In this document: in pieces, positions 1 to 64,000 of the stretch
How the letters are laid out: each line of letters begins with the position of its first letter
How positions within the stretch are numbered: position 1 is the stretch's first letter
Source: Planctomycetia bacterium
GTDB lineage: Bacteria; Planctomycetota; Planctomycetia; Pirellulales; PNKZ01
Reading direction: 5' to 3'
DNA: 64,000 nt
Assembly: GCA_021413845.1 (NCBI GenBank)
Contig: JAIOPP010000058.1
Span: 1 to 64,000 of the forward strand
The notes under the pieces: generated by a model
Databases searched by the model: none
Told to the model about the DNA's origin: nothing
Seen by the model: the letters and a program-made list of their open reading frames with translations, nothing else
Program-made: the position numbers and the translations under genes

Positions 1-2
1 GC

Positions 3-869
3 GGGCAGGTGACCGCCCATCCGCCGATGGATGAAGTGCTGCGCCGCGTTCCTGAGATCGAATCACGTCCCGGCATGCTCAGCCTGACGATCGCCACGAG
101 TTTTCAATGGGCCGACGTGCCGGATGTCGGCGCGTCGGTCATCGCCGTTGCCGACGGCGACGCGGCGCGTGCTCAAGCCGCGGCCGACGAGCTTGGCGAT
201 TGGATCTGGAGCGAACGGAAGCGCTGGTATGCGCCGCGAGTCTCGGTGCGCGAAGCCATCGCCGCCGGCGAGGCAATCGGACGCTACCCGATCATCCTCG
301 CCGATCATGCCGACAACACCGGCGGCGGCGCTCCGGGGGATTCAACGGAGATCCTCCGCACGTTCCATGAACTCGATTTGCAAGACGCGCTGCTCTTGTA
401 CTTAGTCGATCCCGAAGCCGCCCTGGCAGCGCAGGCCGCGGGAGTCGGCAGTCGAATTCAAGTCGCGCTTGGCGGCAAGTCGTCGCCGGTGCAAGGTCCG
501 CCGCTCGAGGTCGAAGCCGAAGTCGTGGCGGTCACGCAAGGGGCGTTCGCCTACGACGGCCCGATGTATGCCGGCCTCACCGGCAACATGGGCCCGTCGG
601 CTTGGTTGCGCTTCGGAGGCGTGTCGGTCGTCGTCGTGACGACGCGGGAACAGCCGCTCGATCAGGCCTTTGCGCGGACGCTCGGCATCCGCTGCGATGC
701 CATGCGCTATATCGCGGTGAAGTCGGCGGCGCACTTTCGCTCGGGCTTCGAAAAAACGGCCGGCTCGATCCACAACGTCGATGCCCGCGCGATTCTCACG
801 CACGATTGGGGCACTTTGCCGTATCGTCGTCGGACGCGCCCGGTTTTCCCGGTCGAGATTCGCGATTAA
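3..869 (+). CDS. MlrC-like M81 family metallopeptidase, 5' end cut by window
   Basis: The reading frame is open to the left edge, so the true start lies upstream and only the C-terminal part is visible (about 289 codons). The segment ADHADNTGGGAPGDSTEIL, followed by a glycine-rich beta region with TGNMGPSAWLRF, is the signature of the MlrC C-terminal domain of M81 peptidases, first known from microcystin degradation. In this family the zinc-binding residues sit mainly in the N-terminal domain, which is not visible. Most relatives outside microcystin degraders have no known substrate, so a toxin-degrading role should not be assumed. The following gene starts about 50 bases downstream on the same strand. 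Confidence 0.85.
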   Translation, partial: GQVTAHPPMDEVLRRVPEIESRPGMLSLTIATSFQWADVPDVGASVIAVADGDAARAQAAADELGDWIWSERKRWYAPRVSVREAIAAGEAIGRYPIILADHADNTGGGAPGDSTEILRTFHELDLQDALLLYLVDPEAALAAQAAGVGSRIQVALGGKSSPVQGPPLEVEAEVVAVTQGAFAYDGPMYAGLTGNMGPSAWLRFGGVSVVVVTTREQPLDQAFARTLGIRCDAMRYIAVKSAAHFRSGFEKTAGSIHNVDARAILTHDWGTLPYRRRTRPVFPVEIRD

Positions 870-916
870 GCTGGAAGGTCTCCGTCTTGCTCCGTTCGGC
901 CTGTGGAAATGAATTC

Positions 917-3562
917 GTGTCGCGAGCCCCCTTAGTTCGATTTGCGTTCCTGCTGCTCGGTTGCGCGAGCTCGGCCTCGGCAAGCGCTGCGCCGATCGAC
1001 TTCGTGCGCGATGTCCGGCCGATCTTCGCGAAGCATTGCTATGCTTGCCACGGCGCGGAGAAGCAGAAGGGTAATCTACGGCTCGACATCAAATCGGAGG
1101 CGTTCAAAGGGGGCGAATCGTATGGGCCGAGCATTGTCGCGCGCGAGGCGAAGAAGAGCCCGCTCGTTCAACTGGTGACGGAAGCGGACGCCGAACAGCG
1201 CATGCCCCCCAAGAGCGCGCGGCTATCCGATGCCGAGATCGCGACGCTGACGCGCTGGATCGACGAAGGAGCGAACTGGCCCGAGGGGGTCGATCTGGCG
1301 AAGCTGGAAGATAAGCGCGAGCATTGGTCGTTCAAGCCGGTGTCGAAACCGGTGCCGCCGCCGACGAAGGACGGCGCCTGGCCGCGCGGCGAAATCGATT
1401 GCTTCGTATTGGCGAGGCTGGAGCAAGCAGGTTTGCGACCGGCTCCCGAGGCGGATCGCGCGGCTTGGCTGCGGCGCGTATCGTTCGATCTTCTCGGCTT
1501 GCCGCCGACGCCGGAGCAGGTCGAAACATTCGTCGGCGACATGCGCGGCGATGCCTATGAGCGCATGGTCGACACGTTGTTGAAGTCGCCGCGCTACGGC
1601 GAGCGCTGGGCGCAGCACTGGCTCGATGTGGTCCGCTATGCCGACACGCACGGCTTCGAGGTGAACACCGAACGCCCGAACGCTTGGCCGTATCGCGACT
1701 ACGTGATCGAGGCGTTCAACGCCGACGTGCCGTACGACCGGTTCATTCGCGAGCAGATCGCCGGCGACGCGCTCGGCAAAGATCCGGCGACGGGATTTCT
1801 CGTGACGGCGTCGGTGTTGCTGCCGGGACAAATCGGCCAAGACGAGCCCTCGAAGCGGCTGGCGCGGCAAGACGCGTTGGATGAGATCGTCGTGAACATC
1901 GGGCAGACGTTTCTCGGCTTGAGCGTCGGCTGCGCGCGCTGCCACGATCATAAATTCGATCCGATCGCCGCGCACGACTACTACGCGATGCAGGCCTTCG
2001 TCGCGGGAGTCGAGTATGGAGATCGGGAGCTGCGAACGCCCGAAGCCGAAACGCGCAAGCTCGAAGCGAAGCAATACAAGCAAGAGCTCGAAACGATACT
2101 GGGGCAACTCGCGCGCTATGTGCCGCAAGCGAAGTCGGGCACGGAGCGGCCGAGTCTGGGGACCAAGGCGACTTCGTCGGGCGATACGACCGTCGCCGAT
2201 CGGCACGAACTGCGGCAGATCAACGACGGGCAGTACGGCAACTCGCGCAGTTGGATGTCGAACACCAAGGGAAGCGGCTGGGTCGTGCTCGAGTTCCCGC
2301 GCACGCACACGATCGAGCGAGTCGTCTGGGGGCGCGATCGCGAGAGCAAGTTCACCGACCGACTGGCGACGAAGTACAAGCTCGAAGTCGCCGACGACGC
2401 CGGCGCATGGCGGATCGTGGCCGACTCGCAGGATCGAAAAGCATTCGACGCGCGCAGCGATAAGCCGGCGCCGTTTTCCACGAAGGGGCTTAAAAGCGAA
2501 GAAGCGCAGGAAGCCGAACGGTTGGTCGCACGCCAGAAAACGCTCGAAGCGAAACTGACCGGCGCCGAGAACTCGCGGAAGGCCTTTGCCGGAGTGTTCC
2601 GAACTCCCGACGTGATTCATTTGTTGAACCGCGGCGATCCCGAACAGCCGAAAGAGGCGGTCGCGCCGGCGATGCTCGCCCTGTTCGGAGGTGCGAAGCC
2701 GGCCGCGAACGCCAATGAGCAGCAACGCCGGATGGCGCTGGCCGACGCGCTCGCCGCGCCGCACCAGCCGTTGACCGCGCGCGTCATGGTGAACCGCATT
2801 TGGCAGGGGCATTTCGGCACCGGCATCGTCGAGACCGCGAGCGACTTCGGGCGGACGGGAACGAAGCCGTCGCATGCGGAGTTGCTCGACTGGCTCGCGC
2901 AAGAGTTCGTGCGCGGCGGATGGTCGATCAAACACATGCACCGGCTGATCGTCCTTTCCGCCGCGTACCGGCAATCGACGCGGCACGACGTTGCCGCGGC
3001 AAAGAAAGACGCCGACGTCCGGCTGCTGTGGCGGTTCCCTTCGCGCCGGTTGGAAGCCGAGGCGATTCGCGACTCTATGCTCTTCGTGAGCGGCCGACTC
3101 GACCTGAAGATGGGAGGCACGGGCTTCAACTTGTTCGATAAGCGAGGGGGCCTGTCAGGCTTCGTGCCGGTCGAATCGTTCAGCGGCGAAGGTCTGCGGC
3201 GGATGATCTACGCGCATAAAGTTCGTCGCGAGCGCGATGCCGTGTTCGGTGCGTTCGATTGTCCGGACGCGGGGCAAAGCACGGCGCGCCGTCGCGAGTC
3301 GACTACGCCGATTCAAGCGTTGAGTCTATTCAACAGTCGCTTTACGCTGGAGCAGGCCGACGCTTTCGCCGCGCGCGTGAAAGCCGACGCCGGCGCCGAT
3401 GTCGACGCGGCGAAGCAAATCGCGCGGGCCTATCGCTTGGCGCTCGGGCGGGATCCGAGTGCCGCGGAAGTCGTCGACGCGCAGACCGTCGTCGCGGGCT
3501 TCGGGCTCTCGACGCTTTGCCGTGCCTTGTTCAACAGCAACGAGTTTCTCTTCTTGCCATGA
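917..3562 (+). CDS. Secreted planctomycete cytochrome-c protein (DUF1549/DUF1553, PSD1 type)
   Basis: An 881-residue exported protein with the architecture signal peptide, PSCyt1, DUF1549 (PSCyt2), a discoidin-like insert and DUF1553 (PSD1). A CXXCH haem motif (CYACH) lies at residues 41-45 and a second (CARCH) near residue 339. Residues about 425-510 ([19 protein letters not shown] onward) resemble an F5/8 type C carbohydrate-binding fold. I chose the GTG at 917 because it gives a compact signal peptide ([20 protein letters not shown]); a TTG at 887 would add ten residues. The stop overlaps the next start as ATGA, so it is translationally coupled to the DUF1501 gene, the usual partner in Planctomycetes. 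The biochemical role is unknown; covalent haem binding is inferred from the motifs. Confidence 0.9.
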
Positions 3563-5007
3563 ATCCAACTTCGCACCCTTATCTCGATCGGCGACGTTTC
3601 CTGGCCGACTCCGCCACGGCGCTCGGCTCCGTAGCGCTTGCGCAATTGCTGCGCACCGACGGCTTGCTCGCCGCGCCGTCGCCGGCGATCGACTTGGCAC
3701 GGCCGTATGCGGCGCGGGCCCCGCACTTTCCCGCCAAGGCGAAGAACGTCGTCGTGATCTTCTGCGCCGGAGCCGTGAGCCAACTCGAAACGTGGGACTA
3801 TAAGCCCGAGCTGACGAAGCAAGACGGGAAGCCGCTCGCCGGCGGACCCGCGGTGACGTTTCAAGGGCCGGCCGGAAATCTGGCTCGGCCTCAATATGCG
3901 TTTCGGCCTCGCGGCGCGACCGGCAAGATGGTCTCGGACATGATTCCGCATCTGGCGGAGTTGACCGACGACATCGCGTTCGTCCACTCGCTGACGAGCA
4001 AGAGCAACACGCACGGGCCGGCCGAAAACTTTCTCTCGACCGGCTTCGTGCTCGACGGCTTTCCAAGCCTCGGCTCGTGGGCGAGCTATGCGCTGGGAAG
4101 CGAGAACCAGGACCTGCCGGCGTTCGTCTCGATTCCCGACCCGCGCGGGGTGCCGCAAAACGGCTCGAACAATTGGGGGCCCGGCTTCTTACCCGCCGCG
4201 TTTCAAGGGACCACGCTCAGTGCGAAGGAGCAGATTCGCCATCTCACGCCGCAAGGAGTTTCGCCGGCAGCCGATCGTGCGGCGCGCGAGCTGTTGCAGC
4301 GGATGAACCAGCGGCATCTCGAACAACATCCGGGCGACGGCAAGCTCGCGGCCCGAATCGCCGGCTACGAGCTCGCCGCGCGCATGCAACTGAGCGTGCC
4401 GGAGCTCAGCGATTTGAAATCGGAACCGGCGCACATTCTGAAGCTCTACGGAGCCGACGACACGGCGAACCCGACCAAGGCGGCCTTCGCGCGCAACTGC
4501 ATTCTCGCCCGCCGGCTCATCGAGAGCGGGGTGCGGTTCGTGCAACTCTTCAACGGCGCCTACGCCAGCGGCGGCGATCTGAATTGGGACGGCCATAACA
4601 AACTGAAAGAGCAATACGACAAGCATGCCGCGATTCTCGACCAACCGGCGGCCGCGCTGATTCGCGATCTCAAGCAACGGGGTTTGCTCAAGGATACGCT
4701 CGTCGTCTGGTGTACGGAGTTCGGCCGGATGCCGATGTTTCAGCGCGGGGCGCAAGGCCGGGACCACAACCCCGACGGGTTCACTTGCTGGCTCACCGGC
4801 GCGGGCGTGAAGCCGGGCGTGAGCCACGGCGTCACCGACGAACTCGGCCGGCAAGCGGTGGCCGACATTCACCCGCTCTACGATTTCAACGCCACGATCT
4901 TGCACCTGCTCGGTCTGGATCACGAGCAACTCACGTTCGAGCACAACGGCGTGCAACGCCGGTTGACGAACGTGGAGGGGCATGTGATTCGCGAAGTCTT
5001 GGCGTAG
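3559..5007 (+). CDS. DUF1501 domain protein, Tat-exported partner of the PSD1 cytochrome
   Basis: A 482-residue protein of the alkaline phosphatase/sulfatase-like superfamily (DUF1501). The N terminus has a twin-arginine signal ([20 protein letters not shown]), so it should be folded before export. The ATG overlaps the stop of the preceding gene by four bases. Features typical of the family are visible: [20 protein letters not shown] near the start, the central [14 protein letters not shown] stretch, and [12 protein letters not shown] followed by [13 protein letters not shown], which supplies likely metal-ligand His/Asp residues. Families of this type occur almost always beside PSD1 proteins, suggesting an envelope complex. 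No substrate can be named. Confidence 0.9.
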
Positions 5008-5011
5008 TCGC

Positions 5012-5040
5012 CGCAAGCCCCGCTCGAAGTGGGCTTCGCG
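5012..5040. terminator. Candidate bidirectional terminator between converging genes
   Basis: A short inverted repeat (AAGCCC / GGGCTT with a ten-base loop, flanked by GCG on both sides) followed by an AT-rich ATTTATAA. It lies between the stop codons of the DUF1501 gene and the oppositely oriented phosphate transporter, so it could serve both. The stem is short and the call is by eye. Confidence 0.4.
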
Positions 5041-5042
5041 AT

Positions 5043-6146
5043 TTATAACTTCGTCGCGGTCATCCAGCCGCAGAAGAGCAGCGCGCGGACGAGCCCGTAG
5101 GCGATGATCGCGGAGACGGGAATGGTGAGGATCCAGGCCCAGATCATCTTCTCGATCACTGTCCAGCGAACGGCATTGAAACGCTTGGCTGCTCCGACAC
5201 CCATGATCGCCGCGGAGACGATATGCGTCGTGGAGACCGGAATGCCGAAGTGCGAGGCCAGGCCGATGATCGAGGCCGAAGTGGTTTCGGCGGCGAAGCC
5301 GTGGACGGGCTGCAATCGCACCATCTTATGCCCGAGCGTTTTGATGATGCGCCACCCGCCGGCGGCCGTCCCCGCGGCCATGACGAGAGCGCAGAGGATT
5401 TTGATCCAAACGGCGATTTCGAGGTCGTGGCCGGGGGCGGGCAGGGGAGTGTGCAAGAACGCGAGCCAGGGGGGAGCGTCGGCCATCGAGCCGTCGGCCG
5501 TGCCCGCCGCGAGCGCCAGCGCGATGATGCCCATCGTTTTTTGTGCGTCGTTGGTGCCGTGCATGAAGCCCATGCCGGCGGCGCTCACCATTTGCGCCTT
5601 CCCGAACACGGTATTCACGAGCGCCGGCTTCCAGTTTCGTAACAGGAAGTAGAGCAACCCCATCACGAGCATGCCGAGCACGAAGCCTGCGACCGGCGAG
5701 CTGAACATGGGAATGCAGACCTTCCAGAGCAAGCCTTTGCCGTCGTACCAATGGTCTTTGTTGGGCTGCGACCAAATAATGACGTGCCAGCTTTCGGCCG
5801 CCGCGACGGCCGAGCCGATCAGGCCGCCGATCAGGGCATGGCTCGAACTACTCGGCAGGCCCCAATACCAAGTGGCGAGATTCCAAACGATCGCGGCCGT
5901 GAGCGCGCAGACGAGCACTTCTTGCGACACGACCCGGCCGTCGACGAGGCCCGAGGCGATCGTCTTGGCGACGGCGGTGCCCCAGAGCGCGCCGACGAGA
6001 TTGGTCGACGCGGCGAGCACGACCGCTTGTCGCGGAGTGAGCACTTTGGTCGAGACGACCGTGGCGATGGAGTTGGCCGTATCGTGAAAGCCGTTGATGT
6101 ATTCGAACATCAACGCCACGAAGACCACGACGAAGATCAGCGTCAT
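5043..6146 (-). CDS. PiT-family inorganic phosphate transporter
   Basis: A 367-residue polytopic membrane protein of the PiT (PitA/Pho-4) family, which imports metal-phosphate by cation symport. Both family repeats are visible: the N-terminal NGFHDTANSIATVVSTKVLT and the second-half MHGTNDAQKTMGIIALALA. Length matches the short bacterial PiT proteins. It lies downstream of, and on the same strand as, a DUF47 gene, the standard pairing in which the PhoU-like protein modulates transport. The gap between the two is 129 bases. Confidence 0.93.
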   Translation of the reverse strand: MTLIFVVVFVALMFEYINGFHDTANSIATVVSTKVLTPRQAVVLAASTNLVGALWGTAVAKTIASGLVDGRVVSQEVLVCALTAAIVWNLATWYWGLPSSSSHALIGGLIGSAVAAAESWHVIIWSQPNKDHWYDGKGLLWKVCIPMFSSPVAGFVLGMLVMGLLYFLLRNWKPALVNTVFGKAQMVSAAGMGFMHGTNDAQKTMGIIALALAAGTADGSMADAPPWLAFLHTPLPAPGHDLEIAVWIKILCALVMAAGTAAGGWRIIKTLGHKMVRLQPVHGFAAETTSASIIGLASHFGIPVSTTHIVSAAIMGVGAAKRFNAVRWTVIEKMIWAWILTIPVSAIIAYGLVRALLFCGWMTATKL

Positions 6147-6275
6147 ATAGTTGTCTAACGATCGGCTAACAATTGGGCGTGAATAGACTTCGAGCGCGGC
6201 GCGAGTTTTTCGTTTTCCGGACCGGCCCTGGCAGAATCGTCGGGCGGAGTCGTCGAGCAGGGTCGTCAGGCAGAG

Positions 6276-6905
6276 CTACGTGTTCTTGAGCACGATATGC
6301 GAGATGGCGTTTCCGGCGTCGCGGCAACGATCGATGACTTTCTCCAGTAAGTCGTACAGATCGCGGACCATCATCGCTTGGATGGCTTCGTACTTGCCGC
6401 CGTAGACTTCGCGGAGCAAGTCGACCATCACTTCATCGGCCTCGCTCTCGACGGCTTGCAAACGGTCGTTGAGTGCTTTCACCGTGTCGAGCGGAGGCAT
6501 CTTACGGAGCATCCGCACCATGTCCGACAGCGTGTGGGTGGCGCGCTCCATGAGCTCGATCTGGCGGTTGAACTCGACCGCTTGCAGTCGTTGCGGAGCG
6601 ATGTTGAAACGCTCGGCGAACTTCTCGATCGTCTTGCAGATGCGATACAGTGCATACGACACCGTCTCGATGTCTTCGCGCTCCAAGCCCGTCACGAACG
6701 TGTTCACCAGCTCGAGGCTGATCTGCTGCGTGATCCGTTTGTCTTTGCCGAGCGAGAGGGCGAACTGATCGAGCGGATGAGGATGGGTCCGATCCTTCAG
6801 CAACTCGACCAAGAGCCGGGTCGAGGCGAGCGTCTCTTCGGCGCTGGCTTCGAGGAGGTCGAAGAATTTGGCGTCGTGGCTGAAAAACTTCTGAATGGAG
6901 AACAT
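6276..6905 (-). CDS. DUF47/PhoU-like protein, PiT accessory
   Basis: A 209-residue helical protein of the DUF47 family, distantly related to PhoU. Start chosen at the ATG giving MFSIQKFFSHDAKFFDLLEA, the conserved beginning of the family; the open frame continues upstream for 35 codons without family similarity. The sequence is rich in heptad-like helices (ETVSYALYRICKTIEKFAER; RMLRKMPPLDTVKALNDRL). It is the first gene of a probable two-gene unit with the phosphate transporter. In other bacteria DUF47 proteins next to Pit control transporter activity; that is family knowledge, not visible here. Confidence 0.9.
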   Translation of the reverse strand: MFSIQKFFSHDAKFFDLLEASAEETLASTRLLVELLKDRTHPHPLDQFALSLGKDKRITQQISLELVNTFVTGLEREDIETVSYALYRICKTIEKFAERFNIAPQRLQAVEFNRQIELMERATHTLSDMVRMLRKMPPLDTVKALNDRLQAVESEADEVMVDLLREVYGGKYEAIQAMMVRDLYDLLEKVIDRCRDAGNAISHIVLKNT

Positions 6906-7250
6906 AGTGCTTTCGAAACGAAGAAGGCCGGGCGAACGAAACTCGGGAATCGATCCGAGGCCGATTTTTCGGGGAGCCGAATTGTAATGCGAAGCTCGCA
7001 GTCGCACCACTGACCGGTTGATAGAGATCGGCGCGATCGATTGAGCCTAAGGAGTGATATTTTCGTCGCGGTCGCGATTTTCCGGCGTTACAATTTCGCT
7101 CGGTTGGCCGGTATTCCGACTCCTTGCGAGGGCCGCTTTCATCGTGCCGCTGACCGGCATCTTTCCCGTTTCATAGCTAGTTTCGCAGCCTGTTCCTTCC
7201 CGTCGCCACCTCGACGCACCTACCCGCGAATCCCACTCGTGAACCACGCC
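6906..7250. other. Intergenic region between divergent DUF47 and ggt genes
   Basis: About 345 bases with no convincing gene, expected to hold promoters for both directions. A TACAAT hexamer at 7089-7094 could be a -10 element for the gamma-glutamyltransferase gene, but I see no good -35 at the usual spacing. No repeats were recognised. Confidence 0.5.
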
Positions 7251-9005
7251 ATGCGATTCTCTCCCTTGGGGCGAGCCGTCGTCCTTGTCTTGCTTTCCGC
7301 TTTCTCCGCTGCGGGTCAAACCATGCCGCTCTACGATCGAGCTTCGAGTGCCGCGGGCGAAGGACGTTCGATGGTCGTCGCGCGGCGCGGCATGGTCGCT
7401 ACGAGCCAACCGCTCGCCACGCAAGCCGGGCTCGACGTCTTGCGGCGCGGCGGTAATGCCGTCGACGCGGCGCTGGCGGCCAACGCCGTGCAAGGTGTCG
7501 TCGAGCCGATGAGTTGCGGCATCGGCGGCGACTTGTTCGTGATCTATTGGGACGCGAAGACGAAGAAACTGTACGGCCTCAACGCGAGCGGCCGGAGCCC
7601 GTATGAGTTGACGATCGACAAGGTCCGCGCCGCCGGCCATGCGAGCCTGCCGGATAAGGGGCCGCTGTCGTGGTCGGTGCCCGGCTGCGTGCGGGGTTGG
7701 GAAGACCTGCGAGCCCGCTTCGGCTCTTGGCCGCTCGCCGAAATTCTCGCTCCGGCCATCGAGTATGCCGACGAGGGATTTCCGGTAAGTCCCGTCATCG
7801 GAGCCGATTGGCAAGGCTCGGCCTCGATGCTTGCGGCGACTCCGGAAAGTAGTGCGACGTACTTGGTCGACAACAAGACCGCCGACGGTGCCGCAACCGG
7901 CCGGCGACGAGCGCCGCGCGTCGGTGAGATGTTTCGCAACCAGCGGCTTGCCGCGACCTACCGCCGGCTGGCGACGACCGGTGCCGACGACTTCTACAAG
8001 GGTTCGCTCGCGCGCGAGATCGTCGCTTATTCGCAGCGCACGAAAGGGTACTTCACCGAACGAGATTTCGCCGAGCATCACAGCGACTGGATCGAGCCCG
8101 TCGCGACGAACTACCGCGGCTACGACGTGTGGGAACTTCCGCCGAACGGCCAAGGGATCGCCGCTTTGCAGATGCTCAACCTGCTCGAACCGTACGATCT
8201 GCGCAGCTTCGGGCCCGGCAGCGCCGAGTATCTGCATCTCTTCGTCGAAGCGAAGAAGCTCGCCTACGCCGATCGGGCCCGCTACTACGCCGACCCGACG
8301 ATGGCTGACGTGCCGACGGCGCGCCTGATCTCGAAGCCTTACGCGAACGAGCGCCGCAAGCTGATGAGCGCGGAACGTGCCATGGTCGCCATGCCGCCGG
8401 GAGATGAGAAGCTCGTTCACGGCGACACGATTTATCTCACGGTCGTCGATAAAGATCGCAACTGCTGCTCGTTGATACAGAGCAACTACTACGGCTTCGG
8501 CTCGCAATACACGGCCGGCGAACTCGGCTTCGCTCTGCAGAACCGCGGGGCGTTGTTTTCGCTCGACCCCAAGCACCCCAACGCGCTCGCGCCGCATAAG
8601 CGCCCGTTTCACACGATCATCCCCGCGATGGTGACGAAGGAGAACGAGCCGGTGTTTTGCTTCGGCGTGATGGGAGGCGACATGCAGCCGCAAGGGCATG
8701 TGCAGGTGCTGGTGAACTTGATCGATTTCCAAATGAATCCGCAAGCGGCCGGCGACGCCGCGCGCGTCCGCCATGGAGGCAGCGCCACGCCGACCGGTCA
8801 GCCGGCCGAGGCCGACGGCGGAACGGTTTACGTCGAAAGCGGCATCAGCGAAGCAACCGTAGCCAAGCTCCGCAAGCTCGGGCACGAGGTGGTTCGCTCG
8901 CGCGGCGGCTACGGCGGCTACCAGGGAATCTGGATCGATCGGCGATACGATACGCTGCTCGGTGCTAGCGAAAGCCGGAAAGACGGCTGTGCTGCCGGGT
9001 GGTAG
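7251..9005 (+). CDS. ggt: Secreted gamma-glutamyltransferase family protein
   Basis: A 584-residue Ntn-hydrolase of the gamma-glutamyltranspeptidase family, which cleaves gamma-glutamyl bonds (glutathione and relatives) after self-processing into two subunits. The ATG at 7251 begins a signal peptide (MRFSPLGRAVVLVLLSAFSA); the open frame extends far upstream but is not family-like. The N-terminal half contains LDVLRRGGNAVDAALAANAV, typical of the large subunit. The expected processing site and catalytic Thr are in VHGDTIYLTVVDKDRN, where the Thr before IYLTVVD aligns with the nucleophile. The substrate could differ from glutathione, since this subfamily includes acylases. Confidence 0.9.
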   Translation: MRFSPLGRAVVLVLLSAFSAAGQTMPLYDRASSAAGEGRSMVVARRGMVATSQPLATQAGLDVLRRGGNAVDAALAANAVQGVVEPMSCGIGGDLFVIYWDAKTKKLYGLNASGRSPYELTIDKVRAAGHASLPDKGPLSWSVPGCVRGWEDLRARFGSWPLAEILAPAIEYADEGFPVSPVIGADWQGSASMLAATPESSATYLVDNKTADGAATGRRRAPRVGEMFRNQRLAATYRRLATTGADDFYKGSLAREIVAYSQRTKGYFTERDFAEHHSDWIEPVATNYRGYDVWELPPNGQGIAALQMLNLLEPYDLRSFGPGSAEYLHLFVEAKKLAYADRARYYADPTMADVPTARLISKPYANERRKLMSAERAMVAMPPGDEKLVHGDTIYLTVVDKDRNCCSLIQSNYYGFGSQYTAGELGFALQNRGALFSLDPKHPNALAPHKRPFHTIIPAMVTKENEPVFCFGVMGGDMQPQGHVQVLVNLIDFQMNPQAAGDAARVRHGGSATPTGQPAEADGGTVYVESGISEATVAKLRKLGHEVVRSRGGYGGYQGIWIDRRYDTLLGASESRKDGCAAGW

Positions 9006-9054
9006 CGAACCCCCATCGAGTCTCTCCGGTCGGCGACAATCGTCCAGAGTTTTC

Positions 9055-9084
9055 TTGACTCCCATCAAAGAATGCCGATATATT
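9055..9084 (+). promoter_or_regulatory. Sigma-70-type promoter for the orphan DUF1501 gene
   Basis: TTGACT (9055-9060) and TATATT (9079-9084) are separated by 18 bases and lie about 70 bases upstream of the DUF1501 start. This is the best match to the vegetative consensus in the window. Confidence 0.6.
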
Positions 9085-9153
9085 AGAAACAGCTGATGCC
9101 TCGCGCACGGCTTCCTGCCACGGACGTCCCCGCCTTCTATCGGAGTTCCACCC

Positions 9154-10500
9154 ATGCTTTCGCTATCGGGTCGGCCCATTCGCAATTGTGAAGGGATCAC
9201 GCGTCGGAGCTTGCTTAAGATCGGCACGCTCGGGCTCGGCGGACTCACGCTCGCCGACATACTCGCGCTGAGGTCGCAAGCGGCGACGAGCGGGTCGACT
9301 GTCGTGGGAGCCTCGAGCGCGCGGAAGACGAGCGTCATCTTTTTCGAAATGTCCGGCGGACCGACGCACTTCGAAACGTATGACCCGAAGCCCGAGGCTC
9401 CGCTGGAATATCGCGGGCCGCTGAAAGCGATTCCGACCGCAATCGCCGGCGTGAATTTCTGCGAAGTCCTTCCGGAGCAAGCGAAGATCGCCGACAAGCT
9501 CGCGATCATTCGTTCGATCCACCACGACTCGGGGAGCCACGGCACGAGCTCGCACCTGACGCAGACCGGTTATTATCTGCGCGACAATCAGAACCGCTCG
9601 AACGAGATGCCGTCGATCGGTTCGATCACGGCCCGCAATCGGGGCGCGAACGTGGAAGGGATGCCGAGCTTCGTGTCGATGCCCCGCGCGATGCGCTTCG
9701 GCACGGCTTCTTGGTTGGGGAAAGCCTACAACCCATTCGTGGTCGACAAAGATCCGTCGGAAAAGAACTTCAAGGTCAACAACTTATTCCTCGAAGATGG
9801 CCTGACGCTCGGCCGGCTCGACACCCGCCGCGGTCTGCTCGACGCGCTCGATGTGCAGCGTCGGATGGTCGACAACGAAGGGGTGTCGGCGGCGATCGAT
9901 CAGTTCACGCACCAAGCCTTCGACATGCTCACGACCGATCGGGCCCGCGCGGCTTTCGATCTGACGAAGGAATCGGAAGCGATGCGCGAGCGCTACGGAC
10001 GGAACTTGACCGGACAATCGCTCCTCTTGGCGCGGCGCTTGGTCGAGTCGGGCGTGACGTTCGTGACCGTGCGGATGAACGAAGGGTGGGACGATCACGG
10101 AAACATCGACAAGGCGATGCAAAAGAAAGGCCCGGCCTTCGATCGCGGGCTGGCCGCGCTCATCGGCGACCTGTACGAACGGGGCCTCGACCGCGACGTG
10201 ATGGTCGTGGCGATGGGAGAGTTCGGGCGGACGCCGCGCGTCAACCGCAACGCCGGCCGCGACCATTGGGGAGGCGTGATGAGCGTGATGATGTCCGGCG
10301 GCGGCTTACGCGTCGGGCAGGTGGTCGGCTCGAGCAACGCGCGCGGCGAGGTGCCGCAAGACAATCCGTATCGGCCCGAGAACGTGTTGGCGACCGTGTA
10401 CCGCCATCTCGGCATCGACCCTGCGGCGACGCACGACGATCTGACCGGTCGCCCCCGTTACATTCTGGAACGTCGCGAACCGATCCGCGAATTGATTTAA
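9154..10500 (+). CDS. DUF1501 domain protein, Tat-exported, without an adjacent cytochrome partner
   Basis: A 448-residue DUF1501 protein with a twin-arginine leader (ITRRSLLKIGTLGLGGLTLA). The family core is intact: VIFFEMSGGPTHFETYDPKP, ARRLVESGVTFVTVRMNEGW, and VVAMGEFGRTPRVN followed by GRDHWGGVMS. Unlike the two other DUF1501 genes in this window it has its own promoter and no PSD1 gene next to it; its neighbours are a gamma-glutamyltransferase and a converging PHP-type hydrolase. Whether it shares a cytochrome partner encoded elsewhere cannot be told. Confidence 0.9.
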   Translation: MLSLSGRPIRNCEGITRRSLLKIGTLGLGGLTLADILALRSQAATSGSTVVGASSARKTSVIFFEMSGGPTHFETYDPKPEAPLEYRGPLKAIPTAIAGVNFCEVLPEQAKIADKLAIIRSIHHDSGSHGTSSHLTQTGYYLRDNQNRSNEMPSIGSITARNRGANVEGMPSFVSMPRAMRFGTASWLGKAYNPFVVDKDPSEKNFKVNNLFLEDGLTLGRLDTRRGLLDALDVQRRMVDNEGVSAAIDQFTHQAFDMLTTDRARAAFDLTKESEAMRERYGRNLTGQSLLLARRLVESGVTFVTVRMNEGWDDHGNIDKAMQKKGPAFDRGLAALIGDLYERGLDRDVMVVAMGEFGRTPRVNRNAGRDHWGGVMSVMMSGGGLRVGQVVGSSNARGEVPQDNPYRPENVLATVYRHLGIDPAATHDDLTGRPRYILERREPIRELI

Positions 10501-10515
10501 GCCGGCGGCCGGCGA

Positions 10516-12174
10516 CTACGGTTGCATCCGCGCTTCGAGCGTTTTGATTCCTTCGCGATAGACCTCGAGCACGCGCCGGCGCTCGTCGTCGTTGGCGAAG
10601 GCGGCGCGCTTGGGAATCACGTCGAGAGCGCGGCGCATTTCGGCGAGCATGAGCTCGGCCGTCGGGCGGTGAAACGCTTTCTTGTCGCCGATCTCGACGT
10701 AGATCGGGCTCGTATGCGCGAAGAGCGCTCGGTCGAGCTCGTGCTTCGGCTGGTCCCGATCGGGAATGCGGAGCGCGAGCCAGCCCGACTCCTGGAGTTC
10801 GAGCTCGCTCTCGGGCGTGCCGTCGAGCTCGGCTACGAAATGCTCGCCGACTCGCTTCGTCGGCACCGTGCGCACGACCCGCCCGTTGTAAACGACTTCG
10901 ATCGCGCGGAAGTCGTGTCGCCCGATGCCGCGGGCATGGAGCGTCGCCGTGCGCGGGGCATCCAACCGCAATTCATCGCCGACCTGTTGCGTCTCTTTGC
11001 CGGCGAAATCGAGCGAGAATTTCAAGAGCGGGCCGTTCGTGATCGTCGTGCGACCACGCTCCAGTTGCTTGAGCCAGGCCGCCGGTCGCATCACATCGAT
11101 TGCCTGCGCTTCGTTGTCGTCAGGCACATACACGCGCGAAAAATCATCGATGAACCAGTCGGTGCCGGTCGAGAAGGGGACCTTCAAGCCGATGTTCAAG
11201 TAGCGATAGTACGTTTCGTCGTAGCTGCCGTGATGGGCGCCGCCGTCGTTGATGTTCTGCGCATGCAGCCGATCGCCGAGCCAACTGGGCACGTCTTCCA
11301 AACCGAAACGGTTGTGGCACCAGATGACCGTCGCACCCTGGCGGCGCGCCTCTTCGATGCCGGGTCGCAAGGCCGGCGCGTCGGTGCCGGTGCGCATGAT
11401 GCCGGGCCCGATGCTGACTGGTTGAATGAGTTGTTGAATGTTGAGAAACATCACATGGCCGTAGCCTTCGTCGCCGGGGCCGAAGTTGTGGCGATGTTCT
11501 TCACCGTTGCCGAACATCGTGCCCGACTGCGATAGCCGCGCGAGATCGCCGGCCGTCAACACGTTCGAGATATACGCTTTGTCGTCGGGCTTGCGCTCCA
11601 AGTGGGACACGAAGACGATGTCGAGCCCATCGGTTTTAGGGACGAGCATCAGGTAGCGATGCATCTCGTCGAAGCTCATGTCTTTGAGATGCAGATGCGT
11701 GTTGCCGGAGCGCAGCACTTCGTGGTGAGCATGGAAGATGCGCCGCATCCGGAGCTCGAGCTTCTTCTCGTTGCCGTGGGTCAGGTCGACCTCGGCCGTG
11801 GCCCGTTCGGTTTCCAAGCCATGCACCGCTTCGATGCGGAGCTTGCGGCGCGGCAAGCGGAGCTTTGTTTCGGCGTGGAGTGAGAACCAATTGAGGGCTC
11901 GATGGATTTCGCCGGGAAGCTGAATAGCGCGGCCGTCGTCGGCGTTCGTGATGCGCACCAGAGCCGGCAGGAGTCGGCCCTGGTCGTCGACGAGCCGGAT
12001 CGCGAGTTCGGCCGTTTGCTCAAGCGGCAACTTCGCGGCGGCGGGGTCGGCCTGAGCCAGCGCGACTTGCTCGACCTCGCGCCGTCGCTCGTCGGCCGCT
12101 TCGCGCGTGAGGTCGTGCGCGAAGCCGGCTGGAACGAAGAGCAACGCGAGCAGGAGCGGGCGGCGCCAGTTCAT
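10516..12174 (-). CDS. CehA/McbA-like PHP-type metallohydrolase, secreted
   Basis: A 552-residue protein with a signal peptide (MNWRRPLLLALLFVPAGFAH). I chose this ATG because it starts the hydrophobic leader; another in-frame start lies 14 codons upstream. An N-terminal beta region is followed by a PHP-like hydrolase domain with likely metal-binding histidines in SGNTHLHLKDMSFDEMHRYL, VSHLE, EHRHNFG and VIWCHNRFGLEDVPSW. This resembles the CehA/McbA family, some members of which hydrolyse carbamate insecticides, but planctomycete homologues are common and their substrates unknown. Its 3' end converges on the orphan DUF1501 gene with only 15 bases between. Confidence 0.75.
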   Translation of the reverse strand: MNWRRPLLLALLFVPAGFAHDLTREAADERRREVEQVALAQADPAAAKLPLEQTAELAIRLVDDQGRLLPALVRITNADDGRAIQLPGEIHRALNWFSLHAETKLRLPRRKLRIEAVHGLETERATAEVDLTHGNEKKLELRMRRIFHAHHEVLRSGNTHLHLKDMSFDEMHRYLMLVPKTDGLDIVFVSHLERKPDDKAYISNVLTAGDLARLSQSGTMFGNGEEHRHNFGPGDEGYGHVMFLNIQQLIQPVSIGPGIMRTGTDAPALRPGIEEARRQGATVIWCHNRFGLEDVPSWLGDRLHAQNINDGGAHHGSYDETYYRYLNIGLKVPFSTGTDWFIDDFSRVYVPDDNEAQAIDVMRPAAWLKQLERGRTTITNGPLLKFSLDFAGKETQQVGDELRLDAPRTATLHARGIGRHDFRAIEVVYNGRVVRTVPTKRVGEHFVAELDGTPESELELQESGWLALRIPDRDQPKHELDRALFAHTSPIYVEIGDKKAFHRPTAELMLAEMRRALDVIPKRAAFANDDERRRVLEVYREGIKTLEARMQP

Positions 12175-12294
12175 GGTCGTTTTTTCCCGGATGCTCTTTT
12201 CGTAACGTAATTTCATGATTCTTCAGTTACATCGACTACGTTTCCGCTTGTCGAGCAGCCGTAGATCATAACGTCGTCGGGGGCGTCAAATCCA

Positions 12295-12324
12295 CTGACG
12301 GCCGGCAGCCCGCGAGAATACAAT
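12295..12324 (+). promoter_or_regulatory. Promoter that argues for the downstream start of the DUF1592 gene
   Basis: CTGACG (12295-12300) and TACAAT (12319-12324) are spaced by 18 bases. The -10 hexamer overlaps an upstream in-frame ATG at 12323, so a transcript from here would begin after it and favour the ATG at 12368. Confidence 0.5.
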
Positions 12325-12367
12325 GAAGACTCGTTCGCTCCCGCTATTCGGCCCGACATCGATTTTC

Positions 12368-15091
12368 ATGAAATCCGCTTTTTCGGTCATCATCGTTGCG
12401 GCCGTCGCCTGTCTGCTTGTCATCGGTGCGCAGGCTCCGGCGGCGGAACCGCCCCTCAAGCAGCCGGCGGCGCATGCGGTGATGCCCGAGCGGCATCGGG
12501 CGTTGTTGCAAACGCACTGCCTGAGTTGTCATGGCGCCCGGAAGCAGGAAGGGAAGTTTCGCGTAGACGATCTCTCTTTTACGATCGCGAACATCGAGAC
12601 GGCGGAGCGATGGCAGAAGGTGCTCAACGCGCTTAACTCAGGAGAGATGCCTCCGACGGACGAGAAGCAGCCGGCGAATAAAGCGAAGACCGATTTTCTC
12701 GACGATCTGGCGAACGTCATGGTCGCGGCGCGGAAAAGCCTCGGCGATCAACACGGCGTCATTACGATGCGCCGGCTCAATCGGCGCGAATACCGCAATA
12801 CGCTACGCGAACTGCTCGGCACCGAGATCAACGTGAGCGAGCTGCCGGCCGATACCGGCACCGGGGGCTTCGACACCGTGGGCTCGAACCTCTTCATGTC
12901 GGCCAATCAATTCGAGCAATATCAAGCGCTCGGACGGGAAGCGCTCGACGAAGCGTTCGCTTGGCAGGCTGCGACGACGATCGAGAAGAAGCTGCGCTAC
13001 GAAGCGGAAACGACGACGCCGATCGTCGCCAAGTTCGTCGCGTATCAGATCGATGCCAGAGAGCGGGCGCAGCGCTGGGTCAAGGCGGTCGAGGAAGCCG
13101 CCGCGCGACCCGAGAACCGCGACCTCGTCGCTCAGCTCAAAAAGGAAGCGAAGAACGACGCGATCTTCCGCCGCTCGTGGGACAAAATCCCCGGCGCTCC
13201 TTCGCCGCGCTCGTTCGGCTTCGACAAGAAAGGGGAGAACGATGCCGATCTCGCCAACGACTCCTTAGGAGCGGGCTGGCTTCCCTATCATCAGTATTAT
13301 CTCCGGCAGCCCGGCGTCGACCGGGGAGCGTATCTCGGCACTCAAACCCGACATCCCGCCGAGTTGAACGTGCAGTACATCGAGTTGCTGGTGCCGTTCG
13401 ATTGGCCGGTGGGTGAGTATGTCGTACGCGTTCGCTTGGCAGCCACGAACGACTCGCGGCCTGAGCAGCGGTTTCTGGAGTTCGGCATTCATCCCCGCAC
13501 CGGTCGCGTGATGAGTACGCATGAAGTGACCGGCACGATGGACGCGCCGCAAGTGATCGAGATTCCTCTCACGCTGACCCGAGGACACGCGGTGCGCGAG
13601 AACCGGACCCTGTTCATTCGCGAAAAGGGATCGTGGGACAGCAACGAAGAAGGAGGACGTCGACGTTCCGAGGCGGTGAAGCGCAACGGCATCGGGCCCG
13701 AGGTTGCGCTGTGGGTCGACTGGATCGAGGTCGAGCGCAAACCGAATATCGGTAAGCCGAAGCCTCCGGGCATTGCCGCGCTCGGCATTCCGCTCGACGA
13801 TAAATCTCCCACTCCATCGAAGCCCGAACTGCGCGCGGCTCTGGAGCGGTTCGCCGTCGAAGCGTTTCGCGGGTCCGAACCTCCGGCGAGTTACCTGGAC
13901 CGGTTGCTCGCTCTGTACGACGTGCGGCGCAGCGCCGGCGATCAGCATAGCGCGGCCTTGAAACAAACTCTTTCGGTCGTGCTCGCGTCGCCGATGTTTC
14001 TCTATCTGTCCGAGCCGGCGTCCGACGATCGACGCCGGCCCCTCTCGAACAACGAGCTCGCCGTTCGGCTCTCGTATTTCCTCTGGGGCTCGCCGCCGGA
14101 TGGCGCGCTGCGCGATCTTGCCGGGCGGGGGGAGTTGATGAGGCCCGAGGTGCTCGCGGCGCAGACCGAGCGGCTGCTCGACGATCCTCGCGCCGAGGGA
14201 TTCATCAAAGCTTTCGTCTATCAATGGCTGGGGCTCGACCGGCTTGATTTCTTCGAGATCAATCTCGCGCTGCATCCGCGCTTCGATGCCAGCACGCAGA
14301 TCGCCGCGAAGCACGAAGTATACGAGACGATCGAACATCTCTTGCGGCACAACGGCAGCTTGCGCGACCTGTTGAAGTCCGATTACGTGATCGTCAATCG
14401 GGTTCTGGCCGATTACTACGGCCTCGGCGGCGTGCAGGGAGATCACTTCCGCAAGGTCGTCGTGCCGCCAGGCTCGCCGCGCGGCGGCTTGCTCGGCATG
14501 GCCGCGGTGCACGTGATGGGAGGCAACGGCGAGCATTCGAGCCCGGTCGAACGAGGCGCTTGGGTGCTGCGCAAGCTCTTGAACGATCCGCCGCCGCCGG
14601 CACCCGCGAACGTGCCGCTGATCGCGCGTCTCGCCGGAAAATCGTTGACGACTCGCGAACGGTTGATCGCGCACCAAGAGGAAGCGCAGTGCGCGAGTTG
14701 CCATCGAAAGATCGATCCCATCGGCTTAGGGTTGGAGAATTTCGATGCCGTCGGGCTATGGCGAACCGAAGATAGCTATCAAGCGACGGGGGCCAACGGC
14801 CGGCCCGACCCGAAGACGAAGAAGACTTGGCTCATCGATCCGGCCGGCGCTTTTCATAACGGCGCTCCGTTCCAAGATTATTTCGAGCTGCGCGAGCTGA
14901 TCGCTGCGAAGCCCGACGACTTCGCGCGCGGGTTCAGCACGGCACTCGTCGAGTATGCGCTTGGCCGGCCGAGCGGCTTCAGCGACGAACCGCTGCTGGA
15001 AACCATGTTGCGGCAAGCGAAGGAGAAGAACTTCGCGCTGCGCGAGTTCATTCACGCGCTGGTTCGCAGCCGAGAATTTCAAACCAAATGA
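12368..15091 (+). CDS. Secreted planctomycete cytochrome-like protein (DUF1587/1592/1588/1585)
   Basis: A 907-residue exported protein. The start at 12368 gives a clean signal peptide (MKSAFSVIIVAAVACLLVIG), and a promoter overlaps the alternative ATG at 12323. A CXXCH motif (CLSCH) lies at residues 51-55 in a PSCyt1-like domain; MRRLNRREYRNTLRELLG marks DUF1587; the C-terminal half carries DUF1592 (RLSYFLWGSPPDG), DUF1588 with a second CXXCH (CASCH, residues 775-779, within CASCHRKIDPIGLGLENFD) and DUF1585. These domains co-occur almost only in Planctomycetes and Verrucomicrobia. It is followed on the same strand by a DUF1552 gene, its standard partner. Haem attachment is inferred and function unknown. 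Confidence 0.9.
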   Translation: MKSAFSVIIVAAVACLLVIGAQAPAAEPPLKQPAAHAVMPERHRALLQTHCLSCHGARKQEGKFRVDDLSFTIANIETAERWQKVLNALNSGEMPPTDEKQPANKAKTDFLDDLANVMVAARKSLGDQHGVITMRRLNRREYRNTLRELLGTEINVSELPADTGTGGFDTVGSNLFMSANQFEQYQALGREALDEAFAWQAATTIEKKLRYEAETTTPIVAKFVAYQIDARERAQRWVKAVEEAAARPENRDLVAQLKKEAKNDAIFRRSWDKIPGAPSPRSFGFDKKGENDADLANDSLGAGWLPYHQYYLRQPGVDRGAYLGTQTRHPAELNVQYIELLVPFDWPVGEYVVRVRLAATNDSRPEQRFLEFGIHPRTGRVMSTHEVTGTMDAPQVIEIPLTLTRGHAVRENRTLFIREKGSWDSNEEGGRRRSEAVKRNGIGPEVALWVDWIEVERKPNIGKPKPPGIAALGIPLDDKSPTPSKPELRAALERFAVEAFRGSEPPASYLDRLLALYDVRRSAGDQHSAALKQTLSVVLASPMFLYLSEPASDDRRRPLSNNELAVRLSYFLWGSPPDGALRDLAGRGELMRPEVLAAQTERLLDDPRAEGFIKAFVYQWLGLDRLDFFEINLALHPRFDASTQIAAKHEVYETIEHLLRHNGSLRDLLKSDYVIVNRVLADYYGLGGVQGDHFRKVVVPPGSPRGGLLGMAAVHVMGGNGEHSSPVERGAWVLRKLLNDPPPPAPANVPLIARLAGKSLTTRERLIAHQEEAQCASCHRKIDPIGLGLENFDAVGLWRTEDSYQATGANGRPDPKTKKTWLIDPAGAFHNGAPFQDYFELRELIAAKPDDFARGFSTALVEYALGRPSGFSDEPLLETMLRQAKEKNFALREFIHALVRSREFQTK

Positions 15092-15117
15092 CGAGCTCGA
15101 TCGACAAAGGAATCTCT

Positions 15118-16404
15118 ATGAATACGCGTCGCCATTTCTTGCGGTCGGGCACGGCGGTCATCGCGCTGCCGGCGCTCGAGTCGCTCGGCTTCCGCCGTTT
15201 CGCCGCCGCCGCGGCTCCCGTCGCGCCGCCGAAGCGACTCATGTTCCTCGGCTTCGGCTGGGGAGTGACCGAAACCACGTGGTATCCCGACGTCAAGCAG
15301 TCGGGCACCGACTACACGCTACCGGTCGGGCTGCAACCGCTGGCGCGCCACAAGGCCGACTTCACGGTCGTGCAAGGTTTGTGGAATAAGTATTCCAACG
15401 AAGGGCACTGGGGGAGCACGATGTGGCTCACCGGGGCGAATCGTTACGCCGAGCCGGGCCAGAGTTTTCACAACAGCATTTCCGTCGATCAAGTCGCCGC
15501 GGCAAAGCTCGGGCTGCAAACTCGATTCGCTTCGCTGCAATGCAACGGCAGCGAAGTCGGCGACCGCTCCGGCCATGGACCCGGGCTTTCGATGGCTTGG
15601 GACGTGAGCGGCAAGCCGATCGGCGGATTGAACGGCCCGTTGGCGGCCTTCCATCGGCTGTTCTCGAAAGACACGACCCCGCTCGAGCAACGCAAGGCGA
15701 TGCTCGCTGAGCGGCGCAGCGTGCTCGATACGGTACTGGAGAATGCGCGCTTCCTGCAGCGCGGCCTCGGCAAGCACGACAACGCGAAACTCAACGAGTA
15801 TTTCCAAGGGATTCGGGACATCGAGACGCGCCTCAGCAAAGACGAGCAATGGCTCGGCGTGCCGCAGCCGCGCGCGACCGTGGCCGAGCCGAAGCCGGGG
15901 CTGGAAGGGCGCGAAGAGATCAAGCTCATGTACGACATCATGCTCGCGGCGATCCAGACCGACAGTACGCGCGTGCTCACTTATCGGCAACCGGTGAGCA
16001 CTTTGCTGACGAGCCTCGACATCAAGGTGCATCCGCACGACATGAGCCACTACCACTCGACGCTCGGCGAAAAGCTCGACGCCTCGCAGCGCCGCGACCT
16101 GGCGCAGAGCGAACTGCTAGCCGGGCTGATCGACAAGCTGAAAGCGATGAAGGAAGCCGACGGCACGAGCTTGTTCGACCATACCGCGGTCGCCTACGGC
16201 AGCAACATCCGCACGGGCCACTCTCTCGACAACTGCCCGACGATCCTCACCGGCGGCGGTGCGGGGATCAAGCTCGGTCGGAATCTCGTTCTGCCGAAGG
16301 GAACGCCGCTGTGCAACGCCTGGCTTACGCTGCTGCACGGCATCGGCATCGAAGCCGAACGCCACGGCGACAGTACCGGAGTCGTGAAAGAGCTGATCGC
16401 ATGA
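15118..16404 (+). CDS. DUF1552 domain protein, Tat-exported partner of the DUF1592 protein
   Basis: A 428-residue protein of the DUF1552 family, structurally related to DUF1501 and sulfatases. The ATG at 15118 follows AAGGAA and begins a twin-arginine leader (MNTRRHFLRSGTAVIALPAL). Family landmarks include PPKRLMFLGFGWGVTETTW, SVDQVAAAKLG, SLQCNGSEVG and the C-terminal AVAYGSNIRTGHSLDNCPTI. It lies 26 bases after the DUF1592 gene and its stop overlaps the following small gene by four bases, forming a three-gene unit. Confidence 0.9.
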   Translation: MNTRRHFLRSGTAVIALPALESLGFRRFAAAAAPVAPPKRLMFLGFGWGVTETTWYPDVKQSGTDYTLPVGLQPLARHKADFTVVQGLWNKYSNEGHWGSTMWLTGANRYAEPGQSFHNSISVDQVAAAKLGLQTRFASLQCNGSEVGDRSGHGPGLSMAWDVSGKPIGGLNGPLAAFHRLFSKDTTPLEQRKAMLAERRSVLDTVLENARFLQRGLGKHDNAKLNEYFQGIRDIETRLSKDEQWLGVPQPRATVAEPKPGLEGREEIKLMYDIMLAAIQTDSTRVLTYRQPVSTLLTSLDIKVHPHDMSHYHSTLGEKLDASQRRDLAQSELLAGLIDKLKAMKEADGTSLFDHTAVAYGSNIRTGHSLDNCPTILTGGGAGIKLGRNLVLPKGTPLCNAWLTLLHGIGIEAERHGDSTGVVKELIA

Positions 16405-16970
16405 GGGACGCGGCCGAGGCCCGATCATGCGTCGGGCGAAGATCTCTCGCCGGTCTCTGCGCTGCGTTTCTCGGCATCGGGAGCGTCGTCGCCGCCGGAG
16501 GCGATGACAAGCCGCCGGGGTTTAAGATCGCGACGAAGCGCGACAGCGATACGGTGACCGTCGCGGTCGAGAAAGATCGGACGGTGTTCTCGGTGCGGAG
16601 CCCGGTCGGCATCGGCCAAGCGATCATCGAACGGACGGACGAGAAGTGGCCGGCGTGCGTGGTGCTGCGATTGCATCTGAAGGGGCTGGAGAGCTTTCAA
16701 GTTACGAACGGCAAGGTCGCGCTCGAAGCGTCGGTGTCGAGTCAGGCCGATCGGCCGGAACCGCGGCTCTGGAAAGACGGCCGAGAGGATGCTCCGCTCG
16801 ATCGGCGGAGTCCGCTCTGGATGGAGATCCGCATGGTCGGCGGCGACGGCAAGCCGGCTAAAGGAGTTCCGTTGAACGACGGCTACTTCGAGCTGCCGCT
16901 TCCCGCGGCGTTCTTCGCGCAGAACCCGAACTCGATCACGCTGAAGTGGATCGACTTTTATCGGGGGTGA
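16401..16970 (+). CDS. Small secreted protein of unknown function, third gene of the DUF1592 unit
   Basis: A 189-residue protein. The ATG overlaps the stop of the DUF1552 gene (ATGA), so translation is probably coupled. The N terminus has arginines followed by a hydrophobic stretch (SLAGLCAAFLGIGSVVAAGG), a likely signal peptide. The mature part is beta-rich (VTVAVEKDRTVFSVRSP; CVVLRLHLKGLESFQV; SITLKWIDFYRG) and may form an immunoglobulin- or jelly-roll-like fold. I do not recognise the family. Its tight linkage suggests it belongs with the cytochrome/DUF1552 pair. Confidence 0.75.
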   Translation: MRDAAEARSCVGRRSLAGLCAAFLGIGSVVAAGGDDKPPGFKIATKRDSDTVTVAVEKDRTVFSVRSPVGIGQAIIERTDEKWPACVVLRLHLKGLESFQVTNGKVALEASVSSQADRPEPRLWKDGREDAPLDRRSPLWMEIRMVGGDGKPAKGVPLNDGYFELPLPAAFFAQNPNSITLKWIDFYRG

Positions 16971-17023
16971 ACCGCCGCGGCTTCGTGTCGAAAGGGGACG
17001 GATCTTTCCGGAGGAGCGACGGC

Positions 17024-17554
17024 TTAACGCGTGACCTCGCAGCGTGGTAATGTTCGCCGCAGTTTTTCCGCACCCGCGTCGGAGACCTTCGTGCCGAGAC
17101 AGAAAAGTTGTTTAAGTTTCGTCAGTCCTTCGAGATGGGGCAGGGCGGCATCGTCGATCTTGGTGCCGGAAAGCCCGAGGAGTTCTAGGTTTTTCATTCC
17201 TTGGAGATGCGCGATCGCCGCATCGTCGACTTTCGTGTCGGTGAGAAATAGTTTTCTTAGCGACGTCGTCTCCTTGAGGATCGTGAGGCCGGTTCCCGAG
17301 ATTCCGGTTCGGGTAAGATCGAGTTCTTCGAGGTGCCGAAGTCCGCGCAGATGAATCAGGTCGGCATCGGTAAGCTTCCGCTCGCCGAGATGGACGCCGA
17401 TGACTTCGTTTCGCTCGTCGAACGTGATCCTCGCGCCGAGTTTCTTGAGCGCGTCGAGGGGCTCGGAGCGGGCACGGTCGCCGGCGAGAAGCGGGGCGGC
17501 GGCGAGGATCGCAGCGGCAGTAAGAATGATCGGCAGCAGCGAGGGAATGCGCAT
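17024..17554 (-). CDS. Secreted leucine-rich-repeat protein
   Basis: A 176-residue protein with a signal peptide (MRIPSLLPIILTAAAILAAA) and about four to five leucine-rich repeats of the ribonuclease-inhibitor-like type: LRHLEELDLTRTGISGTGL, TSLRKLFLTDTKVDDAAI, KNLELLGLSGTKIDDAALP, and TKLKQLFCLGTKVSDAGA. It probably acts in binding other proteins outside the cytoplasm. The repeats resemble the first LRR block of the giant kinase gene about 1.2 kb upstream on the same strand, so the two may share an origin. Confidence 0.85.
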   Translation of the reverse strand: MRIPSLLPIILTAAAILAAAPLLAGDRARSEPLDALKKLGARITFDERNEVIGVHLGERKLTDADLIHLRGLRHLEELDLTRTGISGTGLTILKETTSLRKLFLTDTKVDDAAIAHLQGMKNLELLGLSGTKIDDAALPHLEGLTKLKQLFCLGTKVSDAGAEKLRRTLPRCEVTR

Positions 17555-17611
17555 GGGTGTCTCCGGGCGGTCGGGGTTCGTATCGTCCGATTCATCGCTT
17601 TCGACAGCGAA

Positions 17612-18616
17612 TCAAAGCACCTTCGCCTTTAAGTCCGGGAACACTTTGCCGACCTTGCCGAGCAGGTAGTCGCCGTAGGTGCCGTTGAAAACGTGGACGC
17701 TGGTTCGGTCCCAGCGCGAGGAGCGGTCATCCGGAGCGACTTCGCCCGAAGGGAGCTCGATCGGTTGCACCGGCGCGAAGAAATTGGGATCGAAGAAGAA
17801 CGGAAACGAGAGCCGATCGCGCGGCGCCGGGTTGCGAACCCGATGGGGCGTCGAACGGTAGACGCCGCGCGTCATCCGGTCGAGCATGTCGCCGATGTTG
17901 CAGACGAACGAGCCCGGCACCGGCGGCGCCGCGATCCACTTCGCTTCCGACTTCACTTCCAGGCCGCCGGCGTCGTCTTGCAGCAAGATCGTGAGGAGGC
18001 CGTAGTCGGAATGCTCGCCGACGCCCCAGAGCTCGCCCTGCGCGTGCGGCGGCGGAGGGGGATAGTTGAAGATGCGGAACAGCGTGAGGGGCTCGCGCGT
18101 GCCGTGGTCGAGGAAGTAGTTTTCGTCGAGACCGAGCCCCAGCGCGATGCCGGCTAGGAGGCGTTGCCCCAGCGTCGTCAACGCGGCCATGTATTCGAGC
18201 ACCGCGGCGCGCAGCCCTGCCGGCTCTGCGGGAAACAAATTCGGCCCGTGTAGCGGAGTGCCGGCTTGGACGAGCGGGTCGTCGGAGGGGAGCTCGCGGC
18301 CGAAGTAGAGCCCTTCCTTTTGGTCGGGCTTGCCGGAAGTGAGCTCGTCGCCGACGCGGAAGTAGCCTCGCCAAGCGCGGCCGCCGAGGCTCATCGCGAT
18401 GCGCTGCTTCGCATCGCCGGGCTGCGCGAAGAACTCGCGCGCCGCCGCGTGCAGCCGACGTTGCAACTCCTCGTCGACGCCGTGGCCGACGACGTAGAAG
18501 AAGCCGCTCTCTCGACAAGCTTCGTCGATCCGAGCAGCGACCGCGCTCCGGCCTGCTCCGGAGACGACGAGCTGCGAGACATCGATGAGCGGAATCCGCG
18601 AGAAGTCGTCGGACAT
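17612..18616 (-). CDS. Isopenicillin N synthase-like 2-oxoglutarate/Fe(II) oxygenase
   Basis: A 334-residue non-haem iron oxygenase. It begins with IPLIDVSQLVVSG and the conserved CRESGFFYVVGHGVDEELQR of the DIOX_N region. The iron triad is visible as H-x-D in GEHSDYGLLTILLQ and the distal His in YRSTPHRVRNP; the 2-oxoglutarate-binding R-x-S is in RDRLSFPFFFDPNF. These enzymes hydroxylate, desaturate or cyclise small molecules; the substrate cannot be predicted. It stands alone between the LRR protein and the giant kinase gene, on the same strand. Confidence 0.9.
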   Translation of the reverse strand: MSDDFSRIPLIDVSQLVVSGAGRSAVAARIDEACRESGFFYVVGHGVDEELQRRLHAAAREFFAQPGDAKQRIAMSLGGRAWRGYFRVGDELTSGKPDQKEGLYFGRELPSDDPLVQAGTPLHGPNLFPAEPAGLRAAVLEYMAALTTLGQRLLAGIALGLGLDENYFLDHGTREPLTLFRIFNYPPPPPHAQGELWGVGEHSDYGLLTILLQDDAGGLEVKSEAKWIAAPPVPGSFVCNIGDMLDRMTRGVYRSTPHRVRNPAPRDRLSFPFFFDPNFFAPVQPIELPSGEVAPDDRSSRWDRTSVHVFNGTYGDYLLGKVGKVFPDLKAKVL

Positions 18617-18752
18617 GGAGCGCCTGCCGAGATGCGTAATCGTGCGGTCGGCCCCATGGTGGGCTTCGCACCATGGTCGAGTATATCGAGCGGCGTAGGG
18701 TTCGTCGCGCGGCTATTTTCCTGCACCGTGTTTCCTACGCCGTGAACTCGTT

Positions 18753-26714
<7,962 letters not shown>

Positions 26715-26913
26715 GGATCAACGACTTCGCGCGGCCCGCGGCGACTTGCGTCGCTTGAAACTTCGTGAGGTGGTTCTGCTTCACCAACTCGGCGACGAAC
26801 TCTTCGACGGTCGTCGGATGCGCTTTCGGCGGAACGAAGTTTTCCAGCTTCCCCTGGGCGATGATGCCCGAGTCGGCAAGCTGCTTCACGACGGTTTCCA
26901 ACGCCACGGCCAT
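26715..26913 (-). pseudogene. 5' fragment of the giant kinase gene, out of frame with the rest
   Basis: Starting at an ATG (MAVALETVVKQLADSGIIAQ), this encodes the N-terminal region typical of planctomycete kinases, ending in QATQVAAGRAKSLILGGY. In relatives GGY opens the glycine-rich loop of the kinase. Here the sequence jumps directly to the part beginning RFQREVEAAAKL in another frame, so roughly 40-45 codons and the frame are lost. Read onward in its own frame it gives non-kinase sequence for about 150 codons. The junction GCGGATAC fits both flanks, as expected for a short-homology deletion. Confidence 0.75.
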
Positions 26914-27105
26914 CGATCGCTCCCCACAGCGGATTCACAGGGAGCGATTATAGCCTCCCCTACCGTTGGGTGGAAATCAGTTCGGTTGAAGATGGAAGCT
27001 AGGGTGTGCCATGGCTTCCGATACGCCTCTCAACACCGTGGCGGCATACTGTATTCTGATCGTGCCGACGACCGCCGACCGCCGCAACCGAAAACGAGAC
27101 ATCCG

Positions 27106-27513
27106 ATGCCCTGGCTCGAATGGTACGACTCGCTCGCCAAACCCAGCTGGACGCCCGCCCCGGCAACCATCGGGCTGATCTGGCAGATTCTCTACCCGAT
27201 CATTCTCGTCAGCTTCGGGTTCGTGTTCGTACAGGCGTTTCGTAGGAAATTGCCATGGCTCGTGGCTCTGCCGTTCGCCATCAACCTCGTTGCCAACCTG
27301 AGCTTCACGCCGATTCAGTTCGGTTTGCGGAACCTGCCGCTGGCGGCGGTGGACATCCTGATCGTGTTGGGAACGATCGTCTGGATGATGGCGGCGATCC
27401 GGCGGTACTATCGCTCGGTCGCCTTGGCGCAAGTGCCGTATTTGATTTGGGTTTCGCTTGCGACGGTGCTGCAACTGTCGATCACGGCGATGAATTGGGG
27501 GACGGCCCCTTGA
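27106..27513 (+). CDS. tspO: TspO/MBR family membrane protein
   Basis: A 135-residue membrane protein with the TspO pattern: LEWYDSLAKPSWTPAPATIG at the N terminus, five hydrophobic segments, and a C-terminal LIWVSLATVLQLSITAMNW. Bacterial TspO proteins bind porphyrins and respond to light or oxygen. The ATG at 27106 is preferred because it gives the family N terminus. The stop codon overlaps the TTG start of the UvsE gene, indicating translational coupling. It is slightly shorter than the typical 150-160 residues. Confidence 0.88.
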   Translation: MPWLEWYDSLAKPSWTPAPATIGLIWQILYPIILVSFGFVFVQAFRRKLPWLVALPFAINLVANLSFTPIQFGLRNLPLAAVDILIVLGTIVWMMAAIRRYYRSVALAQVPYLIWVSLATVLQLSITAMNWGTAP

Positions 27514-28406
27514 TTCGGCTCGGCCTTTGCTGCACGTTTCGGGACCAGCCCATCAAGTTCGTCACGACGACGGCTACCTCCATCGGCAAGATGAAGCGCC
27601 CCGACGCCCTGGCGAAGTTGAGCCGTCTCTGCTTGGAAAACGCCGACGCCTTGCTGGCCGCCCTTCAGTATTGTGCCGACAACGGCATCGGCTGCTTTCG
27701 GATCAACAGCCAAATTCTCCCCATCAAAACGCATCCGACGTGCGGGTACGAGGTCGATGATCTGCCGGATGGCGACGAGATCATTCGCCGCTTCCAAGCG
27801 TGCGGTAAGTTCACCGAGAAACACAAGCTGCGAACCTGTTTCCATCCCGATCAATTCGTGGTGCTGAACTCGCCCCGACTCGACGTGGTTGAAAACTCCT
27901 TGCAGGAACTTGAATACCAGGGGGAAGTGGCCGAATGGATCGAGGCGGATGTCATCAACATCCACGGGGGCGGGGCCTACGGCGACAAGCCCAAGGCCCT
28001 TGCTGAGTTCGCCCGCAATCTCGACCGGCTCTCATCGAGGGTCCGAAGCCGATTGACCGTCGAGAACGACGACAAAGTTTTCACGCCTGCCGATCTGTTG
28101 CCGATCTGCGGGGCCACCGGCATCCCGCTGGTGTATGACGTGCACCATCACCGTTGTCTTCCCGATGGTCTGAGCATCGAAGAAGCCACGAAGCAGGCTA
28201 TGACGACATGGAATCGGGAGCCGCTATTCCATCTTTCCAGTCCGTTGGAAGGCTGGGACGGCCCCAAGCCTGAACGACATCACGACTTCATCGACGTGAA
28301 TGACTTTCCCGATTGCTGGCGGCGAAAAAAGATCACCGTCGAAGTCGAAGCCAAAGCGAAAGAAGCAGCGGTAGAGAAGTTGAGGGCGGAGTTGAGCAAC
28401 GGGTGA
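27510..28406 (+). CDS. uvsE: UV damage endonuclease UvsE
   Basis: A 298-residue UVDE-type TIM-barrel nuclease that nicks 5' of UV photoproducts to start alternative excision repair. Recognisable blocks include MIRLGLCCTFRDQPIKF, YCADNGIGCFRINSQILP, LRTCFHPDQFVVLNSPR, NIHGGGAYGDK, LTVENDDKVFTPADLL and YDVHHHRC, which carry the His/Glu/Asp metal ligands. Start is a TTG overlapping the tspO stop (TTGA); no better start exists at the conserved N terminus. Co-transcription with TspO, a light- or porphyrin-linked protein, suggests a light-stress unit. It lies directly before a possible integrase remnant and a tRNA gene. Confidence 0.93.
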   Translation: MIRLGLCCTFRDQPIKFVTTTATSIGKMKRPDALAKLSRLCLENADALLAALQYCADNGIGCFRINSQILPIKTHPTCGYEVDDLPDGDEIIRRFQACGKFTEKHKLRTCFHPDQFVVLNSPRLDVVENSLQELEYQGEVAEWIEADVINIHGGGAYGDKPKALAEFARNLDRLSSRVRSRLTVENDDKVFTPADLLPICGATGIPLVYDVHHHRCLPDGLSIEEATKQAMTTWNREPLFHLSSPLEGWDGPKPERHHDFIDVNDFPDCWRRKKITVEVEAKAKEAAVEKLRAELSNG

Positions 28407-28649
<243 letters not shown>

Positions 28650-28959
28650 AAGCAAACAAGTCTCCGATTATAGCTCGCGCCGAACGGCTCGCAAGGGCCT
28701 CTCTACGGGCGCCGCGAACCCCTGCCGGCAGGCTTGCGAAGCCGGTTTCCAGGCCCGCGTTCTCCCGAGGCGGAATGCGCGGTGCGATCGTTACGACCGG
28801 ACAGGCTTTCCCGACGCTCCCCCGGACGAGCCTCGTGCGAGCCGGTCTCCGGCCGCGCAAACCGGAAATGTGAACTACAGTTTCGGTGTGTGGGATTTTA
28901 GCGACCTTTGGATTCGCCGAAAGCGAGTGCCCGTGCTCTACCAAGCTTATCGCAGCGTC
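28650..28959. other. Intergenic region upstream of the diguanylate cyclase locus
   Basis: About 310 bases with no supported gene. It should contain the tRNA-Asp promoter on the minus strand and a promoter for the downstream genes. I see no repeat or clear consensus promoter. Confidence 0.5.
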
Positions 28960-29070
28960 ATGCATTGGGTCGTCACACTCAACATGCGCGACTGGTTTTG
29001 GATACTTCTCGGTTGCGTCGTGTTCGGCGTGTTCAGTATGCGGGGCTTCGGCTCGCGCAACAAATACTAA
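28960..29070 (+). CDS. Very small putative membrane protein
   Basis: A 36-residue frame (MHWVVTLNMRDWFWILLGCV and on) with one hydrophobic segment and a basic tail (RGFGSRNKY). Starts could also be the ATG at 28984 or further upstream; the frame is open back to 28870. It lies 63 bases before the GGDEF gene on the same strand. The composition (tryptophan-rich membrane segment, then charged end) looks like a real membrane microprotein, but I know no named family. Confidence 0.45.
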   Translation: MHWVVTLNMRDWFWILLGCVVFGVFSMRGFGSRNKY

Positions 29071-29133
29071 TCGCCGAACCCGTCGCTCGTCGCGCCGTTA
29101 TTTCGCTCCTCTTTCCGCTCGAGACTTTCGCCG

Positions 29134-30219
29134 ATGTCGCTCCTCGCCGAATTCGATATCGTCCACTTAGGCCTGCCGAGCCCGGTCGGATTGGCGATCG
29201 TAGCGCTCTTGGGCTACATCGTCGGTCGGTTGCGCAAGCAAATGCCGATCACCTCCGAGCCGCAAGCGCGGCGCGAAATCAAACGCGCGCAGGCCGTTGC
29301 GAAGAGTCTCGAAGCGATCGCCGGCGACATTCGCAAAGATCTCGCCCGCCATCGGGCCAGCCTCGACCGCTTCAAAACGCGCGTCAGCTCACTCAGCAAC
29401 GAACATTCCGAAGCGTCGTGGAAAGAGCTCTGCTCGGAAGCCGAAGAAATTCTCGGCCCGACGATGCATCTCGCGACGCAGATCGCACACGCCTACGATC
29501 AGATCCGTCAGCAAACGAACCACCTGCTGACGTTCTCCGACGTGCGCACCGACCCGCTGACGGGCGTTTGCAATCGTCGGGCGATGGACGATGCGCTGGC
29601 CTCGCTCGTCGCAATGAAGAACCGCTACAACATGGGCTTCTCGCTCGCCATGTTCGACGTCGACCACTTCAAGCAAGTCAACGATCGCCAAGGCCACTTG
29701 GCCGGCGACGGCGTGCTGAAGGCCGTGGCGAAGCTGATCGAAGAAACGGCCCGCGAGACGGATATCGTCACGCGTTACGGCGGCGAAGAGTTCGTCGTGA
29801 TCATGCCGCAAACGGAACTGCGCGGAGCGTGCGTGTTCGTCGAGCGGATGCGCCAGAAGATCGAGAAGCTGCTTTCCGTCACGGTCAGCGGCGGCGCGAC
29901 CGCGGCGATCGGCGACGGCGAAACCTCCGATGCGATCCTCGTGCGCGCCGACGCGGCGATGTATGCCGCCAAGCAAGCCGGCCGCAATTGCACGTTCTTC
30001 CACGATGGCTTGAAGGTCGTCCCCAACGGCGATCGCTCGCAACGGATCTCCGACGCGCACGATGCCGCGGTCTCGGCCGTCGAACTCGATCCGGCCGGCA
30101 CGGCGGCCGCCTTGCTCGACATCGCCGCGCTGCATGAGACGCTCAGCGATCTGCCGACCTTGCAGTTGCCGGACGAGAGCGCCGAAGAACTTTCCCCGGT
30201 CGCCACGGCCAAGGTCTAA
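29134..30219 (+). CDS. Membrane-anchored GGDEF diguanylate cyclase
   Basis: A 361-residue protein. A single N-terminal transmembrane segment (SPVGLAIVALLGYIVGRL) is followed by a helical linker, probably coiled coil (about residues 50-145), and a GGDEF domain with the active motif GGEEF at residues 216-220. The domain's nucleotide-binding elements FDVDHFKQVNDRQGHLAGD and ADAAMYAAKQAGRN are intact, so it should make cyclic di-GMP. I see no clear RxxD inhibitory site. The last 55 residues form an acidic, low-complexity tail. Confidence 0.92.
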   Translation: MSLLAEFDIVHLGLPSPVGLAIVALLGYIVGRLRKQMPITSEPQARREIKRAQAVAKSLEAIAGDIRKDLARHRASLDRFKTRVSSLSNEHSEASWKELCSEAEEILGPTMHLATQIAHAYDQIRQQTNHLLTFSDVRTDPLTGVCNRRAMDDALASLVAMKNRYNMGFSLAMFDVDHFKQVNDRQGHLAGDGVLKAVAKLIEETARETDIVTRYGGEEFVVIMPQTELRGACVFVERMRQKIEKLLSVTVSGGATAAIGDGETSDAILVRADAAMYAAKQAGRNCTFFHDGLKVVPNGDRSQRISDAHDAAVSAVELDPAGTAAALLDIAALHETLSDLPTLQLPDESAEELSPVATAKV

Positions 30220-30323
30220 CGCCGCTCGCGCGCCGAATTCGCCCGCGAGCGCTTGACGCGCCTCTCCGCCGCTGATTGAATCGCGGCAGTCGTTTGCTCG
30301 TTCAAGCGTTGGGAGAAATCGTC

Positions 30324-31592
30324 ATGCGCGTTAGTGTCGCCGCCGGGAATTTCGTGTTGCGAGTTGCGGTGCTCGCGCTTGTCGCAGCGCTCGCGAATCT
30401 GCCTGCGCTTGAAGCCGCGCCGCTGTCGGAAAAGGCCGACCTCTTCGAAGCCGGCAAAGACGGCTACTCGATCTACCGCATTCCCGGCTTGGTCGTCACG
30501 GCGAAAGGGACCGTGCTCGCGTACTGCGAGGCACGCAAAGGGAGCAAAGGAGATTGGGGCGCGATCGACATCCGCATCCGTCGCAGCACCGACGGCGGCC
30601 GGACTTTCTCCGCTCCGGAAACGATCTCGAACGTCGCCGGCCCTAAGCAAAAGAATCCCGTAGCGCTCGCGCAGAACTTAGCCGACCCGAACGAAGTGAC
30701 GTACAACAACCCGGTCGCGATCGCCGAGCGCGACGGCACCGTTCACATGCTGTTCTGCCTCGAATACATGCGCTGCTTCGCCATGCGCAGCACCGACGAC
30801 GGCCTAACGTGGAGCAAGCCGGTCGAGATCACTCCGACCTTCGACGAGTTTCGTTCCGATTACGCTTGGAAGGTGCTCGCGACGGGTCCGGCCCACGGCA
30901 TTCAGCTCCGCACCGGTCGCTTAGTCGTGCCGGTTTGGCTGTCGACCGGCACCGGCGGCCATGCCCATCATCCCTCCGTCGCGGCGACGATCTTTTCCGA
31001 CGACTCGGGCCGAACGTGGCGACGAAGCGAAATCGCCGCCGTCGCTTCCCCGGAGATCGTCGACCCGAGCGAAACCGTGGTCGTCGAGTTGGCCGACGGC
31101 CGGACGATGCTCAACATGCGCAGCGATTCGAAGCAACACCGCCGGCTCGTCGTCGAGAGTGCCGATGGGGCGACCCGTTGGACCGCTCCCCGTTTCGACG
31201 AGGCCTTGCTCGACCCGATCTGCATGGCGAGCATCGTCCGCGTGAGCTTGGCGGGGGCGCAAGATCGGAACCGGATCGTGTTCGTCAACCCGCACAACTT
31301 AGAACGTGCCGACGGGAAAGCAGTCGCCGGGAAAGCGCGCGACCGGCGCAACCTCTCGGTGAAGCTTTCGTACGACGAAGGAAAAACCTGGCCGGTGAAC
31401 AAATCGCTCGATCCCGGCTTCGGGGCATATAGCGATGTCGCCGTGCTTCCGAACGGTACGATCCTGTGCCTTTACGAAAGCGGCCGTCCGACCGAAGCGG
31501 ACCCGAAGAAGACAAAGGGCTACGCCGCGCTAACGCTCGCGCGCTTCAACATCGAATGGCTCACCGACGGCAAAGATGGCGCACGAGACTGA
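30324..31592 (+). CDS. Secreted sialidase-family (BNR/Asp-box) protein
   Basis: A 422-residue protein with the six-bladed propeller fold of exo-alpha-sialidases. The ATG follows GGGAGAA and starts a signal-peptide-like region (LRVAVLALVAALANLPAL). The family RIP motif is seen as YRIPGLVVT. Asp boxes are visible as STDGGRTF, STDDGLTW, SDDSGRTW and SYDEGKTW. The C-terminal half has LNMRSDSKQHRRLV, supplying a likely substrate-binding Arg. In Planctomycetes such proteins often act on algal or host glycans; true sialic acid specificity cannot be inferred. Confidence 0.88.
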   Translation: MRVSVAAGNFVLRVAVLALVAALANLPALEAAPLSEKADLFEAGKDGYSIYRIPGLVVTAKGTVLAYCEARKGSKGDWGAIDIRIRRSTDGGRTFSAPETISNVAGPKQKNPVALAQNLADPNEVTYNNPVAIAERDGTVHMLFCLEYMRCFAMRSTDDGLTWSKPVEITPTFDEFRSDYAWKVLATGPAHGIQLRTGRLVVPVWLSTGTGGHAHHPSVAATIFSDDSGRTWRRSEIAAVASPEIVDPSETVVVELADGRTMLNMRSDSKQHRRLVVESADGATRWTAPRFDEALLDPICMASIVRVSLAGAQDRNRIVFVNPHNLERADGKAVAGKARDRRNLSVKLSYDEGKTWPVNKSLDPGFGAYSDVAVLPNGTILCLYESGRPTEADPKKTKGYAALTLARFNIEWLTDGKDGARD

Positions 31593-31648
31593 ACCATCCG
31601 ACTCCCGTCTGATCCCCGACCCCCGACCCCCGGCCCCTTCCTAGCCCC

Positions 31649-33088
31649 ATGCTTCTTGAATGGCTCAGCGACCAGTGGAGCCTGATTCTCTACAGCGTCG
31701 AATGGTCGATCCGCCTCGTGATGCTCGTCTACGTGCCGCAGCGCCGCACGCCGTCCGCCGCGCGCACTTGGCTGTTGCTGATCTTCTTGTTGCCTGTGCC
31801 GGGCGTAGTGTTGTACGCGCTCTTCGGTCGAGCTTACTTACCGTTGAAGCGGGTGCAGTTGCAGAGCCGCGTGACTCGTCTTCTGCAAAGCGGTTCGATT
31901 CCGACGTTCGGCAATAAAGCGGCCGAGCACGATCTGCCGACCCGCTTCCGCGAGACGACGCGCTTGGCGGAAAGTTTGGGAGATTTTCCGGTCGTCGGCG
32001 GCAACGACGTCGAACTTCTCGCCGACTACGAAGGCTCGATCGCACGGCTCATCGCCGATATTCGCGCGGCGCGCAACCATGTGAACTTGCTCTATTATAT
32101 TTTCGCCGACGATGCGACCGGCCGGAGCGTCGAGGCGGCGCTACTCGATGCGCATGGCCGCGGCGTCCGCTGCTTGGTGCTCGTCGACGCCCACGGCTCG
32201 CGACACGCTTGTCGCGCGCTGGTGCCGCGTTTGATCGGCGCGGGCATCGAAGTCGAAGTGCTGCTGCCGGTCGGACTGTTCCGTAAACACACGGCCCGTC
32301 GCGATCTGCGGAACCATCGCAAGATCGCGGTCGTCGACGGCACGATCGCTTACATCGGTTCGCAGAATCTCGTCGATGCCGCGTTTAAGCGGGGCTTGGT
32401 GTTCGAGGAACTCGTCGCCCGCATCTCCGGCCCGGTGGTGCCGCAGTTTCAAGCGGTCCTCTTAGCCGATCGCTATTTGGAAACCGGCGAACAATTGAGC
32501 GAAGCGAAGCGGTTCTTTCCTCCCGTCGTGCCGGCCGGCGACATGGTTGCGCAGGCCTTGCCGAGCGGGCCCGGCTATCCGCAAGCCAATACGCTACGCT
32601 TAGTCACCACGCTCATCTACGCGGCTCAGCAGCGGGTCGTGATCACGACGCCGTACTTCATTCCCGACGAGACGCTGCTCGAAGCGCTCGTCGCCGCCGC
32701 CTTGCGAGGCCTTGAAGTTCGGCTCATCGTCTCGCGCGAGATCGATCAATGGCTGGTCGGCTTCGCGCAGCGCTCGTTCTACGAGCAACTGCTCGAGGCC
32801 GGCGTCGTCGTGCATCTGCATCGCGAGAAATTTTTGCACGCGAAACATCTCAGCATCGACGACGAAGCGGTGCAAATCGGCTCGAGCAACATGGACATTC
32901 GGTCGTTCGCCTTGAACGCCGAGGTGAGTTGCATCGTATATCATCGAGAATTGGCGCAAAAACTGCGTTCGATCCAGGAACGTTACATAGCCGGGGCGGA
33001 AACGCTCAGCCTCGAACGCTGGCGCGGGCGACCAGGCTACGTGAAGGTCGCGGAAAACTTGGCCCGACTGGTCGATTCGTTGCTCTAA
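31649..33088 (+). CDS. cls: Cardiolipin synthase, ClsA-like
   Basis: A 479-residue membrane phospholipase-D-superfamily enzyme. Two N-terminal hydrophobic segments (WSIRLVMLVYVP; TWLLLIFLLPVPGVVLYALF) form the PLDc_N region. The two HKD motifs are complete: HRKIAVVDGTIAYIGSQNL near residue 223 and HAKHLSIDDEAVQIGSSNM near 397. It should condense phosphatidylglycerol, or PG with another donor, to cardiolipin. It is the first gene of a same-strand group with a ClsB-like enzyme and an EEP-family protein. Confidence 0.92.
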   Translation: MLLEWLSDQWSLILYSVEWSIRLVMLVYVPQRRTPSAARTWLLLIFLLPVPGVVLYALFGRAYLPLKRVQLQSRVTRLLQSGSIPTFGNKAAEHDLPTRFRETTRLAESLGDFPVVGGNDVELLADYEGSIARLIADIRAARNHVNLLYYIFADDATGRSVEAALLDAHGRGVRCLVLVDAHGSRHACRALVPRLIGAGIEVEVLLPVGLFRKHTARRDLRNHRKIAVVDGTIAYIGSQNLVDAAFKRGLVFEELVARISGPVVPQFQAVLLADRYLETGEQLSEAKRFFPPVVPAGDMVAQALPSGPGYPQANTLRLVTTLIYAAQQRVVITTPYFIPDETLLEALVAAALRGLEVRLIVSREIDQWLVGFAQRSFYEQLLEAGVVVHLHREKFLHAKHLSIDDEAVQIGSSNMDIRSFALNAEVSCIVYHRELAQKLRSIQERYIAGAETLSLERWRGRPGYVKVAENLARLVDSLL

Positions 33089-33178
33089 TGACGCGGCGAC
33101 CGGTCACGGATCGTTCGCCGCTGCGCGAGGACTCCTCACAGCGCATGAAAATCGCTCACTTGTTCGAGCAGGCACCCC

Positions 33179-34372
33179 ATGACCACCACCTTGAGCCCGG
33201 AAAGCCGTAGCGGCCAAGTCGCTGCGATCGAGGTCGCCGGCAATCGGCTGGAACTGTTCGTCGAATTGCCGCCGATGGTAGCATCGCTGGTCGCCGATAT
33301 TCGCGCGGCGAAGCACCGAGTCTGGATCGAAAGCTACATCATGGCCGACGACCCGGCCGGCCGCGCCGTGGCAGATGCGCTGCGCGAACGGGCCGCCGCC
33401 GGCGTCGATTGCCGACTCGTTTACGATGCCGTCGGCAGCTTGCGCACGCCGGCGAAGTTCTTCGCCGATCTCGCCCGCGACGGCATCACGGTCAAGCCGT
33501 TTCGCGAGCTCTCCGCGCTGTGGGGGAAGGTCGGCTTCTTTCGGATCTTCAATCGCCGCAGCCATCGCAAGCTCGCCGCGATCGACGATCAGGTCTCCTA
33601 CTTCGGCGGCATGAACCTCATCGACGCGAGTGGGCCGCCGATCGTCTCCGAGAAGCACAATCGCCCCCCCGAGGGTCTCGGCTGGCGCGACGTCCATGTT
33701 CGCATGACCGGTCCGCAATCGGCCGAGATCGCCGCCGCGATGGAAGACCTTTGGCTCCGGATCAATCATCTCCGCCCGAAAGAAAAGCGTCGCTGGCCGG
33801 TGATCCCGATGGCGAATTGCCGCGACGAGGGAATCTTTTTCTTCGACTCGCAGCCGACGCTCCATCATCGTCGTCCGTCGCGCGTGTTGAAGACGATCAT
33901 CGACGGGGCGCGGAGCCGGATCACGCTGCTGATGGCCTACTTCATCCCCGTCGGCAGCATCTTGCGCGCGTTGCTGCATGCGCGGAAGCGCGGCGTCGCG
34001 GTGGAGGTCATCGTGCCGGGCGTCAACGACGTGCCGCTGGTGCAATGGGCGAGCCGGTATATGTATGAAAAGTTGTTACGCTACGGCTTCGAGATTTACG
34101 AGCGCGAAGATCGGATGCTCCACAGCAAGGCGATGGTCGTCGACGACTGCTGGTCGGTCATCGGGTCTTGCAATCTCGATCCGCGCAGCCTGCGGATCAA
34201 CTTGGAATTCCTCGCCGTGATCCGCTCGCAGCCGTTGGCCGCAGCGCTATTGAAGGTCAGCGACTACGAGCGCGCCCATAGTCGCAAGATCGAACTCGAT
34301 ACGCATCGTCGCTCGTCATGGTGGCAGCGCTTTCTGCATCGTATGGCCTGGTACTTTCGACACGGCTTGTAA
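33179..34372 (+). CDS. clsB: Phospholipase D-like, ClsB-type cardiolipin synthase
   Basis: A 397-residue protein lacking N-terminal membrane segments, as in ClsB. Two HKD motifs are present: SHRKLAAIDDQVSYFGGMNL and HSKAMVVDDCWSVIGSCNL. It starts at an ATG 90 bases after the first cardiolipin synthase and is followed 34 bases later by an endonuclease/exonuclease/phosphatase-like gene. In Escherichia coli clsB sits beside ybhP, which encodes an EEP-family protein, so this order is a recognisable conserved neighbourhood. Confidence 0.9.
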   Translation: MTTTLSPESRSGQVAAIEVAGNRLELFVELPPMVASLVADIRAAKHRVWIESYIMADDPAGRAVADALRERAAAGVDCRLVYDAVGSLRTPAKFFADLARDGITVKPFRELSALWGKVGFFRIFNRRSHRKLAAIDDQVSYFGGMNLIDASGPPIVSEKHNRPPEGLGWRDVHVRMTGPQSAEIAAAMEDLWLRINHLRPKEKRRWPVIPMANCRDEGIFFFDSQPTLHHRRPSRVLKTIIDGARSRITLLMAYFIPVGSILRALLHARKRGVAVEVIVPGVNDVPLVQWASRYMYEKLLRYGFEIYEREDRMLHSKAMVVDDCWSVIGSCNLDPRSLRINLEFLAVIRSQPLAAALLKVSDYERAHSRKIELDTHRRSSWWQRFLHRMAWYFRHGL

Positions 34373-34406
34373 CTTTCGCCGACTTCCCGGAAGGAACGCT
34401 CTTGCG

Positions 34407-35171
34407 ATGCGCCTCTTGACGTACAACATTCATAAGGGAATCGGCGGCCGCGATCGGCGCTACCGTTTGCCGCGGATCATCGAAGTGATCGAGCATGAAA
34501 ATCCCGACCTGATTCTCATGCAAGAAGTGACGCACCTCTTCAAACGCTGCGGCGGCGACGATCAAGCGACGCTCCTTTCCGAGCATTTTCGGGCTGTCGA
34601 CAAGATGTATCAGATGAACGTCAATCTGAAGAGCGGCGGCTACGGCAACCTGCTCATCTCGCGCTGGCCGATCATCGAACGACACCAAATTTCGCTCCGC
34701 TTGAAGCAAAAGAAGCCGCGCGGCGCGCAGATCGCCGTCGTCGACACTCCCGAAGGGCCGTTGAAGATCGTCAACTTGCATCTCGGGCTCGCCGAGGCCG
34801 AGCGCCATTGGCAGGTTGCGCATCTCTTGGAGCATCGGCTGTTTCAAGCGACGGCGAACGTGCCGGAGTTGATCGTCGGCGACTATAACGACTGGCGCAA
34901 TACGCTGGCCGCCGGCCCGATGACACGGCACGGGTTCCAACACATCACGACCCCGCCGTCGCGGTTCCGTTCGTTTCCGGCGTACTTCGCGCTCGGCTCG
35001 CTCGATAAAGCATTTCATCGTCGCGGCGTCGTCGTCAACGAAGCTCGCGTCGTCAGCAGCAAGGCGGCGAAGAGCGCGAGCGACCACTTGCCGCTCGTGC
35101 TCGACTTCCATCTTCAAGCCGAAGGGGCCTCGGCGTCGGTCGTCGGCCCGCTCCCCGGCGTGTCGTCGTGA
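34407..35171 (+). CDS. Endonuclease/exonuclease/phosphatase family protein, YbhP-like
   Basis: A 254-residue member of the EEP superfamily. The metal and catalytic positions can be followed: TYNIHKG (Asn), LMQEVTH (Glu), IVNLHLGLAE (His), VGDYNDWRN (Asp/Asn) and ASDHLPLVLD (Asp/His). Members include nucleases and phospholipid phosphodiesterases. Position after clsB favours a lipid-related job, such as a lipid phosphodiesterase or phosphatase, but this is inference. Its last 58 bases overlap the end of the converging membrane-protein gene. Confidence 0.87.
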   Translation: MRLLTYNIHKGIGGRDRRYRLPRIIEVIEHENPDLILMQEVTHLFKRCGGDDQATLLSEHFRAVDKMYQMNVNLKSGGYGNLLISRWPIIERHQISLRLKQKKPRGAQIAVVDTPEGPLKIVNLHLGLAEAERHWQVAHLLEHRLFQATANVPELIVGDYNDWRNTLAAGPMTRHGFQHITTPPSRFRSFPAYFALGSLDKAFHRRGVVVNEARVVSSKAAKSASDHLPLVLDFHLQAEGASASVVGPLPGVSS

Positions 35172-35557
35172 GGTGCTGCGAACGGCGGCTTATCGTAACG
35201 CGCCCGCCAGCGGTTCGCCCCCTCGATGAGATGGCCGCGGCGAATCAGATAGAGCGAAAGTCGGCGCTTGCCGGGAAAGTCGACGAGCATCAGCCCGACG
35301 ACGAGCGTCAAGAGCCCTTGCCCCGGCGTGACGAGCATGATGATGCCTGCCACGACGAGCGCGGCTCCCAATAGATTGCGAGCTACGCACCAACCGAGAT
35401 GCAGGGCCGGATGCGCGAAGCGGCGCTCGGCGTTCGGCGAAAGGCCGTTCCTAAAGAAGTCGACCGGCAGCCGCAGCAGCGCGTAGCCCGTCGCGGCGAG
35501 GCCGACGACGAACATCGCGCAGGAAGCGATTCCACACCAAACGTAAAGGGAGGGCAC
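35114..35557 (-). CDS. PGPGW-type transmembrane protein
   Basis: A 147-residue membrane protein starting at GTG. It has hydrophobic segments at the N terminus (ASCAMFVVGLAATGYALLRL) and in the middle (LLGAALVVAGIIMLVTPGQG), followed by LLTLVVGLMLVDFPGKRRLS. The MLVTPGQG...VDFPGKR pattern matches the family named after its PGPGW motif, here PGQG. Function is unknown. The 3' end overlaps the EEP gene on the other strand by 58 bases. Confidence 0.75.
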   Translation of the reverse strand: MPSLYVWCGIASCAMFVVGLAATGYALLRLPVDFFRNGLSPNAERRFAHPALHLGWCVARNLLGAALVVAGIIMLVTPGQGLLTLVVGLMLVDFPGKRRLSLYLIRRGHLIEGANRWRARYDKPPFAAPHDDTPGSGPTTDAEAPSA

Positions 35558-35562
35558 GGCGA

Positions 35563-35597
35563 TTCAGGGGTCAGGGGTCGGGGGCCAGGGATCGGAA
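35563..35597. repeat. G-rich short tandem repeat (GGGGTC-type) upstream of the PGPGW gene
   Basis: A run built from CAGGGGTCAGGGGTCGGGGG-like units. The same composition occurs in the opposite orientation at 31603-31643 between the sialidase and cardiolipin synthase genes (units CCCCGAC). It is probably a dispersed intergenic repeat; no function is implied. Confidence 0.5.
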
Positions 35598-35752
35598 TGT
35601 CGATTCAAGTCGATCGGAGATGGCAATGTAACGCAATCCAACTTTAGTTCCATCCGCCGGCTTCGCGGAATAATCAACCCTAGAACGCCGCTTGCGGAAC
35701 GATCACAATAGTGGATTCGTTTTTGTATCGTTTTCCGCATAGGCATGCCACC

Positions 35753-37081
35753 GTGACGACCACCCACTCCGCCGGCGAAGACCGCTACGACGTGATCGTC
35801 GTCGGCGCGGGTGCGGCGGGGTTGCTTGGTGCGGCTCGGGCCGCGGAGCGCGGGCGGCGCACGTTGCTCTTAGAAAAGAATCGCAAGCCGGGGGTGAAGA
35901 TCCTCATCTCCGGCGGCACGCGCTGCAACGTCACTCACGATTGCGATGCCCGCGGGATCCGCGATGCTTTCGGCTCGGCCGGTTCGTTTCTACATTCGCC
36001 GCTTGCCGCGCTGGGGCCGCGCGAAGTCGTCGAGTTGTTCCATGCCGAGGGGGTGCTAACGTATGTGGAGCCCGACACCGGCAAGGTGTTTCCGCGGAGC
36101 GATCGAGCCGTCGACGTGGCCGATGCGCTGGTGCGGCGTTTGCGGCGGAGCGGGGCGGAACTGGCGCTCGACGAGCCGGTCGAAGCGTTCGAGCCGGTTC
36201 CCTCCGCAGGCGACAACGCGGCGAAGCCCACGTCGTTTCGCGTCGTCACTTCGAAGCGGACTCTCGTTGCCGAAAAGCTGCTCATCACTACGGGCGGCAA
36301 GAGTTATGCCGGTTGCGGCACCACGGGCGACGGCTATCGCTGGCTCGCCGCGCTCGGCCACACGATCCGCCCTCCGCGTCCGGCGCTTGTGCCGTTGACC
36401 ACCGACGAAGCCTGGGTCCGCGATCTCTCCGGCATCGCGATTCCGGACACGATTCTGCGCGTCGTCGCTGCCGAAGGTGTACCGCTCGGGTCGGAGAAGA
36501 AGCGCGTGCGAGGCTTGCCGCCGGGGGTGCTCATCGAACGGCGCGGTGCAACGCTCTTCACGCATGTCGGGCTTTCCGGGCCGGCCGTGCTCGACGTGAG
36601 TCGCGCCGTGACCGGAGCGAAGCGGCCGAGCGAAGTCTTGCTACTCGCCGACTTCTTTCCCGACGTGAGCGATGCGGCGCTCGACGAGTTGCTGCGCGCG
36701 GCGGCTGCGCGTGACGGCAAGAAGCTCGCGCTCGCGCTGGTGCCCGACCTGCTGCCGCGGCGCTTGGTTGAGGCGTTATTCACACAGGCCGGCATCCCGC
36801 ACGAGCGCCGTGCCGCGGAGCTAGGGAAGAGCGAGCGCGCCAAGCTGATCGAGGCCTTGAAGCGCGCGAAGATCCGCACCAGCGGCAGCCGCGGCTTCGA
36901 CAAAGCCGAGGTCACGGCCGGCGGTGTCGAACTCGACGAAGTGGATTCCCGCACGATGCAAAGCAAACTCGTGCCGGGCCTGTTCCTCGCCGGCGAGATC
37001 CTCGACTTCGACGGCTTCATCGGCGGCTACAACTTTCAAGCCGCGTTCAGCACCGGTTGGCTGGCAGCCTCGTCGATGTGA
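35753..37081 (+). CDS. HI0933/YhiN-family FAD-dependent oxidoreductase
   Basis: A 442-residue flavoprotein. The N-terminal dinucleotide-binding motif is VIVVGAGAAGLLGAARAAE, followed by the family signature KILISGGTRCNVTH, and the C terminus ends with GLFLAGEILDFDGFIGGYNF, which closes the FAD site. I chose the GTG at 35753; an earlier GTG at 35711 lies two bases after a possible -10 hexamer (CACAAT), making it less likely. Substrate of this widespread family is uncertain; relatives include BaiN-type reductases. Confidence 0.9.
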   Translation: MTTTHSAGEDRYDVIVVGAGAAGLLGAARAAERGRRTLLLEKNRKPGVKILISGGTRCNVTHDCDARGIRDAFGSAGSFLHSPLAALGPREVVELFHAEGVLTYVEPDTGKVFPRSDRAVDVADALVRRLRRSGAELALDEPVEAFEPVPSAGDNAAKPTSFRVVTSKRTLVAEKLLITTGGKSYAGCGTTGDGYRWLAALGHTIRPPRPALVPLTTDEAWVRDLSGIAIPDTILRVVAAEGVPLGSEKKRVRGLPPGVLIERRGATLFTHVGLSGPAVLDVSRAVTGAKRPSEVLLLADFFPDVSDAALDELLRAAAARDGKKLALALVPDLLPRRLVEALFTQAGIPHERRAAELGKSERAKLIEALKRAKIRTSGSRGFDKAEVTAGGVELDEVDSRTMQSKLVPGLFLAGEILDFDGFIGGYNFQAAFSTGWLAASSM

Positions 37082-37114
37082 CGGTGCGAACAGAGACGGT
37101 GGCCGGAAGACTTG

Positions 37115-37144
37115 TTGCGGGTCCGCGACCGGCGACGATACAAT
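37115..37144 (+). promoter_or_regulatory. Promoter upstream of cytochrome module 3
   Basis: TTGCGG (37115-37120) and TACAAT (37139-37144) with an 18-base spacer, about 87 bases before the chosen start. The TACAAT -10 form recurs upstream of other genes here. Confidence 0.45.
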
Positions 37145-37230
37145 AGGAGCCTCCCGCCGCTCGCCCACCACGATCCTTCTTGCCCCGCCTTCCGCATCGC
37201 TTAGCAAGCTCCTTCCCCAGGCCGGCCGCT

Positions 37231-39504
37231 ATGCTCGCAACACGCCGCCGCTTCGGAGATCGCCGCTCGCTGCGTCTCGCCATCGGTCTCTGCCTCGCCG
37301 CGTACGGATTTGCAAACGCTTCCTGCACCGCGGCCGCCGCCGAAGTAAGCTTCACGCGCGACGTCATGCAGGTGTTGTCGAAGGCCGGATGTAACCTCGG
37401 CACGTGCCACGGCAACGCGAACGGCAAGGCCGGCTTCAAGCTTTCGCTGCGTGGGCAAGACCCTCAGCTTGACCATACGGCACTCGTGCGCGACCAGCTC
37501 GGCCGGCGCATCGACAAGCTGGAGCCGGAGCAAAGCCTGCTGCTGCTCAAAGCAACGATGCAACAAGCCCACGAAGGAGGCCGACGCTTCACGCGCGACT
37601 CACACGCTTATGCCGTGTTGAAGTCGTGGATCGCGGCGGGCGCGCCGAGCGATGTCGGCCGAATACCTGCCTTAGATCGGCTGCTCGTCACGCCGGTCGA
37701 GCAGTTCGTCGTCGAGCCGGCGGAAGAAGTGCGCATCCGGGCGGAAGCGGTCTTCGCCGATGGCTCGCGGCTCGACGTTTCCGACAAGGCCGTCTATGAA
37801 ACCTCGAACAAGCGCGCCGAGGTCGCGGCCGACGGCACGGTTCGCCGCAGCGCGTTCGGCGAGACGACGGTGCTGGTCCGTTATCTCGATCGGCAAAGTC
37901 CCGTCCGGTTGGCGTTCGTGCCGCATCGGCCCGACTTTCACTGGCCCGATGCCCACGAGCCGAACTATCCTGCCGAGCGAAACTATATCGACACGGCGGT
38001 CTTCGCGAAGCTCCGCGCGCTGCGCATGCTGCCCGCTCCCCTATGCGACGACGTCGTGTTTCTTCGGCGCGTCTATCTCGACTTGCTCGGGCTGCTGCCG
38101 ACGAAGGATGAAGCGCAAAGGTTCTTAGCTGAAGTCGAACCCGACAAGCGCACGAAGCTGATCGACGAGCTACTCGCACGGCCGGAGTTCGCCGATCATT
38201 GGGCTTTGAAGTTCGCCGACCTACTGCGGCTCGAAGAAGAGGCGCTCGATCGGAAGGGAGTGCAAGGCTTTCATGCTTGGCTTCGGCGCCGGATCGATCA
38301 AGACTTGCCGCTCAACGAGATGGCTTCCGAGTTGATTGCTTCACGCGGCAGCACGTATCTCAGTCCCGCTGCGAATTACTATCGGGCCCAGCGCGATCCG
38401 GTCGTCCGTGCCGAAACCGCGGCGCAGGTGTTTCTCGGCGTCCGGCTGCAATGTGCGAAGTGCCACAACCATCCGTTCGATCGTTGGACGCAGACCGACT
38501 ACTACCGCTGGGTCAACGTCTTCTCGCAAGTGAAGTACAAGATCCTCGAAGATCGGCTCAACGATAAAAACGCCACGCACGAATTCGACGGCGAGCAGCT
38601 CGTGTGGCTGGCTCCGTCGGCCGACTACGACGATCCGCGCACCGGTGCGCCTCGCGCGCCGCGCATGCTCGGGGCGGTGCAAGACTTGCCGACCGGCGAA
38701 GATCGGCTGCGGAATCTTTCCGCTTGGCTCGCGGCCGACGATAACCCGTTCTTCGCGCAGGCGCAGGCGAACCGCATTTGGTTTCATCTCATGGGGCGCG
38801 GGATCGTCGATCCGATCGACGATTTTAGGGCGACGAATCCGCCGTCGCATCCGGAACTGCTGGCCCGTCTCGCTGCCGACTTCGTCGAGCATCGTTTCCG
38901 CTTGAAGCATCTGATCCGCACGATCATGAACTCGCGCACGTATCAACTCTCCGGCGCTACCGACGAGACGAACCGCGACGACGAGAGCAACTATGCGCAC
39001 GTCGCGCCGCGCCCTTTAGCTGCCGAGCCGTTATTGGATGCGTTGTCGCAAGTGACCGGTACGAAGCTCAAGTTCGCCGGCTATCCGCTCGGGATGCGGG
39101 CCGGGCAGCTTCCCGGCGTCCGGACGTTTCGCGAACGCTCGAAGGCCGGCACCGGCGGCGATACGTTTCTCACGAAGTTCGGAAAGCCGCTCCGGTTGCT
39201 GAGTTGCGAATGCGAGCGTTCGAGCGACGTCGCGCTAGGCCACGCCTTTCAACTCATCAGCGGGCCGACGATCAACGAGCTGCTCACCACGCCGGAGAAC
39301 CGGATCGACGCGTTGTTGAAGTCGGGCCGAGGCGTCGACGCGATGATCGAAGAGCTCGCCTGGGCCTCGCTGAGCCGCGCACCGACGGCCGAAGAACGAA
39401 CGTCGCTCGCGGCGTATGTGGCGAAAGCGAGCGACAAGCGGAGCGCGTTGGAAGACGTCGTTTGGGGTTTCGTCAACGCGAAAGAATTTCTGCTGCGCCG
39501 GTAA
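37231..39504 (+). CDS. Secreted planctomycete cytochrome protein with BIG2 domain (DUF1549/DUF1553)
   Basis: A 757-residue exported protein. The ATG at 37231 starts a signal peptide (RSLRLAIGLCLAAYGFANAS). The first haem-like motif is CNLGTCH at residues 54-60, spaced CX4CH rather than CX2CH, as is usual in this subfamily. Residues about 150-230 resemble a bacterial Ig-like (BIG2) domain (VRIRAEAVFADGSRLDVSDK). DUF1549 follows with CAKCH near residue 408, and DUF1553 forms the C-terminal third. A DUF1501 gene starts 16 bases downstream, the standard partner. Enzymatic role unknown. Confidence 0.9.
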   Translation: MLATRRRFGDRRSLRLAIGLCLAAYGFANASCTAAAAEVSFTRDVMQVLSKAGCNLGTCHGNANGKAGFKLSLRGQDPQLDHTALVRDQLGRRIDKLEPEQSLLLLKATMQQAHEGGRRFTRDSHAYAVLKSWIAAGAPSDVGRIPALDRLLVTPVEQFVVEPAEEVRIRAEAVFADGSRLDVSDKAVYETSNKRAEVAADGTVRRSAFGETTVLVRYLDRQSPVRLAFVPHRPDFHWPDAHEPNYPAERNYIDTAVFAKLRALRMLPAPLCDDVVFLRRVYLDLLGLLPTKDEAQRFLAEVEPDKRTKLIDELLARPEFADHWALKFADLLRLEEEALDRKGVQGFHAWLRRRIDQDLPLNEMASELIASRGSTYLSPAANYYRAQRDPVVRAETAAQVFLGVRLQCAKCHNHPFDRWTQTDYYRWVNVFSQVKYKILEDRLNDKNATHEFDGEQLVWLAPSADYDDPRTGAPRAPRMLGAVQDLPTGEDRLRNLSAWLAADDNPFFAQAQANRIWFHLMGRGIVDPIDDFRATNPPSHPELLARLAADFVEHRFRLKHLIRTIMNSRTYQLSGATDETNRDDESNYAHVAPRPLAAEPLLDALSQVTGTKLKFAGYPLGMRAGQLPGVRTFRERSKAGTGGDTFLTKFGKPLRLLSCECERSSDVALGHAFQLISGPTINELLTTPENRIDALLKSGRGVDAMIEELAWASLSRAPTAEERTSLAAYVAKASDKRSALEDVVWGFVNAKEFLLRR

Positions 39505-39520
39505 CGGAAAGGAGCCGTCG

Positions 39521-40930
39521 ATGTCTTTATTCGAGTCTTACGAACGGCAAGCAGTCGCCGCGGCGCTCGAGCGGCGCGATGCGCTGAAGATCGGCGGGCT
39601 CGGGATGTTGGGCTTGTCGATGCCGCGCGTCTTGCAGGCCGAAGAACAAGCGAAGCTCGTCGCGCCGAAGCTGAAAGCCAAAGCGAAGAGCGTCGTGTTT
39701 CTGTTTCAGTTCGGCGGGCCGAGCCATCTCGATACGTTCGACATGAAGCCCGACGCCCCCGACGGCATCCGCAGCCTCTACGGCAGCGTGCCGACTTCCG
39801 TGCCCGGGCTCCGGATCTGCGAGCATCTGCCGCGCATGGCTCCGATGATGGACAAGGTGACGCTCGTGCGCGGCGTCCATCATACGATGAAGAACCACAA
39901 CTCGGCGGCCTACTACGCGCTCACCGGCCACGCCCCGCCGGTCGACGACATTCGGCTTCGCGATTCGATCGAGTTGTTTCCGGGCTACGGTTCGGTCGTG
40001 TCGCGCTTGGCTCCCGGCGACGGCGACGTGCCGACCTTCACGGCCCATCCGTATGTCTGCCGCGATGGTTCCGTCACGCCCGGCCAACACGCGAGCTTTC
40101 TCGGCCGCAAGTTCGATCCGTTGCTGATCGCGTCCGATCCGAATGCCGGCGCGTTTCATTTGCCGGAGTTGAGCTTGCCGCAAAACTTGTCGTTCGACCG
40201 GCTCGCGCAACGGCGCGGCTTGCAGCAGCTCATCGATCGGCAAACGCGCAGCTTGGAGAACTCCCCCAAGGCCCGCGGGATCGATCAATACTACGACACG
40301 GCACTCGGCATGCTCACGTCGTCGAAGATCTCGGCGGCGTTCGACTTGGGGCGCGAGCCCGAAGCGGTGCGCGAACGCTACGGCCGAACGACCTATGGGC
40401 AGAGTTGCTTGCTGGCGCGGCGGTTGGTCGAGTCGGGGGTGAAGTTCGTGAATGTCTACTTCTCCGACAGCATCGGCGGGCGCAGCACCGAGAAGGGGGG
40501 CTGGGACACGCACGGCTTCGACAACACCCGCGCGTTTCCGATCATGCAGAAGTATCATCTGCCGCTGACGAACCAAGTGCTCCCGACGTTCCTCGCCGAC
40601 CTCGACGAGCGCGGCTTGCTTGAGGAAACGCTCGTCGTTTGGATGGGTGAGTTCGGCCGGACGCCGCGGATCAACGCCAATGTTTCGCGCGATCATTGGC
40701 CCGGCTGCTACACGGTGTTACTCGCCGGCGGCGGCGTGAAGCGAGGCTACCTCCACGGCGCGAGCGACAAGCACGGCACGATCCCGAACCGCGAACCGGT
40801 AAAACCCGACGACCTAGCCGCGACGATGTTCCATCTGCTGGGGATCGACTCAGGAACGGAAGTGTTCGACCCGAACAATCGGCCGTTGCCGATCGCGGCG
40901 GGTTCGCCGATTCATGGGGTGATTGCGTAG
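39521..40930 (+). CDS. DUF1501 domain protein, partner of the BIG2 cytochrome
   Basis: A 469-residue DUF1501 protein. The ATG is preceded by AAGGAG at good spacing. The N terminus has ERRDALKIGGLGMLGLSMPR, a twin-arginine-like leader though not the canonical S-R-R-x-F-L-K. Core motifs are present: VVFLFQFGGPSHLDTFDMKP, ARRLVESGVKFVNVYFSDS, VVWMGEFGRTPRINANVSRD and HWPGCYTVLLAGGG. It is co-oriented with the cytochrome gene 16 bases upstream. Confidence 0.9.
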   Translation: MSLFESYERQAVAAALERRDALKIGGLGMLGLSMPRVLQAEEQAKLVAPKLKAKAKSVVFLFQFGGPSHLDTFDMKPDAPDGIRSLYGSVPTSVPGLRICEHLPRMAPMMDKVTLVRGVHHTMKNHNSAAYYALTGHAPPVDDIRLRDSIELFPGYGSVVSRLAPGDGDVPTFTAHPYVCRDGSVTPGQHASFLGRKFDPLLIASDPNAGAFHLPELSLPQNLSFDRLAQRRGLQQLIDRQTRSLENSPKARGIDQYYDTALGMLTSSKISAAFDLGREPEAVRERYGRTTYGQSCLLARRLVESGVKFVNVYFSDSIGGRSTEKGGWDTHGFDNTRAFPIMQKYHLPLTNQVLPTFLADLDERGLLEETLVVWMGEFGRTPRINANVSRDHWPGCYTVLLAGGGVKRGYLHGASDKHGTIPNREPVKPDDLAATMFHLLGIDSGTEVFDPNNRPLPIAAGSPIHGVIA

Positions 40931-40962
40931 GGCTTTTGATTGGCGCGAGATCGAAGACCGAT

Positions 40963-41214
40963 ATGTTTAAGTTCTCTCTACGACGAATACTGATTTCTAT
41001 CGGCTTGTTTTCGGTTGTGTTGGGTTATGCCAGTGGGTGCTTAAGAAACGTTCATGGCGGCTACGCCATCGATTTCACGCCGTTCATCCGCTCGTTCGCG
41101 ATCGTCATTGCCGGAATCGGAGCGAGCGTTGGAATGTTGTTCAATAGTTGGGGCATCCGCGTCCTTTCCGCAACCCTGCTGCTGTTGATGATTGTCTTCG
41201 ATTTGTGTTCGTGA
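40963..41214 (+). CDS. Small membrane protein of unknown function
   Basis: An 83-residue frame with three likely membrane segments (ILISIGLFSVVLGYASGC; SFAIVIAGIGASVGMLF; LSATLLLLMIVFDL). The start MFKFSLRRILISIGLFSVVL matches a common planctomycete small-protein beginning (basic residues then a hydrophobic helix). It lies 33 bases after the DUF1501 gene. Codon use is less GC-rich than neighbours, so it may be young or under weak constraint. Confidence 0.6.
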   Translation: MFKFSLRRILISIGLFSVVLGYASGCLRNVHGGYAIDFTPFIRSFAIVIAGIGASVGMLFNSWGIRVLSATLLLLMIVFDLCS

Positions 41215-41336
41215 TCGTTGGGAATTTGACTTCTCGTTTCCCCGCCGGCAAGATGGGGTGTGCGATTCTCGCTCGGTGCTTGATGGTGCCGAGGCGAGTT
41301 GATCGCCTCCTTTCTTAGTAGGCACGCGGTCGGTTT

Positions 41337-43118
41337 ATGAGCGTCATTATCGGCATCGATTTGGGAACGACCAACTCCGTCGTCGCGGCGATGACCGATC
41401 AGGGGCCGAAGCTGATTCCCAACGCGCTCGGCGAGACGTTGACGCCGTCGGTCGTCGGGATCGATGAACACGATAAGCTGCTCGTCGGACTTGCGGCCCG
41501 CGAACTGCAAGTGGTGGCGCCGGAGCGGTGCGCTTCCATCTTCAAGCGGCACATGGGAACCGATCGGTCGGTAAAGATTTGCGGCCGGAAGTTCTCGCCC
41601 GAGGAGCTTTCGAGCTTGGTGCTGCAATCGCTTAAGGAAGACGCCGCGGCGTTTTTGCAGTTGCCGATCGAGCGGGCCGTCATCACGGTGCCGGCCTATT
41701 TCAACGAGCATCAACGCAAAGCGACGATCAACGCCGGACGAATCGCGGGCCTGAAGGTCGAGCGGATCTTCAACGAGCCGACCGCGGCGGCCGTCGCCTA
41801 TGGCTTTCACGAAATGAAGGACGACAAGACGATCGTCGTCTTGGATCTCGGCGGCGGCACGTTCGATGTTTCCGTGGTGGAGCTCTTCGAAGGGGTGCTC
41901 GAAGTCCGCGCGTCGTCCGGCGAAAACTTTCTCGGCGGCGAAGACTTCACGCGAGTCATGGCGGCGAAGATCTTACAACAGCAAGGGCTCGTCTTCGAAC
42001 GCTGCGAGCATGAATCGTCGAAGCTGGTTTCGCGGTTGTTGCAACAATGCGAACGAGCCAAATGCCGGCTTTCGCGCGAGGAAACGGCGTCGGTACGGCT
42101 GCCGAACCGAGAAGGAGAGTTCCCCGCCGCCGCCGCTGCCGAGACGAAGAGTGCTGATGCGACGAATGCCGAAGTCACGATCACCCGCGAAGAGCTCTTG
42201 CGCTGGACGGAGCATCTGATCGCCCGAGTCGAAATGCCGATTCGCCGCGCGCTGGGAGATGCGAAGCTCGCGCCGGAGAAGATCGACGAAGTGGTGCTCG
42301 TCGGCGGGGCGACGCGTATGCCGCGCTTCATTCAACGGGTCGGCGAGATTTTCGGCAAGCCGCCGCATTGTCGCTTGAATCCCGATGAAGTCGTCGCGAT
42401 CGGCGCGGCCGTGCAGTCGGGCCTGATGAGCCACGACGCCGGCGTCGACGACTTGGTCGTGACGGACGTCTCGCCGTTTTCGCTCGGCACCGAAATTGCG
42501 CGCGAGTTCGGCGTCGAAGTGCGCGACGGCTACTTCATGCCCGTCATTCATCGCAACACGACGATTCCGGTCAGCCGCGTCCGCCGCGTAAGCACGCTGC
42601 ATCCGAACCAAACGCACGTCACGGTGAAGATCTATCAAGGCGAGGCGCGGCGGTGCGAAGACAACCTGCTGCTCGGCGAGTTCGAGGTGCGCAACATCCC
42701 GCCCGGGCCGGCCGGGCAAGAGATCGACTTGCGCTTCACTTACGATCTCAACGGCGTGATCGAAGTCGAGGCGACGATCGTGAAGAGCGGGAAGAAGTAT
42801 TCGCACGTCGTCACGCGGCACGCGCAGGGGATGAGCCCCGAGCAGATCGCGAAGGCGGTCGCGGCGATGAAGACGATCAAGGTGCATCCGCGCGAAGATT
42901 CCGTGAACCGCTTCCTCTTGCAACGGGCCGAACGGCTTTACCAAGAGCTGCCCGCACCCGATCGGGATCGGATGGATCGCGTGTTGCACCAATTCGAGTC
43001 GGCGCTCGAGCTGGGAGATCCGCGACAGATCGAGGAACAGCGGGCGGAAGTGCGTTCGTTTCTCGCGCTCTTCGATCGGGGCGACGACTACGAAGGAGCG
43101 CCGGATGCGGAACCCTGA
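41337..43118 (+). CDS. hscC: HscC-like Hsp70 chaperone
   Basis: A 593-residue Hsp70. Nucleotide-binding signatures are complete: IIGIDLGTTNSVVAAM, VVLDLGGGTFDVSVVELFEG, and VLVGGATRMPRFIQRVGEIF. The ELSSLVLQSLKEDAAAFLQL stretch and overall length match HscC (Hsp62) better than DnaK, which has a longer C-terminal lid and disordered tail. The substrate-binding beta domain contains TDVSPFSLGTEIAREFGVEV. It overlaps the next gene by 14 bases, and a J-like protein follows, so the three genes probably form one chaperone operon. Confidence 0.9.
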   Translation: MSVIIGIDLGTTNSVVAAMTDQGPKLIPNALGETLTPSVVGIDEHDKLLVGLAARELQVVAPERCASIFKRHMGTDRSVKICGRKFSPEELSSLVLQSLKEDAAAFLQLPIERAVITVPAYFNEHQRKATINAGRIAGLKVERIFNEPTAAAVAYGFHEMKDDKTIVVLDLGGGTFDVSVVELFEGVLEVRASSGENFLGGEDFTRVMAAKILQQQGLVFERCEHESSKLVSRLLQQCERAKCRLSREETASVRLPNREGEFPAAAAAETKSADATNAEVTITREELLRWTEHLIARVEMPIRRALGDAKLAPEKIDEVVLVGGATRMPRFIQRVGEIFGKPPHCRLNPDEVVAIGAAVQSGLMSHDAGVDDLVVTDVSPFSLGTEIAREFGVEVRDGYFMPVIHRNTTIPVSRVRRVSTLHPNQTHVTVKIYQGEARRCEDNLLLGEFEVRNIPPGPAGQEIDLRFTYDLNGVIEVEATIVKSGKKYSHVVTRHAQGMSPEQIAKAVAAMKTIKVHPREDSVNRFLLQRAERLYQELPAPDRDRMDRVLHQFESALELGDPRQIEEQRAEVRSFLALFDRGDDYEGAPDAEP

Positions 43119-44250
43119 CGCGGCGGCGCCGGCCACGCTCGAGATTGCACGCGCCGATTTGATTCCCTGGGCGCGCGAGGAACTGCAAGTCGGTCCCGAG
43201 GCGGGGGTCGACGAGTTTCGCCGCACGCTACTCGAACGGCTCGAAAAGGAAAGCTGGTTCCCGTCAACCGAAGCGCAGTACGCGTTGGAAACGCTCGCAT
43301 TGCGTTCGGCGGAGGAACGCCGCGCGCTGGTCGGTGTCGGCGGAGGCTCGTTCTTTTGGGCCGCGGAGAAGAAGCTGCGCGAAGAGGTCGAACGATTCGC
43401 GGAAGGGTTCTTTCAACAGAGTCCACCGCAACGGACCATCGCTTGGCAGCGGCTCGCCGAACGCTGCCGCACGTTTCCGACCCTCGCGCATCGACTGCGC
43501 GCGCTGCAACCGGGGCTTGAGGTCGTCGTTCCGCGCACGGGCCACGATCGCGCGGTGCTCGACTTGGCGGAACACCTCACGCAGCTCTTCACGTTGCGCC
43601 CGGAAGAACGATCGAAACGTCGCCGCACGCCCGACGAGCGCCTCACGGCGACCTTGCCGCAATGGCGCGACGCGGCCGGGCGCTTGCAGCGGCAGTTGCC
43701 GCTCGTGGCGGCCCTCGAACCCGGCTTGGTGAATGCGCTGCTCACGGCGAAGAAACGTTCCGTGTCGCGCCTCGGAGAACTCGTCCCGGCGTTCGACACC
43801 GACGGTTCGGCGAGGGCTCACGACTACGGCGGACCGAAGAAGTCGCGCAAGATCTTCAATCTGGCGCCGGGCCAAGGGGTCGCGATTCTTCGTAACGGCT
43901 GGGTCATCGTCGTGGCGATGTTTGCGATTCGCGTGTACTTGAATTTCTTGTCGTCTTCCAAATCGCCGCCGGCTCTTTCGACGCCCCGCGCGCAGCAGTC
44001 GCCGGGAGCTTACGGACGGGTCGAGCGCGACCTCAACGCCATCGATCGCGAGCCGGGGAATCGAAAGGTTGCCGAAGCGCTGGAGAGATTGAAGGCGCAA
44101 CAGCAGGCGCCTCGACCGGCGCCGTTCGTGCCTCGCTCGCCCCCGATGCCGAACCCGGTGCCGAACCCGAATCGGAGCGCGAACCCCTCTTTCAATCGAC
44201 CCTCGTCGAGGCCGAACCCTGGCCCTGCGATTCCGGCGCGTCCTCGTTGA
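43105..44250 (+). CDS. Membrane-anchored protein of unknown function between HscC and a J-like protein
   Basis: A 381-residue protein starting within the end of hscC. Residues 1-260 are helical and charged, without a motif I recognise. A single transmembrane segment lies near residues 267-284 (GWVIVVAMFAIRVYLNFL), and the last 60 residues are Pro/Asn/Arg-rich and probably unstructured (PMPNPVPNPNRSANPSFNRP). The stop overlaps the next start (TGATG). Its place between an Hsp70 and a J-like partner suggests an adaptor that holds the chaperone at the membrane; that is inference. Confidence 0.75.
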   Translation: MRNPDAAAPATLEIARADLIPWAREELQVGPEAGVDEFRRTLLERLEKESWFPSTEAQYALETLALRSAEERRALVGVGGGSFFWAAEKKLREEVERFAEGFFQQSPPQRTIAWQRLAERCRTFPTLAHRLRALQPGLEVVVPRTGHDRAVLDLAEHLTQLFTLRPEERSKRRRTPDERLTATLPQWRDAAGRLQRQLPLVAALEPGLVNALLTAKKRSVSRLGELVPAFDTDGSARAHDYGGPKKSRKIFNLAPGQGVAILRNGWVIVVAMFAIRVYLNFLSSSKSPPALSTPRAQQSPGAYGRVERDLNAIDREPGNRKVAEALERLKAQQQAPRPAPFVPRSPPMPNPVPNPNRSANPSFNRPSSRPNPGPAIPARPR

Positions 44251-45728
44251 TGAGCGACTTGCCGTTACCCGCCGATCTTGCGCGTTGGCCGGAGAACGTG
44301 TTCGAGTTGCTCGGCGTCGTGCTCGGGACCGACGAGAAGGGGCTGAAGCGCGCCTATCAAAAGCTGATTAAGACGTATCGCCCGGAGCGTTATCCCGAGG
44401 AGTTTCGGCGGATCCGCGAAGCGTACGACACGGCCCTGTCGATCACGGAATGGATGGCCTCGGTCGGCGATCTGCCGAGCATCGAGAAGTCGGCAGCGGA
44501 GCAGGGGAGCGTTCCGCCCGTTGCCGAAGGGGCGAGCATGGAGCAGTCGGCGATTCCGAATTCGGCGGACGTAGCTCCGACCGCGGCGAACGGAAGGCCG
44601 ACGTCCGTCGAACCGACGTACGAGGCCCGACTTGCCGCGGCTTGGGCGCCGGCCGTCGGCGGCGATAGCGCCGCGGCGTATCGCGAGCTCGATGCACTGC
44701 GCAGCGCGACGCCGACCCGGCATGAAGCGTATCTCGGGCTCTATTGGCTGTTGCGGCTCAGCGCGCGGCTCGACGCCGAGCGGCAGCCGTGCGATTGGTT
44801 GATCGCCTGTATGGAAAAGGCGACCGCTTCGCGCGGCGCGGCGGTGGAGTTGTATCGCCGCGAGCTCGAGCGGCGGCCGGCCGAAGCATTGACGCCGCGC
44901 TGCACGACGTTATTACGCGAGACGCTGCTGAGCGGCCCGATCTCGTTGTTGGCCGATTGGCGATGGAAAGCGGCGGTGCGGAGCAACGCTTGGGCCCTCA
45001 TTCGGGAAGACCTGGCCGTGTTGCGGCGCTCGCGCGTGGCTTACGATGCGAGCGTGTGGATGCGAGTCTTGTGGACGGCGGTCGAATGCTTTTGCTGGTC
45101 CGATGCGGAATCGGCAAAAGCGTTGACGGCCGAATGCATGCAAGACCTGGAGCAGTTCGGCAATGCGCAGGAGTCGAACTACGACTCGCTGACGCAACTC
45201 GACTACTTGCGCGAAACGGCCGAGGTAGTGAAGAAGTTGCGCGACGAAGGGGTGTCGCCGGCGTTCTGCAATCTGATCGCCGGCTCGTGGTCGCTCCAGG
45301 CGCTCGACTCTTACGTCGAGATCTGCGCGTTCGTTGCGCCGTGGATCGACGATCCCGCCGAGCTGTTGATTTTGCTGTCGGAAGTGGCCGGGAAGGGACC
45401 GGCCGCGCTGAGCCGTTTCGGGCAGCTCGTGCAGCAGGTGCAAACGGAGACGGAGCGGAACGGCGAGTCGTTTTGGACTTTGGAAACGGCCCGCGGCGTG
45501 GTCGTGGATTTTCTCGATGTCCCGACGTTGAAGCAGGGTTACACCTCCGAGTTTCGTTTGCGGCTGTTGAAGTTTTGCCTCTACCATCAGCTTGCGCCGG
45601 AAGCCGTGGCGCAGGTAATGGCGGAGAATGAGTTCTACGCCTCGATCAACGCGCGGCCGGCGGAAGAGATCGCGCGCGATTGGCCGCTGCGGTTCACGTA
45701 TCAAACGCTGCGGCTCGTCACGCTTTAG
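44250..45728 (+). CDS. J-domain-like protein with degenerate HPD motif
   Basis: A 492-residue protein. Residues about 16-70 align with a J domain (ENVFELLGVVLGTDEKGLKR, then IREAYDTAL), and the loop that should read HPD is RPE in TYRPERYPEEF. The remainder is helical, with repeats of Trp- and Leu-rich helices that look like TPR/SEL-type or DjlB/DjlC C-terminal regions. In Escherichia coli hscC is linked to djlB/djlC genes encoding J proteins. It is translationally linked to the preceding membrane protein. Loss of the His makes ordinary stimulation of Hsp70 ATPase doubtful. Confidence 0.75.
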   Translation: MSDLPLPADLARWPENVFELLGVVLGTDEKGLKRAYQKLIKTYRPERYPEEFRRIREAYDTALSITEWMASVGDLPSIEKSAAEQGSVPPVAEGASMEQSAIPNSADVAPTAANGRPTSVEPTYEARLAAAWAPAVGGDSAAAYRELDALRSATPTRHEAYLGLYWLLRLSARLDAERQPCDWLIACMEKATASRGAAVELYRRELERRPAEALTPRCTTLLRETLLSGPISLLADWRWKAAVRSNAWALIREDLAVLRRSRVAYDASVWMRVLWTAVECFCWSDAESAKALTAECMQDLEQFGNAQESNYDSLTQLDYLRETAEVVKKLRDEGVSPAFCNLIAGSWSLQALDSYVEICAFVAPWIDDPAELLILLSEVAGKGPAALSRFGQLVQQVQTETERNGESFWTLETARGVVVDFLDVPTLKQGYTSEFRLRLLKFCLYHQLAPEAVAQVMAENEFYASINARPAEEIARDWPLRFTYQTLRLVTL

Positions 45729-45764
45729 CGCGGGAGCTTAAGCCGCTCGGGACCGGCCGTTCGC

Positions 45765-45792
45765 TTGACGTTCGCCGGCGAAGGGGGACAAT
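45765..45792 (+). promoter_or_regulatory. Promoter for ispD
   Basis: TTGACG (45765-45770) and GACAAT (45787-45792) with a 16-base spacer, about 65 bases upstream of the GTG start. Confidence 0.45.
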
Positions 45793-45856
45793 AGTACGCT
45801 TCGCTGCTGCCGCCTTGTGTCGTTCCGTATCGTCCCCCTGTTAGCGAGCTTGTCCC

Positions 45857-46594
45857 GTGTCGAACTTCGCCGTGATCTTGCCGGCCGCCGGGAAGAGCAG
45901 CCGCTTTCGCGATAAGAACTACAAGAAGCCGTTCGTGCCGCTCGGCGGGAAGCCGGTGTGGTTGTATTCGGTCGAGCGGTTTCTTGCTCGCAGCGAAGTG
46001 AAGCAAGTGATCCTCGTCATCGCGCCGGAAGATCGCGAAGAGTTCGATCGGAAGTTCTCGGCGAACGTCACGTTTCTGGGGATCGAGGTCGTCGCCGGCG
46101 GGGCCGAGCGGGCCGATTCCATTCAGAACGGCCTCGCACGGTTGAAGCCCGAGATCGAGTTCGTCGCCGTGCATGACGCCGCGCGACCCTGCATCGCCGA
46201 CGAATGGATCGGCCGAGTCTTCGCGGCGGCGGAAAAAACGGATGCCGCGATTCTCGGCGTGCCGGTCGCTTCGACGTTGAAACGAGTTACGGCCGACGGC
46301 ACGATCGAAGAAACGGTTTCGCGCGCGAACCTTTGGGAGGCCCAGACCCCTCAAGTATTCCGCAAAGAGCTGCTGCTGGAAGCGTATGCCAAGCGGGCCG
46401 GCTTCCAAGCGACCGACGATGCGCAACTCGTCGAGCGCTTGGGGCGCAAAGTAGCCGTGGTCGCCGGGTCGCCGATCAACATGAAGATCACGACCCAAGA
46501 CGACCTGCGCTTCGCCGAGCAAGCGATCAAAGCACTGCCGAAGCCGAAGAACGATTTCTCGAATCCGTTCGCGGGGGACGACTTTTTTCGTTAG
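45857..46594 (+). CDS. ispD: 2-C-methyl-D-erythritol 4-phosphate cytidylyltransferase
   Basis: A 245-residue IspD, third step of the MEP isoprenoid pathway, making CDP-ME from MEP and CTP. The CTP-binding N terminus AVILPAAGKSSRFRDKNYKK, the GGAERADSIQNGL motif, VAVHDAARPCI, and the C-terminal ATDDAQLVERLGRKVAVVAG are all present. It begins with GTG and is longer than many homologues by a short acidic, aromatic tail (NPFAGDDFFR). It has its own promoter, separate from the chaperone operon upstream. Confidence 0.93.
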   Translation: MSNFAVILPAAGKSSRFRDKNYKKPFVPLGGKPVWLYSVERFLARSEVKQVILVIAPEDREEFDRKFSANVTFLGIEVVAGGAERADSIQNGLARLKPEIEFVAVHDAARPCIADEWIGRVFAAAEKTDAAILGVPVASTLKRVTADGTIEETVSRANLWEAQTPQVFRKELLLEAYAKRAGFQATDDAQLVERLGRKVAVVAGSPINMKITTQDDLRFAEQAIKALPKPKNDFSNPFAGDDFFR

Positions 46595-46613
46595 TAGTTG
46601 ATTGTTGAAATGA

Positions 46614-46705
46614 CGAAGTGCGAATGACGAAAGAATGACGAATGACGAAGCACGGAAGGCCTTTCGTCATTCGTACTTCGTGCTTCTTTCGTCATTCGCA
46701 CTTCG
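46614..46705. repeat. Long inverted repeat between ispD and tyrS
   Basis: The arms at 46614-46635 and 46684-46705 are perfect 22-base complements (CGAAGTGCGAATGACGAAAG and on), with further partial pairing inside. The unit CGAATGACGAA recurs several times, giving an AT-richer, iterated look unlike the flanking genes. It could end the ispD transcript, or be a dispersed intergenic element. Confidence 0.75.
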
Positions 46706-46763
46706 ACATTCGTGCTTCTTTAGTTGAGTCTCGAATCTCTCTCGCTTTCTCGGTTTAAGTAGT

Positions 46764-48053
46764 ATGTCGCAAGCTCCTGAAGTGTTGGCCGATCTCCGTC
46801 GTCGCGGCATGGTGCATCAAACGACGGATGACGCCGGGCTGAGTGCCTGGCTCGCCGAGAAGCCGCGCACGCTCTACGCCGGCTTCGACCCGACGGCCGA
46901 TAGCCTGCATGTTGGGCACTTGGTGGCGTTGATGATCTTGCGCCGTTTTCAGCGGGCCGGGCATCGGCCGATCGCGATCGTCGGCGGAGCGACCGGCATG
47001 ATCGGCGACCCGAGCGGCAAGAGCGACGAGCGGAATCTGTTGTCGAAAGAGCAACTCGCGGCCAATGTCGACGCGATGCGCGAGCAGATGCGCCGGTTCC
47101 TCAGCTTCGACGGGCCGCAAGGAGCGCTGCTGCTGAATAACCTCGACTGGATCGGGCCGTTTACGTTTCTCGATTTCCTGCGCGACGTCGGGAAGAATTT
47201 TTCCGTGAACATGATGCTCGCGAAAGACTCGGTGAAGGCTCGGCTCGGCTCCGATGCCGGGCTCAGCTACACCGAGTTCAGCTACATGCTCCTCCAGGCG
47301 TACGACTTCGTGAAGCTCCACGAAGCGCACGGCTGCGAGTTGCAAGTCGGCGGAAGCGATCAATGGGGGAACATCACGGCCGGCATCGACCTCGGGCGGC
47401 GCATGCGCGGCGTGCAACTCTACGGCATGACCTGTCCGCTGCTGACGGATAGCGAAGGTCGCAAGATGGGGAAATCCGAAAAGAGCGGCACGGTTTGGCT
47501 TTCGCCTGCGAAGACGTCGCCGTACCAGTTTTACCAATACTGGGTGAACGTGACCGACGCCGACGTAGCGAAGTGTCTCGCGCTCTTCACCGACTTGAGC
47601 CATGCGGAGCTCGACGCGCTCGATGCCGCGCGCGCCGCGGACGCGAGCAAGCGCGAGAGCCAGAAGCGGCTCGCCGACGAACTGACGAAGCTCGTTCACG
47701 GCGAGGCCGGCCTCGCCGAAGCGCAGCAAGCGACGCAGACCCTCTTCGCCACGCCGGTCGATCAACTGAGCGGCGAGCTCTTGGAGCAAGCGCTCGCGGG
47801 GATGCCGTCTAAAGAGCTTCCCCGCGCGAAGCTCGACGGCGCAGGGCTGAACATCATCGAAGCGATCGTCGCCGCCGGTTTAGCGACGAGCAACAGCGAC
47901 GCTCGCCGCGCCATCCAAGGAGGCGGGGCCTACGTGAACGACCACCGCATCGACGACCTCAAAACGCAACTGACCGCCGAGCAGTTGATCGGCGGAGCGT
48001 CGATGATCGTGGCGGTGGGGAAGAAGAAGAAAGCCGTGCTAAGGTTCGTTTAG
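46764..48053 (+). CDS. tyrS: Tyrosyl-tRNA synthetase
   Basis: A 429-residue class I synthetase that charges tRNA-Tyr. The HIGH-type motif is HVGH (residues 49-52) within ADSLHVGHLVALMILRRFQ; the KMSKS-type motif is GRKMGKSEKSG, starting near residue 234. The Tyr pocket GSDQWGNITAGIDL is visible. The C-terminal S4 RNA-binding domain begins around residue 360 (LATSNSDARRAIQGGGAYVN). Full length, no oddities. Followed by a REP-like palindrome. Confidence 0.96.
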   Translation: MSQAPEVLADLRRRGMVHQTTDDAGLSAWLAEKPRTLYAGFDPTADSLHVGHLVALMILRRFQRAGHRPIAIVGGATGMIGDPSGKSDERNLLSKEQLAANVDAMREQMRRFLSFDGPQGALLLNNLDWIGPFTFLDFLRDVGKNFSVNMMLAKDSVKARLGSDAGLSYTEFSYMLLQAYDFVKLHEAHGCELQVGGSDQWGNITAGIDLGRRMRGVQLYGMTCPLLTDSEGRKMGKSEKSGTVWLSPAKTSPYQFYQYWVNVTDADVAKCLALFTDLSHAELDALDAARAADASKRESQKRLADELTKLVHGEAGLAEAQQATQTLFATPVDQLSGELLEQALAGMPSKELPRAKLDGAGLNIIEAIVAAGLATSNSDARRAIQGGGAYVNDHRIDDLKTQLTAEQLIGGASMIVAVGKKKKAVLRFV

Positions 48054-48064
48054 GACGTTTGTGA

Positions 48065-48126
48065 ACCGGACGCTAACGCGTTCCGGCTAATAGAAGCCCA
48101 TCAGCCGGAACGCGTTAGCGTCCGGT
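48065..48126. terminator. REP-like double palindrome, probable bidirectional terminator
   Basis: Two 24-base arms (48065-48088 and 48103-48126) are perfect complements with a 14-base loop. Each arm can also fold alone around a GTTA or TAAC loop with CCGG ends. It lies between the converging tyrS and NfeD genes. The arms share 20 of 24 bases with the element at 59960-60046. Confidence 0.75.
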
Positions 48127-48129
48127 CTC

Positions 48130-48711
48130 TCAGCCTAGCGGCCCCTCGAAGGGATCGAGCCCCAGCGACTCGATCGGGCGGTTCAGTGGGTCGTTCGGGT
48201 CGCCGACGGGTGGGAGTTCTTCCTTCGTCGGGCGTACGACGAGCCGGGTGCCGCGGACGTCGACCACTTTCACGTGCGTCCCATCGTCGACGGCGTCTCC
48301 TTCGCTCACGGCGTCGTAGATCCGGCCGTCGACGAGGACCGGTCCGCCCGGCAGCATCTCGGCCTTCGCCGTGCCGAACTTACCGATGAGCACGTGCCGC
48401 TGTTTTCGCAAGTCGGCGTCGGGCACGGCGTCGTCGCCCGTCGGCACATCGAGCAAGATGCGCTTCCCGAGCGGCGTACTCGGCCAGAGCTTGAAGCCGA
48501 TCGCCAGGAGGATCGGCGTCCCGAAGACGGCGATCGTCATGAAGCCCAGGCCCGCGGTAGAGGAGTGACGAAACGCGGTGACGATCGACGCGATGACCGA
48601 CACGGCGGCGATGAACGCCAATACGCCGCCCGAGGGAACGAACATTTCGATGATGACGATCAACAGCCCGAAAGCGAGCAAGCAAGCGGCCCAGGCGAGA
48701 GGGGACATCAT
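48130..48711 (-). CDS. Short NfeD-family membrane protein
   Basis: A 193-residue protein with three to four hydrophobic segments (AACLLAFGLLIVIIEMFVPS; FIAAVSVIASIVTAF; GLGFMTIAVFGTPILLAIGF) and a C-terminal OB-fold NfeD domain (GKFGTAKAEMLPGGPVLVDG; DGTHVKVVDVRGTRLVVRP). It lies 79 bases downstream of a long NfeD protein on the same strand. NfeD proteins support membrane-quality or lipid-raft related functions with partner stomatins; no stomatin gene is in this window. Confidence 0.85.
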   Translation of the reverse strand: MMSPLAWAACLLAFGLLIVIIEMFVPSGGVLAFIAAVSVIASIVTAFRHSSTAGLGFMTIAVFGTPILLAIGFKLWPSTPLGKRILLDVPTGDDAVPDADLRKQRHVLIGKFGTAKAEMLPGGPVLVDGRIYDAVSEGDAVDDGTHVKVVDVRGTRLVVRPTKEELPPVGDPNDPLNRPIESLGLDPFEGPLG

Positions 48712-48790
48712 CGGCAGCGTCTCATATTACCCACGTCTTACGATCACGCGTCTTACGATCACACAGCGTACGTCGGGCTTGGAACATAAA

Positions 48791-51043
48791 TCAAGCGTTG
48801 GCTTGCCGCACGACGACGCGCGTTCCTTGCACTTCGATCACTTCGATCGGCAACCCACGATCGATGAACTCTCCTTCGCTGATCACGTCGACCAGTTGCT
48901 CGCCGAAGCGGGCCTTGCCGCCGGGCACCAGCGTGGTCGAGGCGGTGCCGCGAGCGCCGAGCAAGTGTTGGAACTGCCCGAGCGATTCGCGCCGCGAAAG
49001 CTCGCTCAGTTCTTCGCCGATGGGAGGCGCCAGCAACACGCGGCTGAACATCGGTGCGTGCGGCAGAAAGCGGCGCATTATGGCCGAAGTGGCGATCGTG
49101 CCGCCGATCGCGCCGACGACCACCAACAGCGACGTTCGCAGATGCTCCATCTGGTAGTCGTTGCGCGGGATGACGAACGTCTGACTCGCCAACACGAGCG
49201 AAGTGATGACGAGCAAGCCGCCGCCGAGCCCGAAGATGCCGACGCCGGGAAAGACGAAGATCTCGATCAAGACGCAGAACATGCCGAGAGCGAAGAGCAG
49301 CGCTTCGAGCCAGCCGGCGGTTCCGCCGAGATGCTGGCTCCAGAAGTAGAGCACGAAGCAGACCGCGGCGACGAACCCACCGACGCCGACTCCCGGCGTG
49401 TGCAGCTCCATGTAGAGCGCGGCCCCGCCGATGAGCAGCAACAGCAAACTCAGGCTCGGCGTGTTAAGGGCGGCGATAAACTGCATCGCGAGATTCTGTT
49501 CGAGCAGCTGCGGGTCGTGCTCCAAATGGTACAGCGCTTTGAATTCCGCGAAGTCGGCGACCACATGCTGCGACAGACCGAGATCATCGGCCCGCTTGCC
49601 GGAAAGCAGCAGGTTGTGCTGCGGGGCTTTGATTTGTTCCCCTTGTTGCCATTGCCCGGTGTCGGGTCGGCGATCGACTTCCGCCTCGGTGAAGTATTCG
49701 GTCAGGCCGTTGTCGCGGCGGGTATAGCGAAACACTTCGAGCTTCGGGTTGACCATCGCCGCGGCGAGCGTCGGCGAGTGGAATTTCGCGCCGGCGATGT
49801 CGCGAAACGTGATCTCGGTCGTGGCGATGTTCCGATCTTCGATCGCCTTCGCGCCGCTGCCGCCAAGCTCGGCGTCGGGCAGCATCACGATCTGGTCGCA
49901 AGCCAGTGCGATGAGGGCCGCATCGCCGCGCGCTTCGCCGGCGATATAGGCTACGGTGCGCCGCTTCGAAGGGTCGAGCCCCTTCGCAAGATGATGCGCG
50001 AGCTCCGAGCTCGCGGCGAAGTCTCCGCCCGGGCTATCGATCCAGACGCAGATGAAGTTAACGTCGTTCTTACGAATCTCGTCGTCGATGACTTTGATCT
50101 TCTCTTGAATCATCTCGGCGTTGATCACCCCTCGCACGTCGACGCGCACGGTGCGCCATTCGCCGTCGATCGAGGGATCTTCTTCGAGCGCTTCGCCGGA
50201 GAGGCCGAGCTCTTGCAACAGCTCCGTCTTATCCGCCGTGCGGCGGCCGACGAAGCCGAACTCTTGCGCTTGGGCTCCCGTGAAGAGTCCCGGCCGGCCG
50301 GCGGGAATCACCACCTTCGGCTCGCTCACCGCTTTGCGCTTTTTGAGCGCTTCGAGATCTTCGCGTAAGACGAACTCCCGGCTGCTCTCCGTTTCGACTT
50401 GGAGCAGCTCGATCTTTTTATCGAGCATCTTCAGCGCGATCGGCAGCGGCACGGTCTTGCGCCCTTCGGCGATCTGGCGATAGCCGGCGGTCATGACCTG
50501 ATCGATCGAGGTTTCGTGCGTTCCGGCATCGCCGATTTCGGTCGTCTCGTTCACGCCGTCTTTATGGATGATGATCTCATTGCACGCCAGCGCGACGAGC
50601 ACGCCGTGGCCGGTGAGCGTCTTCGGGACGTAAGCGATCGTGGTCGCGCCGTTGAGGTTCGGCCCGCTGAGATACTTCGCCAAGTCGTGAGCGCTGCCGA
50701 ACTCGGTGCGGCCCGACTGGATCTCCAAGATGACGACCGGCCATTGCTGATGCTTCTTCGCCTGATCGACGAAGGTCTCGACGGTGCGCCGAACCCGATC
50801 CCGAACCTTGTCCGTGATCGGAGCTCCGATGCGGAGGTATTTGCCGACCCGCTTTTCACCGGCAGGGCCGAGTTGCGGCGGACCGGCTTTCGCCCCTTCG
50901 GGCTTCTCCGCGGCCGGCTTGCCGGGCTCGTCGCCGCTGGCAGGTGCTTGGGCCAGCAGGCCCGAAGCTTGTGCCAGGAGGCATGTAGCCGTTAGTAAGC
51001 TGAAGACCGGAACCGTCAGTGTGCGAAGCATCGCCTTTACCAT
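48791..51043 (-). CDS. Long NfeD protein with tandem ClpP-like domains
   Basis: A 750-residue protein: signal peptide (MLRTLTVPVFSLLTATCLLA), a first ClpP-like domain around residues 80-260, a second around 290-440 (FICVWIDSPGGDFAASSELA), four transmembrane segments and a C-terminal NfeD OB domain (ISEGEFIDRGLPIEVIEVQG). In active NfeD proteases the serine lies in an A-S-A-G motif just before LIALACD. Here those places read RGDAALIALACD and TGHGVLVALACN, so both serines are replaced by glycine. The start was set at ATG 51043; ATG 51031 or GTG 51064 are alternatives. Confidence 0.85.
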   Translation of the reverse strand: MVKAMLRTLTVPVFSLLTATCLLAQASGLLAQAPASGDEPGKPAAEKPEGAKAGPPQLGPAGEKRVGKYLRIGAPITDKVRDRVRRTVETFVDQAKKHQQWPVVILEIQSGRTEFGSAHDLAKYLSGPNLNGATTIAYVPKTLTGHGVLVALACNEIIIHKDGVNETTEIGDAGTHETSIDQVMTAGYRQIAEGRKTVPLPIALKMLDKKIELLQVETESSREFVLREDLEALKKRKAVSEPKVVIPAGRPGLFTGAQAQEFGFVGRRTADKTELLQELGLSGEALEEDPSIDGEWRTVRVDVRGVINAEMIQEKIKVIDDEIRKNDVNFICVWIDSPGGDFAASSELAHHLAKGLDPSKRRTVAYIAGEARGDAALIALACDQIVMLPDAELGGSGAKAIEDRNIATTEITFRDIAGAKFHSPTLAAAMVNPKLEVFRYTRRDNGLTEYFTEAEVDRRPDTGQWQQGEQIKAPQHNLLLSGKRADDLGLSQHVVADFAEFKALYHLEHDPQLLEQNLAMQFIAALNTPSLSLLLLLIGGAALYMELHTPGVGVGGFVAAVCFVLYFWSQHLGGTAGWLEALLFALGMFCVLIEIFVFPGVGIFGLGGGLLVITSLVLASQTFVIPRNDYQMEHLRTSLLVVVGAIGGTIATSAIMRRFLPHAPMFSRVLLAPPIGEELSELSRRESLGQFQHLLGARGTASTTLVPGGKARFGEQLVDVISEGEFIDRGLPIEVIEVQGTRVVVRQANA

Positions 51044-51392
51044 CGGTAGATCGACCTGCCCCACAGGGGTCTAATGCGGCCCGAGACCTTAGTGGCCCCA
51101 CACCGAAACGGCCCAGGAACTCGCGGCCTGAAACGCCTCGATAAGCACTTCGCCGCTCGGGCGTAAGTATTTACCGAATATGGCCTTTCGTCCGGGAATT
51201 ATAGAGAGCCGGCCCGGCGAGTCAATCAGCGGAGCCCGGGTAGGCGATCTGCAACTGAGACGCAACTCGCCACGCAAGAAGGAGTTACGCTCCCGGAGAC
51301 GGCCTCTCGATCTCCGAGGCGAGTGGCCGGTGTGAACCGGCCGTTGGGGGGCGGCACAAGTGCCGTATCTCTACAGGAACATTCGCCCACGC
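51044..51392. other. Intergenic region between TIGR03009 and NfeD genes
   Basis: About 350 bases with no supported gene. It should hold the NfeD promoter. Two compact hairpins lie near the end of the TIGR03009 gene and are listed separately as possible terminators. Confidence 0.5.
51325..51365 (-). terminator. Two hairpins after the TIGR03009 gene
   Basis: CGGCAC-TT-GTGCCG (51352-51365) and GGCCGGT-GTGA-ACCGGCC (51325-51342) both form perfect stems shortly downstream of the TIGR03009 stop. They lack a clear T-tract, so termination is inferred from position and pairing. Confidence 0.4.
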
Positions 51393-52484
51393 TTACCGAT
51401 TCGCCGACGGAGCCAAGCCGACGTTGATGTTCGGCTGTCCGTTGGGAGGGCCGGCTTGTTGTGGGTTCGCACCCGGCGCGGCTCCTTCCGGTTCGTCGCC
51501 GCTCGGCATCACCTGGTGTTGCCAACCGAACGGCGTACTGGGGCGCACGAAGACGCCGGTAAACTCGCGAAAGTTGTTAAACGCTCCGTTCACGACCATG
51601 TCCGTGAACTGATAAACGGTTCGGTCTTTGCCGTTGGGCAAGTGCATGTTCAAGGCAAACGGCTCCAGCTTCGTCACCGCCTTGCCGTCGTGGGCGAAGC
51701 TCAGAATTAGATCGATCTTCTGGAAGTTCGCGGCGTCTTTGGCGTGTCGAGGATAGACCTCGAGCCAGACCTGATCCGCTTGGTTGGCTTGGGGCGTCGT
51801 GATACGCAGCCAATAGCGGGCCTTCATCTTTCCGGCATCGACGCCGAACACGAACGGCATCGGCCCGTCGGCGATCGCTTGCCCTTGCATTGCTTTCGGC
51901 AGCGGATGTTCGCGCATCTGCTTTAAGTCGTTCCGAAATTCGAAGACGGCGGCGCCCGTGCAGATCCACTTCTCGCTGGCGTCGTCGAGCTCGTAGTAGC
52001 CTTTGTCGGGGGCGGCGTATTTCAGTTTCCCTTTGACGATCCGCTTCGCGGCGTTCGCGTTTCCGAACACGCCGTCGTAGTCCCAGCGGGTAAAGGTCGA
52101 TTCATAAGTCTTCACCTGACCGCTCTTCATTTGCCAATCGGTGAGCAGTCGATCGAGCACCTCTTCTTCCGGCGGCGAGAGCACGAAGGGAGCTTGCTGG
52201 AGCGGCTGCGGTGCCGGCGCCGGCAACATGCCATTTCCCGGCGGCAGCCCTTGCTGCGGAACCCCGGCCGGCGGGCCGACGAGTTGCTGCTCGAGCGGCT
52301 GCGGCGGCAATTGTTGTTGTTGCAGCAGCTGTTGTTGCTGTTGTTCAGGTGGAAGTTGCTGCTGCGGAAGCGGTTGTTGCTGTTGTTCGGGGAATTGCTG
52401 CTGTTGCGCCGTTGCGACGACGGCCCAAAAGATCACCAGCAACATGACCGAAAGCGCCGTGAGCGGAACGATGCGCGACGACAT
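51393..52484 (-). CDS. TIGR03009-family secreted protein with Gln-rich N terminus
   Basis: A 363-residue protein of a planctomycete-specific family (TIGR03009), probably with a LolA-like fold. It has a signal peptide (LTALSVMLLVIFWAVVATAQ), then a low-complexity Q/P-rich segment of about 60 residues. The family core starts near APFVLSPPEEEVLDRLLTDW and includes TYESTFTRWDYDGVF, ISIF-like strands and DKGYYELDDASEKWICTG. I preferred ATG 52484 over GTG 52493. Function is unknown; the polyQ/P region may be a flexible tether. Confidence 0.85.
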   Translation of the reverse strand: MSSRIVPLTALSVMLLVIFWAVVATAQQQQFPEQQQQPLPQQQLPPEQQQQQLLQQQQLPPQPLEQQLVGPPAGVPQQGLPPGNGMLPAPAPQPLQQAPFVLSPPEEEVLDRLLTDWQMKSGQVKTYESTFTRWDYDGVFGNANAAKRIVKGKLKYAAPDKGYYELDDASEKWICTGAAVFEFRNDLKQMREHPLPKAMQGQAIADGPMPFVFGVDAGKMKARYWLRITTPQANQADQVWLEVYPRHAKDAANFQKIDLILSFAHDGKAVTKLEPFALNMHLPNGKDRTVYQFTDMVVNGAFNNFREFTGVFVRPSTPFGWQHQVMPSGDEPEGAAPGANPQQAGPPNGQPNINVGLAPSANR

Positions 52485-52858
52485 AGCGAACACCTAGCGG
52501 AGAAGGAGACGACGCTGGAGACAACACCGACGGGAGGCAAAATGCGGGCGGGATTCTAGCAACATGCCCAAACCGACCCTAGACCGATTCACCCCGCTGG
52601 CGGCACGATTCGGCCTCGCGCTGCGCGGCCGCGCGAACTCCGGCCGGCCGCTGGTCGACCTCGTGCCGGCAGGCCTCGCGAAACCTCGCACAAGTATGCC
52701 CTCGGAATAGGTTTTGTCCGTCGCCGAGGCCGAGAAACGCCGGTTTCGTCGCCGTTCATGCACCGTTCGGCATGGGATTCGCCCGCATGGCTTGGGCGAT
52801 TCCGCCTCGGCTGGCCCGCCGGCTTCCATCTCGCGACCTCTTCTTTGAGCGGCTCACT
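52485..52858. other. Intergenic region between divergent TIGR03009 and HAD-ATPase genes
   Basis: About 370 GC-rich bases. Frames are open on both strands but none resembles a known family or shows a good start site. It should hold promoters in both directions; I found no clear consensus. Confidence 0.45.
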
Positions 52859-54628
52859 ATGCGTTACCTAGCTCTTGCAACCGACTATGACGGCACGATC
52901 GCCACGAGCGGCATCGTCGACCAGCCGACCTTGGCCGCGCTCGAACGGCTGCGCGGCTCCGGCCGGAAGCTGATCCTGGTCACAGGCCGAGAGCTCGACG
53001 ACTTGAAGAAGACCTTCGACCATTTCGAGATCTTCGAGTGGATCGTGGCGGAGAACGGCGCGCTGTTGTATCGGCCGAGCAATCAGGAGTCGACGTACCT
53101 CGGCGAACGCCCGTCGCAAGCGTTCGTCGATGAGTTGGTGCGCCGCGGCGTCGGCCCGATCTCGGTCGGCGGAATCATCGTCGCGACATGGCATCCCCAC
53201 GAGACGACGGTGCTCGAAGTCATTCGCGATCTCGGCCTCGAACTACAGGTGATCTTCAACAAAGACGCCGTGATGGTCTTGCCGGCCAACATCAACAAGG
53301 CGACCGGCCTAAAAGCGGCGCTGAAGCGCATGGAGCTCTCGCCGCACGAAGTGGTCGGCGTCGGCGATGCCGAAAACGATCACGCGTTTCTCAGCATGTG
53401 CGAGTGCTCGGCCGCGGTCGACAACGCGCTGCCGGCGGTGAAGGAGCGTGCCGACATCGTACTGGCGCGCGACCACGGAGCCGGCGTGACTCAGTTGATC
53501 GACCAGATGCTGGCCGACGACCTGGCCGATCTCGAAGGCAAAGTCGAGCGGCATAAGCTGCTGCTCGGGACGCGCGCCGACGGGGTCGAGCTGCGCATCC
53601 GTCCGTACGACAACGGCATCCTCATCGCGGGCCCTTCCGGCAGCGGCAAGTCGACCGTCGCGACAGGCCTGCTCGAACGTCTCGGCGAGCATAAATTTCA
53701 ATACTGCCTCATCGATCCCGAGGGAGACTACACGGCCTTCGACGGGGCGATCGTGCTCGGCGGCGCGAAGCAACCGCCGGTGATCGACGAAACGCTGCAA
53801 GTGCTCAAAGACCCAACGCGAAATTGCGTGTTCAATATGGTCGGCGTGGCGCTCGCCGATCGGCCGGCGATGTTCCTCACGCTCTTGAGCCGGCTCTTGG
53901 AACTACGCGCCGCGACCGGCCGGCCCCATTGGATCGTAGTCGACGAGGCCCATCATCTGCTGCCGACGAATTGGCTGCCGGTGGCGCTCGCGCTGCCTCA
54001 GCAACTCAATCGTTTGATCCTCATCACCGTTCATCCGGCCGCCGTCTCGCCGACGGTGCTGGAAACGGTGAAGCTGGTCGTCGCCGTCGGGCCCGAGCCT
54101 GCGGAAACGGTGAAGGAGTTGTGCGTAGCGTTGAAAGCGCCGGAGCCATCGCTGGCCGGGCTCCAGCGCGGCGAGGACGAAGTGTTGCTTTGGTCGCGCG
54201 CGACCGGTGAGACGGCCTTCGTGCGCCCGGCCCGCAGCAAATCGGAGCGTCGTCGGCATATCCGTAAATACGCCGAAGGCGAGCTGCCGCCGGAACGGAG
54301 CTTCTATTTCCGCGGTCCGACGAAGGCGCTCAACCTGCGCGCGCAGAACTTGATTCTCTTCATGCAAACGGCCGACGGCGTCGACGACGCGACTTGGAAG
54401 TTTCATCTCGATCGCGGCGACGTCGCTCGTTGGTTTGCCGAAGGAATCAAAGACGGTGAGCTCGAAGCCGAAGCGCAAGGGATCGCCGAGCAGTCGTCGC
54501 AAGGGAACCGCGTGACGCCGAAAGAAAGCCGCGCACTCATTCGCGCCGCGATCGAGAAACGCTACACCTTGCCGATGACGCCGTTCATGCCGATGCCGGA
54601 TACCGACGCCAAGCCGGTGCATGCGTGA
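52859..54628 (+). CDS. Fusion of HAD-IIB phosphatase and HerA-like P-loop ATPase
   Basis: A 589-residue protein. Residues 1-220 form a Cof-type HAD hydrolase: motif I DYDGTIAT, motif II VTGRELDD, motif III Lys in NKATGLKAAL, motif IV GDAENDHAF. Residues about 240-430 are a P-loop ATPase with Walker [10 protein letters not shown] (258-266) and Walker B HWIVVDEAHH, resembling HerA/FtsK-type or DUF87 ATPases. The last 110 residues (FYFRGPTKALNLRAQNLILF onward) form a separate conserved-looking domain. The start at 52859 begins the HAD motif region. Combined sugar-phosphate hydrolysis and ATP-driven work is suggested but no substrate is known. Confidence 0.85.
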   Translation: MRYLALATDYDGTIATSGIVDQPTLAALERLRGSGRKLILVTGRELDDLKKTFDHFEIFEWIVAENGALLYRPSNQESTYLGERPSQAFVDELVRRGVGPISVGGIIVATWHPHETTVLEVIRDLGLELQVIFNKDAVMVLPANINKATGLKAALKRMELSPHEVVGVGDAENDHAFLSMCECSAAVDNALPAVKERADIVLARDHGAGVTQLIDQMLADDLADLEGKVERHKLLLGTRADGVELRIRPYDNGILIAGPSGSGKSTVATGLLERLGEHKFQYCLIDPEGDYTAFDGAIVLGGAKQPPVIDETLQVLKDPTRNCVFNMVGVALADRPAMFLTLLSRLLELRAATGRPHWIVVDEAHHLLPTNWLPVALALPQQLNRLILITVHPAAVSPTVLETVKLVVAVGPEPAETVKELCVALKAPEPSLAGLQRGEDEVLLWSRATGETAFVRPARSKSERRRHIRKYAEGELPPERSFYFRGPTKALNLRAQNLILFMQTADGVDDATWKFHLDRGDVARWFAEGIKDGELEAEAQGIAEQSSQGNRVTPKESRALIRAAIEKRYTLPMTPFMPMPDTDAKPVHA

Positions 54629-54654
54629 GCACAAGAAATTATCTCGACGCGATT

Positions 54655-55293
54655 CTACTGCAACATCCAGCGCAGCAATTGCTCCGTCTGCTCGAACGAC
54701 GCGAGATGAAAATCCGCCAGCTCATGCCCCTCGCATGTCTCTAGCGGAGCCCCGGCCGTATACAGCACCGTCCGGGCTCCCGCCCGTCGGCCGGCTTCGA
54801 TATCGAACACGTAGTCGCCGACGACTACGATCTCATTGGGCTCGATCTTCCAACGCCGGCAAAGATCGCGCACGGCGGTCGGGTCGGGCTTCGGCGGCGC
54901 GTCGTCGCGCGCCACGACGATCTCGAACGGCATTTGCAACCGTGCGATCGTTTGCAATGCGACCGCGCGACTATTCCTCGTCCACAGCGCGCGATGCATG
55001 CCGAGCGCGTCGATCGTGCGCACGAACTCGGCCGCTCCGGCGATCGGCGTGGCGCGCAAGCCGCCGGCGTGTTCATGCCGATGAAGGATCTCACGGCAGC
55101 GTTCCGCTTCCTCAGGCGGAAGGTCGGCGATCGCTTCGAGCAGCGCCGTTCCCGCCGACAGGCCCATCTCGGCGCGCATCGCGTCGAAGTCGAGCGCCGA
55201 ATCGACGAGCGTCCCGTCGAGATCGAAGATGATCCCGCGCACCGGCACCCGCTCGGGTCGGGGCGTCGGGTCGGTGTTAGTGGATTTCGGCAT
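54655..55293 (-). CDS. HAD-family phosphatase, phosphoglycolate phosphatase-like
   Basis: A 212-residue HAD subfamily IA hydrolase. Motif I is FDLDGTLVDS, motif II lies in LWTRNSRAVAL, motif III Lys in PPKPDPTAV, and motif IV in VVVGDYVFDIEAG. The four-helix cap (FDAMRAEMGLSAGTALLEAI) fits phosphoglycolate or pyrophosphate phosphatase-like members. It converges on the HAD-ATPase gene with a short gap, although the two HAD domains belong to different subfamilies. Confidence 0.87.
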   Translation of the reverse strand: MPKSTNTDPTPRPERVPVRGIIFDLDGTLVDSALDFDAMRAEMGLSAGTALLEAIADLPPEEAERCREILHRHEHAGGLRATPIAGAAEFVRTIDALGMHRALWTRNSRAVALQTIARLQMPFEIVVARDDAPPKPDPTAVRDLCRRWKIEPNEIVVVGDYVFDIEAGRRAGARTVLYTAGAPLETCEGHELADFHLASFEQTEQLLRWMLQ

Positions 55294-55368
55294 GATAAAT
55301 CTCGTCCCAAAAGGAGCTCGCGCGGTTAGATTGTTACCGTCTCGCCCGTTCTTCGAAAGGAGCGTAAC

Positions 55369-56364
55369 GTGCGCATCGCCGTATTCAACTCGAAGCCGTA
55401 CGATCGGGAATTTCTCACCACGGCCGTCGGCAAGTTCTCATACGAATTGCTGTTCCTCGAACCGCACCTCTCGCCGGCCACGGCCAAGCTCGCCGAAGGG
55501 TTCGACTGCGTCTGCGTCTTCGTCAACGATCGGCTCGATGCCGACGTGCTGCGAACGCTCGCCGCCGGAGGGACGCAGCTCATCGCGCTGCGCTGTGCGG
55601 GCTTCAACAACGTCGATCTCGCCGCCGCGGCCGCGTTGGGGCTCCGCGTGATTCGCGTGCCGGCCTATTCGCCTTACTCCGTCGCCGAGCATACCGTCGG
55701 CCTGATGCTCACGCTCAATCGCAAGTTTCATAAAGCCTACAACCGCGTGCGCGAAGGAAACTTTTCCCTCGAAGGTTTGCTCGGCTTCGACTTCCACGGC
55801 CGAACCGTCGGGATCGTCGGCACCGGAAAGATCGGCGAATGCACGGCCCGGATCCTCGCGGGCTTCGGCTGCCGGCTCTTGGCGTTCGATCCCTATCCGA
55901 ACGAGGCCGTGAAACAGCTCGGAGCCGCCTACGTCGAGCTTCCGCAACTGCTCGGCGAGTCCGATGTCGTGACGCTGCATTGCCCCCTCACGCCGCAATC
56001 GCATCATCTGATCGATGCGGCCCGGCTCGCGCTGATGAAGCCCGGCGCGATGTTGATCAACACCGGTCGAGGGGCGCTGATCGATGCCGGGGCCGTCGTC
56101 GCGGCGCTGAAGTCGGGCCGGCTGGGCGCGCTGGGCATCGACGTCTATGAAGAAGAGGCCGAGCTCTTCTTCGAAGACCATTCGAGCCATCCGATTCTCG
56201 ACGATGTTTTCTCGCGCCTGCTGACGTTTCCGAACGTCCTCGTCACGGGTCATCAAGCGTTCTTCACGCGCGACGCTCTGGCCAGCATCGCCTCGCAAAC
56301 GATCGCCGGCATCACGGCCTTCGCAACCGGCAAGCCGCTATTGAACGAAGTCACGCTGAAGTAG
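55369..56364 (+). CDS. D-2-hydroxyacid dehydrogenase, D-lactate dehydrogenase-like
   Basis: A 331-residue NAD-dependent dehydrogenase. Close to Ldh[17 protein letters not shown] at the N terminus, Rossmann motif [19 protein letters not shown], catalytic Arg in NTGRGALID, Glu in [10 protein letters not shown], and His in VTGHQAFFT. Probably reduces pyruvate to D-lactate or a similar 2-keto acid. It starts with GTG and is divergent from the HAD phosphatase gene, with a 75-base gap. Confidence 0.92.
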
Positions 56365-56369
56365 AGCTA

Positions 56370-57218
56370 CTATCGCTTCCGGATCGCTTGCGAGAATTCC
56401 GGATCGTCCCGATGTCGATACGCCACATCGGTCACGCGGGCCGCGCGGCGTGTTTCGTCGAACGAGTATTCCGTTTTCAGGAGCCCGAGGTCGTAAGCCA
56501 GTCGGTCGGAGTAGCCGGGGAGTAGAATGCGATAGTCGTAGGGGACGCGGTTCGGCATGAGTTCGTTGATGTGCTTGGCGATGTTCGTGGTGCAGTTGTT
56601 GGTGAGCGTGTTGTAGAACTCCGGCTGTCGCTTGAGCTTGTTCACGCGTAGGAGAATATTCTCGAACAGCTTACGCACCTGGTCCGGCTCGGCCCGCGTC
56701 GCGTAGACGTAAACGTCGTTTAAGCGGAAGTTCGTCCGCAAGCCGATCAAGTCGCGCTCGTCGCCGACGACGTACATCAGCTCGTATTTGTTCATCGCCG
56801 CGAGCGCCGGGTTGTACGTCTCCCCTTGCTCCTTGCGAATCTCGACGCTGACGCCGACATAGTCCTTGTCGTCGAAGCCGAAGCTCAGCATCGTATGCGC
56901 GAGCTCGGGCATGTCGGGAAACGGCACCCGCACGAAGTCGACGGTCTTCAGCTTCGTCAGGTCGTACGTCTTGTCGTAATGGCGAACGACGTAATCGTCG
57001 GATGTTTTGTAATCGCAGTAGCGAACGTTGCGCACCGTTACCTGGTTGAGATCTTTCGAGAACTCCGCGCTCGCCAACACCGATTGGTCCGGGCTCCAGT
57101 TCCGCTCGTTCGAGGCCTTGAACTTCGCGCAGCCCCCGGCCAAGGCAACCGACAACGCGAGCGCAATCGCCGATCGATAGGCAAGCGAAAAGCGTTTGGT
57201 TTGGGGGGCGTTGGTCAT
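56370..57218 (-). CDS. DUF4105 lipoprotein
   Basis: A 282-residue probable lipoprotein: N-terminal basic region, hydrophobic helix and a lipobox LAGGC with Cys30. The body matches DUF4105, now linked to Lnb-type lipoprotein N-acylation: conserved blocks HTMLSFGFDDKDYVGVSVEI, FYNTLTNNCTTNIAKHINEL with a potential catalytic Cys, and NRVPYDYRILLPGYSDRLAY. Whether it acylates lipoproteins here is inference; many Lnb homologues have additional membrane domains that this lacks. Confidence 0.8.
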   Translation of the reverse strand: MTNAPQTKRFSLAYRSAIALALSVALAGGCAKFKASNERNWSPDQSVLASAEFSKDLNQVTVRNVRYCDYKTSDDYVVRHYDKTYDLTKLKTVDFVRVPFPDMPELAHTMLSFGFDDKDYVGVSVEIRKEQGETYNPALAAMNKYELMYVVGDERDLIGLRTNFRLNDVYVYATRAEPDQVRKLFENILLRVNKLKRQPEFYNTLTNNCTTNIAKHINELMPNRVPYDYRILLPGYSDRLAYDLGLLKTEYSFDETRRAARVTDVAYRHRDDPEFSQAIRKR

Positions 57219-57279
57219 CGTAAAGCGGCTGTCATGAGCGCCAAGTGTGGTTTTCGGCTACCTATCCAAGTTCCCGCGG

Positions 57280-57310
57280 CGTCGAGTAAACTGAAGGTTA
57301 CTACTCGACG
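57280..57310. promoter_or_regulatory. Nine-base inverted repeat upstream of the U32 peptidase gene
   Basis: CGTCGAGTA and TACTCGACG flank a 13-base loop, about 90 bases before the start. It may be an operator or a leader hairpin. Confidence 0.3.
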
Positions 57311-57396
57311 TCGGTCCCGCGCCGCAAGAGCGCTGGGATCTCTAGCACCGCCGGCATTCTCTCGCCGTTCCCTTTTTCTCCGATCGAAGTCCGCGT

Positions 57397-59940
57397 ATGA
57401 CCGTGTCTACCGTTTCCACGAATAGCTGCGAACTTCTGGCTCCTGCCGGCGATTGGGAATGCCTCCGCGCGGCCTGCGCCAACGGTGCCGATGCCGTGTA
57501 CTTCGGGCTCTCCGATTTCAACGCCCGCCACCGCGCGCACAACTTCACGCTCGAAGAGTTGCCGCAGGTGGTCGAGTATCTGCACCGGCACAACGTGCGC
57601 GGCTACGTGACGATGAACACGCTCATCTTCAGCGACGAGCTTGCCGCCGCTTCGCAGATGATCGCCGGGATGGCCGCTTCGGGCGTCGACGCCGTGATCG
57701 TGCAAGACCTCGGCCTAGCGCGGCTGATTCATGAAGTCGCGCCCGATCTCGCGATCCACGGTTCGACGCAGATGACCCTCACCGAGCCGCAGGGGATCGA
57801 GTATGTCCGTCGGCTGGGGATCGAGCGCGTGATCGTGGCGCGGGAATTGTCGCTGGCCGATGTGAAGAAGATCCGCGCCGCAACCGATCTCCCGGTCGAG
57901 GTGTTCGTCCACGGCGCGCTCTGCGTGGCCTACAGCGGGCAATGCCTCACGAGCGAAGCGCTCGGCGGTCGAAGCGCCAATCGAGGCCAATGTGCTCAAG
58001 CCTGCCGCTTGCCTTACGACCTCGTCGTCGACGGCGAAGTGCGCGACCTCGGCGACGTCGCTTATCTGTTGAGTCCGCAAGATCTCGCGTCGTACGATTT
58101 CGTCGATGAGTTGGTCGCGGCCGGCGTTTGCAGTTTGAAGATCGAAGGGCGCTTGAAGAGCGCCCATTACGTGGCCGCGACGACGAAGACTTACCGCGCG
58201 GCCCTCGACGCCGCCCTCGCGAAACAAGAATTTAAGCTCGAGCGCCAAGCCGAGCTCGACTTGCAGCAAAGCTTCTCGCGCGGCTTCTCGCCCGGCTTCT
58301 TGAAGGGGCTTAATCACCAGAAGCTTGTGAGCGGTCGGTTTCCCAAGGCCCGCGGGGTCCGCGTCGGCACGGTCGTCGGCACGACGGCCGCCGGCGTGCT
58401 CGTCGACATCGGCTCGGAACACGACTTGTCGATCGTCAAGGCCGGCGACGGCTGCGTGTTCGACGAAGGGCATCCCGATCAAGACGAGCAGGGGGGCCGA
58501 CTCTACGGCGTGCGCACGATCGACGCCGCACCGCATGGCGACCGCCCGCGACGGTTGGAAATCTTTTTTGCCGAAGGCTCGCTGAATCTTTCGGCCATCG
58601 CGATCGGCGCAATCGTCTGGCGCACCGACGATCCGACGATGCGCCGCCGAATGGAACAGACGTTCAATCGCGAACCGGTCCCGCGCCGCGTGGCGATTCA
58701 TTTTCATGCCGCCGGCCGAGTCGGCGGTCCGCTCACGCTCACGGCGCGCGACTTCGACGGTCGCGAAGCAAGCGCCGAGTGGGAAGGTCCGCTGGCCTTG
58801 GCGACGAAGCACCCGCTCACGGTCGAATCGTTGCGGGAGCAATGCGGCCGGCTCGGCGATACGCCGTTCGAACTGGGCGAAGTGACGCTCGATGCCGTGG
58901 AGCCGATCATGGTTCCCAAGAGCGTGATGAACGACCTGCGGCGTCGCGCTGTCGAGCAACTCTTGCAAGCCCGGCTCGCTGCTCCGCGGGCGCGACCCGT
59001 ACGAATCGAGGCTCTCGACGAGCTGCGCGCCGCCGCAATCGCTCGCAAGCCGGTTCAACTCACGCCGACCGATACGCCGTCGCTCTACGTCCTTGCGCGC
59101 ACGATGACGCAACTCGAAGCGGTACTCGCTTGGCAGCCCGAAGCGCCTCTGGCTCGGCCCGCGATGGTGTATTGCGACTTTGAAGATGTGCGCCGCTACA
59201 AGGAAGCGGTGCCGCTCGCGCGTGCCGCCGGCATTCCGATCGGGCTGGCTACGCTTCGCATCTTGAAGCCGGGCGAAGAAGGCTTGTTCCAAGTGATCGG
59301 CCGCAACGTGCCCGACGCCGTGCTGGTGCGCAACCTCGCGGCCTTGTCGCACTTCCGCCGGACGCTGCCGGAGGTGTCGCTGATCGGCGACTTTTCGCTG
59401 AACGTAACCAATGAGCTGACCGCCGAGCTGTTATTAGGCGAAGGGCTCGCGCGACTCGTGCCCGGCTACGATCTGAGCTGGGAGCAACTCGCGGCCCTCT
59501 TGAGCCACAGCGCGCCGGGCCGATTCGAGACGGTCGTGCACCAGCACATGCCGATGTTCCACATGGAGCATTGCGTCTTCGCCCACACGATGTCGGAAGG
59601 GACCGACGCGACGAACTGCGGCCGGCCGTGCGATCGACACAAGGTGGCGTTGCGCGACCGCGTCGGCGCGGAATTCCCGCTGTTGGCCGATACCGGCTGC
59701 CGCAACACGGTGTTCAATGCCTTGCCGCAATCGGCCGCTGAATACTTGCCGCGCATGCTCGCGCTCGGGCTCAAGCACTTCCGCGTCGAGTTGCTCTTGG
59801 AAACGCCGGAGCAAGTCGGCCCGTTGCTCGAACGTTATGCTCGCGCACTGGCCGGGCTCGACGACGGCAAGCGCGCGTGGCGCGGCCTGCAAGTGCTCAA
59901 CCAACTCGGCGTGACGCGCGGGACGTTGCAGACGAGTTGA
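57397..59940 (+). CDS. U32 peptidase-like protein with C-terminal DUF3656 region
   Basis: An 847-residue protein. The N terminus ELLAPAGDWECLRAACANGA and VYFGLSDFNARHR define the U32 core, and QCLTSEALGGRSANRGQCAQ contains the cysteine pattern of RlhA/TrhP-type RNA hydroxylation factors, which may bind an iron-sulfur cluster. Residues beyond about 330 form a DUF3656-like extension and a second barrel-like part (CVFAHTMSEGTDATNCGRPC has more cysteines). The E. coli relatives act on 23S rRNA or tRNA; that function is likely but inferred here. Confidence 0.87.
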   Translation: MTVSTVSTNSCELLAPAGDWECLRAACANGADAVYFGLSDFNARHRAHNFTLEELPQVVEYLHRHNVRGYVTMNTLIFSDELAAASQMIAGMAASGVDAVIVQDLGLARLIHEVAPDLAIHGSTQMTLTEPQGIEYVRRLGIERVIVARELSLADVKKIRAATDLPVEVFVHGALCVAYSGQCLTSEALGGRSANRGQCAQACRLPYDLVVDGEVRDLGDVAYLLSPQDLASYDFVDELVAAGVCSLKIEGRLKSAHYVAATTKTYRAALDAALAKQEFKLERQAELDLQQSFSRGFSPGFLKGLNHQKLVSGRFPKARGVRVGTVVGTTAAGVLVDIGSEHDLSIVKAGDGCVFDEGHPDQDEQGGRLYGVRTIDAAPHGDRPRRLEIFFAEGSLNLSAIAIGAIVWRTDDPTMRRRMEQTFNREPVPRRVAIHFHAAGRVGGPLTLTARDFDGREASAEWEGPLALATKHPLTVESLREQCGRLGDTPFELGEVTLDAVEPIMVPKSVMNDLRRRAVEQLLQARLAAPRARPVRIEALDELRAAAIARKPVQLTPTDTPSLYVLARTMTQLEAVLAWQPEAPLARPAMVYCDFEDVRRYKEAVPLARAAGIPIGLATLRILKPGEEGLFQVIGRNVPDAVLVRNLAALSHFRRTLPEVSLIGDFSLNVTNELTAELLLGEGLARLVPGYDLSWEQLAALLSHSAPGRFETVVHQHMPMFHMEHCVFAHTMSEGTDATNCGRPCDRHKVALRDRVGAEFPLLADTGCRNTVFNALPQSAAEYLPRMLALGLKHFRVELLLETPEQVGPLLERYARALAGLDDGKRAWRGLQVLNQLGVTRGTLQTS

Positions 59941-59959
59941 GAGGCTTTGTCGGACCATC

Positions 59960-60046
59960 AGCCGCGGGGCGTTAGCCCCCGGTCATCCGACTGATCATTC
60001 GGCGAGGCCGACCGTTGAGGAAACCGGGGGCTAACGCCCTCCGGCT
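59960..60046. terminator. REP-like double palindrome downstream of U32 and fur genes
   Basis: Arms at 59960-59983 and 60023-60046 pair in 22 of 24 positions with a 39-base loop. Each arm forms its own hairpin with a GTTA loop (GGGC-GTTA-GCCC core, CCGG ends). It sits between converging genes, as does its relative at 48065-48126. Confidence 0.75.
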
Positions 60047-60058
60047 AAATGAGTCGTT

Positions 60059-60499
60059 CTACTTGCACTTGCCGCAATGTCCCTTGAGCAGCACTTCGGT
60101 GAGGCTGCCGATCGACGACTTTTTGCTGCCGGGCGTCGGTGTGATGTCGACATGCACGTCGGTCAGGCAGCTTACCTTGCCGCAGTCGATGCAGACGAAG
60201 TGGGGATGCTCGGACGAATGGTCGTGCCCGTCGCGGCGAAGCTCGTAGCGCCAGACGTGGTCGCCGAGTTCGGCGCGAGCGACGAGGCCGGACTCGGCCA
60301 AGTCCATCAAGTTGCGATAGACGGTCGCGCGATCCAAGCCGGTCGGCACGAGTTCCTTGGCGAGCTCGGCATGCGAGAGGGGAGTGCGCGCGGCCCGCAA
60401 TTGTTGCATCACGGCCAGCCGAGCCGAGGTGCTGCGCAAGCCCGACGTTCGGAGCAAGGCTTTCAATTCGGCGATTTCGTCGGCGGCGGAAGTGCGCAT
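60059..60499 (-). CDS. Fur-family metalloregulator
   Basis: A 146-residue Fur superfamily repressor. The winged helix contains LRSTSARLAVMQQL and GLDRATVYRNLMDLAESGLV (recognition helix). Regulatory metal ligands are likely in HDHSSEHPHFVCIDCGKVSC and the structural zinc site is completed by CGKC at the C terminus. I chose ATG 60499 because it precedes the conserved part; the frame is open upstream. Whether it senses iron, zinc, manganese or peroxide (Fur, Zur, Mur, PerR) is not decided by the sequence. It is divergent from uvrA. Confidence 0.9.
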   Translation of the reverse strand: MRTSAADEIAELKALLRTSGLRSTSARLAVMQQLRAARTPLSHAELAKELVPTGLDRATVYRNLMDLAESGLVARAELGDHVWRYELRRDGHDHSSEHPHFVCIDCGKVSCLTDVHVDITPTPGSKKSSIGSLTEVLLKGHCGKCK

Positions 60500-60538
60500 G
60501 AAAGTGGCTGTCGACCCGTTCTCGAATTGTTGCGGTAC

Positions 60539-60554
60539 TGTTGTAATAGTAACA
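60539..60554. promoter_or_regulatory. Candidate operator between fur-family gene and uvrA
   Basis: TGTTGTAATAGTAACA has TGTT/AACA ends, as in some Fur-family boxes, but only four outer pairs match. It lies 40 bases upstream of the regulator start, the position expected for autoregulation. Confidence 0.3.
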
Positions 60555-60640
60555 GCATCGCACCCGTCGTTCAACTGCCGCAGCGGCGTGAAACCGCTTG
60601 AAAGGCCGTGGTTTGCGGCCTTTCGGCTCGCGTGGCCGGC

Positions 60641-60669
60641 TTGTGACGAAAACAATCGCGTGTTAGTCT
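60641..60669 (+). promoter_or_regulatory. Possible uvrA promoter
   Basis: TTGTGA (60641-60646) and TAGTCT (60664-60669) with a 17-base spacer, 53 bases before the start. No LexA-type box was recognised nearby, so SOS control is not supported. Confidence 0.35.
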
Positions 60670-60722
60670 TGCTGGATTACGACCCGCGTCTCCGCGCTCG
60701 CCTATACGTCGGCGAATCCCGC

Positions 60723-63700
60723 ATGACTCCTTCCGCCGCTGCCGCCGCCGGTGCTCTTGCCGCCGAACCTGCCGTCGAGCAAGTCGAGCAGGAGTACATT
60801 CGCGTGCGAGGCGCGCGGGTTCACAACTTGCAGAACATCGACGTCGACATTCCCCGCGACCAGCTCACCGTCGTCACGGGCCCGAGCGGGTCGGGAAAGA
60901 GTTCGCTGGCGTTCGATACCGTGTTCGCCGAAGGGCAGCGCTTGTTCGTCGAGAGTTTGTCGGTCTACGTGCGGCAGTTTCTCACGCAATTGCAACGGCC
61001 CGACGTCGACCTGATCGAAGGACTGCAACCGACGATCTCGATCGACCAGCGAGCCGGCTCGCAGAACCCGCGCAGCACGGTCGCCACGGTCACGGAGATT
61101 CACGACTATCTGCGCCTCTTGATGGCGCGCATCGGCGAGCCGCATTGCCCGCATTGCAACGAGCCGATCAAGCGCCAGAGCCCTGAGCAGATCGTGGATG
61201 CGTTGGCGAAGCTTCCGGTCGGGAGCAAGGTGATCTTGCTTGCGCCGTTGGTGCGCGGTCGCAAAGGGAAGCACCAAGAAGAGCTCGACACGATTCGCAA
61301 GGCCGGCTTCGTGCGCGTGCGGGTCGACGGCATGGTCTGCGAGCTCGACCAGGTGCCGGAGCTTGCGCCGCGCAAGGCCCATACGATCGAGGCGATCGTC
61401 GACCGGTTGATCGTGCGCGATAACTTGCGCCCGCGCTTGGCCGAGAGCGTGCAACTTGCTTTGAAACATGGCGCCGGGGTGCTCACGATTCTCTCGGCCA
61501 TCGGCACCGGGCCCGCTGCCGTGCAGACCGCGCCGCCGACGGCCAACGGCGGCGCGAACACCGGCAACGGCAAAAACGGCGGACATGGCGCAGCGCCGAA
61601 AGCTGCGACTGCGCCGAAGCCCGCTGCACCGGCCGCGAAGAAGCCGGCGCCGCCGGTCGTGCCCGCCGCGGCTTCGAATCAGCCTGCGCCCGAGGCTCCC
61701 GTCTCCGATTGGCATGAGGAACTCTTCAGCACGTTGCAGGCTTGCCCGAGCTGTCGCATGAGCTTCGAGGAGTTGGAGCCGCGGACGTTCAGTTTCAACA
61801 GTCCGTACGGTGCGTGCCAAGCGTGCGAAGGGCTCGGCTCGCGCAGCGGGTTCGACCCGGAACTCGTCGCGCCGGATCGTACGCTGGCGCTCGGCAACGG
61901 GGCGATCGCGCCGTGGTCCGAGGCGGCGCCGGCCGACGTCGAGCGTCATCGCCACGACTTGGCCGAGTTTCTTGCGGTGCATCATGTGCGCTGGAACACG
62001 CCGTTGAAGAACATGGAGCCGGCCGAAGTGCAAGACTTGCTGCACGGCGACGGCAAGAAGTTCGTCGGCGTGTTGGCGTTGCTCGATGACGAATATGCCG
62101 CAGCGACTCCGGCGAAGCGCGAGGCGCTCGATCCGTTTCGGACGAGCATCCCGTGCGCCGTGTGCCACGGCTCGCGCTTGCGGCCCGAGGCCCGAGCCGT
62201 GCGGCTTGCCGGCGAGACGATTCAATCGATCAGCGACATGCCGGTGGCGAGCTCGCGGCCGTTCTTCGCGGGCTTGAGGTTCGCCGCGGAGCAAGAGCCG
62301 ATCGCGCGGCCGATCGTCGGCGAGATCTTGAAGCGGCTGGCATTCTTAGAGCAAGTCGGCATCGGCTACCTGACGTTGTCTCGCGCCGCCGATACGCTCA
62401 GCGGCGGGGAGTTGCAACGGATTCGCCTCGCTACGGGGATCGGCACCGGCCTCGTCGGTACTTGCTATATCCTCGATGAGCCTTCGATCGGCTTGCATCC
62501 GCGCGACAACCAACGCCTAATCGACGCGCTGCGCGCCTTGCAGCGCTTAGGCAATACGCTCATCGTCGTCGAGCACGACGAAGCGATCATGCGGCAAGCT
62601 GATCATCTGATCGACATGGGGCCCGGCGCGGGACGGCATGGGGGGCGCATCGTCGCGCTGGGCACGCCGGCCGAAGTCGCCGCGCGCGAAGACTCGCTCA
62701 CCGGCGGCTACCTTTCCGGTCGGCTTTCGATTCCGGTTCCCGCGACTCGCCGCAAGACGAACCAGAAGCGCATGCTCACCATCGAAGGAGCCGGAGCGAA
62801 CAATCTGCAAGACGTCACGGCGAAGTTCCCGCTCGGCACGCTGACATGCGTCACCGGCGTGAGCGGTTCGGGCAAGAGCTCGCTGGTGAACGAGACGCTC
62901 GTGCGCGCCGTGCGCCGCGAGTTGCTCGGCGCCGGGCCGAAGCCGGGGCCGTTTCGCAAGTTGCTCGGGCTCCAGCAGATCGACAAGCTCATCGAGGTCG
63001 ACCAATCGCCGATCGGCCGAACGCCGCGCAGCAACCCGGCAACCTATACGGGCTTGTTCGACGAGATCCGCAAGGTGTTTGCCGCCACGCGCGAAGCGAA
63101 GCAAAAAGGTTACAAAGTCGGACGGTTCAGCTTCAATCTCGCCGGCGGCCGATGCGAAGAGTGTGAAGGGCAGGGGGTTCGCAAAATCGAAATGAACTTC
63201 CTACCCGACCTCTACGTGCCGTGCGAGACGTGCAACGGGGCGCGGTTCAATCGGCAGACGCTGGCCGTGCGCTATCGCGATCGTTCGATCGCCGATGTGC
63301 TTGATATGCCGGTCGACGAAGCGGCCGACTTCTTCGAGAACTTCCCGGCGATCCACCGGATGCTCGTCTCGCTCCGCGAAGTCGGGCTCGGCTATGTGAC
63401 GCTCGGGCAAAACTGCACGACTCTTTCCGGCGGCGAAGCGCAGCGCATCAAGCTCGCCGCCGAACTCGCACGAACCGCCACGGGCAACACCCTCTACGTG
63501 CTCGATGAACCGACGACGGGCTTGCACTTCGACGATGTACGCCGGCTGCTCGACGTGCTGGGTCGGTTGGTCGATTTGGGGAATACCGTGATTGTGATCG
63601 AGCACAACGTCGACGTGATGAAGAGCGCCGATTGGATCATCGACATCGGGCCCGAAGGGGGCGCGGCGGGAGGAAGAATCACGGCGACCGGCACGCCGGA

Positions 63701-63779
63701 AGAGATCGCGGCGCTCGACGACAACGCGACCGGGCAGTATCTCCGCGAAGCGCTGCAAGCGCGCGGCACCTCGGCCTAA
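60723..63779 (+). CDS. uvrA: UvrA excinuclease ABC subunit A
   Basis: A 1018-residue UvrA, the damage sensor of nucleotide excision repair, with two ABC-type ATPase halves. Walker A motifs are GPSGSGKS (53-60) and GVSGSGKS (about 713); signature motifs are [16 protein letters not shown] and [16 protein letters not shown]. Zinc-binding modules are seen as [22 protein letters not shown] with CQACEGLG, and CEECEGQG with CETCNG. An unusual Ala/Pro/Lys/Gly-rich linker occupies about residues 260-327 ([20 protein letters not shown]) before the second zinc module, which typical UvrA proteins lack. Confidence 0.96.
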
Positions 63780-64000
63780 GGCAAGCTGCCGGCGTGAGTC
63801 TGCTAGCGATGTCGTTTTGATTTCGACGCCGTGGTCGAATCTCGCGTCGAGGCCTTGCTTCGTCTCTCGTTGCCGGCAATACCGGCTTTTGTCTTCTTGA
63901 CCGGTAGCAGGCATGTATTTATAGTCCCCGCCGAATTCGGGGCATTTAAATATCGCGTGTGGTTGCTGCGATGGTCTTCAGCTCACGATTGTTTCTGTTT
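63780..64000. other. Region after uvrA, reaching the window edge
   Basis: About 220 bases without a supported gene. An AT-rich patch (TGTATTTATAGT) and a small palindrome (CCCCG-CCGAATT-CGGGG, about 63927-63943) suggest regulatory DNA for a gene outside the window. Confidence 0.4.

Follow-up and report, generated by a model that had tools for sequence, protein, structure and literature searches.

Odelgard et al. (2024, PMC11032199) describe Planctomycetota kinases with accessory domains as products of lineage-specific paralog expansions. The gene considered here resembles these Ser/Thr kinases in its kinase domain, in having many paralogs in one genome and in carrying its accessory domains behind the kinase domain. 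It differs in that the N-lobe strands are absent and the gene is out of frame, and its accessory domains are of the LRR and FGE-sulfatase types, whereas the abstract of that paper stresses TPR and WD40 domains. The terms pseudogene, pseudokinase and truncat are absent from its main text. A literature search found no report on the kinase locus described below.

The window, i.e., the whole stretch of DNA that was analysed, is 64,000 nucleotides long and represents positions 1-64000 of a contig (C58) of 75,526 bases; the genome has 7.08 Mb in 167 contigs and is 99.59% complete. Bacterial pseudogenes can arise by a small out-of-frame deletion, and the window gene has the features of such cases, namely one deletion not divisible by three, a remainder that is still open and relatives with intact genes. 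Nothing notable sets it apart from them, and no repeat could be shown at the ends of its junction. We consider it probable that a small real deletion abolished the kinase function of a single copy in this large paralogous family.

A kinase gene in two frames

The gene is encoded on the minus strand. The N-terminal extension (MAVALETVVKQLADSG...RAKSLILGGY) occupies positions 26703-26913 with an ATG start at 26913, as judged from the reading frames and from paralog matches, and the same extension is present in two paralogs from the same genome, C15 (84% at the amino acid level) and C158 (81%). The extension frame runs from 26913 to a stop at 26260 and has 217 codons, 70 of them ahead of the break. 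The junction lies at 26702-26704 (minus strand), where 128 bases are absent relative to the homologs examined. The codons there (minus strand) are GGC GGA TAC, followed by a single G and then by CGG TTT CAG (RFQ...), and the kinase resumes at RFQREVEAAAKL in frame +1 relative to the extension frame. The preliminary description had reported that the frame breaks after SLILGGY and that kinase sequence continues in an adjacent frame, and the junction is found exactly so.

The second open frame (18753-26702, minus strand) encodes, by translation and Pfam, the kinase C-lobe, a membrane-like stretch judged by eye, a region of LRR similarity and three FGE-sulfatase domains. It opens past a TGA at 26720 and ends at 18753, giving 2,653 codons free of stops, and its first start in a mechanical ORF search is a TTG at 26714. 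The architecture is very long, with the three FGE-sulfatase domains (Pfam) alternating with LRR-like repeats that look similar to one another by eye.

As regards an active Hanks-type kinase, the C-lobe motifs are all present in the translation (HRDIKPANLL, ILDMGLA and MSPEQ, i.e., the HRD, DFG-like and APE-like motifs), and the glycine loop (GxGxxG) and VAIK lysine are missing, the 43-codon stretch that holds them being absent. No continuous frame leads from the family start to the C-lobe in the window gene. Because translation from the ATG at 26913 gives 70 residues of family sequence and then 147 that are out of register, the gene appears to be inactivated as a kinase.

The missing stretch and its ends

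DNA matches to the paralogs C15:24161 and C158:9064, each of which has the extension, the N-lobe and the C-lobe in a single frame, leave a gap of 128 bases in the window gene. The absent bases are those for the N-lobe strands with the glycine loop and the VAIK lysine. The Pfam Pkinase profile (PF00069) matches the window gene from profile position 43 and the C15 and C158 paralogs from position 1.

The same picture is obtained from a broader set of homologs. An adjoining N-lobe in frame was present at 78 of the 80 loci found by C-lobe similarity in genome contigs, although two of these 78 (L066 and L102) show the N-lobe end only, where the contig is cut; the remaining two loci (L081 and L107) start at a contig end or so close to one that no judgement can be made. 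Adding the loci of further genomes and removing duplicates gave 95 distinct C-lobes, three of which are cut by a contig end, so that 92 have an uncut upstream part. All 92 distinct homologs have 43 codons (129 bases) between the Tyr and the Arg-Phe, with the Tyr 44 residues ahead, and all 92 have the lysine of the VAIK position at the same place. The Tyr/Arg-Phe spacing is thus invariant across the homolog set, with the window gene as the exception. The paralog gap, this spacing and the Pfam start at position 43 agree with the earlier proposal of a deletion with frameshift that removed the glycine loop and the VAIK lysine. The size first suggested, 40-45 codons or 120-140 bases, was in the right range; it can now be given exactly as a spacing of 43 codons, or 129 bases, of which 128 are absent.

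Could a protein that lacks the N-lobe be made on purpose from a start downstream of the junction, combining the C-lobe, the membrane stretch and the sensor domains into a non-catalytic receptor or decoy? The 2,653 open codons and the conserved C-lobe would fit such a protein, but a recent event predicts the same openness, and the arrangement occurs in none of the 92 distinct homologs. The TTG at 26714 has a Shine-Dalgarno match of only 3/6, which is a weak test, since the family ATG at 26913 itself reaches 4/6; the listed in-frame starts behind the junction have at most 4/6. The analysis found no evidence for a functional protein of this kind, and we regard it as very improbable.

One detail of the preliminary description did not survive. 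It had proposed that an octamer, GCGGATAC, fits both sides of the junction, as in a deletion between short homologies, but the right side fails, and this 8-base microhomology was rejected from the right flanks of the 92 distinct homologs. Thr at position -1 or Asp at position -2 before the Arg-Phe was found in 0 of 100 rows and in 0 of the 92 distinct homologs (the 100 rows come from 101 loci, one of which was cut and dropped, and several rows represent one gene from two collections). The homologs mostly have (Ala)(Val/Ile/Leu)(Lys/Ala/Gln) before the Arg-Phe, and the letters ADT are the left flank translated in the other frame. In 39 of the 100 rows, G is the last base before the Arg codon, whereas the other 61 have a different base there. 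These 39 rows were scored on the assumption that the right flank supplied the junction base; the homolog's right flank then has no base in common with the left flank of the window gene in 36 of them and one base in three. A homology of a few bases may still have been present at the junction.

Event in the cell or in the assembly

The junction was also sought in relatives. A DNA query spanning it matched 38 of 40 relatives' genomes, and among the matches listed, no alignment from another genome extends more than nine bases beyond the junction on the far side. When the 23-base pattern of the junction was searched with a tolerance of three mismatches, it turned up in one of the four genomes of the genus, the own genome only, and was absent from the other three. 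In a further homolog search, none of the matches listed begins past residue 71. The preliminary description had named relatives sharing the junction as an observation that would speak against it, and no match listed from another genome carries the junction.

A positional ortholog was looked for by way of the divergent neighbour gene (27106-27513, plus strand), which by eye resembles a TspO/MBR-type membrane protein. Homologs of this neighbour are present in four of six relatives. In the three of them examined (G002, G003 and G006, the last with a flank of only ~2.6 kb upstream), no kinase is directly divergent from the neighbour's homolog; the fourth homolog (G004) is a weak match outside these three. 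In G003, a kinase lies ~4.5 kb from the neighbour-gene homolog. Hence, these three relatives supplied no positional ortholog by which the deletion could be dated.

At 61 C-lobe positions the other sequences are near-invariant (95% or more); the window gene departs from the consensus at none of these, and the same holds for 42 of the 95 other C-lobes, so that its unbroken C-lobe shows retained constraint and is nothing special. Pairwise dN/dS values between the window C-lobe, paralogs and homologs are low, at about 0.05 to 0.15 as taken from printed values, and we rejected them as a means of dating the deletion, because dS is mostly above 1 and the ratio says nothing about the time elapsed. With 2,653 codons free of stops and an intact C-lobe, the change is either recent or an artefact, the two options that had been proposed at the outset; an open frame and a conserved C-lobe are expected under a recent deletion and equally under an artefact.

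We hold the second option to be the less probable one. Here the gene of the organism would be intact, and the contig would either have been joined across a conserved paralog stretch or follow a chimeric read or one from a rare strain. The relatives' records (80 listed) are all planctomycete MAGs, which suggests that the own genome, being fragmented, is probably a MAG too. The family is large, with 63 match rows in the own genome for a whole-kinase query (several genes giving two rows), and kinase genes at the ends of contigs (C60 and C61) indicate that it is hard to assemble. Within the stretch missing from the window gene, exact words of 29 and 39 bases are common to pairs of own paralogs, and these could tangle an assembly with short k. 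In addition, the downstream part gives no sign of relaxed constraint, as seen from the 61 unbroken positions.

Several observations argue against an artefact. When the window gene was compared with 11 paralogs of its genome, the longest exact word in common was 36 bases long and was situated 96 bases into the C-lobe, and the 15 longest such words all leave the junction uncovered; a simple repeat collapse is therefore unlikely, and collapse by long identical paralogs was set aside on this word-length count, which refers to 11 own paralogs rather than to every kinase. The window contains no N bases. Finally, the window gene is the sole one of the 63 rows with an internal stop and the sole split pair with its halves in different frames; none of the other 62 rows has an internal stop. 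The weights given to a real deletion and to an artefact are judgements and were not computed.

Other members of the kinase family in this genome (G000) are incomplete in different ways. A lone N-lobe that has glycine loop and VAIK lysine but no recognised C-lobe is present inside a contig (C79:10333-10506, about 1346-1484 of locus L061), and a scrap of the N-terminal extension (C41:1281-1433; L016, L047) ends just before the N-lobe, in a frame of 88 codons that has no kinase domain. These two scraps show that copies do decay in this genome, which speaks for a real deletion. The C79 N-lobe was considered as the piece excised from the window gene and was rejected, since its left flank (KSRYLILGSY) differs; for the same reason, we take the fragment to be the remnant of a different copy. 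A distant kinase with 36% identity (C26:170173-170712; L062) matches only from residue 97, and its frame continues upstream; either this kinase has lost its N-lobe, or the N-lobe has diverged too far for the query to match it. Two contigs end inside kinase C-lobes (C60:2-232 and C61:38307-38462), which marks this paralogous family as a place where the assembly breaks.

Two of the edges of the C41 and C79 fragments lie about a dozen codons or less from the breakpoints of the window gene. One could imagine from the window gene, C79 and C41 that this kinase family loses and scatters its N-lobe as a segment and that some N-lobe-less products may be non-catalytic sensors, but we find this scarcely credible.

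A probable broken copy in a large kinase family

In the reading that we prefer, a single deletion of 128 bases would have removed the ATP-binding N-lobe strands and shifted the frame of one LRR/FGE-sulfatase kinase paralog. The normal start would no longer reach the C-lobe, leaving the gene inactive as a kinase, and the remainder would still be open since the event would be recent. Without these N-lobe strands, the kinase fold does not bind ATP in the known way. The window gene lacks the 128 bases, its frame is shifted, its junction is absent from the homologs examined, and its C-lobe is intact; what we infer beyond this is that the event took place in the cell rather than during assembly, and that the C-lobe is not produced as a protein.

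In conclusion, a broken copy in a large kinase family is ordinary and not something new. In genomes that are rich in kinase paralogs and split into many contigs, a break inside a domain needs read support before evolutionary claims are built on it. The result matters mainly for annotation, where the kinase gene at this locus is best labelled frameshifted or doubtful and should be counted neither as an active kinase nor as a natural design without an N-lobe.
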